This document shows positions 1 to 64,000 of a stretch of 64,000 nt of DNA, one piece after another. The notes below the pieces were generated by a model. It ran no database searches. It was not told where the DNA came from and was given only the letters and a program-made list of their open reading frames with translations. The stretch lies in the NCBI GenBank assembly GCA_963457665.1, contig OY735220.1, forward strand, positions 33,238,969 through 33,302,968. The letters are read 5' to 3'. The DNA comes from Thysanoteuthis rhombus. Taxonomy: Eukaryota; Mollusca; Cephalopoda; Oegopsida; Thysanoteuthidae. Positions within the stretch are counted from its first letter, which is position 1, and every line of letters starts with the position of its first letter. The position numbers and the translations under genes were made by a program.

Positions 1-930
1 CTGGATAGGATTGATAACTTAAACTATGCATTGTTCGGCACAAGTTCAAATGTGTGTGTGTGTGTGTGCGCGTGCGTGCAGTTGAAAAATTGTTGCACTA
101 CTCTATCAAGTACGTATGGCAAGCTGTTGGACTTGAAAATTAGGATTCGAGATCCTGTCTGAGCTCGAACGCCGCCTCCTGGTATTGCAGAGAAATACAC
201 AATTACTCCGGCCATAAATTGATTCTCTGTTCGGTTTACCCAGAAATAATTTGTAAGACAATTTGGAATTTGTATGTGAGTGATTTTGGCAATCCTTCCA
301 AGAACGCAATTCTCGAACAGACATTTTAAATCGGCAATTTTTTTTTCAAAATATGGCTGAAAAGGAGTTTTCCTTTGACGCTCTAAAAAATGATATGAGG
401 TTCAAAAAAGGATAAATATACAACGCATTGATAAGAATGTTCATAAATAACGTTCTTCTCGATCTAAACAAAAAAATATAAAATCAAAATAACATTATTC
501 TCGATCTAAAGACACTATTTTATATATATGAGTGTGTGAGAGAGAGAGAGTAATTATACAATGTGTTGATCAGTTATTAACAAATTCACGAAAACAAAAC
601 CTAACACTTTTTTCAAATTATGTTGCTATTCATCATGTAACTGTACTAATTAACTTAATTTTTTCAAAAAATCTAGCTAATTTTAGCCAATTTTAGCTGA
701 TTCAACGTGGCCGTTCTAGAATTGTCTTAATGCTTTTAATTTACAGGCGCGGGTCAAGAGAGGTCGGACCCTCATCTCCGCTTAGGCAAAGCATAGTAGA
801 AATTTATTTTAAATATCTAGATAAAGTAATTTTATAATTGAAAAAAAAAAAAAAAAAAAAGCCAAAACAAATAATCTCATATAATCATAAATCGACCTTA
901 AAAACGAAAATGTATCCTTGTTTAACCAAA
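1..930. other. Left flank without a gene
   Basis: AT-rich sequence with a (TG)n microsatellite at about 50-77 and a poly-A run near 840-860. No supported gene. The short open frames at 24-324 lie across a repeat-like, GC-richer patch (150-210). Confidence 0.5.
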
Positions 931-2023
931 GGGTGGCAAACTCATTGCGTCGAGTGCACGAACTACCAAATCCAGCTTAGATTCAGTTCCTACTGAATTA
1001 GTACCCGGGAGAATCTTGCTCGTTTCTTTTTTCTTTGATAGTTCGACTGCAGTTTAGTTTGTCAGTATCGGATATTTAGTTTATATTTGATTTTTAAAAA
1101 AATGATCAAATTTAATAATTTTCATGCGTTTTTCATCAGGAAGCAGACGACAAAACATAAGAAAGAAACATGCAACCAAAATGGCTAAATGTTTCATTGC
1201 CGATTGCAATCACAGATCTGATCGTAACTGTTGCAAATATCAAACATGATTTCATTAAGATGAGGGTCTATCCGGCGTTGGAATGCACTATTCATCCATT
1301 CTTATAACTTTGAAGGAATATTTTATAGCTAGAATAAGAACTTTTCTAGGTCATAACAACAAGAAAACCTGGCCAAGTTGGTAAGGTTTGTTGTGTGTAT
1401 AAATAAAGCTAACAAGAGCTGGTGTTTAGTGAGTGTTATGTTAAAAAGGGAAATAAATTAAAAAAACAACAACAAAAACGAACAAACAAAAATTCATTAA
1501 AAAATAATGAATGGATAAGTACTTTTTTTTAATTCATGGTAAACATTCAATATCTCAGCGCTTTCTGACTTGGCTATATATAAAGAATAATTGAATGCGG
1601 ACTCACACACACAACTAAACGCTTTCAAGTGCTGTTGCCACTTAATACACAAATTTATCCAAGTTTATATTGTTTACGGAAATAAGCCCCACACGAAAAC
1701 ATTCTATGATCATTCTTCTTGATATTACACAAAGTTTATTGAAATAAAAAAATCATTCCTCGACGATTTGAATTTTGTTGTAAAAAAGTTAGTTAAATAA
1801 GTCCGAAGTCTGCTGTTGAAAGGTAGTTTATTCTACCTGGCAGTATATAAACATTTAAAACAAAATATCACTTAATTGACTATGCAAGTAACTTGACTTC
1901 AATAGTAAAAAGTTGTATGTATCGAGCACTCTATGAAATAAATACATTATATATCAGAAGTGGCTTTATATTATTGATATATCATTATATTATGTTATAC
2001 TGCCAGCCTGATTTGTACCACGT

Positions 2024-2059
<36 letters not shown>

Positions 2060-2580
2060 AGGAACCCTTTTAACATGGTATATGCTAGACACAGGCTCTT
2101 GTAAGTTCACAACCAACTTGGTCAGGTTAATGATTAACTGACTTTGCAAGTAAAAAAAATTACGTGTTATATTTGTTGTATGATTTAGGACCCTTTTTTA
2201 ACATAATATGCTAAACACAGATTCTTATTAGTTCACAATCAACTTGGTTTAGGTTTTTTCTTTGTTGTTGTTGAAGATCAGAAAAGTTCTTATTTTAGCC
2301 TTAAAACATTCCAAAGAATTTATAATTAGTGCTTTCCAATAATAGGGTCTTCTCTCGTCATGAGGAAATCGTATGTAATATTTACAGTTATGATCAGATC
2401 AAATCACTTATGAAACATTGAGCCATTATGACTGCGTGTTCTTTTGTAATGTTTTGTCATTGGTTTCCGGTAGGAAAACGCGAGAAAATCCATAAAAATC
2501 ACCATAAGTTATCAATATTTCATCAAGTATAAACTAGATGCCCTACACTGACAAACTGGGTGAAATTGCGGTCGAAATAC

Positions 2581-2611
<31 letters not shown>

Positions 2612-2700
2612 AACGAGCGAAATTACCCTAGTATTAATTCAGTTTGAACTGAATCGAGGCTGGATCCTGGAGTTCAACATAACGTCGGACGGAGTAGTTT
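930..2700. repeat. Large imperfect inverted repeat (foldback-like element 1)
   Basis: The left arm (about 930-1465) and the reverse complement of the right arm (about 2200-2700) align almost end to end. Shared words include TTGCTCGTTTCTT / TCGCTCGTTTCTT, GTTTGTCAGT, GACAAAACAT, AATGTTTCAT and AATAAGAACTTTTCT. The loop (about 1465-2200) holds a (TA)n run at 2027-2055. Divergence between arms is substantial, so the element is old. No transposase is visible. Confidence 0.75.
2055..2262 (+). repeat. Direct repeat of about 70 bp inside the loop of foldback 1
   Basis: TTTAGGAACCCTTTTAACAT...GCTAGACACAGGCTCTTG...GTTCACAACCAACTTGG at about 2056-2126 recurs as TTTAGGACCCTTTTTTAACAT...GCTAAACACAGATTCTTA...GTTCACAATCAACTTGG at about 2186-2256. 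Confidence 0.65.
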
Positions 2701-3223
2701 AAAAAAAAAAAAAAAAAGATTGGACATCCTTTATCAAAATCATTGATCAGCACTTGATCCTGTATTAAGTTTATGTTAATTCGAATTCGAGGAACAATAA
2801 CCAATTATTTAGAAGATAAAAAATTGAGTTTCTTGGAAATAAGTACGTAAGTAATTTACGCAAGGGAAGTACCAAAGTGAAGGTCAATCCTTCAAAGACA
2901 ATCGTCAACACAAGCAGCACCAACCAAAGGGATACTTGGTAAGAAGAAAAAATAGAAATATTTTTATGTAGGAATAGTTAAATTGATTCGTGGTTGAGGT
3001 AGTTACGTATTTCTCAACAACGCATATTTGATTTTGTAACATCTCAAATAAATATCGAGCTGAATAGTTGAACACCGTTTCTATACAATGAAAGGAAATT
3101 TTTTTTAGCAGATTTTGTATAATTGGCATTATGACCAAAAACCACTTAATGTAATCTAATGACAATAAAATTTAAAGCCAACCAGTGTACGTTTAAGTTT
3201 TCAAGTTGGTTTAAGTTTAATGC

Positions 3224-3535
3224 AGAATGAATACAAGAATTTTAGTTGAAAAAAAGAACCTTGCGTTAACCTTTCAAATTACTGTGTAAGCATTTTAATA
3301 CAGAACAAAGCTTTGGGTATACCGTTTGCAAAACAATGGGTAATTAATAATAAAGAAAATATTACTGCTTCTTATACGATTAGTAACAAGAACTTTCAAT
3401 TCAACCATCCATTCGGCCATATCTGAGATTTTCCATTTCAAAGGGATTTTAACCGAAGTAGTATCATAAATAGTTGTGGTAGCAGAAACAGGTTAAGAAG
3501 GAGAAGAACAGTGAGGATGGTTCACCCAAAAATAT
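3224..3535 (-). pseudogene. Relic of PCS exon 2 and its 3' intron flank
   Basis: Bases 3224-3340 match 24413-24525, the intron just after PCS1 exon 2 (shared words such as GAATTTTAGT and CAAATTACTGTGT). Next to it, 3398-3480 read backwards give DTTSVKIPLKWKISDM, alignable with [16 protein letters not shown] of PCS1, and AAGGAGAAGAA at about 3495-3510 matches the exon about 30 bases further on, after an insertion. The piece is short and clearly decayed, and I saw no other exons beside it. An interspersed repeat carrying this segment is the alternative explanation. Confidence 0.45.
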
Positions 3536-4025
3536 GGCTATCAAAAAAAAAAAAAAAATTAGTATCAATTAAAGTAAATGTACAATTTTTACCAATAATT
3601 TGGTCTTAGTTTATGGCTATTGTGTTCGTTAAGTGGGCTTTGAATAAGTATATATAAGAGTTTTAGCAATAGAGTTAGCTGTGAATTGGAAAGTTTAGCC
3701 CATTTTAACCAATTTTGCTGATAGTTTTAGGTATCAATAACAAACAATACTTGGCAACATCGTAAAAAAAATACGTCATCTATTGATCCGAATTTCAATG
3801 ATGTCACATCTTTTTATGACATCGCGTCCTTCATGACATAATAGCAGCTGGTTGATAAAATAAACAAAAAAAAAACTCTTTCGTATTTCTGTTGGAATCG
3901 ACTGACAGACCGATCGAAAAACAAGTAATAGAGGGGTGTGGACTCATCTAAAAAGAAAAACAATAACAAATATGGCACCGAAAGAAATCTGAGAAAAACG
4001 AGGTGTGGGTTTGAATGTTAGATTC

Positions 4026-4100
4026 AATCTCGTAGCTCAGCTGGTAAGAGCAGCTAATACCATTGTTTGGTCTAACAACCAGACAAACAGTGGAGAGTTT
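4026..4100 (+). repeat. tRNA-derived SINE head (degenerate)
   Basis: TAGCTCAGCTGGTAAGAGCAG matches a tRNA D-arm/A-box, but no convincing B-box or acceptor pairing follows, so this is a SINE head rather than a tRNA gene. Confidence 0.5.
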
Positions 4101-4374
4101 ACTTTCTTAAATAAGGTGAAGATTGCTACGGCAGAAAACATGGTCAACTCCAGCCCCCGACTTGGACGGGGTGTCCAAGGAGTTGGACAATAATTAATGA
4201 TAGTAATTAGTTAGTTTTCTGATATTCCTCTCATTTTTAAATGTTGTAGAACCACGGTCACCCTGTTTTCATTTCAGATGTCCTTTGCGCCGATATACAG
4301 CAATACAGTTTATTTCGTTTCCAATATCGGTCAAGATGTGTTCAAGCGAAATTAACGATAACGTTGAAAAAAAA

Positions 4375-5275
4375 TATATTTCGATCAAGATTTGCTAAAT
4401 CGAAATTGACGAAATCGTTATGTAAAAACATAATTACCGATGAAGAATTAACTGATCTAACCGAATCTGACTTTAGTTTCTCGGTGACATTTTTCATTTT
4501 TGAGAAAAAGTAACTTTTTCACGAGAAACGAGTGAATTGGCTCTAAAGTGAGTGCTCGATTTATAAGGCATCATGTAAAACCGCATAATGACTTAGTGTC
4601 CCTCTCTGCGACACCCAATACTTGATTTTCAATATACAATATCTTGAAAACTTGACCCCGGCTTTCTGACTGCAAATATGGCTGCTTTTTTCCTGGAGAA
4701 GCAAATGGTTAGTCGTTTGTTTGAGTTTTTATGATGATACACACACACGCCTGGGCGGAGAGACGCGCATCTATAGGCGAGCCCACACAAAAAATGACCC
4801 TTAGACATGCATATTTCAGTTGCGTGACTAATTTACGAAATTACCATCACGGTAATGGAGTTTTCTGCTTTCATTTTGCCGTAATTGTATAATTATGTAA
4901 CCCTAACCCTAACACTAACTTTCATTAGTAACCCTAAATCTTAAATTTCTTAATTTTCAGTAAAAAGTAATCAACCATGTTTGCGGTCAGAAATCAGGAT
5001 CAGGAAATATCAATGTTTGAAATTCAAAATCTGGTGTCGCAAAGGTGGATTCAAACACAGGGTCCAATAATACATTGCACGTACGTTGTAAGTCGATCAC
5101 CGTTTTGGAGCCAATTTACTCGCTTCTCGTAAAAAAAGGTTTCTTTTACTCAAAAATGAAAAGTCTCCAGGAAACTCAAGTTAGATTCAGTTGAAGCAGT
5201 TCATTCTGCTCAAGAAATATCTTCATATAACGATTTCGTTAATTTCTATTTAACGAATCTTAACAGCAATATCTT
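4375..5275. repeat. Large imperfect inverted repeat (foldback-like element 2)
   Basis: Left arm 4375-4700 and right arm about 4965-5275 are reverse complements with scattered changes: AACGAAATCGTTAT outside, then TTTTCATTTTTGAG, CGAGAARCGAGTRAATTGGCTC, GCGACACC, and TTTCTGACYGCAAAYATGG next to the loop. The loop (4700-4960) carries a few telomere-like CCCTAA units. No coding sequence. Confidence 0.75.
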
Positions 5276-6089
5276 TTAAAAAGTGTTAGTTTCCTGTCTT
5301 GAATCCTGCTCAGATTTGTTTTTCTTTTTCACTCTCCTATGGTTCCTTTGGTTCGATTGTTTTACGGAAATAAATATTTTTTATCATTTTAAACGGTTAT
5401 GTAATGTACATTGACTGCAGATTAGCACACTGAATGAAACATCGAAATAATGAGAAGATAAAATAATGTTTTGTCAATCTTAATTTTTCCACTCCTAATC
5501 CCGAACTGACAGTATTTTTATGCAGTTCTTTGAGGCATTAGTTTGGCCCTGCCAACTCTCATGTGTGTCAAATTTCGCTGTTATCAGTCCGTTGCACCGA
5601 AGACCAACACAGAAAATCTCAAATTCCTGGATGTAGCTCTCATCTCGTGTCCAGAATTCTGTTACTTGATCTGTCCTGCTTTTTTGACTTCCACGAATGT
5701 ATAGATTCATGGAGGGGGTTAGTTTTTAAATATGCAGACTTTTCTCTGTACAACAATAGCAATTTGAGTGCGAGCTCAAACCCGGGCAACGAGAACATAA
5801 AAAAAAAATTACATCACTTTTGAAGTAAACAGACAAGTGGACACATCTTGTCACACAATTCTGATCTGAGTCAGTATTTAGTTTATAAAACATCTGATTT
5901 CTCAACATCCTTTCACTTTTTGCCGTTTTTTTTTTTTTGTCCTGGGATAGAATCAAGATACATTTAAATCTGAATATCTGTGGTCAGAATTGTATTGAAA
6001 ATGTGTTCATTTGTCACTGTATGTTGTTTGCTTCAAGAACTATGCGATTTTGTCTTTTTTTGTGTCCGAGTTCGGGTGGGCTCTAAGTG

Positions 6090-6131
<42 letters not shown>

Positions 6132-7440
6132 CTGGCAGAATCATAAAGAGATACTTCGAGGATTAAGGGAAACAGACTATTGGGGAAAAGTTAAAATCTA
6201 TTTTGTATATATATAAAAAAAAACAACATATAATCGGACTTGAACATCTTTTCGTGTTTTTACCGTTTTTTTATATGAAATTGAGCCAGAATAGTGTTTG
6301 TATCTTAATAAAAACTCGTCGTCACAGTCAGCGTCAAAATTTGAAGGTATGTCATGAAAATTCCATCAGAGAATGAAAATATGGTCAGAAAAAATTCTAT
6401 TCATGATATTACTGGCGTTTTCCACAGGAAAACATCTAAAATAGAGTTAAAAAAAAACAAAAAAACATCCCGATCCTGGAGAAACTATTTATTATTATTA
6501 AATACGAAAGAATAAGGCCCTAAAAAGTTATTAAAAAATAAAAAAAATGTCGAGGGTGTGAAACTTTTTTTTTTCTGTCAGTAGGGGTCAAGCGGAGTTA
6601 ATGATGCCAATTTTCAAGTCTGTTGACAAAACGGAATAGACAAGAGCGCTGGAACACACAAATACATACTTTTAAAAGAGAAGGATAAAAGTCTTCGCCA
6701 CCGGTGATGGCTACGGTCGTTCTACTGAATTCCTTGGGTCAAGGTTATTTGGAGAAATGTGTTAATTAGTCTGCACGTGCTGTTTACGTCAAAAGTTACT
6801 CGATTTTCTATCTTATATCCATGTCCGGATTCTAGTTTACAGTCGGAAAGTCTCCATTTTGCTACTGACAACTCTTTATTCTTAAATAACTATGTATGTA
6901 GAGGTAAAAAAAAAAGTGAGAGACCAAGTAACGGAATGTTGAACACAAGATGTGAGCTAGAGATAGGGCTATATGCCGCTTACCAATTTTGATTCATGTC
7001 CTGGGTTATTTACAACAGATGCCTGAGAATGAGATGGATCAGGAGCTTTTTTTTTCTTTTTTTTTTTTGAAACGGAATTAATAGATAAATCAGATGTTGA
7101 AGAAGAAATTAAAGATTGGAAGGCCAACATTATTTTTATTTTTGAAATTTTCGATTACGCAAGTGTTCAAGTTCACCTTAAAGAAATGAACGTTCCATCG
7201 TGTGAAATTTCTAATTATTTTGTTTCCGGGTGTTTCTTTGAATTGAAATGAAAAAGCTTTTTTCTTCATTTAAAAAAAAAATCTCTTGTGCTTTTAAGCT
7301 AAGATCATAAATAATTTTTTACGAAAACTTTTTTTCCAGTAGGAAATGATTAATCTGTTCATTATTGTTCGAAATATATAACAAAAATTTAGACATCAAA
7401 AAATATTGAAGTAAAAATTCACAAAAATGCCTAGTACTAC
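5276..7440. other. Intergenic stretch before PCNP
   Basis: AT-rich with homopolymer runs and a (TA)n tract at 6092-6130. The GC-richer part (5490-5800) looks repeat-derived but I cannot name it. No gene supported. Confidence 0.5.
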
Positions 7441-7498
7441 AAATCTCGTGCGGTAACGTTAGTGAAACGAGATTAGCATTCGAGAATTGACAATAATC

Positions 7499-7532
7499 AT
7501 GGCCGATGCTGGCGATCGAGAATATGCCGGGG
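7499..7532 (+). CDS. PCNP: PCNP exon 1 (start codon)
   Basis: ATG at 7499 opens [11 protein letters not shown], matching the start of vertebrate PCNP in length and composition. The surrounding sequence is less AT-rich than its neighbours and contains CpGs. Two donors are possible. GT at 7533 leaves phase 1 and joins an acceptor ending at 11851. GT at 7537 (GTAAAT) leaves phase 2 and joins an acceptor ending at 11894. Both keep the frame open, so the junction is ambiguous by about 14 residues. This is inferred from similarity and phase, not from a transcript. Confidence 0.6.
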
Positions 7533-10500
7533 GTTCGTAAATATTACAAATGTCTTTTATGTATCTTCGTTTGTATGTTTTTATTTTAATCCATGGTGAC
7601 ATGGGGGTCTAAAAAACACGAAAACAATGAATTGGTAGGCTAAATGTTTGCATAGTATTAAGTGGTGACTGCGATCTGTTCAGCTCTTCTCCTTTCTTTG
7701 CGAGAAGAAAATGTCTTTAATAATGGCCGAGGAAAGAGAAAATAGAATAATAAACAAAGAAAAGATTTAATTAAAATCTACCACAAATGAACAAATATTG
7801 CAATGAGTTTATTTTGGATGCATTTTCGTTTAGTAAAGATAATCGAATACCGACTAGAATTCTTGAAATGTTAGTACAATTAAAGCAGTTTCCTTAAATG
7901 TAAAATCAATATTGCAATTTTTTAAAATGATTTTATGATATTTTTTGTTTGTATCCAAGTTGAAAACAACCAAATTTACTGTAACATTAATATGCAAATA
8001 ATCAAACTGCGATGCTTTCGATGAACTTATTTTAATGAAATATGTGATGCTTTGGCAAAAGAGATGCGTAAAAAACACGTTTTTGATGAAAGCGTTTTTT
8101 TTTCTTTCTTGGTTTAGTTGATTCAATGATTTGTAAATAGGAATAACTTTCTTTCTAACAAAAAATTGAACGATTTACGAGATGAAATTTGGTTTCAATC
8201 ATTTTAAAATTCATCGTGGCTATAAAAAATTTCAGTATAAAAATTGATATTTTATTAAAAAACGAAGCTGAAAAAAATCGGAGATAATGATTTTCAAGGG
8301 GGAGAGGCAGTTCGGTTTCACGAAAAAAATCATTTGGAGCTGATTTTTAAAATTGGAGAAACAAATTTTCGTATATATTTTGTGGAAAGATTATTCATAA
8401 TTCAAGTAAATAAGGCTAATCTACTTTTTTTTTTCTTTTTTTTTTAAAGTAAAAATTCCTCTATGGGCACCTCCAGTGAATAATTCACATTATAAATACT
8501 CCAACATAGAAATACACATTAATTCACGTTACACAAATGTAAACTTGATGAAAAAAAATCATGCTGCTGAGAAACATTTACCCGGCAAAAAATTATTTTT
8601 TATGCAAGAAAGCTGATGTTATTTAATTCATAAGAGTTCATCAGTTTTGAAGTATGATATTTAACAAAAATGCCCGCTCCGAGGAAATTGAAAAAAATTC
8701 ATTTTTCTCTTTTCCTTGTGAAGTGACTAGTTTTTATTCCTTTTATGATCGTCTTATGAAGAAGAGCATTCGAGACGATTTGTGTTAATAAAAATGTAAT
8801 TTTTTGTTTTAATCATTTCGTTATTGTTTTCTACATGACAGTTTCATTTATTTTTTTATTGTCATTTTTGTCCATTCTTTCCATTTTTGATAGCCACTGT
8901 GTCATTTGGTTTTTGATATTTGCAAGAAAACTGCAAATCATGAATTATCTATCAGTTAATTTGGGCTAAAATTTGTGTTTTACTTTGTACAGTTGATGAA
9001 TTTTGAGTTTTTTGTTGTTTTTTACAATTTGAAATGTTGGGAAGAGGATTTTGGGCACTACTTCAGGAAAAAAGGGTCAGTTTCGGGCCTTCATAAAATT
9101 CGAAAAAAAAAAAAACATTTTTTTTTTTCTAGTAATTTTGGTGCTTTCAAATTTTAAGGGCCTGGTAAATCCAGGGATTTAGTCAGCTTTGAAAAAAGTT
9201 AATTTTCCAAGGCTTAAGGATGGGGTCTGTTTTCGATGAACTATGTATCCATAATGAAAAAAGGTTCTTATGAATTGAAAAAAATAACTCGCGAAGACTT
9301 TTTTTTTTCCAGAAGCCAAAAACTGAGACTCTTTTTTTTTCTTTTTTCATGGAGGACAGAAATTGACCCTTTTTTTTTCTTTCAGAAATGTCGAATTTTG
9401 TTCTGATCGATTCTTGTTTTTTTTTCTCCTACTCTTATGATTTTCAGTTTTTGTCTAATTTCTAAGATTTGGAAAGTTCATATTTTTTAAATAATTTACA
9501 TTTTAATTCTAAATATATGAATAATTAATTTTTCTTTTTCAAAGTATCTGATTATTTTCCATTGGATTAATACCTTACCTTTCTTTACCTGTCTCGTACG
9601 TAACCCAGTGGAGAATCGTTGTGACAACGCAGATGATTTCATCATTGGTGTATCCAGGGGAGATAGCTTGACGTAGCTCAGCCCGGTTTAGAATCAGAGT
9701 TGTCTGCCTCCTAGATTGGTTGCCAAACATAACTAGAGAGCCAGTCTGTCCTATTATTTACCCATATTTGAAGGCAGAAGATATGGATTGATGCCTTTCC
9801 TTAGAGCATTAGTGTGACATCAATTGACTGCTTCTTTGCACCCACAATATGATTGTTTACTAGGATCATAGTTGAATCTCCTTACTCTGTACACACCTAA
9901 TGTCAAGTTTGAGCAATGTAACACAGATTGGCCTTGTATGCAGATATTAAAGTGTCACAAGCATCAAAATCTAAAAACCGAATCTGTATGAATCATAATT
10001 TTGTATTGGAATTAGAGAAAATGTTTTGAATTAACTGAACATGGATATTCAACTTCTTATATTCTAAAGATGAAACTTGGATTAATTCTTGACTGGATTC
10101 AATTTTTGCTCAGTTGTTCAGATAAAAATAAACCTTTTTTCATGACAAACTTGATAAAAAAATCAAAATGAAGGTTTCAGTGGAAATCTTGAGTAACAGT
10201 ACTTGTGTAGTTGCATATTTTTTGCAACTGTCAATTCTTACAAGATTTGATTTTTATGGTGTCATTGATGTTTGATGCATTTGATAACCACCACTGAAAA
10301 TTGAATTTTATGCTCAATGTCTTGTGATCGAACAGTTGAAATACTTCGTCTATGTTTTATTCAAAGAATCGTCTCCATTAAAAAAAAAAATCTATGTTTG
10401 TAGTGATATGGTATCATTTTGTGCATCTGTTATATCATAGTTTCAAATTGATTCCATTTCTGAATTTTCTTTGAAAGAACTTCAATGCTTTTTCTATGCC

Positions 10501-13409
10501 ATCTTTTGAATATTTTTCTGCTTTTTTAAATGCCCCCAAGCAACATTAGTGCCTTGGAATTGATATGATTATTTACTAAATTTCAATTGAACTTAACCCT
10601 CATTTTTAATGTTTTTTTCTCCCCCAAATGCCTATCTTTTTATAAATTTGAAATGTTGACATTAAAGCATTTAAGCATTTTCTGTCATGTCCCTAAAGAA
10701 TTTGTCGAAATCATTCTATAAATAAGACTGAATTGCTTAGGTACTTGCTGTAAGGTGATTTGTGGCTGTCAAAAATATCTTTGTATCATTGGAGGGTTGT
10801 GTTTCCTTATGACTAATCAGTTTTCAAACTCACAACTGATTTGGAAGCAAACATTTTATCAATTCTAGCAGTTGATATAAAGATTACACCAGCAAAAACA
10901 AATACTTTGAAATACATTTTTTTTATATTGATTTTATTGATTTCACAAAGATAACAGGTCTGGTTGGTCACTCAGTAGAAACTGTCACATGACCAATGTC
11001 TTTTGGCAGCATGCCAATTAATGAATTACTGCTATTACCTTTTATTTGGTGATGATCATTGGAAAAGTCTGAATTTTCAAAAAACAAGCTGCTGGACAAG
11101 AACCAAAGGACCAATTTAGCATAAATTTACATCATCAATAGACCCCCTCCCCAAAAAAACTTATTTGAGGGAGAGGTGGAAAAGGGCATTTTCTAAACAT
11201 AGTTAGGTGTAAATGTTGAATTTCCCACCCTGTAGCGCCATTGGTGCAGTCTGTATACGTGACATATTCATAGATAGATAGCCTGCCAGCACCACTTGAA
11301 AACTGAAGAAACCTTTGTTGACAGTTTTGGTTGAAGTTCTAACAGGAATGTATGTTAGTTTCCTTTCAACTCATGCAAATGCGTCAGCAACCTTGAAACA
11401 AAATCTCATCCTGACTAATTTTTACTTATCCAATATTAAATCTTTTTTTTTTCTTCTTCTTTCAATTGTCTTTTATGTTTTGCATATAAGGTGTATGCAA
11501 AATAAAGTGGATTTTGCATGAGGAGCGTGAAATGGGTGGTGAGATTGTTTGGAAAATAAACTTTTTTAAAATGAATCAATAGAATGTCATTCATTTGAGG
11601 AAGAAAAGAGATAACCTTGATTTGTGTCCTTCATGGCTTTTAACATTCTCTGGTGAAAAACGTTGAATCTGACTTGTTATATCTTGAAAGAGAATTAGAA
11701 ATCTTAAATACTCTTGCATCTGGAGATTGGGGTCTGTTCTTTCAAGTTTTGCTTACTCTTCTTTTTATTCTTTACGTTCCACAGTGGCTGTCATTCGGTC
11801 TATTCCATATGACAAGTGTTTCACATTTCCCAGTACTTTCAAATTAACCAGGAACTGCCATTACCTGCCAGCAGGAACAGGGAGACAATTCCAGTGTGCT
11901 GACGACGACGACAGCTACAACTACTACAGGGACGACAACAACGACGACAGATGCTGCCCTTCAAGATGAAGATGTACGGACGGCTGACAAAAGAAAAGCC
12001 ACTGTTGTTGAGGATGACACAAATCATGAGGAGGACAAGCCAGAATTGAAAAAGAAGTTCTTTCTCAGTACCAAGCCTGAAGAGAGCAAATCTCCCGCAA
12101 AAAATAATGAAGAGCAAAAACCTCCAAAATCTGCTCCAATCAAAATGTCACTCAATGCACAGGTCGGTCAATATAATTTTGCTTTTCAATTTACAGTATC
12201 ACCACAGATAAACAAAGACATAAATTGCTTGATAAGAATATTTATATGTAGACTCAAGAATGCATACTACAACTGTAACTTTTTCTTTTGTGTAAATCAC
12301 AAGTTGTCCTAAGTGTGGTTGTCTTTACTTATTATTCTTTTCATTGCTAAAAATCAATTGTATGTTTTTAAAAGAATAAAATTCTTCTACTAAAATTTGT
12401 GACAATTTTTCCCCAATGATTGAGGAAAAAAAAAAAAATAATGGTATTGAAATTTTGTCATTTATATTTGGATGCCATATAAAGACACTTGGATAAACTA
12501 TAATTTTTGTTGAAAAATAAAATTTTGACTTACAAGTACCACTAGGGCATGTTGGCTACAAATTTACAAAACATGTTACTTAAAAGTACTGTTGGTACAT
12601 GAAGGATTGAAGTACAGAATTTTTTTCTTTTGAATTTTGTTTACAGGACTTTCTTTCTCTCTGATTCACTGAATGTTCTGTCATTCTGTCCAATGGGTGC
12701 ATCTGATTAGTTTGAGACCAAAATTTGGCTTATTGCAAAAGGTCATTTTTTCTGAAGCTACTATGTAAATCTTTTTTTTTTTTTTTCAAGTGAATACATT
12801 CAATTTGAAACAAAATGATATAGATTACTTATTTAAGCCACATTCAGTTACAGTTTGAGATTTTTTTTTCAAATCAATGTAATTCAGTAAAATATGGGTT
12901 TTTTGTATGTGTGTGGTTGGGATTTTTTCTTTGATAAGTTGAAAGCAGAACATACTTATTTATGTATTTTGTTTAAAAACAAAAATATAAATTACTTATT
13001 CAAGAGTTTTGTTTTAATGAGAACATATGACATGAAAAAACTTTCCCAAAACATTTGTAGTTGATGGAAAAAAATCCATTAATTAGTACTTTATATTAAT
13101 TTTCTTTAAAAACTTTAAATTAAGTATTAGGTTACTCTGATTTGGAAAGAAAAATTTTCTCCTACTGTATAGAGAAATCCATAAATAAGTGGCTTGGTTG
13201 TGTTTTCATTTGACCTGGCAGCTGATGTCACTCGTGTCTTCAAAAAGAATGAACTTTTGATGAGTCAAATTTCAGTCCAAAATGAGTCAGAAGGATTGTC
13301 CAATGTGTACAGCCCTTGGATACTTAGTTTTTTTTAGTACTTCATGACCTTTGATTCTAGTTAACTTTAAATTGACTTTTTATTTTTCACTTGACATGCT
13401 GTTCTTGAA

Positions 13410-13442
<33 letters not shown>

Positions 13443-16400
13443 CTTCAGAAAAAATCAGAGAGTAAAGCTCCAGTGATTAAGAAAAGTGCTGCTGTAGCAA
13501 GGGCTTTTAATCCTGATGAAGAGGTAAATTATCAAGAAATTGGTTTTATATATACCGAGGAAGCTGCTTATTGTAATCATTTTGGGAACTGGGTCTTTCA
13601 AATGACAATGTCTGGCTAATAATATTAGACGAAAAGGAAGCCACTTATTGTGATCACTTTATTCAAAATTCTTGGGACTGACTGATTTTGATAACAGTCA
13701 CCGTTTGATAACATTATCCATGATTGTAGTAAATGGCTTCCTCTGTATGTATGTATGTGTGTGTGTGTGTGTTTGTGTATTTATGTAAGTATATATATAT
13801 AAAATGTGAGTTGAGTTGATGCAGAGGAAAAATAATTGTATTTAATGCAACTATTTTTCTTTATTGGCAACTTCATACATATTTTATCCACATATTCATC
13901 ATATATATTATGTGTGTTTATCTGGAAAGCTTCCCAGCTTAAAACAATGAAGATGTAGAAGAATTTCTTATCATTCCAGTCAATTATTTCCAAAAATTGT
14001 TGATGCAATTTATGTGAGTGATATTGAAAATGTATTGAGATTTATTCTGTTAAATTTCCAAGCTTTAGTTGTACATTTCATCTGCAGTTATTCAGATAAA
14101 AAAATTTGATTTATGTAAGGTTTTGAAAATAAAAATTTTGCTATGCATGTTCATTTAAATTTTAAAATATTTCTCCATGGAATGGATAGGTGCAAAGTTT
14201 GTCTGGACAGTTTTGGTTTTTGAAGTGTCATCGAGAGAGAATGTTTCATGGCAGAAAGTAGCTCTAAGGAATTGAAATTATCATCATAGCACAAGGTTTA
14301 TGTTGGAAAAAATATATAATTTGCATATATTATCAGTTAGTGGCCATCTTTCATTTTAGAATTTTTTGTATATTTTTCTTACCATTTTACAAAGAAAAAC
14401 TCTCTTTACTTCAAAATTACGGCAAAAATCTAAATAGAACTATAACAGTATTTCACTTCAGAATTATGCTACTTATTGGTCATATGCATGGCAGATTTCA
14501 AGCCATATCTTTGTATACATCATCTTCTGACTGAGTGATGTCAGGGTCTGGTTGCAATTTGGTCACGGTGATGCCTAAAGAGTCAACAGACAAGCTGTTG
14601 GGTCTTTTTTTTGAGAATCTTGTAAACATTCAAGATAATTTTTTCAGATTTCAATGAATACATGCATGAAATTTGCTGCATTGAGATTTTTTGCTATTTT
14701 ATCAAAAAAAAATGCATTATAAGAATTGAAAGTAAATATCACCCCTCTTCCCCCCAGCATTTTTGGTGGTTTGTTGATATTTAGTTAAGCTCTATTAAAA
14801 TAAGGAAAATGATAATCAATGTTTAAGGGAATTACTGTATATTTTGGTGTATAAGATAGCATATAAAATGGGGTTGTCATATTGGCCAGATTCAAAAACA
14901 GTAAGCTAAAACAATGAAATTCAGGTGAAATTGGGGTCTCAGCATATCTGAAAGTTGCCTTTTCTGCCGATAAGAAAGTTTTCCTTACTCATTTACAAGA
15001 GTGTGTGCAATATTTCAAGTTTCTACTAATGAGCAGATAGGGAAGAGAAGAAGAAAAAGAATTATAGTAAAGAAGAAAAAGTTATGAATTTGAATTTTTC
15101 TCTGAAAATTATTTCACCAAAATTTTAGAAAAGGAAAAAAACTTTGAAGCAAGAATCCTTATATTTGTAAAACAAATGCCATCCGTTCATTTCTTCGCAT
15201 TTGTAATTGTGTGTCCTTTCTCTTTTGTAGAGTGAAGAAGAAGAAATGCCTCCAGAAGCAAAAATGAGGATGAGAAATATTGGCAGGTAAGGTGAAGTGT
15301 TTTTCCTTGAGACAAACATCAGAATAACATGAAATTTGGCAGTATTCTACAATGAAATTATGATTTCAAAATTGACTTTGAAAGATTAACCTATATTTTA
15401 CTGGCAAAAAAAAAAAATTTTAAAGTGGCAATTTCAGACCATTTTTTTCAAAAATGTTTGAAAACATTTTCACTTAAGATTCATGTTTGATTGAGTCAGC
15501 ATATATCTAAATATTTGTGGTGGTTTTGAGAAATTTGTCTTGTTTGATATGAAAGGTCTATATTTTTGTTGTATTTCATGTGAGTGATGCCCTAAGGAAA
15601 ATAACTCTGAACCTTAATTTAAAAATGAGATGAATCACACAAGCCCTAAATGAAGATTTCCTATTTGCATTATTTCATTTATTTTCTTCTAATTTTGTGA
15701 CCTCAATTTGACAAATTCTATTTGTTTTGGCCATTTCTTTATATTAGGTGGTTCAAAAATAATGGTGGTTTTTCACCATCAAATTTAAAGCAGTATAAAT
15801 CTGCTAAGAATAAACTCCATTAATCGAAATTGAGAAACAAGTCCATTTATTCTGAGATATTGAATTCTGAGGTCCTAGAACCAAATAAATTCTCCAAAGC
15901 TGTTGCTTTGTTGTTGAAGACCTTCCCCTTGCAGGAAGTGGTCAAAATGCTAGACCAAGTGGTAGTCAGTCAGGTAGTGGCTCTATGAGTAAGCTGGGTA
16001 AGATGCAGTTTCATAGCTTTGTTTCTTTTAATTTCTGCAGGGTCATTTCAACAAGATAGCAACAACCAATGTTTCCTCTAATTTTTAGTAGTTAGTATGC
16101 ACAAAGATGCAAATTTTTCTTGCTATAAAAGTATGTGCATACTGAATGCTTGAGAAAATGTAAACTCAAAATTGTTACAAGATAATTTAGGCACAGCTAA
16201 TGCTTAATGGCTGATAAAACTATTGTGACTTATTTAGTTAGGATTTAATCTGAAATACTTCGTGCAGTTACTATGTATAATTATCAATTACATTATTTTA
16301 GGTAATTGAACTTTTGCATGCTGGCTATAAAATGCGTGTGCATGTGCACACGATACAGCTTAGAGGCAACTATAACAACTACCCATTTTTCCCAGAAACA

Positions 16401-16708
16401 ATATTTGCTGAGCAATAAGCTGATTCCTGGCTTTCTCTAGATATGAATCATATATATATATATAAAACATTTGCTTCTATTCAAAATAAACTCCTTTTGG
16501 ATTAGGTTTCTTCTCCAAGAGAGATGGTTCTATCTTTCTACTACCCTGCTTGGTCTTTCAAAATGCTGAAAATAAGATTCTCTTTTTCAGGGATACTCCA
16601 ACTGCTGCTGGACCAAACTCTTATGGCAAGGGACGACTTGGCTTTTGTGACAGGCAAAAAATCTTTGAGCGAGAGATCAAGAAGAAAGCTGACAATCCAA
16701 ATAATTGA
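7499..16708 (+). CDS. PCNP: PCNP, PEST proteolytic signal-containing nuclear protein (spliced gene, five exons)
   Basis: Small acidic nuclear protein. The vertebrate protein is a PEST-rich target of the E3 ligase UHRF2/NIRF. Proposed exons are 7499-7532, 11852-12162, 13449-13523, 15231-15286 and 16591-16708, giving about 197 residues against 178 in human. The C-terminal half is unmistakable from memory of vertebrate PCNP: a [15 protein letters not shown] stretch, then [18 protein letters not shown], then [18 protein letters not shown]. Exon phases agree throughout (0, 0, then 2 at the Arg codon before DTPT). The N-terminal exon [11 protein letters not shown] resembles vertebrate MADGKAGDEK and sits 4.3 kb upstream. 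The middle is lineage-specific: a Thr-rich tract followed by a Lys/Glu-rich PEST-like region. The 3' part is certain; the exon 1 junction is inferred. Confidence 0.9.
7537..11851 (+). other. PCNP intron 1
   Basis: 4.3-kb intron. It is T-rich with many poly-T/poly-A runs at 8400-9430, an unassigned GC-richer repeat-like patch at 9570-9990, and a copy of repeat family A at 10957-11345. Confidence 0.55.
10957..11345 (+). repeat. Repeat family A, copy 1
   Basis: Begins GGTCTGGTTGGTCACTC and ends GTTGACAGTTTTGGTTGA. Internal landmarks are CTTTTGGCAGCATGCCA, GGACCAATTTAGCATAAA and CCATTGGTGCAGTCTGTAT. The same blocks, in the same order, recur at seven other places in the window. Confidence 0.8.
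11852..12162 (+). CDS. PCNP: PCNP exon 2 (Thr-rich and PEST-like region)
   Basis: From 11896 the frame encodes a run of Thr with a few Ala and Gly (ACG/ACA codons). It is followed by acidic and Lys-rich sequence with a [12 protein letters not shown] core and an APIKMSL segment, the counterpart of the KFGFAIGS...ISIKL region of vertebrate PCNP. The donor is CAG|GTCGGT at 12163, phase 0. The 5' edge is uncertain: AG acceptors at 11851, 11871, 11874 and 11894 all keep the frame open; an in-frame stop at 11845 sets the limit. Confidence 0.8.
13449..13523 (+). CDS. PCNP: PCNP exon 3
   Basis: A long pyrimidine tract ends in TTCTTCAG at 13448. The exon is exactly 25 codons, phase 0 on both sides, and ends GAG|GTAAAT. 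It encodes the conserved [11 protein letters not shown] segment (human AAAFNEDED). Confidence 0.92.
15231..15286 (+). CDS. PCNP: PCNP exon 4
   Basis: Acceptor TTTTGTAG at 15230, donor GGCAG|GTAAGG at 15287. It encodes [18 protein letters not shown] plus two bases of Arg, nearly identical to the human segment around [14 protein letters not shown]. Confidence 0.95.
15744..16015 (-). mobile_element. Mariner relic in PCNP intron 4
   Basis: Starts at TA with the mariner-type terminus TTAGGTGGTTCAAAAATAAT. Read backwards it gives transposase C-terminal sequence (DYHL, HFLQGE, then NGLVS). It is the same subfamily as the copy at 33058. Truncated, with no intact frame. Confidence 0.65.
16073..16373. 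repeat. MITE-like element with CCTCTAA...TTAGAGG ends
   Basis: Begins TTTCCTCTAATTTTTAGTAG, ends GCTTAGAGGCAAC, and contains TGTGCATGTGCACAC. Related copies at 17848-18060 and 50164-50302 share the ends and the GTGCAC core, which suggests a nonautonomous terminal-inverted-repeat element, possibly hAT-like. Confidence 0.5.
16591..16708 (+). CDS. PCNP: PCNP exon 5 (C-terminus and stop)
   Basis: Acceptor TCTTTTTCAG at 16590. The first base completes the Arg codon of exon 4. The exon then encodes [18 protein letters not shown] and a Lys/Glu-rich tail ending NPNN, with TGA at 16706. The human counterpart is DTPTSAGPNSFNKGKHGF. I could not place the polyadenylation site; the following 300 bases have no canonical AATAAA. 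Confidence 0.95.
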
Positions 16709-19700
16709 TGTACATTTATTGACATAAAAGTAACTTTCTATTTAGTCTGTAATGATAATCAACACCCATTTTAGTCTTTTCTCTTCACATAAATCATCCA
16801 CTCACTCTTCTTAAGTTGATTTCTTTTTTGTCTTTCACTGCTACTGACACAGTTTGCCACCTCCACAGGGTCTCAAGGAAACAAACATGATATCATCATC
16901 TTGAAAGTTAGAACAAGGTTTTTAGTTTGTTCGGTTTTTTTTTCCATCCTGTATTGCATATTAGCTTTTGTTGATGTGGCTCTTTGACTGGAAGATGCAA
17001 AAGCCGTCACCTGAATGCTTGGTGGCAGTATGGTTACGTCTATGTTCCTAGTGCTGCAGATCTTGGTCGATACAGTTGATGTATAAATGACCACAATTTT
17101 CCTTGAGGAAAAAAAAAGGTTTGCCTCCTTTCTTGATTCCTACACCTGACAAAAACTGAAAAATAGATCAGCCAAAATGTTATGTTGACGACATCAAAGA
17201 TTGGTAGATGAGATTCGATTGTCCAAACAAATATTGGAATCGCCATCATTTTTATTATCTAATCATTGACTTGCTGATGAACTACACCGTTTTAGCTTCA
17301 AATTAAAAATGTTGGACCGGGATTTACAACAAAACCTTTTTTTACATGGTATGAGTCAAAAGATTCAGCGTAAACTAACCAACAATACAATCACAAAGAC
17401 AATTTATTAAAAACTAAAATCATTTCACACATTGTCTCCTGTTAGGAGATCTTGTGCCTAGGTTTGAGAAAAATGCTTTTGTACATGATAGTATGTTTTT
17501 ATAGACAATAGGATAATCACAGTCATTGCCCTTTTGAATTACTCAGACGGAATACACATAGTGTGAACTTCAGGTAGTGGTGTAGCAATCATTGTGTCAA
17601 ATGGTTCAGCCATTAGGCATTTCATGGCAGCCTTCTTGATGCTCCTGTAAGCTTTGTACAATATCATTCACTTTAAGAAGCACTTGGTTTTACTTTGAAA
17701 TCCTTTTTTTAAATTGAAGCTCAGAAGGTGGAGACAAGCATCAAGGCACCACTTTTATTGGTTAATCGGCTGAACTCGAGTGGCATTTGACTGTTGCAAC
17801 AATTCCTGTTTAATTGTTGATGTTGCAGTGGCTGTGAATAATTGTCAGCAAGTTCTCTCTAATTATTTGTAGTCAGTGGGCACAAAAATCTTATGTTGTG
17901 CAAATTTTCTCTTCCTCTGACTGATGTATGTGCACACTTGAATTCCATTGAGGGAATCAGTATTTTTTCAATGAAAACTCAGTAAGCTATCTACAGGATT
18001 TGAAATCTTTTGTGCGATAGTTGGAAAATTTGTGTGCACACACTCACAGGAAACTAAACATCACCAACGGTCAATGAGTATAAATGCTAACAAAATCTGG
18101 TTAGTTAAATACAACATTTTCACATTCACTAATATCAGCTATGAAGAATTTGATCCAACAGCATTTTTAGACTACAAAAAAAGCTTATTAACTATTTCTT
18201 GAAACACTTTCCATCTCTAGTTAGGTAATTTAATTATTAAGGCATACAAATTTGTTAAAGCTTCATATAAAGTTCTTTTATTATTTTCATTACATGAAGT
18301 ATTGTAAATCATAAGTACCTCTTGAATTGATAAACCATTTGTAATTGAAAGTGGTACTCTTCAATGAATTGCACAAAATTAGTGGAACCCCCACCCTGTT
18401 AATTGGATACAAAAAAAAATTCTGGTCAAAGGGGGGTAATTTCAATAATAACTTATTTCCCTTGAACTTGACAATTTGTATGGATTTGAGAGTTAATTTT
18501 GACTACTATTTTCCATAATCCCAATTTTAAAAGTTGCTTTTCATCACATGTTAACTCAGGCTGTTCATTCTTTATTTCCAATCTATACTGTCCATTCATG
18601 TTGGCCTGAGTTGTGATAAAAAAATCAGCAATGATAAGATGAAGGGAAATAGTCTAAATTAATTCATAAATTCTTGTGAAGAAAAATAAAATGTTGAAAT
18701 CAGAAATTGAGAACAATTCATGTAAATTTTGTATTTCTTTAATTTTTTCCATAAATCATTTTCCTCATTTACAAAATTTAGATCGACTTCCTGTTATATG
18801 AACAAAACTTTGTTTTTGATAATTTGAATTCAACAGAAGTTTTGTGCTGGTTTTGTTTTAACATTGTCCAAACATTTGGATGAAATTGTCTCTTCTAGTT
18901 TATTTTGAATTACATTTTTGAATTTCTTTTTTTTGTTACCCTATTTATTCGAGACTTAATAAACTCAGGTGATGTGGCTCATCTGATAAAAAGCATTTTC
19001 TTTTTTACTCCTCCTGTTGACTCTTAAATTTTGAAATTGCTAGTAATTGGCAGTGGAACTCTTCGAGAAATAGCATAAAAAATTGTGGAGTTCTTGGTAA
19101 TTGAATTTTTCCTTAATTAATTTTTTTTTTTTAAATGGTCACAGGAAGATGATTATAATCAGGAGTTTTTTCCTTTGATGTCATTCAATCTTTATTAAAT
19201 TATGAATTTAAGAGTTAAAGTTCATTAAAACCTCAGTTCCTATTGTTATAGTTGTGAGAGCCAGTGGTGCTGCAGAAATCTAACCACATAAACTTACTCC
19301 TCAATCCTCTTTAGACCTCCGTCTCTGCTCTCAAAATACCTGATGCCATCATATTTGAGCTTGCATTTCTATGAGAACACCTTTTCATTTTTCAATAACA
19401 TCTATAAATGATACATGAAAACACATATTTCATTATTGCTCAAAATTATTCGTAAGTAACAGAGACTATTGAGGATTAAAAATATTTGAATCAATCTTGG
19501 CTGATATGAAATAACATTAAATATCTTATTGGTGCCCACTTTCAACTCGCGATGTATCTCTTGAATACATCTAATAATTTGTTTCAAATGGTCTATTTTC
19601 CATCCTTCTAACTTAACAGCATTGAAACTCTATTGCCAAAAATTTGAACAAGCTGCTGTCGAGACAAAGAGTTCATTCAAAATCAATGGTCTACTCATTT

Positions 19701-19769
19701 GTGGGTGATATTGTATGTGTGGAACAAGAAAGAAAAGTCTCTGTCATTGAAAGTCATCTCTTCACGTGT
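16709..19769. other. Intergenic stretch between PCNP and PCS1 (convergent 3' ends)
   Basis: The genes face each other tail to tail. The stretch holds a segment at 17140-17260 shared with 45715-45840, the MITE at 17848-18060, and a small inverted repeat at 18500-18660 (TTGCTTTTCATCACATGTTAACTCAGGC against GGCCTGAGTTGTGATAAAAAA) related to repeats at 26265 and 29335. No further gene is supported. Confidence 0.5.
17848..18060. repeat. MITE-like element, second copy
   Basis: Begins AAGTTCTCTCTAATTATTTG and carries GTATGTGCACAC and TGTGTGCACACAC like the copy at 16073-16373. The right end is eroded. Confidence 0.4.
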
Positions 19770-20059
19770 TTAAGTCCCAAGATTAATGAGATGAAGCCTC
19801 ACTGATAATTGATGGCTAAGGCCAACCACTTCTGTCGCGAGAGGATCAGCAAGAACCAGATATTGCTGCCTGATGTAATCGTGTAGGATTTTGCCAACAT
19901 AAACCTGGTCTTTTCTGCCTTGGAACGTGCAACAGAATGGCCAACTGAGGAGCAGCAGAGTCAATATGTGTTCAATACTGAAAGGTCTTATTTTTTGCTT
20001 AAATACTCGGCTTATTTTTTTATTACTTTCATTTTCTGTCCTTTGGGGGAAATTCTCAT
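19770..20059 (-). CDS. PCS1 coding exon 4 (C-terminus)
   Basis: Acceptor TTCATTTCAG, phase 1. It encodes a basic stretch, then [23 protein letters not shown] and a short tail ending LINLGT with stop at 19772-19770. The LLLLSW...GKILHD block is shared with PCS2 and resembles the LLLAL block of plant PCS C-termini. A candidate AATAAA lies about 570 bases downstream at 19196-19191. Confidence 0.85.
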
Positions 20060-23000
20060 CTGAAATGAATAAAATTGCATTTAATAATATGCACAAAAAG
20101 CCACTGAAAATGTTAGATTTTTCTTCAAAACAAGAACCTCAGAGAAAGGGAACTTCTATCAAGTTGCAGATGTTTTAGTTATAAGGTTAATGATCTAAGA
20201 GTTTTTATCAGTGTAATTCTTAGCACCATGAATAACCTATCAATGTTTACTTCTGCTAATATGGCTAAGTTGTGTTGGATACGCCGAAGTTGAGTGTTGT
20301 TGAGAGCCTGGTCATTACCCAGACGGTTGACCATCTTAGAATCCTGGGTGTCACATGCAGCAACAAAATTGTTCTGTAAACATCTCAGCCTATGCTCTGC
20401 TGCCGATTTATAAACCATCTTGCCAAGCTAGGACCGGACTGTACACTCAGTCCTTCCTCAGGTGCAGGTTTTCCCATGGAGGATCCGGTGTGCTCTCTTT
20501 GGACACACCATGCTTGATCGTGACCTCTTACTATAGAGATTATTTTTTATTTTTTTGCTTTTGTTGTTATCTGAAAATGTTTATATTAATAAGCTTATTT
20601 GTATATACTTCTTCCTTCAAACATGTTGACCATATTGTCGCAAGTGATTAAGTCAAAATGGAAAAGGTTTGCCTTTAAATGACAATAATTAAGGTCAAAC
20701 ATCCAAGAAGTTAGCTATGATGAGGTTTTAGCCGATTGTCTGCTGTTTCTCCAGAACTAGGGCTTTACAAAATGTTGAGAGTTCTAGAACCAATCAAAGG
20801 AGAATGGCAAAACAGAAGTGGAATAAATTATTGTTTCTTGTCTGGAATGAAGCTAATGGAGAAGGAGGATGAATTGTTCACTCTGGCTCAGAATGGACCC
20901 CCCCTCCTTGCAAGCTTTATGAATAGTAAATCACCTACTGCATTTCTATCAACATTACACAATAACAAATCTCACTGAATATTGGAGCCAAGTCCTTCCC
21001 CTATTCTCAGTGATGTCATTTCTTGTGGGATTTTTTCAACTGTTCAGTATGACTTCTTTTGTTTTTTTATTCATTTACACAGATGCACCATGAAATTTCC
21101 TCAAGTCCTGCTCGTAATAGTTCATCTTTTCAATGAACACGGATATAGTTTTCACTAACAAGATTTCTTGTAAAGGTAAGGTAAAGTGTCCCACCTCTTG
21201 CATGGCAATTCCCAATAGAGTACTGAGGCCAGTGATGAATTCCTGATTACTGTTGCCTGCATCAGCTTAGTGATCATTGCAAGTCTCAAGTCAGGTCAAG
21301 ACCAGGACTTAATTCCTACTAGTCTTCATAGCCTCCTCCCCCACACTTCTTGGGATGCTAGTCCACTCAAGGTATACCTCCACTCTAATCAGACAACTTG
21401 AAAATGTATTCAATTAGCTGCTGAGTAATTTGTCCAAATAATGAGTCTTCCAAACTCTTTACTCATTTCTGAGAATTGAGCCTCGGCAGATGTGCTAACC
21501 ATTACGCTATCTGAAGAGACACTATTTCTAGTGCAGTAGTAGTTTTTTGTTTTTTTTTTGTTTTTTATAAAAACTGATTCCTGCACATTTCTCCAATTAA
21601 GTAGAAGTGATTTGATTGAATAACTTTGATTAGTTAATATTTTTAGCCTCCACTCAAAAGAGAGTTTTTCTGGTCTGATTCAGAATGTTGAATCAGTGGT
21701 AAAGTAGTCTGATTGGGTTTTAAAAAAGCCATTTTATAGCCAACTGAAATTTGGACTTGTCCAACCAGGATTAACCAAAATACTTTATAATAAAATTAAC
21801 TTATGTTACTTGAATATTAAAAATTGTCAACATAGATTTCTTCAGTTTTTATGCTGGTTATATGTTTAAATAGTGTAGAAAGGCTGCACAAATGGAATCA
21901 GAAAGCTGAAAATTTCAACATTTACTTATTATGTCTTGGGAAATATGTTTGTTTTTTTTAAAAATCCACCCACAATAAGTTTTTAGTGGGAGTGGGGCTC
22001 AACTTGCCATGTAGCTTAATGCTAAATCAATCCCTTAATTCGTGTCTGCCTGTAGTTTGGGGGGTTTTGAGTGATCACTGCCCAACAAGAAGAAGAGAAG
22101 TAACTTATTCATGGATTACCCCACTTTTCCTATTGTTTGATGAATCAGACTCAACATGGTATGCTGCCAAAAGATATCATGCTGGTTTCTATTGAGTGAC
22201 TAACCTGACCTGTTTGATATTCTTTTTATCAATTTTGCTCTTATGATTTTTTTTTTTTAGAGAAAGAGAGAAAATGCTATTTACTTACAATTGTTTGATC
22301 TCATTCTCTGTAAAATTCTCCTGAACACATGAGTTTTTTCAACTTGCTGCAGCAACTCATGGTCATATTCCTTGGAAACTTTCCCGAAACAAGTGTTCCC
22401 TACATTGTGAATATCCAGCAAGATGTGCTCAGGTTTCAGCTTTGCCATCAAAGACAGAAGTTTATCGATGGTTTTTTGTAATGTTAAATCCTTTTGTGTT
22501 AGATCCGTCTCCTTGCGCAGATATGACATCCATTGTTGGAGAAAAGACAACACGTCCGGTGGAATTTCAGAAGGGTCAGTCAGCAAAATGTTGTGGGTGA
22601 TGCGAAAAAGAAACAAATGAGGATTCAACTTTCTTCTCAGTATAATGTAGCCGCGGGAATGTTCTGAATATTTTTCAAATAGAAAAAATGAAGAAATGAA
22701 ATTAGAAGCGATACGTGATCAGCTCTGGTTATTCTTTGAGAGTTGTTCACTGTATTTATTCCAGAGCAAGTTGAAGAAACATCAAGCAGTAAATTAAAAA
22801 CAATGGCATTCAAATTACAGAGTATTACAAGCAAATCAAAAAATATCTGCAGGAAAGACCCAGAATTTTGGGCTTTTTCAGGGAGAAAAATAATATAATG
22901 GGGTTGGGGGTACTTTAATATTATGGGCATCAACTTTTGGTAGGGATTAATGAAAAAGACCAATCAATTTTATCAAGAGAAAACATTTTATTAATTTAAC

Positions 23001-26000
23001 TTGAAAGAAATCAACATTTGCAGCAATTAAGCAGAAACTATAATTATTTGATCATTTTTGTTCATTGATTCTGTTTTCTTGTCATTGTTTTTAATTTGCT
23101 CACTGTATTTTTTCAATTTGCTTGATGTACTTCTCCTTGCAGTCTTTTATTTGCTTGCAGTAGTTGTTGAAATTCACAAGATACCATGTGTTGAATATAA
23201 GCCGTCAGAAGTTCAATCCACTGTACTGCATTTATGTACATCAACTGCTCTCTCCCTCCTTTGAACCTTGGATGCTAACATACAAATAAAGGGGACATAA
23301 CTCATTATTATTTAGAAATTAGTCTACAGAAGTCTTAGATTTGCTCCACATAGTTTTTGATTTGCTTACTGTACTTTTAAATTCTCTTTTTTTATCAGTA
23401 GGATTAAGAACAATATCTGAACTTCTATTTAAACATGAATGCTCAATGGATAAATGAATCACTGTTGCCTACACACATACCAATACTAATTATCTAAAGA
23501 ATTGGATCTTTTATCCAAAATATAAAAATAAAATCCAGCACAACCATAGAGATGTCAAAAAGCACTTTTTTTGAAAGAACAACAGAAGCATTTCTAGATG
23601 GTACCTTGTAGTGTACCTACAGACAAGCAAAGAGAATCTGTTGTCCATTTGGCTGGTTTGTAGTGCTGGCCATTTGTGGGACTACAGTGATTCTATAACC
23701 TTATTCAAAGATTTCACTGATGAATTCTTCATGTGCCAATCCTTTAGGCCCTTTGAAAAAATCCCAAGATTATTTAAATGACATAATCATTATCATAATT
23801 TGCGACATGTCAGTCTGACATATCAAATGGAACAAAAGGAAAAAATTGGCTGTTGTGTGTACATGTGTTTTCGGACTGCTGAAAGTATAATTACAACTAC
23901 TACTACTGCTACTGTTATTGGTGTGTCCATTAGAAACTGTCAACCAAAGCTGTCAGCAAAGGTTTCTTCGGTTTTCAAATTGGTCTATCTGTCTGTTTGG
24001 CTGGCTATGTATGCACCATGCATACAGACCACACCAATGGAGCTAGAGAGTGGACATTTTAAACATTTACACCTTATCAAGTCTAGAAAAAACACTTTTT
24101 TTATTCGTTTTCTGAAAATTTCACCGCAAAATAGGTTCTATGAGGGAGGGGCGGTCAATTTTCAATATAAATTTATGCCAAATTGATCCCTTAGTTTGTG
24201 TCCCACAGCATTCATAGTTTTTTTTTGAAAATTCAGACTTTTTTAGTAATCATTGCTCAACCAAAGGCGAAAGAAGTAACTTATTCGCTGATCACCCATT
24301 CTTCCAATTTTTTAATTGATCAGCCCTGAAATGGCATGCTGCCAAAAGATGTTGGTTACATGAAGTTCTTCATTGGGTGACTAACCAGACCTGCTTTGTT
24401 TTTTTTTCCCAGAATGAATTCAAGAATTTTAGTCAACGATACCTTCCAAATTACTGTGTTAACATACTGACTCAGGACATAGCTTTAGGCCTACCATTAG
24501 CAAAGCAACAGGGATTTACCATTCCAATAACACTGTTTACTAACCTGTGAATTCATCCGTTACATTCATAGCCTGGAGTAAGAAAGGCAGTTTTATCCAA
24601 TAAGGAGGATACTTGAACCGTGCTGTGTCAAGGAGAAGAATGAAATCTTTGGTTGGATGATAACCACCGACTGGTGAGAAATCAATGTCCCCACTCTGTT
24701 GAAGAGATTCTCGTGAATAAGATGCTACTACAAAAGAATCATCACGCAGCGTTTGCTCTTTGATAATCTACAAAAAAAAACATTTATCACAAATATATCA
24801 CAAAAATGACCAATAAAAGATAATGGGTGATGACGATAATTTGTTTGTGTGTCCGAAAAATTAAGTTTGATTTTGGATAACTAGCAAAAGATACTTTTAT
24901 TGAATCAGTTGAACTGCTGAGACGACATTATATATTTAGCTTTGCCAACAGAAGGAATTGTATCAAAAAAAATGTTCTTTCAAAAAGCTTTGAAAGCTCT
25001 GATTTAACATGTAATAAGGGTTTGTATTGAAGGTGTGAGTATTTTATAAATTTTTATACTCGTGTAATAAGCTAGTTTCTTTTGATAGATTATTTTTAAA
25101 CATTTTAATAGAAGTAGAGTTTACTGTTTCTTTTGATAATGAATCCCGGGATGAAAGGGATCTTGATGTCATAAATCTGTCTCTATTAAAAGAATAGTGA
25201 TGTATTTGGTATTAGTGACTGTGACCTCTCTTCGTTGTTCTGAGTCTTCTTTATAGCATGAGTTTACTCTATATGCATATCTTACAGCGAGTGCCTGTGT
25301 CTATATCTACCATGAGTGTCATCTTGTAAATATGTGTCAGGTCACTTCTTAGCCTTCTGTACTGAAAAGTGGGAATCTGTAGTATCCTCAGTCGGTCTTT
25401 GTATGGAAAGTCTTTAAGAAGTGGTACCACCTTGGTAGTTCTGAAGCCCCTCTAATATTTCTTGGTCTTTTTTGGTGTGAGGAGACCAGATACTGCTTGC
25501 GTATTCTATAATTGGTCTAACTGGGGTTTTGTAATGCATTTCGAATATAGTGGTGTCCATCCATGGGTTTGAACGTGCTGCGGGTTATATAGAACATCTG
25601 ATTTACTTTATTGATCTTGTCTTTAGTATGTTTATTGAAATTTAGTTGCTCATCAGATCTTTTCACTCAGTTATGTTATTTAGGATGTAGAATATATTAT
25701 ATGATCATAAGTTGTTCCCAGATATTGTATTATTTGTTTAGTAATGGTATAATGGCATTTTTTGTTGTTTGAGCCCATATGTATAGAGTGACATTTGTCA
25801 ATATTGAAAATGTTAAACTTGATTTCTACAAATATTGGTATTTTGGATTTGAACTTGGACAAAAGATGACAAACACTATTTGCATAAGGAATTTTTCTAT
25901 TTCTAAAGTTAGTATCATAAACTACTATCAGCTTAGCTATGTATTGATCACTTTACTTGATAGTATTTCAAAAGTACAGAACATTTCAATCAACAAATTC

Positions 26001-27725
26001 CTATCTATTTAATGACTAGCCGATTCATGTGAGGAAGAAAAAAAAATCGCTGGTATATTTGAATTCATATGAGATGATATTTTTAAGAAAAGAAACTACC
26101 AAACTAGTTTAGGTGGAAGAGTTCATTGTCTTATTAAAAAAATTGTTACTTTTAAGTGAAAGAGTCTATTGTTATGGACAAAGAAACTGAAAAAGTCATA
26201 CTATGTTTTTAATTGTGCGTGGAAAAGGTAACAATCACCTTTTTTTTTATTAAATCAAGTATTGTGTGCCATTATTTTAAATTTTGACGACTATATTCCT
26301 TCAACTTAATCTTTAGTTGCTTTTTATCACACCTTGACTCAGGTTGTTGACCTATGGCAGTGATAAACTGCACACATCAGAGATGAAGGATTATTTTCTA
26401 GTGAGACTCGATCCAGTACAGAAACAAACATGGTGCTGGAGAGATCAAAATGGAGAGTGGGTTCAAGGGTTGGATTTGATCTCTTGAGTTATCAAGATCA
26501 TGTAGCTCAGAGTGTTAAGAGTAGCTGGGCATTTACTGGGTTTCCCGAGGCAGAAAGGACGTTAGATATCATTCTCAAGAAAAGAAGATACAAAAACCAG
26601 CACGTATATCTAATAGTTGAATGATAATAATGATTTTCCAAAATATACATAAGAAAGAGAGTTAGATATCAGATCAAAGTACCGAGAAAGCATGCCAAAG
26701 GGATTTTAAAAATTTTGTATTCTATTCTCCTTTCTTCCCTGTCATTTGGAATATTAACACATCCAAGTTTTTTCAAGGATTACAAAGCAAGGGCGGTGAG
26801 GACATAAAGGATGTATTCTAAGTTTTTTTTAATTGAAGGCAAAATCATAAAAATATAATGGTCATGTGACTTCATTATCTATTCAAAATGGCCGTCATAT
26901 TCTGGATTTCCATTCATATATGAGCAGGAGAGTGAGTAAGTAAGTGTATGGTTTAATTTTTAATTTCATCAAAATAAAAATTGCATCTTTTTTTTTTTTG
27001 TCCTCCTGGTTCTGTAACACTCATTCCCTTATGAAACTTAGAAATCCAATCATTTGCATGTAGGTGCTTTTGATCTTGCCAAGACATGCATTGCTCTATG
27101 TAACCTTATATCACTCTGAAGAGTTGGTGTTGGGTATCCGGGTTAGTAAATCTAGAGAGACAGAGAGATATAAGCTCTGTAATACACTGTTTTGGGCACA
27201 AAATGTAAAGCTCATCTATGGCTTCAATCAACAGAAAGAAAAATATGATAAAAGACAAGCAAAAAATAGACATTTATAGCCGAAAAGTAATTGATAGGCT
27301 GTTAGAAAATAGGAATGAATCACCTGTCGGAAATCTTCTTCAGAATTGTAATCTGTATACTTGATTGAGGTATCCAGGTAATTGCAATCAGCCACAGAAG
27401 CAAATTGTTCCATACTAATGGTTCTTCTCTTTTCTTTCGAGCTGGGGGTGCTACAGTTCAACATAGTTTCATGGTACCATCTCCACGGTTCCTTCCAAAC
27501 AACCCCAGGGTCAACAACCAAAGCATTGAGAATCATCACCAAGGTGGACAGGCCACAGTAAGTGGGTTCATCTTGAGTACGAAACTGGGCAGCTAATTTG
27601 AAGTAACAGTTCATGTGACCAGTGGCCAAAGCTTCTGAAAATATGACTTTGCCTTCTTCTGAGTAGAACGAAATGCATTCTTCCGGAAGAGTCATACGAA
27701 ATAATTCTTTTCTGTCCCCAGACAT
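19770..27725 (-). CDS. PCS1, phytochelatin synthase paralogue with altered catalytic triad (four coding exons)
   Basis: Phytochelatin synthases are papain-like gamma-glutamylcysteine dipeptidyl transpeptidases that build (gamma-Glu-Cys)n-Gly from glutathione for metal binding. Coding exons are 27725-27324, 24767-24545, 22663-22289 and 20059-19770, with phases 0, 1 and 1 at the introns, giving 429 residues. The N-terminal catalytic domain spans about residues 12-225, and a weakly conserved C-terminal domain carries LLLSWPFCC. Using the Arabidopsis PCS1 triad C56-H162-D180, the equivalents here are C57 (in TYCGLS), D163 instead of His (GDIDFSP instead of GxGHFSP), and D181 (in DTARFKYP). Conserved Cys91 and Cys109 equivalents are Ser, and the usual PPHW is PPYW. 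All splice sites and the frame are intact, so this is not an obvious pseudogene. Predicted to be inactive or altered in transpeptidation. Confidence 0.9.
21170..21525 (-). repeat. tRNA-derived SINE
   Basis: The reverse complement of 21480-21515 reads TAGCGTAATGGTTAGCACAT, a tRNA A-box and D-loop, followed by a unique body that runs down to 21170. No terminal duplication identified. Confidence 0.55.
21975..22217 (-). repeat. Repeat family A, copy 2 (partial)
   Basis: Reverse-oriented. The part from AGGTCAGGTTAGTCACTCAAT to the internal GAGCCCCACTCCCAC block is present; the distal half is missing. It starts about 70 bases from PCS1 exon 3. Confidence 0.7.
22289..22663 (-). CDS. PCS1 coding exon 3
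   Basis: Acceptor ATATTCAG, donor AACAATT|GTAAGT. The first two bases complete a Glu codon, then HSRGYIILRRK continues the end of the catalytic domain (Arabidopsis counterpart RRGFMLISR). The rest is helical C-terminal domain sequence (PPDVLSFLQQWMSYLRKE) with a single Cys in NTCFGK. 375 bases, phase 1 on both sides. Confidence 0.9.
23500..23710 (+). repeat. Repeat family B, copy 1
   Basis: GGATCTTTTATCCAAAATATAAAAATA, then CACTTTTTTTGAAA, CTAGATGGTACC, and CATTTGGCTGGTT...GGCCATTTGT. The same order recurs at 44826-45375, where the first block is amplified into a tandem array. Confidence 0.6.
23934..24400 (-). repeat. Repeat family A, copy 3 (near full length)
   Basis: Reverse-oriented, from GTCAACCAAAGCTGTCAGC to TGACTAACCAGACCTG, about 465 bases. 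It lies in PCS1 intron 2, 145 bases from exon 2. Confidence 0.75.
24545..24767 (-). CDS. PCS1 coding exon 2 (catalytic His replaced by Asp)
   Basis: 223 bases, phase 0 in and 1 out, the same length as in PCS2. It encodes DDSFVVASYSRESLQQSG, then DIDFSPVGGYHP, then [14 protein letters not shown]. The codon at 24683-24681 is GAT (Asp163) where the family has the catalytic His. The preceding residue is Ile in place of Gly. Acceptor TTTTTGTAG and donor ACAG|GTTAGT are good. Confidence 0.93.
25140..25680 (-). mobile_element. LINE remnant, reverse transcriptase C-terminal end
   Basis: Read backwards it gives KDKINKVNQMFYITRSTF, then VRPIIEYASSIWSPHTKKD and EILEGLQN, the typical tail of non-LTR reverse transcriptases (LVRPhlEYA..vWsPh). 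Frame shifts and stops interrupt it. Lies in PCS1 intron 1. Confidence 0.75.
26265..26600 (+). repeat. Repeat family D with a tRNA-like head
   Basis: Block TTGACGACTATATTCCTTCAAC...TTTAGTTGCTTTTTATCAC, then GACTCGATCCAGTACAGAA and TGTAGCTCAGAGTGTTAAGAGTAG (A-box-like). A shorter copy lies at 29335-29570 and a degenerate one at 18500-18660. Confidence 0.6.
27324..27725 (-). CDS. PCS1 coding exon 1 (nucleophile Cys57)
   Basis: 134 codons from ATG at 27725. [27 protein letters not shown] and PWRWYHE are family landmarks, and C57 is the predicted nucleophile. The start is chosen because the same position begins the paralogue and metazoan homologues. It lies two bases after a poly-pyrimidine AG acceptor, so a further upstream exon exists. 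The donor is GACAG|GTGATT. From about residue 90 the sequence departs from the family: NCS where DCC is usual, FASVADC where FxCxAxC is usual. Confidence 0.93.
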
Positions 27726-28347
27726 TTCTGAAAAAAAAAAAATAGTAGATGTTAAATCAAGATTGGGTTATCCTTACACATCAGGCACTAAAAAGAATTA
27801 TGTAAATATTGGAAAAAGTTACCTCCCTTCATGGCTATAGATGATATAGACTGAGGGTGACAATAAACTGATTTTTTACACAAATATGCAGTCAAAAAAG
27901 GTTCAAATCTTCACGGAATATGAAAATATTCTACTGCAAATGGATATAGAAATATCAATAAGTATTAGAGAAGATGCAATAGAAATATTTAAAATAATTA
28001 GAGGTATATTGGTTCATTTATTCATTTATTAAATAAAATGACTTTTATGCATCTCCGTAAACAATTTACATTAAAAAAATATGTACTCAGCATTAAAATA
28101 CAAATTAATTCAAGTTGTAAAAATTGTCTACACCACACACTTCTGAAAAATCTCCACCTAAATCTTATTTTTAAAATGAGTTACATCAATGTTAAGTGCG
28201 CTCGAAAAATCATACTTAGGCTCAATTATTTAGTAAATGTTTAAATTTTATTTTGATAATATATTATTTAAAGATCAAAATCATACATTTCATTCATTTT
28301 CATTATCGTCTTAATTTCTGGCCAGTCTGTTGTATAATTATACCTAC

Positions 28348-28456
28348 TGAAAACTTCGAATGAATTTTTGAGCGCATTCAAAATTTCAGCAATAAAGTTA
28401 GCTGGAAATGGACACGGGGAAAATCTAGCCAATTTTTTGCCAGAAAGCAAAGCCAT
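28348..28456 (-). CDS. Possible upstream coding exon of PCS1 (N-terminal extension)
   Basis: ATG at 28456 has A at -3 and G at +4 and opens MALLSGKKLARFSPCPF and 19 further codons before a GTAGGT donor at 28347. Spliced to the acceptor before 27725 it stays in frame (A+AA = Lys, then MSGDRK), adding 37 residues. Composition is basic and amphipathic with no acidic residues until near its end, so a targeting peptide is conceivable. I found no equivalent upstream of PCS2, and known PCS proteins start near MSGDRK. It could instead be a 5' UTR or belong to nothing. Confidence 0.3.
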
Positions 28457-29334
28457 ATTTTCCGAAGTTTAGGTCACTGGTCGCATGTGCTCTTCTCCGT
28501 GGGAATCCAATGTGGCCCCTACTGCACATGTAACGTAAATTGCAATCTATTTAAGAAAGTATAATCACTGTTTCTTTGAGAAGAAAACATCGTTATTAGC
28601 TCGATAGGCATCCCAGCCATGTATAACCAATCAAAACTTAGCTGTGTGTCTTTCTGTCAAGTTACCGCCACTACCACGACTTCGGAACGGCAGCGTGCAC
28701 CCACTCAATTTTCGAAGCATCTTTTTTAAAAACGTATTTTAACGATTTATTATTACCTAATGGTTTAATTTTGGTTACAATAGCATGAAAATAGCATAAA
28801 GTTTTCAATGAAAACGAATTGCGTATAACAGAATGTCTCTCACTTATAGAAAAGCCATCCTGAATGCTGATTCCATAATTTGATTTATAAAAAAAAAAAA
28901 ATAAATAAACGTAAAATTGAAAGTTTATCACAAAATTCTTTTTATGAGTCTTTTTAAAAACGTATAGCAACAATCAAAGATCTTCTTCTTGAGAAATTTA
29001 ATTATGGTTATAATTGCAAGTAAGTTGCACATGCCAAAATATTTATAGAAAAAAACTCTAGTTGGCATTACTGTTAGCAGGTAATGGTAAAACCATCATT
29101 GACCATAGTAGACAAATATTTCCCAACTAAGAAGCACCATTTCCGATCACTAACAATCCGTTGCTGCTCTATTGTTTTATGCGTGCCCCGATTACCCAAA
29201 TTAGTGTTGCGTAAAATCGCAATAACTTTCTTACTAATTACAGTAGATCAAAGATTTGGGTGCCATTGGAAAGCTCTTTCAGGGGATACCAAGTTTCAAT
29301 GAAATGATTTAATTTGAATTTTTCAGCCATATAT

Positions 29335-29830
29335 CTACATTAGGTATTGTGAGACTTTATTTAAAATGTTGACGACTATTTTCCTTCAACTTAATCTTTA
29401 GTTGCTTTTAATCACAACTTAACTCGACCTATGACAGTGGGTAAACTTCATAAATCAGAAATGAAGAATAATCTTGTAAGACTCGATCCAGTACAGAAAC
29501 AAACATGGTGCTGGAGAGATCAAAATGGAGAGTTTCCCCGAGGCAGAAAGACTGTGAGATATTAATTTAGATGTCTCTAATACAAGGATGGTAATGTATT
29601 TGGTATTTGTGACTTTGGCCTGTTTCTTAGTGTTACACAAAGAATAGCAACAAAAAAAGCTTGTGCTTAAAAATCTCAAATTTGAAGAAATATTTCTTAA
29701 ACTGCAACAACAATTGAAGAAATATTGATAAGTATCAGGAAAGATGCAATAGAAACATTTAAAATAATTAATAGGTATATTGGTTCATCTCCGTAAACAA
29801 TTTACATTTTAAAAAATATGTATGTATTCA
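29335..29830 (+). repeat. Mosaic repeat: D block, LINE tail piece, and a block shared with 27945-28090
   Basis: 29335-29570 matches 26265-26600 with an internal gap. 29575-29640 (GTAATGTATTTGGTATTTGTGAC) matches 25190-25230. 29720-29825 (GATGCAATAGAAACATTTAAAATAATTA) matches 27960-28085. Confidence 0.6.
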
Positions 29831-30159
29831 GACACTTTCCATTTATTTATTTTCCCCCAAGTCTTTCTAAATATTCCAGCTGATAACTCCTCAAATTGCC
29901 CTAATTTATTTTCTATCCCATATGATCTAAATTTATTGAATTTGTTTTTTTTAAAAAGTATTTATACAGAAATTATCCCAGTTGATACAATATTCAACAA
30001 AATAAAAGGCAATGCATAAACAATAGTTAATTGAATTACGACTTAAACAGAAAACAAAAGAGTGAATAACTTTAAAAAAAACAAAAAAAAAACAAGTATA
30101 AATTTATATATACCTTTTCAATAAAATAACTGTTGTGCCCCTTATACTTTTAGTTAGGA

Positions 30160-31060
30160 ATTGAGTACGAAACTCATCTTTTAGCTTGATATCCAAAACG
30201 TCACTTCCTCTGATGACCCCTATAAAACCCCTGGACGCACATGGTCCAATGCTCATTGGCACCAGCACCCCTAGCTGGTTACGCTTCTAGCCCTAGCCTC
30301 TGCAGCCGGTCATTCTGTCTCTTTCCTTCTCCCCGGTCCAATCCTCACTGGCGCCAGTATTCGTAGCTGGCCATGCCTTTGACCCCGGTCTTTGCAGCCG
30401 GCCACACTCTTTCTTTCTCCCTAAGATCGTTGTCGTTTCGCCCACCCACTGGCCGATCCGATCTTAACCACCATCCTCACTTCGGGAAACATGCATGGAT
30501 AAAACTCCATGTTCTATGTCTTACATAGTCTGTTCGTCGAGAATCTAACGGCGTCAGAGAATAGCCCCCAAGTTAACTCACTTGATAGTAATGCTCACAT
30601 ACTGATCCCGTTATCCACGGATTATCTTGGAGCTATCCAACCATACGGAATCCACGCGTTCACACAACCCTGCTCCAACTTCGACGCCAGTACTATCAAG
30701 ACAAGAAAGCTCCCACCTTTCACAATCTCTTCTCTTAACATTACTTCTCACGATCGATCGTATTTATGTTATCCTTACATGTACCTCATCTTTATTCTTT
30801 TATTTAACGCACGTCTCTTGTCTGGCCATAATTCTTGTATTTGTTCATTCCACTTTTTTTTCATCAATGCGTGTCCAACTTCATACTCGGTGCACATTCA
30901 ATTCTCTTCAATAACAGGGCCGGTGCGCTACGCATCAACCCACGAGGACCAAATTCCTTCGTCCCTCAAACATCCATCGCTGTTTGGATTCAACAAAAGA
31001 CAATTAGCGCGAAACAACTTTAAACATGGATGATGTGCATCATTGCATTCAGCCCCTAAA
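30160..31060 (+). other. GC-richer block with a TATA-like box and a tandem duplication
   Basis: Composition differs from all neighbours. CCCCTATAAAACCCC at about 30218 looks like a TATA box. A unit beginning GGTCCAATGCTCATTGGC (30243-30334) is repeated as GGTCCAATCCTCACTGGC (30335-30420). It may be a promoter region or a solo long terminal repeat of a retroelement fossil; I could not define ends or target-site duplications. Confidence 0.4.
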
Positions 31061-34000
31061 TTTCTGTTTTTCAACGTTAAATTTTACAGTTCTGTTTCAA
31101 AAAAGAATGAGAGAGAGACGATTTTCATGTTCAATTTCATTTTGTTGTGCACCGGGGTTTTTCGGGTTTACCTCTAGTAAATTTTAAATATAAAAAAAAC
31201 AACAACAAACGAACAACCCCCTGAAAATAGCCTATAAAAAAAACTATCGGAATGCCCCTAAAGCGTCCTTCAGTTCAAGATCAAAATGTATCTGTTTCAC
31301 TCACCTCAAAACGAAACTATAGCTCAAGTTCACGTTTTCAATTTTGAACGTTACTGATTCGATGTATTTTGTGAACTATGCAGAGAAGGTGGTTCAGGCG
31401 TGTAAGTTGTTATGTTCTTCACCTTTGCTCACGCGATATGAAAAACATTGCACAAATAAAACAAGAACCGTAAGTTCAATGATGCGTTCACCATCCGTAG
31501 TAGTTGTTGCAGTAATTGGAAGAGAACGAAAAGCAAGTAGTCTTTCTTTGAGTCAATTGTAAAATATTGCAATATGGAAATATTCTGCAAGTATTATTTT
31601 CAATATAAATCGTAAATAGCCATTTTGGGAGTGTGTCTTTGTAATTTTTGGCTTTTATGTGAAGCTTTGATATTCTATTGTGACACCATTAGCAGTTGAT
31701 AAAAAAAATTGATTGGAATAGATATTACACCTTTAAACGATATCACATCTCTTCCTATTTCTGTTGTTCAACATAACTGGGACCGAACGACTGGAAGGCG
31801 TCTTATAGAAATGTATGGACATATCTGATTATATATAAGAGAATCAATGAAATAAAAACAATTGAAAAAATGATAACTTTGAAATTGAAAAAAGGGATGC
31901 TCTGTGACGTAATTTTCATGTTTATTTTTTTTATATTCAAGATCGAGAGAGAGGGGTGAGAAGAAAGAGAGTCGAAGAAAGAGACAAAGAGATAGATTTT
32001 TACTTAAAATTCAAGCTAAAATCAAGCAAAACTCACTAATCTTTGGACAGATCATATATAGACACAACTGCAACGTTTACACACCACTTTTAACATCCCA
32101 TACTTCTTTGAACATCAGCCTTTGATTTTTTTTCTACTAGTGTAAAGAGAGGGTGGCGTCAATTCACCTTTCAAAAACGAATTAAATCACTCATTATCCG
32201 ATTTCCGTCTATCTATTTTATTCATTCTTATTTTTCACGCCAATTCCATCCACCTTTATAAAACGCAATTTTCGTAACTGAACTCCAATTATTTCTGAAA
32301 AGTAACGAAATAATCGATATAGTTTATCATCAACCAATAACTTTGTAATGCTCTTTTCTTCTGAACATATAAACCGTTTTTTTTCTTTTTTCTTCGCCCA
32401 CATATTAACAGCGAATGGATTAGTTTTAGTCATCCATTTCAAGATAAAATCCCTTGTCCATAGCAGGATAATAAATGGCAAATTATCCATTGCTAGATAA
32501 AGGCCCTGATTCATAGATAGAACTGATAGAACTGAATTGCCATCAATCATAATAAAGCGCAAATTTTATCGGAGGTTTCCTTGGATAGTTCATTGCAAGT
32601 TGGTTTCCAGTCGGTATCGCCTCCGTTTCCCAGCGTGACGCCATTCGTTAATTTAAAAAAGAGCTTATATTTTCCGTGAACAATATCTCTAATATTGCCA
32701 GCCTTTAAAACTTATTCCAATGCGAACAAACGCAGGGACCGTCCGGAACAAATGGTTGTTTTTAAAGCTTTTAATCTAGTAGTGAGTTAGTTCTTCTTAG
32801 GGTGCTCAATTTAAACTATGCCTAAGTATCAATCATTATCTTGTAACATATAAATGCTTGCTTTTGATTTTTTGACAGAACTTTTGTGACTGCTCAGCAG
32901 ATGTAACATGGAAATTGAAAGACTTTTGGTAGCAGCGAGATTTTTTCCAATGTTGAAAATATGAACGTTTTATTATAACTAAGGATGAAATTTTCAATTG
33001 ACTAGACAGATGGGATACAGAAAATTCGAAGACTTTGAACCATCCATATTTAATCTATTAGGTTGGTGCAAAAATAATTGCAGTGTTTCACCATCAATTT
33101 TACATCAGTATATCTGAGCTTTGAAATTATGATTATTACTTAAAATAAGAACCTCCCAGAATCTACACACTTCGCCAACCAGAAACAAGTCCATTTATTC
33201 GGGTAGCATAGAACTCTGAGGCCCTAGAACCAATAAATTCTTCGAAGTATTCGTTAAAAACCTTCCATCACTGGAAGTGGCCGAAATGCTTGAATAAGTA
33301 ATAGACGCGCGACATTCAAGCTTTGTGGCTTTTACATTTTGCTACATAAGTCGAACAACTGTTGAATGGTGTACGTTCAGTTCCTCTGCAGCCTCTCGAG
33401 TTAATATGCCTGTGTCCACCTCATACATAGTCCTCTAAACAGAAAAATGGTGAGAAAAAAACCTTAACCAACTGGAACAAATAGAGCGAAATTCATACTT
33501 TGAAATATTTGAATGATACAGTAAAATCACTGTTTGACGGAGTAGAAGGTTACTGATTGTTGTCCGTTAAATCGAGTGTTACCTGAGAAAAGGCATTTTC
33601 ACTTTTTTTTTACTCTTTTAAATGCCGAAAAAAAAAATTATCACTGTTCGGAAGCGAGACAAAATCGCTATTTCTTTCATTTGAAAATATCTATAAACAG
33701 AATCGTTTTACAAAAAATAAATTTCACGCAATAAAAATGTTATCTATTTTGCTTTTTATTTTTCATTTGAAAACATTTCACAAAAATTGAAAGAATTTAG
33801 TTTATGTTCATATTACATACAGTTCAGAAGCGATCTAATTTCAAAAATCATCAAATGGAGGATCACAAACCCAATATGTAGGATTTTATTATGTTGAGTT
33901 GAAGTGAATTTATGCCGAAAATACTGAACAATGCTTTTTCGTTCCTGAGGTTAGGTTCATTAGTAAAAAAAGTGGGAAAACAGACAGGTTTCGATTAAGC

Positions 34001-34405
34001 AAACGAGAGTGAAAAAGTATGAGAGAATGGTCTCATTTATTTATATTTTTCACAATATAAGGGTCCAGCTAAGTCGATATCAATTTTGGTAATTGAACAA
34101 TAACACGGAGTCTCGTTAAAACTGACACTAGATTTTAGTTATACATACAATGTAAATTGATCTTAAACTTCAGAGCCAAGTCACTTGCTTCCCATTTATA
34201 ATGATTACTTTTGTCAGAAACGAAAAATTTCTAGAAGAAGCGAATATCAGATGAGGTCAAAGCAGTCTCGATTACAGGAAAAATATTTTTCATAATTTCT
34301 TATTTACGTTTGCTTGACCGAATTTTAGCCAAAATAACTTAAACATAATTTAAATTTAAAAAGAAAACGTTATAGATTTATTTCTTCTTTCAATAATCAT
34401 GATCA

Positions 34406-34630
34406 CTACAGTTTTCCAAATCTTGAAATCAAACTGGTGACAGCCACTCTCATTTTCTGTTGCACGCCAATTTTTTTTATCACAGCTACGACCAAAAATC
34501 CAGCTTTGCAAAGATAAGTTTTAGCAAATGGAATTAGTCTTTGTCGAGCTTTAGCCTTTAGCAGACGATATTTATCTTTCAATGATATCCAAAATTCAGT
34601 CAATTCCAAGTTCGAAAAATTATTTTTCAA
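34406..34630 (-). mobile_element. hAT-type transposase C-terminal fragment
   Basis: The open frame ends with LELTEFWISLKDKYRLLKAK, then LIPFAKTYLCKAGF and RVAVTSLISRFGKL. This is the dimerisation tail of hAT transposases and domesticated ZBED/SCAND3 proteins (FW..v...YP.L...A...L.PFatTYLCE.gFS). The frame continues upstream to 34903 but without recognisable similarity. The usual Glu after YLC is Lys. Probably a transposon relic, not a host gene. Confidence 0.6.
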
Positions 34631-35334
34631 TGTATTGTCGTATACGTATGATGGTTCCTGTATTATGTGAAGGAGAGAAGTAATTGCAGTCTGATTGTAT
34701 GTAACAACGGGATAGTGTAATTGTTGAGGACAAAATAATTTGTCTCCGCGTACTTCGTCTTTACCGCCACATGCTGACGTTGCAATAAGTGTTGATGAAG
34801 GAAGGTAGTTGATAATCGCTATGACAGAAGGAAGAATATGCGTGGCGATTATGGATATGAACGCGGAGATTAAACATAGTTCGTAATCGTAATTAAGACA
34901 CACGAATGTTTAGACAAACAAATAGGATGTACATTTAATAATGAGACATTTGCAACAATACATACAAGGCTGAAAAAAAAACTTAAACATTAATGAGATC
35001 AATCGTGATAGAAGAGGCATGTTGAGATTAGATTACGACATAGAATCTTTATAGGGAAGGAGAGAGTTTGTTATTAAGTTATTAAAGGAAATTAGATTCA
35101 TCATAGAATGGGTATATAGTGTAAACTTGTCGTTAGGTAGAAGAGGAAGATAGAAGATGACGTCTAAGCGAAAAGTAGAAGCTCTGTGCAAAGTAGTCGA
35201 GATGTGCAACAAGGGGCCATTCTCAGACGCTGAAAACACACGACGGAAAGACTATTCAAGTCAGAGAAAACACATGGGAGTTAACCCGTGTGCACTTCCT
35301 GAAGTAAGGAAAATTAGAAAGAAGATAACGTGAT

Positions 35335-35515
35335 TGCAGGGGACACAGCGCCCTGAGGCAGCACTGTTCCATTGCACTTAACGGAACCGGCCGGGCTCGT
35401 GCCTGACGCTTTCGTGGCGGCGATTGCTTTGATTGTGTCGGCTGGAGCTATTTTTCAAGGGTTGCTCCTATTTTCCCCACGTAAAGCCCCGACCTTGTGT
35501 CACATTTTGCTATGG
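35335..35515. other. GC-rich island of unknown nature
   Basis: About 180 bases rich in GC and CpG (for example GGAACCGGCCGGGCTCGTG) within AT-rich DNA. No open frame, no match I recognise to small nuclear RNAs, tRNAs or rRNA. Confidence 0.35.
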
Positions 35516-35689
35516 TGGGAGAGTAAATAAATAGCACGTTGCAATGGATTTTCTCTAAGTGGTATTTCAATTAACTTGGAAGCATGCACTCTTGTGCTCA
35601 AACTTTAAAACACATTAGACTCTCTTCATCGTTGATATAGGTGGAAGTGAATCCAAAGCCTACATGAACTAACATCATACTGACAATAG

Positions 35690-35800
35690 TTTCGAGGACG
35701 GTCACGATTGAACTCGTCCTTATAGTTTGTGTTAATACCACAACCTTTCGACCGATTCATCCTACGACCTTCTTCAGGTGTATTATCCAAATCTGTTTAC
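35690..35800 (-). repeat. Retroelement/SINE piece with hammerhead-like core
   Basis: On the minus strand CTGAAGA (35777-35771) is followed 21 bases later by GAAA (35749-35746). GGTCG and CGGTC between them can pair with G-U pairs. See the similar segment at 49833-49864. Confidence 0.4.
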
Positions 35801-36661
35801 CACCATCATATTTGGATATCATACTTTAAGAAAACCGTAGAATGAATTAGTCGACACGTTGTGTTTATAACACAAACAACAAGAGGGAGTTCGAAATCTT
35901 CCGAAAACTCATTGAACCGTATTTTTCGCCTTTCCATGTCTCTGCCTCGGGTTTGCGTTGTATCATAACCTTTACGTTTAATAATGTTGTTTGATAAAAG
36001 CCTGTTCATTTGCACGAAAGACCTACAACCTGAAAATACTTGAATTAGATTTTTTTTAAATCAATTCATATAAAATTACCAGTGAACTTATTAATTTTCA
36101 TCAAAACACTTACTTTAAATTAATTTCTTGATCACACAACCGTACATTGGAATCGATCTTCAATGTGGCTGCGAGGAATCTACAGATGATGTTGAACACA
36201 ATTTAAATCAATCCAGAATATCAATCCTTGTCAAGAAAGAACGCCAACAAGTTGTGTAGTGCAAGACCAGATGTGCCAATTCCGGTGCGATGTGTTGACT
36301 GGAGCACACATTGTAATGATGAGGTGGGTGTTAAATAAAAGGGACAGAGAATCTTGTGGAAAATCGTACGAATACGTCAGTAAAATGTGACCTAGTGAGG
36401 TTCAAATGAGTAGCAAGGCCTTCGACAGGGAATGGTGAAAGGGTGAACAGTTGAGATTAAGCTCATTGGATAGTAGTAAGGACATGAATATAACGGAACT
36501 ACGTAAAAGTATCGGAAATGAGAAATGAAAGCCAAACTATATGCTGGTTGTGTGAGAAGAGGCAAAAGAAAGGATTAATTTTAGGTTTTAGGTTAATCAA
36601 TAAATGACCGAACCTCGGCGCCCACTTTGGAAACATCTACCTTACCAGCCTTCATTTGCTA

Positions 36662-36664
<3 letters not shown>

Positions 36665-36732
<68 letters not shown>
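36665..36732. repeat. (TA)n microsatellite
   Basis: Uninterrupted alternating TA of almost 70 bases. Confidence 0.95.
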
Positions 36733-36736
<4 letters not shown>

Positions 36737-38734
36737 GGAAAAATATATAATATGGAAAAAAAATAACCCCAAACATTTAAGGACTGTAAAGTGAAAATAT
36801 GAAAGTTGTTGGGTCTTTTTTTTAAAATCTAATTTGGATGTTTTGAATGATGATAATGTTCTTTCGGGAACTTTTTTCATTTTTGAGAAATAGTGAGTTT
36901 TGAATTTATGATGAAATACTGTTATTTAACAAAAATCTGAAGATAATTCATGTAAGCCGAACCTCCGTAAAAATCACGGAAATCAAGTGTCCAGTTTAGC
37001 GTTGTAATAATAAACAGACTTCCCCACGTAAAACCTTTAAAATACATTTTTCCCCCTTAAACTAGCGATTTCCAGGAGACTCTTGGGTGTATGGGCTGAA
37101 AGCACTAAAAACGGAAAGAATAATGAAATTCTCTTACGAGAACTGCAAGGTTCAACTAAGAAACGAATCTCAACTAAAATTCTTAATCCTTTTCCTACAC
37201 TGGAAAAATACTTCGTTGACCAGCTTGGAAAAATACTTAAATTTGTTTCACCCTTATTTATTAGTTTGTTTCGAAGTATACTTATGATACGTTGAAACAT
37301 ACTTATACAAATATAGGGGTAAAAAAATTAGAGTAATTTCCAAATGTTAGTCAAGTCTCGACAAAACATTTTTTCCCTTTTACGATGTAAACCTAAGTTT
37401 GGTACAGATTCAAAATGATTAATGAAAAAAAGTGGAAAATTGATGTGGCAAGACTGATAAATATACTGAAAAAAAAGCGTGTTTTTTTTTTTTAAATAGT
37501 AAAATTAAATTCGTTGAATGGGAAACAATTAGCTATGAAATAAATATGCTACAGACGCAAGCGGACACAAATAATTTTTCAATTTTTTCAATAGCTAGCT
37601 CTAGCAACCTGCAAAGATTTTTGATACTTTTTGCAGAAATTTGATACTTTTGATGATGGAGAAAGTTCAAATATTCAAGTATCAATTATTTAAAAATATC
37701 AACATTTTGCAAAAAAATCTAATTACATCTAAGCTTTGTTAAAAAAAATTATCTAAAAACGATTTTTTATACCTTAATGCAACGAAAATATCTAAATTTA
37801 GATATAAAATATCCAAGCTGGCTATGCTGAAAGTGAAATTTTTCCGAGCATGAGCAGTGCATCTGTGATTAAAGTGTCCATTTAATCCAAAAACCGTTAT
37901 ATTGGGGTCCATTAAATCAAGGATTTACTGTACTTTATTCACTCTAAAATGAGCATCAAAGTTCATAGAACGCTGTAGCTTGTTATAATGCGGAAGTCAG
38001 GGTCCAAAATTTTTTTCTGAGTTATAAGTAAATCTGAATCATATTGAATTTTCATTTTTTAAAAATCCTTGATCCAAGTTCTCCCAACTCTTCTTCAAGA
38101 CCGACCCGTAATGAAAAAAGAAAACATAGGGATTGAACTAAAGTAAGGCTATTCTGGCAGGAAGATTAACTAAATATAAATTTTTTGTTGTCTTGACAGC
38201 TCACTCACCAGAAGGTTATATTTTGACAAAACTTAGTTACATTTGTAGCATGTGTCTGGATTTGACAATACATTTGTTGGTAATCTTTTCAGTGACAGAT
38301 GACAGGGAAATGGTTTAATTCTTTTTCTTTTCACTGTTGGTGTAACCCCATTCAGTGTTAGGCATATTTTTGACTGTTTTTAGTATCTTTTGGGGGATTT
38401 TTTTTCCTATTTTTTAACATTTATTGATTTTTTGCTGTATGAAAAATACTTTTCGAGTTGGTAGTACAGATCTGATTGGCCTCTCTAGTTTCAATACGTT
38501 TGTGCTATTGATGGCCAAATTTAACAACCATGGACCCAGTGCATAACATTATTAAGGGGTCTTCCTATTTTTGCATTTAGCTCTTATTTTGAGAGCCGAA
38601 CTTAACGTATTGAAAATCAGAGTCAATTCTCGAACCGTGTTAAAAGCAATTCCATTTTGTTACAAAAATCAATTATTTTTGTGCCAATCTAATATATGTA
38701 ATATATAAATTTGTAAATATTTAAGACTTGTCGG

Positions 38735-38870
38735 TTCAGATCAGTTGGTAAGAGAGCCATCTTCCAATCACATGGTTGTGATTTCAAATCATGGTTGGGA
38801 AATGTTATTTTCATTTATAGGTTTTGTTTAACATAATGTGATTAACAAACAGTAAAGAGTTAACTCCCCT
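38735..38870 (+). repeat. tRNA-derived SINE
   Basis: GTTCAGATCAGTTGGTAAGAG resembles an A-box region and GTGATTTCAAATCATGG a B-box. It sits just outside the mariner right end. Confidence 0.5.
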
Positions 38871-39029
38871 AAATTTGGTGAGTATTGTTTTTCTTCTCTT
38901 GTTATAGCAGAAAACAAAGTCAATTCCAATTTTTTTTAACAGAACTAAATCATAAAACAAAAAATAAGATGAAATTTGACAGCAATGATACGTAAATTCT
39001 GACTTACTTCAAAAGGACAAATCTTTTCA

Positions 39030-39270
39030 CCAGAAGACGTGTTGAAAATGTCCATTGGAAGTTTTTCTGCATATGGTTTATTCTCCAGTTTTGATACCTT
39101 CAGGCTATCATTTGTTTCCCAATCTACCTTTACTCATGGAATACACAATTTAGCTGGAAGGTAGTTTGAGGTCACAGAAAATCAGAGAAAATCTTTTATC
39201 AGAAGATTTCCTCTAAAGAATACAGATGCAAAACAGTCCAGTCTGCACTAAACAAAGAGCAGATGTCTTT
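39030..39270 (+). mobile_element. Mariner transposase fragment
   Basis: YSPVLIPSGYHLFPN corresponds to the YSPDLAPSDYHLF catalytic motif and is followed shortly by GIHNLAGR and EVTENQRKS, matching the C-terminus with an internal gap. The catalytic Asp pair is eroded. Confidence 0.6.
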
Positions 39271-39514
39271 TCTAACTGCCTGATAAACAATCGATAAAGT
39301 TTATCAATGTATGTGTTATTCCTTTAACAAAATACATTTTCTTCTATTGGATAACAGACGAGAATGAAACAAGCAATTGAACTTTCTTATCTAAGGCCAG
39401 AAATACTCAAGCTGTCAACCAATCGATATGAAATGGGATTGATTATTATTTCTCAGCAAGCTGTAATTTCTCAGCTGGGGTGTAGCTTTTACAAGCCCCC
39501 CCCGACCCTGCCAT

Positions 39515-39985
39515 TGTAAGAGTAATCAGGTCTTGTTAGTCACTTAATAGAAGCCATCACATGGCCAACATCTTTTGGCAGCATGCCACATTGAAGTGAT
39601 CAATTAAAAAATTAGAAAAAGGGGTGATCCATGAATAAGTTATTTCTGTCGTCATTTATTTGGCAGTGATCACTATAAAAAACTGAATTTTAATGAAAAA
39701 CAAGCGTGAATGCTGCCAGACACAAACTGAGGGATCAATTTAGCATAAAATTACATTGAAAATTGAACTCCCACTAAAAAAACTTTTTTGGTGGGAGGTT
39801 CAAAAAAGCAAAAAATGTTTTTTTCCAGACATATGAAGGACTAAAAGTTTGAATTTCCAGCCCTTTAGCTCCACTAGTGTGGTCTGTATGGATGATACAC
39901 ACCCAGCTAGGCAAAACCAGTCAGGCGAACCAACTTAAAAACTGATACTGACAGTTCTGGTTGATGGTTTCTGATAAAGTTTAGA
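39515..39985 (+). repeat. Repeat family A, copy 4 (near full length)
   Basis: From AGGTCTTGTTAGTCACTTAATAG to GACAGTTCTGGTTGATGGTTTCT. The near-terminal AGAAGCCATCA and TGATGGTTTCT are inverted partners, which hints at a terminal-inverted-repeat element. Confidence 0.8.
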
Positions 39986-40239
39986 AAAGAAAACATTCAG
40001 TGTTTATCAGAATAGGACTGTAAGTGTTCAAAATAATCAAAAGGGCTCTTGTATAATAAGAAACCGATTAACTCTGGGGACTTTCCTGTGTATATATACT
40101 GTTGATGCAAACTTTCCAAGTGCCATCTCTTACACAACATTAGGGAAATCTCAGAAATGTTTTTGATGTTTACTCAGCTCTTTACTATTTGTGCGTTCAT
40201 ATCCTTTAAGGAATGTTTGTTGAAAATAGATGAGTGTAC

Positions 40240-40700
40240 TTAATTAAAGTATTTTAAAATAATGAATTGGTGGAACATTTGCAGGAAAATACAGCACAAA
40301 CACATGAACCCGTGGAAAAATTGGAAGTGAATCAATCAAGTTGTTGAAAAGATGCATCGGAACAGGGTTAGGATGTCGCTTTTGCTGTTTGACTACTATC
40401 ATCCTCATGTTACAAATGTGATGCAGTAAGCAGTCATGGAGCTGGGATTGGGAGTTCCTCCACATATAGTGTATTCTCCGGACACAACACCTTCAGACTA
40501 TCACTTGTTTTGCTACATTAAAAACTCCTTGTCTACAATTTCTATACATTGAATGAATCCTCGGAGAATACATCGAATCAAAAGCGGAATCATTCTTTTA
40601 TGATGGAATACACACTTTATCTGAATGGTGCTTTAAGGTCATAAAAAGCCAGGGAAAATACTTCCATGGAAGAATAATGATGATATGAATTTATATGAAG
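40240..40700 (+). mobile_element. Mariner transposase C-terminal half
   Basis: Translations give PHVTNVMQ and MELGLGVPPHI, then YSPDTTPSDYHLFCYIKN, ESFFYDGIHTLSEW and VIKSQGKYF. These correspond in order to the mariner segments HDNARPH..., YSPDLAPSDYHLF and FYRDGI..LPERW. Stops and shifts are present. Confidence 0.7.
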
Positions 40701-41269
40701 ATATTTCCTAGAAAAAATGGAAACTTTTAGATCAAATTAATATATTCTTTTCAATTGAAGAGAATTAGCACAGAAAAACCAAAGATTCAGTAACTAACGT
40801 TTCAGAAAACATTTACTTTTTATTGCAAAAAGTGTTGGGGAGGGGAATGATCATTCATTTTGAGTGAAAATCAACTTTTGAAATCCTGGCCTTGACCATG
40901 GCTGGAAACAGAAAAATGTAAAATTCATTTTAACACAGACTCACTTATAACATGGTAGAAAATTAGGGACCCCGACTTCTCTGTTATAATTAGTCAACAG
41001 GCTATATATACATACACATAATTCTGTAATCAGCTTGTGGTGTTTCTTGATCTGCTAAGTTGATGAATTCATTATTTGGTCGTGAAAGGTTCACTGTAAT
41101 TAATACATTTATATGCTTGTAAAATTTTTATTGTCCCAGCTGAAGGAATATAGAAATACTGCGTTTCACCACATATAACTCAGTACCATGGATGATCACC
41201 CCTTCACCCCAAGAGAACTTCAATTTTGAATGGAAAATGCGTTATCCTGTGTGTACAATTATGCATACA

Positions 41270-41530
41270 AATATATATTATGATTATAAATTACGTTATA
41301 TCATATATCATTTGAAATGATCTGTCATTACACAGTTAATGTATCAATTGGCCTACACAACGTAAATACAATAAACAAAGAAAATGGGGCTCTTGCAGGA
41401 ATTGAACCTGTAACCTGTAACGACGGGAAATCATTACAAATAAGAGATATTTCTGTATGATGTAACATAATTTATAATCATTCTGTCGGATCATATATAT
41501 CTATTTCTAAATACAAATATATATTATGTA
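41270..41530 (-). repeat. TA-rich element with tRNA 3'-half-like piece
   Basis: TTTGAAATGATCTGTCATTACACAGTTAATGT (41319-41342) matches the arms of the palindrome at 62251-62359. The reverse complement of 41389-41415 reads ACAGGTTCAATTCCTGCAAGAG..., a tRNA T-arm and acceptor-like end, but no 5' tRNA half is found. Confidence 0.45.
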
Positions 41531-42396
41531 TACAAATATGTATAACAATTATGTTTCTGTAGATGATTTGTCCTTGGAGCTTTTAGCCCGAAATTTTCAG
41601 GAAAAAAAAAATGCGGATTTTACATGGAGAAAAACAGTATCCAATAAAAATGAACAGTGATCAGAATTGTTCAAATTCCTCACAAAAGTAATTAGTAACT
41701 TTGAACTTTCGTCAACTCTTGTTATGAGGAAAGTACAAAATAAACCAACAAGGAATGAAAATTTTATCAAATGATTTTTTACTCAACAAATGATTGCAAA
41801 TTTATTAAATCTTGGCTTTACAAAGTCCAAAAAACATAGATTTTAGCTGGAAAAAGTGATAGAAGTAGGATTCGGGAAGTAAGTTTATGGTAAAGTTAGG
41901 CTTGGGAAACTAGGTATAAGGTAATGTCTCTATTAGTAGAGATGGGTCATATAAAAACTCTGAAAATTGAAAAATAGGTAAAAGTGTTACCTCCACATAC
42001 CCTAACACCCCTATTTCTATCCGCAGTCGGAAGCTCTTTCAGGGAGAGAATACAGACACAAAAAAAAAAAAAAAAAAAAAAAAATCTTTGGTTTAGTTTT
42101 CAAATTATCATCATGACTTTATTACAAAGCCATTAAGGAAAAATCCTTCCTTTAATCAACGCATACTAATTACCAATGTGCAGACGTCTTCTATCATGCT
42201 AAGAGATGCAACTGACATAGCAAAACAGAAGTTCGTTCATGTAACTGACAAAGTGAAATAAAATTTCATTCATGATCCTGCTGAATTTGAAGCACAATAA
42301 AAAATTTAAAAAAGTAATAAAAATAAAAAATAAAAAAACCGGTTTGTGGTCAACAGAATGTTATCCTCCATTATCCATGAATATAAAATGCAACAT

Positions 42397-42409
<13 letters not shown>

Positions 42410-42483
<74 letters not shown>
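42410..42483. repeat. (TA)n microsatellite
   Basis: Alternating TA with two GTATA/ATACAT interruptions. Confidence 0.9.
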
Positions 42484-42484
<1 letters not shown>

Positions 42485-42499
42485 TTCATACATGCTGTC

Positions 42500-42945
42500 A
42501 TTTTTGACAGCATGGATAAACTAGTTATACATAGATTTATTCAGAGCTATTGTCCTCATCTTGGTCGCTTGGTTATTTATAAGTTTATTCATTGTCGTTC
42601 GCAGCCAGACCACTGAGAGATTGAGAGGGGCAGGGAAGCCTCTAGTTGCATTATTGAGTAGAGTGTAGAACGTGGTCTCTTCCTTGGGAGAAAACAGAAT
42701 CGCCATGGGAGGCTCTCTTAATGATAACAAGCTGCATACAGCACCTAGTCAGTCACCCATCTAGTTACTGAGTAGGATCAACATTGCTCAAATTCGATGA
42801 TAGTTTAAGAACCAGGGTATCCAACTTGATTTAGCCATAACTGTTTATATGAACTATCAAGATGAGGACAATATAGACAACCAAGATGAAGTCAATGGTC
42901 TGAATAAATATGTATAACAATAATTTCTCATCTCAAAAATTCAGA
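42500..42945. repeat. Element with inverted CCAAGATGAGGACAAT ends
   Basis: The word ATTGTCCTCATCTTGG at 42549-42564 and its inverse ATCAAGATGAGGACAAT at about 42857-42873 face each other. A related CCAAGATGAGGATAGTCC lies at 49880 next to the hammerhead-like segment. Confidence 0.45.
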
Positions 42946-43089
42946 TAGAAAATCCCTCTTTTGATATTCTTTAGTATCATTGGAAATTTCTGAGCAATCT
43001 ATCTTTGTAACAAGGTTACCAGATTCGGCCAGAAGGAGAGATAATCCAAGCCTTTTCCAAGAGACTTATCCAACACTAGCATTGAAATA

Positions 43090-43380
43090 GCATCAAATCT
43101 AAAAATCAAGTGAGTTTGTTTTACCGCTCCAAGAGGCTGCTATTTATATGAACATATAAACATGCTTGCTCGATTTCCAAATTCAACGTTTTTCCATTGC
43201 TCATATTGGGTAGCATTGAATTGGGAAATTAAGTGAGTGTGGAGGCAAAGGTTCACCACCTCAAGAAGCCTTGCTATTAAACCTCTGCCTCCAGACTGGC
43301 TTGATTTCCAGATTTAAAGCTATTCCAATGTCTGTGCAGGTTAAGTGTCCAAGATTAAGCTCCCGTTCTGGCCCAAATCT
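43090..43380 (-). repeat. SINE pieces next to the PCS2 3' end
   Basis: CCTCCAGACTGGCTTGATTTCC...AATGTCTGTGCAGGTTAAG resembles the SINE at 57870-57980. A weaker copy precedes it at 43120-43200. Confidence 0.4.
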
Positions 43381-43401
43381 GGGAACCTCCTTTTACAATG
43401 T

Positions 43402-43407
43402 TTTATT
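43402..43407 (-). terminator. Polyadenylation signal of PCS2 overlapping the stop codon
   Basis: Minus strand reads TGAATAAAA: stop and canonical AATAAA share bases. Confidence 0.5.
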
Positions 43408-43738
43408 CAATGTTTTTTTTTACAACAACTTTTATTTTCTTGCTGGATCTGACAAATTTTTAGCACGACAGCCAATTGTCGATTGAGGCCAGCCACTTCA
43501 TTGATCAGAGATTCACTGGCTGGTTGAAGTTGCTGACTCAAGGCATCGTGTAATATTTTGCCAATCAGTAATGGTTGGTTCTGCTCTTGTGGCGCCATTC
43601 TTCCTGCACAGCAGAATGGCCAACTAAGAAGTAACATGCAGAAGAGATATTTGTTGTCGATGGAGATGTCAAAGATGTGCTGAGAGGAACTTGGATATTT
43701 TCCGGATGTAGGATTTGTGGCTTCAGCCATTTTTTGAG
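43407..43738 (-). CDS. PCS2 coding exon 4 (Cys-rich C-terminus)
   Basis: Acceptor GTTTCAG. It encodes [11 protein letters not shown], then [15 protein letters not shown], then a tail ending SCCKKKH. The TGA at 43409-43407 overlaps an AATAAA (43407-43402), so the 3' UTR would be only a few tens of bases if that signal is used. Confidence 0.9.
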
Positions 43739-46700
43739 CTGAAACGAAATCAAGAGGAAAATAAAGTGGGATGATCAATGAAAAACTTAAAAACACCTGC
43801 TTTTTGTGTTGATGATTGAAGCGTAAATAATTAATGACAGGATAAAGTAATCTGACTATAGAATTAGACTAGGATAATTAGTTAAATGAAATTAAAAAAT
43901 CTACTAACATTCGAAAGGGAAATTATGAATCATTGCCATTCATATGTGCTGCTTTTTACCTAAAAAATAATCAGTGTCAGTGGTAAAATTGAGTTGCCTT
44001 GATGAAAATACTACCAGTATGGTTTAAATTATAAATTTATGATTAAAAAAAGACAGATCTGATAAGTCACTCGATTGGGTGATCAATTAAAACATTAGTA
44101 AATGGAGTGATCAATGAACATATTACTTTTCATGCTTTTGGGGGGCTATGATCACTATAAAGTACAAATTGTAAATACTGCTGGACACAAACTAAGGGAC
44201 CAATTTAGCATGAACTTTCATTGTAAATTGAACCCCAATAGAAAAATAAAGGAGACAAATTTAAAAACAACAAATTATTTTCTCTATTCTGGAGAGGGAA
44301 GTGTGCGTGTAAAATTTCAAGATCCTACAATGTACAGTCAAGGCTTGAGCAGAGTCATAGATATATACATATAGATGTCAGAACATATTAATAACCTAAA
44401 CCCAGCAACAGTGATTAAACTGGTCCCGGAAAGAAAAGTAGAAGTCTGTGAGGAAGAAAATCTTATTGTCTGAAAAGCTAGCAAGATATGTGATTGATGA
44501 GCGAGACCAGGCAAATACGAGAAAACAATGCAAAAGTTACAGAATATCATCTCTTTAATTTTCTTTTGACAAAGTAAAAACTTCATCTTCTCCCCATCCC
44601 CATCTTTGATGTTGTCAACACAACATTTTGTCCAACCCCTTCTCCAGCTCTTATCAGGTATATGATTCAAGGAAAGAAACAAATCTTCGGCCAACAGAAA
44701 ATTTGGCGTCCACTAAAAGTATATTTCCGATCATTTAAGAAATTTAAACATTATAAAACTATAGAAATATAAACGAATCAATATAGTGTGCATATGTACT
44801 AGAACTAATTGAATATCATCTGAAAAAATAAATCTTTTATCAAAAATTATCATATAAAAATAGATCTTTTATCTAAAATTATCTGATAAAAATAGATCTT
44901 TTATCTAAAATTATCAGATAAAAATGGATCTTTAATCTAAAATTATCAGATAAAAATAGATCTTTTATCTAAAATTATCTGATAAAAATGGATCTTTTAT
45001 CTAAAATTATCTGATAAAAATAGATCTTTTATCTAAAATTATCAGATAAAAATAGATCCTCTATCTAGAATAATCATATAAGAATAGATCTTCTATCTAA
45101 AATTATCTAAAAAAATACTAGCACAAGACTTGGATATTGTCAGTCCAAAATGACAATAGAGATCCAAAAAACACTTTTTTGATAAAAAACCCTATACAAT
45201 GTTTTTAGATGGTATCTAGTGGTGTATTCATGTAAATTTCCAATTTCCTAGAATGTGACTAGAAGTGCCTGTAGACATCTATGCAACCACAGACACACAA
45301 ACTCGCAAAGAGTGAAGAATCTGCATCCCATTTGGCTGGTTGGTTGGCCATTTGTACAGTGATTCGATAGACATTTTAAGACATAAGTGAGACACAAAGG
45401 CCTCCAAACGTCTCAATCCAGCTGTCAGAACAATCCATTTTTCGGCAGTATCAAGTACACAGATATGATCATACCAGCAATCAAGCACTCAGGCAATTCC
45501 AAAAATTATACACGGGAGAAGTTCCTAAACAACTGCTTTGCTAAGCAAAGAAAACCATATGGCGTTAAAATCCATACTAGCCCGACGTATGCATTCCATT
45601 GATGAGCTGATAAATGCAGTGTCCTTCAACTTGCTCACTCTCCAACGTAGCTCCTTGTCTGTATTCTTGAGAAAGTAATGTGTATCTTTTTCACTCTAGA
45701 AACCTTTACAAAAATGTTTGCTGCTTTACTTAGATTATTCACCTGACAAGGACTAAAGAATGGATCGGCTAAAAAGTTGTATTGACAACATCAAAGATCA
45801 GAAGAATAGATTCGATTGTCCAAATAAAAGTTGGAAAGTTAATGACTCTTTGCAAACTTATAAACGATTCATTTACCTTCTTGTACTTTCATCTGCTCTT
45901 CAACAATTGTGAACAATTCAATTTGTTTCACTTGCTGAAGTAATTCATGAATGGCACACCGATACTGTTTGGTCACTTCACAAGGACAACCAATGTCCAC
46001 CTTCTGGGTTTCTAGAAGCGTCTGTTCAGGTTCTAGTTCCATGGCCAAAGACAAAAGTTTAGCAACTGTTTTGCGCATGACCTTTTCCTGATTGTCTTCA
46101 GTTGTTTCTTCTTGCAAATACGAAGACCATTTATTCAGAAAAGTCAATATTTCTGGTGGCGTAGAGTAATGAAGACTCAGAGACAAACTACTGGAAATGC
46201 CAAATAAAATAAGGGGACCTGAATTCTGTTTCTTTTTGAGAATAACGTAACCTCGTGGCAAGCCTGGAGAAAAAAAAAATGACATTGTTGTCAAAAAATT
46301 GACTGATTTACAATTATTAGTAGATGGGGGATTTCAGAAAACATAAGACATTTCAGTTTGGGTGACAAATTCATCTTCATGTAAAAACTCAGACAATTAC
46401 AACATTGCAAGGTTAAACTTCTTTTGGGCTTCATGTCTTTCATAAAAATGAGTTGGAAAACCATACATTTGGGGATTTGAAAGAACTTATACAAGTACAG
46501 GTAAAGCTCCTATTTTGCACAAGATGCATTCCAAGAAAATAGACAATCCAGGAGCTTTATCCAATCAGGGAACAATTACTGGTGAAGCCTCTTTTTTTTT
46601 GCGACTTCTTTGGTATAGTATTGTTCAAAGTAGGAGCAAACAAAGTCGAGGACTCACTTGTAAATTAGAATATGAATTTTCAGTAAGAAAAAGCAAGGAT

Positions 46701-49700
46701 AAATTAAAATTTCTTTTGATTTTTGAACTTTTGTTTTTTCCTTTGAAAAAGATATAAAAATTGAAAATTCACTTTTTTGTATGACAAACATGAAACCAGA
46801 ACAAAAACTTTTGAACAAGACTTAAAAAATACATCCATATCAAACGCGATTCCTTCATCTTTTTTCTGCTCAACAAACAAGGGATCTGAAATGAGATTCA
46901 TATAATCAAGGCATCCTTACGAGTTCCCTCCAAATCTTTATATTCTACTACTACTTGAGGGCCTCTGAGGATAGGGTAGTCCATTGCACTGGGGTGCAGA
47001 GAGCCAAGTGTTGTCCAAGACTTCCTTAGGTAAAGTCAGTGAAGTTGTATATTGGAACTACCAAATCAAAAATATATGTTCATTCATAAAATAGGTTGAC
47101 TCCATCATTTAGCTGTGGGTGAATATAGTATGACATGCTGAAAGGGTGATGACAGATGAAAATAGGATGGCTAAAAGACAAGATGTTTGTGCAATGTATG
47201 TGTGTGGGTCAGGAGGTGGGAGTGGGCATGACTCTGCACTACCTTATAATGTTTCTCTCAGAGGGCTCTATTGTGACTACTACTACCACTATCACAACAA
47301 CAACAAATACTCTGCAATGATAAATCAAAATGCTGTCTAATCGTATCTGCTGTACACTTCATTACAGTTTTGATTAATTTTCTAATAATTCGAATTTGAA
47401 CAATCAATTCCATTAAATTCATTTAAACAATAACATACCATAATGTTACCAAAATAATTTTATGCTAACCTATGAAAAAGATAAAATACAAATAATTAGT
47501 CATTCAATGAAAAACCATTACATGATCACCATCTTTTGGCAGCATGTCATGTAAGGGATGATCAATTGAAAAATTGGAAAAGGGCTGGGATCAATGAATT
47601 ACTTACTTCTCTCGCCTTTTGATGGATGTTGATTACTAAAAAAAGCCCGCTTTAAAAAAAAAAGCATGAATGCTGCAAAACACAAACTGAGGAACCAGTT
47701 TAGCATAAGCTTACATCGTTAATTGAAATCCCAACTTAAAAATCTATTTGACGTTGAAATTTGAAAAAAACCTGTAAAAACAAATAAATGTTTCAATTTT
47801 CAGCCCTCTAGTTCCATTGATGCAGCCTGTAAGATGATACAGGCATAGATGGCCAGCCAGCCGTACTAACTTATGTTGACAGTTTTGGTTGACGGTCTCT
47901 TATTATGGATGGAATTTTAAATTTATGCTGAAATGGAATGTAAGACTTCTTCACCATAAGAACAGGACAGTCAGTTCCAAAGTTGTAAATTTTGTTTTTT
48001 CAATGCCAAGTGTCTTGGATCTATGGTCAACATGGCTATCTCACACACACAAGGTCTTGTGTTTGATTCTCGGTATTAGCGAAGAGTATAGAAAACCCTT
48101 TATTTGGAAAAATCTCCCTCTGCACTTAGCAGCTAATTGAGTACACTCTAAGCAGTGTGATTAGGATGGAAGAAAAAAAAATCAACAAATGATCAAGGGG
48201 AGATAATTGTAATTAGACATTCTATTTTCTCAGTATGAATTTAAAAGTTAATCCAACGAATATTCTGTTTAAATGAAAGTTGTGAAGTAATCAAATTTCA
48301 TTTCAACTTTAATTCTTTCAGAATTTAAAAATTGTGCAAAACTGACCAGTGGATTTGTCCAGGGCATTCATGGCTCTCAATAAAAGTGAGACTTTAATCC
48401 AATGTGGAGGATATTTGAACCGAGCAGTGTCCATAATGAGAACCAGATCCCGCCCAGGATGGAAGCCTGCAATGGGTGAAAAGTGTCCATCTCCAGTCTG
48501 TTGGAGAATTTTCCGAGAATAAGTCGCAACAATAAATGAGTCATCGCGTTGAGTGTATTCATCTATAACCTGATGGATGAACAAAAGAATGTCTTTAAAA
48601 TTCATGAAATGCAATTCTTCAACTTCTAAAATTTCTCTTTTTTTTTTTGGTAGATTTTGGGCTAATATCATATTTAAATTATTACAAAATGTTTTCATCC
48701 AATTCAAGAATCTAAACAGAGCGAAAAATATTTCATGTAAAAGTGAATAGAGTTTTGGATATAACATAATCTTCTTGATAATTATAAACAAAAAGACATT
48801 TGGGCGCCATATACTTCGAAGGACCCAGATTTCAACCATCAGAAAGATTACTCTTTTGGTCTTGTAGTGATTTATTTCATTACACAATTCTTACTAGGAC
48901 ACAATCCTTGTTTTGATTAAAGTTAGAGTGGTGCAGCGGGAAATTTGCAATTTAATAAAACTTGAATTAAAGTTCATACGGGAAATGAAAGTTTGGTTTG
49001 TTTATTCAACTTCAAAATCCAAAACTAAACAAAAAGTAAATAAATAAAATTGTTTGGTGTTAAGATACAAAAAAATATTTTAAGATAGAAATCGCGAATA
49101 TTATGCCGTGTTGCTCTAACTTGTGTCAAAACCAGGATTTTGTATTAAAACAAATCACTACTGGTGAAAAAAAGTAATCTTTCAGATGTTTTGAATTTGG
49201 GTCCCCCAAAGTGTTATTTTGCTAACATGTCATATAAAATAGAAAAGAGGAACCTGAAATATGAATTGTATCAAAACAGTACAACAAGAAAGAAAAATTT
49301 ATGGAAATAACAAGAGAAGATATTCTGGATCTAAAATTGTGTATTCAGTGTAGACACTTATAGATCAATAGTGAGTCTTGGTTGGAGTCTCAATAATTTC
49401 CCAGGACCAATGTTAGGCAAATCTTGGAACACAGTTCGGCAACTTACAGCCCACAAAAGGATTTTGACCGAGTCATAAACAAATTAAGCTGATTCTTTAT
49501 GTCCTCAAACAGATTCAAAAGATGCCTTGACTGAAAGAAATTCCAACCTAGATTGAGTTTTTTTATCACTAATTGGCATCCTTGGTTAAGCACAAACAAT
49601 ATTGTAGCATGTATTATTCCTAGATTTGAACCAAAATATAACCAGATGTATTTGAATAGATAATTTCCATGTTTCTCTGAAGTAATCTAATGGTTCTAGG

Positions 49701-50843
49701 TTCAATCCTAGTGTAAGATAATAATAATTTGAAAATACTACCACTGCTACGAGAGGAGTGCGGTCTATATACCCCCCGTCGATTAAATAAAGGGTTCGGT
49801 TCGTTACTTCCCCCACACCTACCAGATGATACCTGATGAAGGCCGTAGAGTAAAACTGCCGAAACGTTGTATGAAAAACAACCAAGATGAGGATAGTCCG
49901 AATAATAATAGAAAGGATAATTTCCATATTTCAAGTTTTTTTTATGGCATTTATCTGGTCCAACATTTACCCATCAATATGTCATCTGGCCTGCACAGGC
50001 AAAAAGACCAACAACCTATCTTGAAAGTTATAAGTAATATAATCTTCCTTACTTGTTTTTTTTCTTGAATATTATTGAGTCTCAATAAAACTGTGTAGAA
50101 GTAAGTTTAGAGTTTCACATTTGATAAGCTCTGAACAAAAATTATAAATTCATTAACAGGCATAGTTCCCTCTAAGCTGCAGCCAGCACACAAAGGAAAT
50201 TAATGTCCACACAAAGGGTTTAAAATTTCAAAGTCAACTCACTAAGTTTTTATTGAAATCAAAAGTGTACATATACTTGCTACAAAAAAGTAGAGAGAAC
50301 GCTTTTTACATATTACATATAAAATCAGTAAGTAAAGCCTTTTCTAGCAACATCAACTACTTAACTACTCAACATTTACTTTATAGGAAATCAATTTAGT
50401 TAAAAGAAGTGATAATAAAAAGTGAACAGCACCTTTCGGAAAGCATCTCCTGAGTCTGGATCTGGACGAACATATGTTGATAAAAGAGAATTGCACTCTG
50501 CAATGCAGGCAAATTGTTCAAGATTTACTCCTTCACTCTTTATGATATTCAGAGGGATGCAGCAGTCGAGCATATTTTCATGGTACCATCGCCACGGCCC
50601 CTTCCAAACGACCCCAGGATCAACGTCTAAAGCATTGAGAATCATCACCAAAGTGGAGAGGCCGCAGTAGGCAGGTTCATCTTGTGTGCGAAACTGGGCG
50701 GCTAATTTGAAGTAACAGTTCATGTGACCAGTGGCCAAAGCTTCAGAAAATATGGCTTTACCTTCTTCTGAGTAAAATGAAATGCATTCTTCTGGAAGGA
50801 CTCGGCGGAAGAACTCCATCCTTGTTTTCTTTGGATCTGACAT
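43407..50843 (-). CDS. PCS2, phytochelatin synthase with intact triad (four coding exons)
   Basis: Coding exons are 50843-50433, 48569-48347, 46263-45877 and 43738-43407, with intron phases 0, 1, 1 as in PCS1, giving 450 residues. The triad is present: C60 (EPAYCGLS), H166 (GDGHFSP), D184 ([12 protein letters not shown]). MLDCC and FACIAEC keep the conserved N-domain cysteines. The C-terminal domain is Cys-richer than in PCS1: GCPC, FCM, WPFCC, a KIC and a terminal SCC. It is predicted to make phytochelatins from glutathione when activated by Cd, Zn or other thiophilic metals, in the cytosol. It lies about 15 kb upstream of PCS1 on the same strand, a tandem duplication. The family assignment is certain; activity is inferred from residues. 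Confidence 0.95.
44050..44265 (+). repeat. Repeat family A, copy 5 (partial)
   Basis: AGATCTGATAAGTCACTCGAT through GGACCAATTTAGCATGAAC. In PCS2 intron 3, opposite to the gene. The open frame 44114-44374 is repeat-derived. Confidence 0.65.
44826..45115 (+). repeat. 32-bp minisatellite, about nine units
   Basis: Unit ATAAAAATAGATCTTTTATC followed by TAAAATTATCTG. Units differ by one to three bases and are more degraded at both ends. Each unit contains GATAAAA...TTTTATC, an inverted pair able to form a hairpin. Confidence 0.92.
45130..45375 (+). repeat. Repeat family B, copy 2
   Basis: ACACTTTTTTGATAAAA, TTTAGATGGTATCTAG and CATTTGGCTGGTTGGTTGGCCATTTGT match 23560-23680 in order. The minisatellite directly precedes it. 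Confidence 0.6.
45715..45840 (+). repeat. Repeat segment shared with 17140-17260
   Basis: CACCTGACAAGGACTAAAGAATGGATCGGC...GACAACATCAAAGATC...ATTCGATTGTCCAAA matches the block 0.4 kb beyond PCNP. Ends undefined. Confidence 0.55.
45877..46263 (-). CDS. PCS2 coding exon 3
   Basis: Acceptor TTTCTCCAG, donor GAAG|GTAAAT, phase 1 both sides, 387 bases. It begins [11 protein letters not shown] (end of the catalytic domain) and continues into the C-terminal domain with [18 protein letters not shown], a GCPC pair and a coiled, Gln/Glu-rich end. Confidence 0.92.
47495..47910 (+). repeat. Repeat family A, copy 6
   Basis: In PCS2 intron 2: CATCTTTTGGCAGCATGTCA through GTTGACAGTTTTGGTTGACGGTCTC. Confidence 0.75.
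48010..48150 (+). repeat. tRNA-derived SINE
   Basis: GGATCTATGGTCAACATGGCTA then TCTTGTGTTTGATTCTCGG (B-box-like). In PCS2 intron 2. Confidence 0.5.
48347..48569 (-). CDS. PCS2 coding exon 2 (catalytic His166 and Asp184)
   Basis: 223 bases, acceptor CATCAG, donor CCACTG|GTCAGT. It encodes [29 protein letters not shown] and [12 protein letters not shown]. Family-typical throughout; closest in character to nematode PCS-1 (QTGSGHFSPLAAYH). Confidence 0.95.
49585..49960 (+). repeat. SINE-like/Penelope-type repeat with hammerhead-like core
   Basis: A B-box-like GGTTCTAGGTTCAATCC at about 49692, then CTGATGA (49833-49839) and GAAA (49861-49864) separated by 21 bases, with GGC/GCC able to pair. 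Hammerhead ribozymes are known from Penelope-like elements and from some SINEs and retrozymes. I could not identify a cleavage site with certainty. Confidence 0.4.
50164..50302. repeat. MITE-like element, third copy (short)
   Basis: AGTTCCCTCTAAGCTGC at the left and GTAGAGAGAAC at the right are inverted partners. It lies about 130 bases downstream of PCS2 exon 1, in intron 1. Confidence 0.55.
50433..50843 (-). CDS. PCS2 coding exon 1 (nucleophile Cys60)
   Basis: 137 codons, ending at donor CGAAAG|GTGCTG. Residues 15-90 are almost identical to PCS1, including a run of 44 identical bases (50701-50744 against 27592-27635). The ATG is preceded 13 bases upstream by TTCTTGCAG, so a noncoding 5' exon probably exists. 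Confidence 0.95.
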
Positions 50844-51084
50844 GATGAGAAACCTGCTGCAAGAAAGATTGAAATTTCATCTAATTCTGCAGAACGTATT
50901 AAGAACTAAGGCACCAACCTCCAAGATACAAATTTTTCACTGATAAACAATCCGTAAAACTGATTTGGAACAAGTCAAATAATTCACCATTTAATATTTG
51001 GGGGACAATTTTGTAGAAACTTTTTTGCATTTGAACTAACAAAGCTAATATTGCATAATGATCAATATGATTCCTTTTTGGATT

Positions 51085-51360
51085 CACTACAAAATTTTCC
51101 AGTGACTCAACTTAGAAACCATCATGTGAATGTCTCAGCATGCCATGTTGGGGTTGAGCAATTAAAAAATTGGAAAAGGTGGTGATCAATGGAAAAGTTA
51201 CTACTTTCGCCTTTTGTTCAGCAGAGATCAATAAAATTGAAATTTTCAGCCCTCTAGCTCCATTATATGCGTTATACATATATAGCCAAGTAGACCAACC
51301 TGAAAACTGGAGAAACCTATGTTAAGAGTTTTGTTTGATGGTTTCTAATATCTAGTGAGT
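51085..51360 (+). repeat. Repeat family A, copy 7 (internally deleted)
   Basis: Between PCS2 and the upstream terminal exon. AACCATCATGTGAATGTCTCAGCATGCCA joins directly to TCAGCCCTCTAGCTCCATTA, skipping the middle. Confidence 0.7.
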
Positions 51361-51757
51361 ACTGATGCATTCATAACATAGTAAGTTCAACCACAGTCAC
51401 TTTACACACCTTCACCTTCTTTTGATTGAATAGATTTCATTAAGCATTTTTTATATATATTTTTTCATTTTTAATAAGAATGTACTTATGATCTACATGT
51501 GTAAATACTGCTCTTATCTCTGAGCATATCTGAACTAAAACCTTACAGTTAACCTTCAATAAATATGAACAAGTGACTTACACCACATCAATTATATCAG
51601 TAAAATATCATCATTGGTTTTATGTTCTTGGTTTTATGAATATACAAATATTTTCATACATTTGTATCAAAAAATGATGTCAGTTCCATTTTTATTATCA
51701 AACAAAACAAAAAAGTGAAAATTTGGAGTAATCAACAATTTTATCTGAATCAAATCA

Positions 51758-51949
51758 TTATTGTCTACTTATAATCTTTATATTGTTGCTAGTAATTTGA
51801 CAATCTGGAAGTGTAAAATTGAGAAGAAGGTGTGTTACATCTGAAAAATCCTCCTCTCTCTTCCCTCTACCAACAACCAACACTAGCTCTTTGGTTTCCA
51901 GCTTAGTATATTGTTTCAACATGTGACGGGCTACACTTTCTACAGTTTT
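51758..51949 (-). CDS. Terminal exon of an unrecognised gene
   Basis: After the acceptor CCTTTACAG a 63-codon open frame runs to TAA at 51760-51758. It starts KTVESVARHMLKQYTKLE, continues ELVLVVGRGKREEDF and then THLLLNFTLP. Codon use is varied and the alternating hydrophobic and charged pattern looks like a real globular protein, unlike the repeat-derived frames around it. It ends 915 bases upstream of the PCS2 start codon, on the same strand. I do not recognise the family and could not find its upstream exons, which would lie at higher coordinates. It could also be an exon of a decayed gene. Confidence 0.45.
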   Translation of the reverse strand, partial: KTVESVARHMLKQYTKLETKELVLVVGRGKREEDFSDVTHLLLNFTLPDCQITSNNIKIISRQ

Positions 51950-52482
51950 CTGTAAAGGAAAAGAGCTTCTGAAGACGCAAATTGAAACACAGCGAAATGC
52001 ATAAGCTTTACCTTAATCATAATGAAAAATTTTGAGATGTAACACATCTTCTCAATCTTTCACTTCTGGTCAAATTACATTCTGTTGGATAACCTTACAT
52101 ACACACAACAAACAGTGTTCATATTATAAGATTTTATACCCCCCCTCTCAACCATGCTATGAAGTGAACAGTTATGAAAATAAAACCTTACAAGTCATAA
52201 AGCTTCTTTTTTAATGAAGCAAAAGTCGAAATGAATTCATAGAGATATGGATTTGCATGATATATGCATGCGTGAAAAAACTGTTTTCGTTTTTCCATAA
52301 AGAGAGAAAAACATGGTTCACACAGTCTTTCGAAGTTATAATATGATCGTTAAGAGTACAACATTATTTCCATTTGGATCTTGAAATCGATATCGGGAAG
52401 GAATTTCTTAAATGCTTTAAAAGACTGGAATTTCAGCTTTTATCATTTTCTGCATGGAAAATAAAAGAGAGAGAGAGAGAAA

Positions 52483-52484
52483 TG

Positions 52485-52535
<51 letters not shown>

Positions 52536-52552
52536 TGATAGATAAATAGATG
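52483..52552 (+). repeat. (GATA)n microsatellite
   Basis: About 16 GATA units with two late variants, after a (GA)n run. Confidence 0.95.
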
Positions 52553-52900
52553 GGACACCTGTACGGTATAGTCAGTAAACGGAAAGAACATAGTACCAAG
52601 TACTAATTGTATTTGTTCTTCAGCTATGCGCCATTTTTTTCCATACTATAGCGATATGAAATGTTGAAAGTATACCATTTTACTCTCATGGCCCGATTTG
52701 TTATACTTAGCATTTGTTCTTAACATTTGTATAAGAACCATTTCAGCAATTTTCAACCATAATCTAGCCTCTGTCACTATGATTTCTTTCTTTGATGAGT
52801 TGACGCCTCAACTTGATGCCAGCGATGGGGAACAACCGACCGAGTCTGGGGAGGGGGGAGGGGCTTCTTCAAGACCAACCCTCGCAATTCTAGACCATGA

Positions 52901-53126
52901 CCCAGTGTTGCCAAATTCAAGGTGTTTTTTGTTTTCTTAGCACAAAAATTCCTTAATCAGCAATACGTTTTACAGGGATTTTCTCACCATTTCTTAAGAA
53001 AATTTTGCTACTGTTCAGCTATTTCCAGCCATTTAGATGGCCATAAAATGGCTAACAATGTTCTTGATGCATTTTGGCACTGAGGTGGATTTATAGCGAA
53101 AAAAACCTTTCGAGTTGGCAACACTG
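52901..53126. repeat. Small terminal-inverted-repeat element (MITE-like)
   Basis: CAGTGTTGCCAAATTCAAGG at the left and CGAGTTGGCAACACTG at the right are inverted partners of about 12 perfect bases. No target duplication was found. Confidence 0.5.
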
Positions 53127-55439
53127 CCTGGACAGTGACACCCTACCACGACCGGAACGCCCTCTTCTTGAAGAAAAAAATGTTCAGCTATAACAACCCT
53201 AATCTCTTTGTTCAAATTTGTACCATTGAATAATTAAAACGATTGGTCACCGCTTGTTGGGTAAAAATAAAAACAATTAATTTTTCGAAAATTATTCACA
53301 AAAGTGTGATTAACAAGTTCACAAAAAATTCAAGCTCAACGTAGACATTATTTTTTTAATCTATGGATTTACAAATAGGCTATTTAGTACGCTTTATTAA
53401 CCCTCATTTCAGCTCATTAAAAGTATTTTTCTCTCTACGACGACATATTTGTTATTCTTTCATCAATCACAAAGAATCTGTGATTCAAATTGTCTGCATT
53501 CTCAAAGACAACAAGTTGCTCATTTGATGTGAACAAACAGCCGTATAACATACGAAGAACTCATCCAATTATCTATTTTATGGTTTTTGCGGTCATCCAT
53601 AGAATGAAAGGAGGTATTCTGGTCTTCGGACATATGAAATGCGAATTAACTGTAAACAAAAATTAAAACACTCCTCATTCCAAACAGTCTGTTTAAACTT
53701 GGTAAAAATCTTGGATAATCAGATTGACATGCCACTATTTATCCTAATACCCATCTGAATACGAAAAGACTCACTGTTTTCCTAATTTTTTAAGGGGGTT
53801 TGATCGAATTGTCATCAGTCTTGGCAGTAGTGGTCGTCATGAAGTCAATCAAGCATTTTTTTTGTAGAAAGTTCGTGTTTCTCTTTTTAAAACAAACACA
53901 AAAACAGAGAGGAGAGATTTTTTTCAGAATTACGCGAATACTTATCCTTTTTATGAAATAAATTGAACAGACTAAAAGTCAACATCATTTTTTTTTTCTG
54001 TACTTACCAACAATCGTCGTTCTCGTCACTCGAAATGAATTCACCAAAAAGATTCAATTAAAATATTAAAAAATAACCAACAAAATCCTTTCAATTAAAA
54101 AAAGATCCGTTCGGTATTTTGTTGCTCGTGTTGATTTGATAATCGAAGAAGCCATAAGTTGAAAGAATGAAAGAAAAGGAAACTTTTTGAGGCCAAATTC
54201 ATTGACCTTTGGCCATGTTTTTGCTTTTCCCTTTTCCGCTAAAACAAACAAACAAACAAAACAAAAAAGACGGAAATCACCCTTTAAATTTAAATGAGGA
54301 CAATTTCTCTCAAATTTACAATTTTCTAAATCGGCACTTGTTCGGGGCCACACTCGTTTTCCAATCACTTTAAAACGGAAAAAAAATGTTTCTGCAAGTA
54401 ATTTCTTTTCTGTGTTTTCCTCATTCCAGAAGACCAACCTATGGAATTTGTTTTGAAAAAAGTTGTTTTTTTAAAAAGCTTTTAGAGTTAACAAAGTGGG
54501 AACTTATTTTGTCATTTTTACTGAAGTACGGTTTACATGAATAATCTCCCTTTAGGTTAGAAAAATAACTCAAAAATGAAAAAAAAATTAAATTTAATAA
54601 ATTTTTTTTCTAAAAAGCTGGAAAGATGGTCCTGATTGTAAATTATTAGGTTTCATATTTTCGCTCATCTGATGTTAAAAACAGCACTCAAATAAAAAGA
54701 AATAAGGGAATTAATGAAAGAAAAACAGAAGTATATACATAAATTAAATTGTTCGTGCTTTGAATAAATTGAATTGTTTTCATTTGAGCGCCGTTTTTAA
54801 CATCGAGTGAATGAGGGTGTAAAACTTTATGAAGGGACTGTTTTCATTGCCCTAAACCCAACCCTATCCCTAAAAATATAAAAGAATTAAAATCTTAAAA
54901 TATAAGAATGATATAAAAATTGAAGCATGTTTTTAATTTTGCCTTTTGAATGGAAACTTTTAAGAAAATATTTTAACAATATCCAAAGTTTCCTTGGAAT
55001 ATGAAACAATTAAAAAAACAGAGCCAAAACTTCAGTCATCAAATACAGTATTGTTCAAGCCTAACTCTCACTTTCGTGGTTTTAATACCGGGGGTCCACG
55101 GTTTAAAAACCATTGACTTCTTGCATGTAGACCCCATGGAAATATGCTATCTACAGTAGCATAAGAGTGTTCCTGCGGTTACAAAGGCGGTACAAAGGAT
55201 ATGTCAAAGTGTTGTAGGGGATATGCCATAGACTCCCCCGGGATTGGTGCGGATACCATGGTCAGGGTTTTCAACAGACATGTCTTGGTCTTTCGACAGT
55301 CAAGCAATGGTGTCAGTGGACATATTACAGCATCACAGTTGCGCAATGGTACCTCCAAGGTTGTGTTATGGTAATCCAAAGTTTTTACATAAAAAAACTA
55401 TATATTTTGACCTCCAAGGTTACTATTGTTCATTCTGCA

Positions 55440-56560
55440 TCATGTTTTCAAGGGGGAAAGAGCTCCTAGTGAAGTGTCTGGAGGAAGAAGGAAGGAGGGA
55501 CCTTGTTTTTGGTTGTAGTTTTCCGCCTAGCTACTGATGATGATAACCATGTCAAGAAAAAGAAAAAAAAACTCAAGAGGAGGAGGCTTGAGAGAGCAAA
55601 ACCACGGTTGCAGAGAAGGGTCTTCTATGGACATTAGAAGCTACTGTTAGCAGAGCTCCACAGAAAGATAGAAAAGGCTACAAGAACTTCCTGATGTTCC
55701 AAGAGCTGGTGGATTGTGTGTCGAGCCAAAGCTTGAAAAGACAAAACCCTTATATGAGGAAAAGCCTAGTGCCTGGACATAATCTTACCATAGCCCTCAG
55801 GTACACAGCTAGTGGGGATTCATAAGAGAGCCTCTCATACAACTTCTGTGTCACATAATACCATCTGGAACCTGATCACAGAGACCTGTTAGGCCATCAT
55901 TCAAGAGTACTTGTAGGAAATCCAGACCTGTCTCAATACATCTGATGAATGGAAGCAAGTTGCTGAATGGAACTTTCATCATACAGGTGGAGCTATAGAT
56001 GGAAATCATTTGGCTATTAAATGCCCACCCCTACCAAATGTGGTTCCCTATTCTTCAACTACTAAAAATTCCATTCCATAGTACTGATGGTATTAGTGGA
56101 TGCCAACTATAGATTTTCATCTATCAATGTGGGTGAAAATGAGAGAGCTTCAGGTGGCGGAGTCTTTGGAGACTTTCCCTTTCATGAGGTCCAAGTAAAG
56201 TGGCATACTGGCTCACCTAACCCAGCGCCCATACACAGAGATTGAAAGGACATTCCATATGCCTTGGTTGGTAACAATGCCTTTGGCCTCAGAGCATGGC
56301 ATTCTTGCAAACAGGTACACATATGACATGAATCCGTATTGCCAATTTATTTTCATTGTTATCGTTTATTGTGATGTAGTAACTCATTGAATAAGCATTT
56401 AAAAAGTTTAAACCTTTGATTCGTTAATTTCAGATTCAGATTCTTGTTGACATAGGTGTCTGCTGGGGATGCAAATGGCATTTGCCCTTCCCGGGATCTG
56501 GCCTTCTCAGTGATGGCAAGGATATTTGAAAGTTGGAACCTTATAAAGAGGCTAAAGATC
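55440..56560 (+). mobile_element. PIF/Harbinger transposase relic
   Basis: Translations give, in order, KDRKGYKNFLMFQELVD, YMRKSLVPGHNLTIALRY, GGAIDGNHLAIKCPPLP, VLVDANYRFSSINVGEN and ASGGGVFGD. These match the Harbinger nuclease (KSLepG.kLAiTLRyla, GAIDGkHV.i.cP, aLVDa.Y.F..idvG..G..sD). The first two catalytic Asp are still visible. The frame shifts several times, so it is dead. Terminal repeats were not found. Confidence 0.8.
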
Positions 56561-56599
56561 AAGGAGTCTCTATAAACAATGAGTGGGGTGAGATACAGC

Positions 56600-59500
56600 A
56601 AGGTACTCCCTAATCCCTTTTTTGACAAGCAACATCCGGGTACATATCTTTTTGCATCCCCCCACTATATATATATCCTTTTGCCCCTCCCTAAAAAAGT
56701 CCCAGCAGACACCTACACATCCTGATCATCATGCAGTGGTCACCAAGGAACGTGGAAGCCATAGTAATGGTTTGGTGAGTATTACTTGCTATTTACCATT
56801 TTTTAAGATCCAACATTTGTTAGTTTATAGAGTCATAATGATTTCTATATTAGGTCATCCTTTGGAAACTGTTGCATATACCTAGCATGTTGTGGCTTTT
56901 CCCTGAAATATTTATGGTTTTTCCAAGACTTTTAAGCTGCTTCCATACCCCCTAATCAAGTCCCCCTTAACAAAAATTATGCAATGAACATACATCGGGT
57001 ATGACACAGCTGTTATGGTTATACCATGGATCTCCAGGACTCGTCCATGTTGATTGATGAAAAAAATAAATTTTCAAAGATTTTGATAATAACGCAACGT
57101 TTCAAATGAAGCCCTGGACTGGTGATGGATATTGCCGGTTTATCCCAGTCATGCCGAAAGACCCTCAACTGATCTAGCACGGATAATCATGGGTTTGAAC
57201 CGTAGGCTTCTGGCATTGACAAGTGTGAAAGTGAGAACTCTTGATGAGAAATTATTGGTTGTTATTAAATCTGCTTCTGCTTCTGTTTCTTTCAAAAAGG
57301 AAATGAAACATTTTTTGAATTTCAGATTTATTTTAGTACTACTCTCGGAGAATTGATAAATATGTAGTTAACACCGAGAAAGTCTATATTTATTTTATCT
57401 CAATTTAAAATCCCAAATCTTTCAGCATTTTATCTCATGACAAATAAATTGTATATATGAGATGCAGTATTTCATATAAAATTGTTCCTTTACATTCATT
57501 CAGCATCTGTTGACATAAACAACCTCGCAATTTTATGTGAGGAGTGTCCTTTGTCTTCTAAGCTTTGATTAGTCTGATACAAGACCACAAGTGATTGAAG
57601 AATCAGGCTTATTATTCAGAGATGGTGACTGCTTTTACTTCTCACTGGATTTTTCCAGAAATTTTGATCTTTTTGAAAGTTATTGATTATGACTCATTTT
57701 TTAATCTGAGAAAATGTTTATATTTCATGCTTACAGGTTTACAAAAAAATGTAACCTAAGTCATTTATAAAATGGGGTTCTTAGAGGAGTTTTGTCCCTA
57801 CTTGAATCATTGTTTATGTTGGATAGACAATATTTATAGGGCAGTAGACCCTTTTTTTTCTTCTTTTTAATTAATGGAACTGAGGCTGGTATTGAACCCC
57901 AGCCTTCAGACTTGCATGATTTCCGAATTTAATGCTATTCCCATGTCAGTGCTCGGTAAGTCTCTATGACAAATAAATATCCCTATCTGGCTGATTTTTT
58001 TCTGTTTATATCTGAAATTGCCCCAAATTATATTTAGAATCATCTAGATTTTCATGTAATTTGTCTGGAAGAATATCTCGAATTACATCCGGAATCATAT
58101 AGATTTTCAATCATTTATCTAGAAAAATATCTTGATACTATTTTATGCAATTCCTTTTCATGGCCAAATTTGAAGATCTTTTACTGTGAAAGGATAACTG
58201 TTTTTACAAAAGTTGAAATACTTTCAAAACTTATAAGCCAAGTCATTTACATTTCAGTCTGAGTGACGTTTGACCTTGAAGCCAATCTTGTCAATAATAC
58301 AGTTGTAATAAAATCAAACATAGAAACAGAATGCAGTAATAAGTTCTGTAAGTAATGTCATAGAATTCAGTGCATGTATATATTTGTTCTGAAGGACAAA
58401 TTAGTAAAACTTTAATTTTTTAGAGCATGTTTGGGACCAGAAATAAGGAGGAACATTTTTTGCACAATTAAAACAGTAAATATTCAAATTTGTAAGTTAT
58501 AAAATTGTGTCATATAAAATTCTGTGCTTGTTTGTAATTGAAGTTTTCTCAAGTATAAGGAACAGATCCACCCCCTTCCAAAAAGCTTTGTAACCTTTGA
58601 TAAAATTCCTCTCAGGGGCCATGAATACTTATAAACTGAACAAACATTCAATTGATAAAGACCAAATGTTGATTTTCTCATAGGAAAAAACAGCAATGGA
58701 GCCTAACCAGATCTTTGTCTTTCATTTCCTCCCTTCCTTCCTTCTCACCTCATTTCCTTCCTCCCTCCCTTCTCCAGTTTGTGCTTTGTTAACATTTCAT
58801 GCCATCAAGAAGTACAGACCAGGACTTTAAAAAAAAAACAAAAACAAAAACGCTTGATGACCTTAAAAACCCTTCGAATTGTAGGTTGAAATAGAATGTA
58901 TTTATGATGAGGTCAGTCAGATAAGGCACAAATGAACTGAAATGATAAAAAGGAATGGAATAGAATTCTGAACAGATGAATCTTTGAACAAGCAGAAAAC
59001 AGAATGACCAAGCTAAAAAACAAACCTGACAAATCCACTATCCAAGACCACAGATATCTGCTGTCAGGACATGGAGGGCGGGACAAACCCTATACTTGGG
59101 AAGGTGTGTGTGTGTGGGGGGATATATTTCCTGTTTTTTTAGGAAAACTTTTTCACAAAATACAATAAATTATCTACAGAATAAATAGATAGTTTTGATT
59201 TGACCAGAGGTATCATTTAACATAACTAAAAAAAAAAAAAATGAGTAGTTTCAATTTGATCTAACTTTGTTTAATCAAAACATGGCAGATAAGTTCATCA
59301 GAACTAATTTTTCATCATAAAAAATACCTGTGAAGTTTTAATTCGATCAGCAGTTACTCAATCAAATCACAGTGGATAGCCACAATAAAACTATTTTTTA
59401 CAAAATTCTATCTACAAAAAATATATATTGTTTCAATCTGATCAGGAGGATATCTATTATGTATTTATTTGATGAAAATAGGATATTATGATGATATAGT

Positions 59501-59990
59501 ATCACACTTGAAAAGCACATATTTTTTTACATTTTTAAAATTTTGTAATACTTTTTCTTCACAATATCTTTTTGATTAAACGTCCATATCTGCATTTCTC
59601 TCCTTCACTATCTTCCTAAATAAAAAATGAAAACAACATATTTTATTTTTTTGTGAAAAAGTTTTGTAAAAAAAATTTTTGATGTGATAATCCACTGTGT
59701 TTAAATTGAATAAACGTTTGATCAAATTGAAACTATAAAGATATTTAAAATAATTTTTTGATAAGGTTATCGGTATGTTGCCTCATGGTTCATGATATAT
59801 GCAGAGACAATGATGTTGAAGAAGCTCAAAAGTTAAATTTTCCAAATTCAAAACAATGTAAAAATATATTGGTAAAAAAGTAGTGCTCAGCCTTTCATGA
59901 ACATATGATTTGATGATGAATAAAGGTCAAGTGTAACAATCACATCGGAAATAAACATACAATGATAAAAATTGAAAATGCAAAAATTTG
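56600..59990. other. Stretch without a supported gene
   Basis: AT-rich, with the SINE at 57870, a CCTTCC-rich tract at 58725-58780 and a short (TG)n near 59105. Nothing coding recognised. Confidence 0.45.
57870..57985 (-). repeat. tRNA-derived SINE
   Basis: The reverse complement reads AGGCTGGGGTTCAATACCAGC, a B-box with flanking stem, followed by GAACTGAGG... reversed. Related to 43260-43370. Confidence 0.5.
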
Positions 59991-60440
59991 AGAAAGTATA
60001 CCACTACATCTACCTTGAACAACGAATTTCCATGAAATCCTTAAAAGAAGAAGAAATCAAATGAGGATTTGCTCTAGGCAGGGTAAAGAAGTACCATGCA
60101 ACGTGCACATGAAAGAATCATACTCAACCTCACAAGGAGAGATCACAAAACAGCATATTATTAGGAAGAAAACAGGAGTCTGAGACATCATAGAATCTAT
60201 TAGAGAACTCAAATAGCAATGGGCTGGTCATTTACAAGAATGGCAGAATGACATCACTACTCACAACCTGGATCCTGGGAGATAACTGGTGAAACCGAAG
60301 CCAACAGAATAGAAGATGGAGAGTAGAACTATGCAAGTTCAGAAAATATAGGCTCAGCGACGCCCATGATAGAGAGGTTTGGGAGGGGGGGTCTTGATCC
60401 AACGACGGACGTTGAAAGAATGATAATGATGATGAAAAAT
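59990..60440 (+). mobile_element. LINE 3' end (RTE-like)
   Basis: RAHERIILNLTRRDHKTAYY, then an AMGWSF / QWAGH-like segment and a late IQRRTLKE resemble the C-terminal tail of RTE/CR1 LINE proteins (m.R.mLgvslrDr...W.WaGHiaR...). It ends in a TGATAATGATGATGA tail, as RTE elements do. Stops interrupt it. Confidence 0.65.
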
Positions 60441-61384
60441 AAACTTCCCCGATTTACCTCCCTTAGATTCTCATGACGTCATGTAGCAACTACATTACAA
60501 CCATACTTCATCTGATTCATGCTGAGTTATGCCCCTTTAACTTGACCCTTGTTATATTTGTTGAGAACCTTTTCGTATTTCATGAAAATTGTGACGAACA
60601 GTTGATAGTGGTCAGAATTCTGAGGTGCGAAATGTCTGCTTTTATTTCATCTCTGAAATAGTCATAGTATTTGTCCATCTTGCATGATTATAAACATATT
60701 AGAAAATGTAGCAAAACATATGAACATCATTAAATCCAAAAGCAGTTTGGTTATACCTTGTTTTATTTTCAACCTCACTTCTTCATGCAAATACTAATAT
60801 TAAACGCAGTTCTATGAAATAGTACAAAAAAAACAATTTTACCTACCTTTTCTTGCTCATCCTGAAAAGATTCTCAGAAGAGGTTACAATACTTAAAAAA
60901 AAAAGAATTACAATACATAATAAAGCTCAACTGTTGGCACAACTTGAATAGGAAGGTCCCCACCCCAAAATGATAATAGCATTATAGGTATTGTAAATAG
61001 ACCCCAACCCTTTCTAGAAAACGAGAAAAAAGTTATTTATGGTTCATGTGTTTGCAGCATTTACAAAATCTTGTTAAAGCTAAAAGGTTCATTATAGTGA
61101 GGATTTACTATGTATATACATCTATACATACATATATATATATATATGTATTTACACGTCATTGTAAAGTTGTCCTTTAAAATTTTCCAAACTGTATGTA
61201 TTTGTAAGGAACTTTTAGAGTAATGTTCATTTATTCTATTGTACTTCAGCAATAAATCTAATGATTCAGAATTTCATTTGCAGAATTAGGATTGACCCAT
61301 GACTTCAATAGAAGAGAAAGGAAATAGTATCCAGCAGTAAAAAAAACTTTATTTCTGAACTGAAACAATTAAAACTGATAGAAG

Positions 61385-61750
61385 ATACAGGTCTGTTTAG
61401 TCACTCAATGGAGACCATCATGTAACCAATAACTGTAAGACAGCATACTTCTCTCACTTTTTGTTGGGTAATGATCGGTGAAGAAGTCCATACTGTTAGA
61501 AAAAAAAACCTGAAAGCTGCCAGACACTAAGGGACTAATTCAGCATAAACTCTCATTGTAAATTGAACCCCTAACTAAAAAATCCAAGGGAGGGCCCAAA
61601 GCAGGAAAAAAAAAGCATTTCTTCTAGATACAATGAGTAAATGTTTGAAATTTCAGCCCTCTAGCTCTATTGGTGCAACCTGCACATACAATACATAGCC
61701 AGCCAGACCAAGTTAAAAAAAAAAACATACGCTGATAGTTTCTTATAGTA
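61385..61750 (+). repeat. Repeat family A, copy 8
   Basis: GGTCTGTTTAGTCACTCAATGG through CTAGCTCTATTGGTGCAACCTG and ACGCTGATAGTTTCTTATA. Confidence 0.75.
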
Positions 61751-61759
61751 TTTCAGCAA

Positions 61760-61925
61760 AATGGAGCTCTCTGATCTCAGAGTTAGACAGCGTCTAAGAG
61801 AAAAACTCCAAAACAAAGGGGCTGGAGGAAGTCTGATATCTTGGTCATTATGATCACCAGATTTGAGTTTTCAGTGTTTCTTTCTAAGGAGACTCAAAAA
61901 TTACTCTTTATTCAACAAAACCTTG
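61760..61925 (+). mobile_element. Mariner/Tc1-superfamily transposase scrap
   Basis: GAGGSLISWSL, a stop, then SPDLSFQCFFLRRLKNYSLF resembles the GRGGPI.WPPRSPDLTPLDFFLWG..K catalytic region. Confidence 0.5.
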
Positions 61926-62159
61926 CTTTTCAAATGACTTGTGATTCATGGTATTTCTGGAAAATCAATTGGAAGCATTTTTATAGAACTCAAACACCAC
62001 ATCATGGTTCACATATGTAAGGATAGTAGATATAATGAAGATTAAACATGTCTATATGAAATGAAACAAATTCTTTCATTTAGCCTTTTACTAATTGATT
62101 TTTATCACGTTGAGAACTTGAATTATGAAAATTTCATACTGCACAAGTATATATAAAAC

Positions 62160-62162
<3 letters not shown>

Positions 62163-62210
<48 letters not shown>
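62163..62210. repeat. (TA)n microsatellite
   Basis: Perfect TA alternation, left of the palindrome. Confidence 0.9.
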
Positions 62211-62213
<3 letters not shown>

Positions 62214-62250
62214 AAATCCAACAGAAAAATCATAAATGTGTTATATAATT

Positions 62251-62359
62251 TGAAATGACCAGTTATTACACTGTGAATGCGTCATTTAGACCTGCTATTA
62301 CACAGTGAATGTGTCATAGGCCAAATGACACATTCACAGTGTAATAACAGGTCATTTCA
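62251..62359. repeat. Palindrome between two (TA)n tracts
   Basis: TGAAATGACCAGTTATTACACTGTGAATG at the left is repeated inverted at 62323-62359. A third, direct copy (GACCTGCTATTACACAGTGAATG) forms the centre. Confidence 0.85.
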
Positions 62360-62365
62360 ATCAAT

Positions 62366-62380
62366 ATGTATATATATATA

Positions 62381-62440
<60 letters not shown>
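62366..62440. repeat. (TA)n microsatellite
   Basis: TA alternation with one TTAT interruption. Confidence 0.9.
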
Positions 62441-62442
<2 letters not shown>

Positions 62443-62559
62443 TTGACAATTACTTCAGCTACATAGTGAAATTGTTTAGCTGAGTTTATAGCAACCACTT
62501 TCAACAGAACATAGTGTCAGATATTGTAGACTATGATCATAATTTTGAGATGTAGACAT

Positions 62560-62885
62560 ATCTGCAATATTTTCTGCGTCAAAGCAGTCATTCACTTGAA
62601 AGCTTTTTTCATCTCAAAGTCACTGACATCACCATAATTAGTCTCTTGTACTATATTTTTAGTTAGCTTCATGGTCCTTTCCCCTCGGTCTTCTTGTTTG
62701 ATTTTTCTATCAACAACCCAAGCAACCTTTGCGACTCAGTGTTGTTTTGGGAAACTGCAGATCCTTCAATACATCTCTCAGAGATTTTCCTTTCCCAATC
62801 CCTTTCAATATAGGTTGAACCAAAGCGTCACGTTGCATGATTGATATTTTCTAACCATTTTTATCTTAAAGTTTATACCTGATTA
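62560..62885 (-). mobile_element. Psq-type helix-turn-helix relic (pogo/Tigger or related)
   Basis: Read backwards: MVRKYQ, then, in another frame, LKGIGKGKSLRDVLKDLQ and FPKTTLSRK, matching the psq DNA-binding domain (MVRKYKRKT...G.SlR.Aa..f.iPKTTL.R). Frames are broken. Confidence 0.5.
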
Positions 62886-62889
62886 CCTC

Positions 62890-64000
62890 TAACAAGGTTT
62901 TCTAGAAATAAAAGTAACACATAGTTCCCGTATATCAGATGTTTTCAAGGACAACTAGAGAATCCCATATTTGGTCATTTCATCAATTGACCCAAAGTTG
63001 ACACACAGACAGCTGGTAGCACTTTTGCTGTGCAGCCGATTCGTAGACAACCTCTTTGATGAAGTGATATTTTGTCAATTTAGTTTTTTGACGACTGCCA
63101 TCTTATCAAATAATTTTCTTAGTACCATTTAGAAGTTAAAAAACAAAACAAAAAAACCCAGAGAAATTTCATGGAAATAATTTAATTTTACATCATAAAA
63201 TACAACATAGGAAGAGCAGGATAAAATAAAATTTTGCAAATGATCAGAGAAACAACCAAGTAGACATCGACATCATCTTTTCAAAAAGAAATTAAGATTG
63301 AAAAAAAAAAAAACTAGAAAGAAAAAAGCCCAAATTTCAAAAGAAACATGAAACAAATTTCCGTTTATGTTTTTTATTTTCTATCTACTTTTATTATCGG
63401 CAACATTCAGCTTTCATTCACAGGTGTTAGTTCGTTAAGAAGGTAGCAAATAAAACTTTTATATATAAGGTGATAACTGCCAAATATGCTCACTTTAATG
63501 GCTGAATGCAGATTAGCTGCACAAAAGTAAAGTCCATGGGGCAGGTCGGATCATATCACCAAAGTAGTCCAACCTACCCACAAACGTGTAGTCCAACCTA
63601 CCTCACAGCAACATTCTATGCAAAATACATATGGGAGATGAAGTGTAAACACAATAAAGTAATGGCCGACTTTACAAAATTTATGACAGATCAAGCCATT
63701 ATGAGCAGATAGGTTAGATTTTCAGTACTTGGGAATAAATTACGCAGTTAGTGAAAACTGCATAAGTTACTTTTGACACCTCAAATCATAAAACTAATTG
63801 TTGATAACTGGTAGCTTCCTCAAGGCTGATGAAAAAATTGTCAAAGAGCTTGCAAAGAGAAAATCCTTCAAAAGAAAGCTGGGAACTGCAGCTAAGGGGC
63901 CAAAGGAATTATGGGTGATGCGACACACCCACAGGTCCAACGCATCCCACTTTCCCCCACAATGTATGCATAGCTTAAAGTTTGTTTTTTTTCAGTAACA
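62890..64000. other. Right flank without a supported gene
   Basis: AT-rich DNA with a poly-A run near 63300 and a short direct repeat TAGTCCAACCTACC at about 63564 and 63591. An open frame at 63798-63998 (LKADEKIVKELAKRKSF) is unassigned; it ends near a TTTTTTTTCAG that could be an acceptor at the window edge. Confidence 0.4.

Follow-up and report, generated by a model that had tools for sequence, protein, structure and literature searches.

A tandemly duplicated phytochelatin synthase (PCS) gene of the squid Thysanoteuthis rhombus, PCS1, has lost its catalytic histidine and kept its reading frame, and on balance it probably encodes a retained pseudoenzyme paralogue that would be dead for phytochelatin synthesis and would serve a non-catalytic role. 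The gene was found in a window of 64,000 nucleotides (the whole stretch of DNA that was analysed) and is a member of a three-gene tandem array, PCS1-PCS2-PCS3. The coordinates of these genes and of the residues discussed below are given in Table 1.

Table 1. Features of the PCS array, in window positions except for PCS3
Feature	Position	Strand	Remarks
PCS1 coding part, 4 exons, 429 aa	19770..27725	-	spliced model, GT/AG borders, no stop
PCS1 exon 1, 402 nt	27324..27725	-	carries Cys57 and Gln51
PCS1 exon 2, 223 nt	24545..24767	-	carries His-to-Asp site and Asp181
PCS1 exon 3, 375 nt	22289..22663	-	
PCS1 exon 4 including stop codon, 290 nt	19770..20059	-	
PCS1 GAT, Asp163, at the place of the catalytic His	24681..24683	-	His in 81/81 bacterial relatives
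PCS1 ATT, Ile162, at the Gly before the catalytic His	24684..24686	-	Gly in 81/81 bacterial relatives
PCS1 Cys57 codon, nucleophile position	27555..27557	-	kept
PCS1 Asp181 codon, third triad residue	24627..24629	-	kept
PCS1 Ser92 for conserved Cys (AtPCS1 Cys91 position)	27450..27452	-	Cys in 67/67 close bacterial relatives
PCS1 Ser110 for conserved Cys (AtPCS1 Cys109 position)	27396..27398	-	Cys in 65/67 close bacterial relatives
PCS1 Tyr190 for conserved His (AtPCS1 His189 position)	24600..24602	-	His in 66/67 close relatives
PCS2 coding part, 450 aa, canonical triad	43407..50843	-	PF05023 E=1.6e-84, positions 3-210 of 210
PCS2 exons	50433-50843, 48347-48569, 45877-46263, 43407-43738	-	
PCS2 catalytic His166 codon CAC	48483..48485	-	
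PCS3, intact, 454 aa, outside the window	C25:33325335-33334067		motif GDGHFSP
Probable gene-conversion tract PCS1/PCS2	27445..27689 with 50554-50798	-	245 bp, 87.8% identity

An intact gene with an altered active site

PCS1 is a homologue of the PF05023 family by a profile score well above the cut-off (positions 3-210 of 210, E=3.7e-74, 248.9 bits against a curated cut-off of 24.9). Its catalytic domain is followed by a C-terminal region that can be aligned with those of PCS2 and PCS3; in a profile scan of PCS1 and PCS2 this part matched no Pfam family above cut-off. The same was true of four other open reading frames that were scanned from among 81 stop-to-stop pieces of at least 75 aa in the window. 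The source assembly (2.73 Gb, 514 contigs) was searched with the PF05023 profile, yielding six exon matches (E 0.001; 10 candidates, all scored), and with the PCS2 protein, yielding twelve matches that correspond to three genes of four exons each (E 0.01; 18 candidates, all scored). All lie on contig C25, and no PCS gene beyond the three was found in the assembly at these thresholds. No PCS exon match occurs in the 10 kb preceding the window. The assembly also contains 66 matches to the tyrosinase/hemocyanin family; the best domain of one hemocyanin unit reaches 726 bits against squid hemocyanin (PDB 6r83), for which a self match gives 782, and a second unit reaches 706 of 970, as suits a cephalopod and probably a squid. 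Across window and assembly, exon 2 matches PCS1, PCS2 and PCS3 only, with no second, His-bearing exon 2 or haplotype copy of PCS1. A frame-damaged pseudogene was rejected, as the frame contains no stop and the splice sites are intact; the TAGs seen within genome-search matches to PCS1 exon 2 are intron bases beyond the exon borders, including those of the splice acceptor. The exon structure had been expected to match that of PCS2 in full. Phases (0, 1, 1) and GT/AG borders do match, whereas lengths are equal for exon 2 only (402/223/375/290 nt in PCS1 and 411/223/387/332 nt in PCS2).

Read on the minus strand, the codon at 24681-24683 is indeed GAT, and the local motif is GDIDFSP in PCS1 where PCS2, with a CAC histidine codon, has GDGHFSP, both as originally predicted. 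The corresponding motif in Arabidopsis (AtPCS1) we take to be GTGHFSP. The proposed alignment of Asp163 with His162 of AtPCS1 agrees with the spacing between the nucleophilic cysteine and this site, which is 106 residues, the same as between Cys56 and His162 of AtPCS1. Cys57 and Asp181 are retained as had been stated, and Gln51 is there too. The Cys-His-Asp triad is incomplete in PCS1, with Asp163 in the column where PCS2 and PCS3 have His. The replacement of the histidine is real but does not stand alone, the adjacent glycine having become isoleucine (GH to ID).

The rarity of these changes was gauged against relatives found by scanning bacterial and archaeal genomes. The scan patterns included the nearby RFKYPPxW motif, and sequences with neither pattern fall outside the sample. 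From 334 confirmed relatives the best 80 were used, together with the Nostoc PDB sequence, giving 81; the first 67 (43-54% identity) form a close set, and the other 13 plus the Nostoc sequence a distant set of 14. In all 81 (the best 80 of 334 plus Nostoc), Gly and His stand where PCS1 has Ile162 and Asp163, and the columns of Gln51, Cys57 and Asp181 are likewise conserved in 81/81. At the 43 columns conserved in at least 90% of the 81, PCS1 differs at four (one in common with PCS2) and PCS2 at two; the adjacent Gly-His pair makes up two of the four departures of PCS1. At the 60 columns conserved in at least 95% of the close set, lone departures number seven in PCS1 (R11M, C92S, G102T, C110S, G162I, H163D and H190Y), none in PCS2 and one in PCS3; when PCS3 is left out of the comparison there are eight PCS1-only departures, including G79E, where PCS3 differs too. 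The 14 distant sequences have Val in the Tyr190 column. Judged from these alignments, the change at the PCS1 site is more than chance noise. Sixteen plasmid records of PCS relatives were left out of the residue counts, and a search for viral or phage relatives found none (52 pattern matches, none confirmed; none at 1e-5).

It is hardly credible that codon 163 reflects a sequencing, assembly or gene-model error. The altered stretch, GGGGACATTGATTTC, does contain an out-of-frame GGACAT (Gly-His) 4 bases off the expected place, a match of a kind that chance places near 36 of 865 codons. An error, however, would have to involve three or more base changes, or else a pair of compensating 4-base indels in a span of 15 bases that left the frame intact; further near-invariant sites are changed in both exons, and each PCS1 exon was found only once in the assembly. 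Rescue by A-to-I editing was also rejected: it could turn GAT only into GGT (Gly) and ATT only into GTT (Val), and would be unable to restore His.

What the change would do to activity can be judged from AtPCS1. According to excerpts of three papers, substitution of Cys56, His162 or Asp180 abolishes activity (PMC3101182; PMC11314372; PMC12899622), and two of these describe His162 as absolutely required (PMC3101182; PMC11314372). The original prediction that the triad is needed for acyl transfer accords with this mutagenesis as excerpted (PMC3101182; PMC11314372). Because triad substitutions are reported to abolish the activity of AtPCS1, PCS1 should be dead for phytochelatin synthesis. Without an imidazole Cys57 would stay unactivated, and for this reason both deglycylation of glutathione and transfer of gamma-Glu-Cys would be abolished, to go by the AtPCS1 mutants as described in these excerpts. 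Continued phytochelatin synthesis with a substitute base, for example another histidine supplied by the C-terminal region or a residue of a partner, is very unlikely. The cysteine, the oxyanion Gln and the cavity are kept and PCS1 has 14 histidines in total, but the excerpted AtPCS1 result for His162 (PMC3101182; PMC11314372; PMC12899622) speaks against it, as does the further loss of the histidine at position 190; the sole histidine left in exon 2, H171, is common to PCS2.

The second-substrate cavity of AtPCS1, as given in the part of PMC3855540 consulted, comprises Gln50, Glu52, Tyr55, Arg152, Gln157, Phe184, Lys185 and Tyr186. All eight of these residues are present in PCS1 under a +1 numbering (Q51, E53, Y56, R153, Q158, F185, K186 and Y187), and with T50 and R184 (AtPCS1 Thr49 and Arg183) also kept, the count of retained cavity and loop residues is 10/10. 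Ser51, Phe155 and Lys156 of AtPCS1 are replaced in PCS1, and identically in PCS2. In the AtPCS1 model described in the same excerpt, Arg152 contacts His162, Asp180, Tyr186 and possibly His189 (PMC3855540). Since two partners of this kind are changed in PCS1 (Asp163 and Tyr190), pairing of Arg153 with Asp163 is a plausible rearrangement.

Gene conversion, constraint and rate

PCS1 and PCS2 are identical at 17/29 fourfold sites in residues 13-94 and at 14/56 elsewhere (p=0.004), the latter made up of 4/26 in residues 95-208 and then 5/19 and 5/11. PCS2 and PCS3 have no such contrast (12/29 vs 14/36, 9/21 and 3/11; p=0.82). Because of this difference at fourfold sites, the Cys half of PCS1, in exon 1, has probably been homogenised with PCS2 by gene conversion, and the His half has not. 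Trees with about 24 outgroup sequences (one in three of the 67 close relatives) join PCS1 with PCS2 in the Cys tract (support 96) and PCS2 with PCS3 in residues 95-214 (92). C-terminal informative sites again favour PCS1 with PCS2 (126 vs 108 and 80), so the grouping in residues 95-214 may stem from acceleration of PCS1. These sites weaken topology as proof of gene conversion, for which the synonymous-site contrast is the better evidence. Because the tract is probably gene-converted, retention of Cys57 says less about selection on PCS1 than it would seem to.

Selection on the three genes was estimated with a branch codon model (own script; 425 codons for the whole gene). The synonymous divergence of PCS1 and PCS2 is near saturation, and with dS saturated the whole-gene omega estimates of 0.24 for PCS1, 0.19 for PCS2 and 0.12 for PCS3 are rough. 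Over the whole gene an omega of 1 was rejected for PCS1 (p=0.0026), and a single omega for all three genes was not rejected (p=0.19). For residues 95-208 omega=1 was also rejected (p=0.0008), but the fit gave an implausible PCS3 branch; neither the 331 codons from residue 95 onward (p=0.077) nor the 82 codons of the tract (p=0.12) rejected this value. A dN/dS below 1, put forward earlier as a check on orthologues, was obtained here among the paralogues for the whole gene (about 0.24, with 1 rejected), whereas two of the four partitions did not reject 1. The original prediction of a probable pseudoenzyme gains from the invariance of the histidine, AtPCS1 mutagenesis, the intact gene and the whole-gene dN/dS below 1, and is weakened where constraint is unsupported in some partitions.

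Conserved columns offer a second view of constraint. Among columns in which PCS2 and PCS3 share a residue, PCS1 differs at 8/58 of the conserved ones (at least 95% in close relatives) vs 32/99 of the others (p=0.013); the corresponding figures are 6/32 vs 26/53 for residues 95-214 (p=0.006) and 1/25 vs 5/44 for the tract (p=0.41). When only columns in which PCS2, PCS3 and the bacterial consensus coincide are taken, PCS1 has changed at 7/55 conserved columns vs 10/46 others (p=0.29). A cruder count of PCS1 departures, 11/60 at conserved vs 97/147 at other columns, was set aside, as it includes departures that predate the duplication. Changes at conserved columns where the other two genes agree number 8/58 in PCS1, 0/50 in PCS2 and 1/51 in PCS3; PCS1 has more of them than its sisters and is for that reason the less constrained. 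Taken over the whole gene PCS1 appears constrained, yet clearly less than PCS2 and PCS3, and it is probably not neutral debris. It is also the fastest copy, by about 2.2-2.6 times in residues 95-214: the path from the common node is 0.77 for PCS1 and 0.33 and 0.30 for its sisters, or, when fewer outgroup sequences are used, 0.85, 0.39 and 0.32.

Faster evolution would be expected of a decaying gene as well. A recent release from selection, with the active site struck before any stop or frameshift arose, would account for the high rate (0.77-0.85 vs 0.30-0.39), for the seven lone departures at near-invariant sites, for the two of four partitions in which omega=1 was not rejected and for the one form of the conserved-column test without depletion. 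We nevertheless consider decay rather unlikely. Two adjacent invariant codons have taken at least three nucleotide changes while C57, Q51, D181 and the 10/10 cavity and loop residues were kept; the whole-gene omega is 0.24, and changes are rarer at conserved columns (8/58 vs 32/99). In neutral simulation the probability of PCS1 remaining without a stop was 0.063 at 0.05 substitutions per site and 0.002 at 0.10, and a frame without stops leaves room for no more than roughly 0.05 neutral substitutions per site.

Cysteine loss, upstream motifs and possible roles

For the retained pseudoenzyme that we favour, the kept catalytic-domain signature, nucleophile loop and cavity and the constraint over the whole gene are the reasons to expect ligand binding without turnover. 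PCS1 would most likely still bind glutathione or a metal-thiolate ligand, and it may modulate PCS2 and PCS3 or partner them by binding ligand, or act in a peptidase-independent role.

PCS1 is poor in cysteine, with 8 in total as compared to 16 in PCS2 and 14 in PCS3, and 3 as compared to 9 and 6 beyond the catalytic domain. The N-domain cysteines (AtPCS1 positions 90, 91, 109 and 113) read CCCC in PCS2 and in 63/67 close relatives and CSSC in PCS1; all four are missing from the 14 distant sequences. AlphaFold models of group E, as described in an excerpt of PMC11314372, have two disulfides, Cys102-Cys125 and Cys103-Cys121 in Thalassiosira. These correspond to the AtPCS1 pairs 90-113 and 91-109, so that, on the excerpted models, exactly one such pair (91-109) is lost from PCS1. 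The cysteine losses would fit a loss of metal-dependent activation.

Upstream of PCS1, 0.5-1 kb from the start codon, lie four TGCRCNC cores, two of them overlapping (28197-28702). The 6 kb preceding PCS2, like that preceding PCS3, contains no such core, and PCS1 has no more at 3-6 kb. TGCRCNC is an MRE-like core. The probability of at least four in 3 kb is 0.02 when sequence is resampled to first order, with no correction for the three genes compared, and as a sequence pattern the cluster may serve as a lead only.

These features bear on the possibility that a new site with changed chemistry has arisen from Cys57, Asp163 and Asp181, which would make PCS1 a different kind of enzyme or metal receptor, for example one that holds a metal thiolate or hydrolyses slowly. 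In keeping with it, the nucleophile and the oxyanion Gln are retained beside two acidic residues, the whole gene is constrained, and the four MRE-like cores are upstream of PCS1 alone. With 8 cysteines to its sisters' 16 and 14, however, PCS1 departs from them in the direction contrary to that expected of a metal sensor built on cysteines, and the loop may be distorted by the change from Gly to Ile162; we judge this reading improbable. Cephalopods have high cadmium in the digestive gland. A more specific scheme, in which PCS1 would be a Cys-Asp-Asp receptor for metal-glutathione complexes that regulates the phytochelatin output of PCS2 and PCS3, is speculative and slightly less probable again.

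Comparison with known systems

PCS1 resembles other eukaryotic PCS proteins of PF05023 (AtPCS1, SmPCS, PCS2 and PCS3) in its near end-to-end profile match, and has Cys57, Gln51, Asp181 and the cavity in common with them. It is unlike them in the replacement of the catalytic His and the preceding Gly, and unlike PCS2 and PCS3 in the loss of two of the four conserved N-domain cysteines and of most C-terminal cysteines. The catalytic domain of the 'half' PCS of Nostoc, alr0975 (PDB 2btw, 2bu3, 6tho, 6th5 and 6tjl), is homologous to that of PCS1 (E 1e-25 to 4e-24) and about 30% identical to PCS2. It has GGH at the site that is altered in PCS1 and, according to an excerpt of PMC11314372, is without the C-terminal region.

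The full triad is also missing from SmPCS-2 of Schistosoma mansoni and SrPCS2/4 of Sesbania rostrata, forms that conferred no cadmium tolerance in yeast according to excerpts of the reports (PMC3101182; PMC12899622). As described there, these forms arise by splicing from a gene that is itself intact, whereas PCS1 has a gene of its own, full-length but carrying point replacements. Among the entries listed in literature searches (titles and the openings of abstracts) there were triad-less splice forms of this kind, and none of those entries concerned a PCS gene whose catalytic His had been replaced. A squid PCS is already on record as an EST from Doryteuthis pealii, as noted in part of PMC3838358, and the presence of PCS in cephalopods is therefore no novelty in itself; the abstract of that paper remarks that little was known, as of 2013, about the functionality of animal PCS.

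Full-length, constrained and lacking the catalytic His, with two intact copies next to it, PCS1 offers a natural test of whether PCS has a non-catalytic role. For such a role Arabidopsis PCS1 is a precedent, reportedly acting in fungal defence independently of its peptidase activity (work attributed to Hematy and colleagues, 2020). There both roles reside in one protein, whereas squid PCS1 is a separate copy minus the catalytic residue.

The altered stretch at the PCS1 catalytic site

In exon 2 of PCS1, positions 24678-24692 read GGGGACATTGATTTC, within which GGACAT (Gly-His) is present out of frame, offset by 4 bases from its expected place. This displaced hexamer could hint at two small compensating indels; by chance alone, 36 of 865 codons have a match of this kind nearby.

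A third copy and probable exchange between paralogues

PCS3, a further phytochelatin synthase gene, is intact (454 aa, with the motif GDGHFSP) and shares the orientation of PCS1 and PCS2, so that the three genes form a tandem array. The sequence of the half of exon 1 that holds the nucleophile Cys in PCS1 points to probable gene conversion between PCS1 and PCS2. A dispersed repeat, evident solely from translated matches of the PCS1 region to the PCS2 region, appears to recur beside or between PCS exons. Elsewhere, the contig carries a tandem series of nine hemocyanin functional-unit matches that lies beyond the window (G000 contig C25:56608286-56626269); all have the same score and a 464-aa open frame, and they are spaced ~2.18 kb apart.

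Features in and beyond the window (C25, contig of the assembly, G000, that contains the window)
Feature	Position	Remark
Probable gene-conversion tract, PCS1 and PCS2	27445-27689 and 50554-50798	Exon 1, Cys half
Metal-response-element-like cores (4)	28197-28702	Upstream of PCS1
Apparent dispersed repeat copies	21820-22190, 23930-24340, 39600-39980, 47510-47900, 51130-51250	Translated matches
PCS3, phytochelatin synthase	G000 contig C25:33325335-33334067	Past window end; loci L089, L090

Upstream motifs

No TGCRCNC cores were found in the 6 kb upstream of either PCS2 or PCS3. The four cores upstream of PCS1 match this sequence, which resembles the metal-response element.
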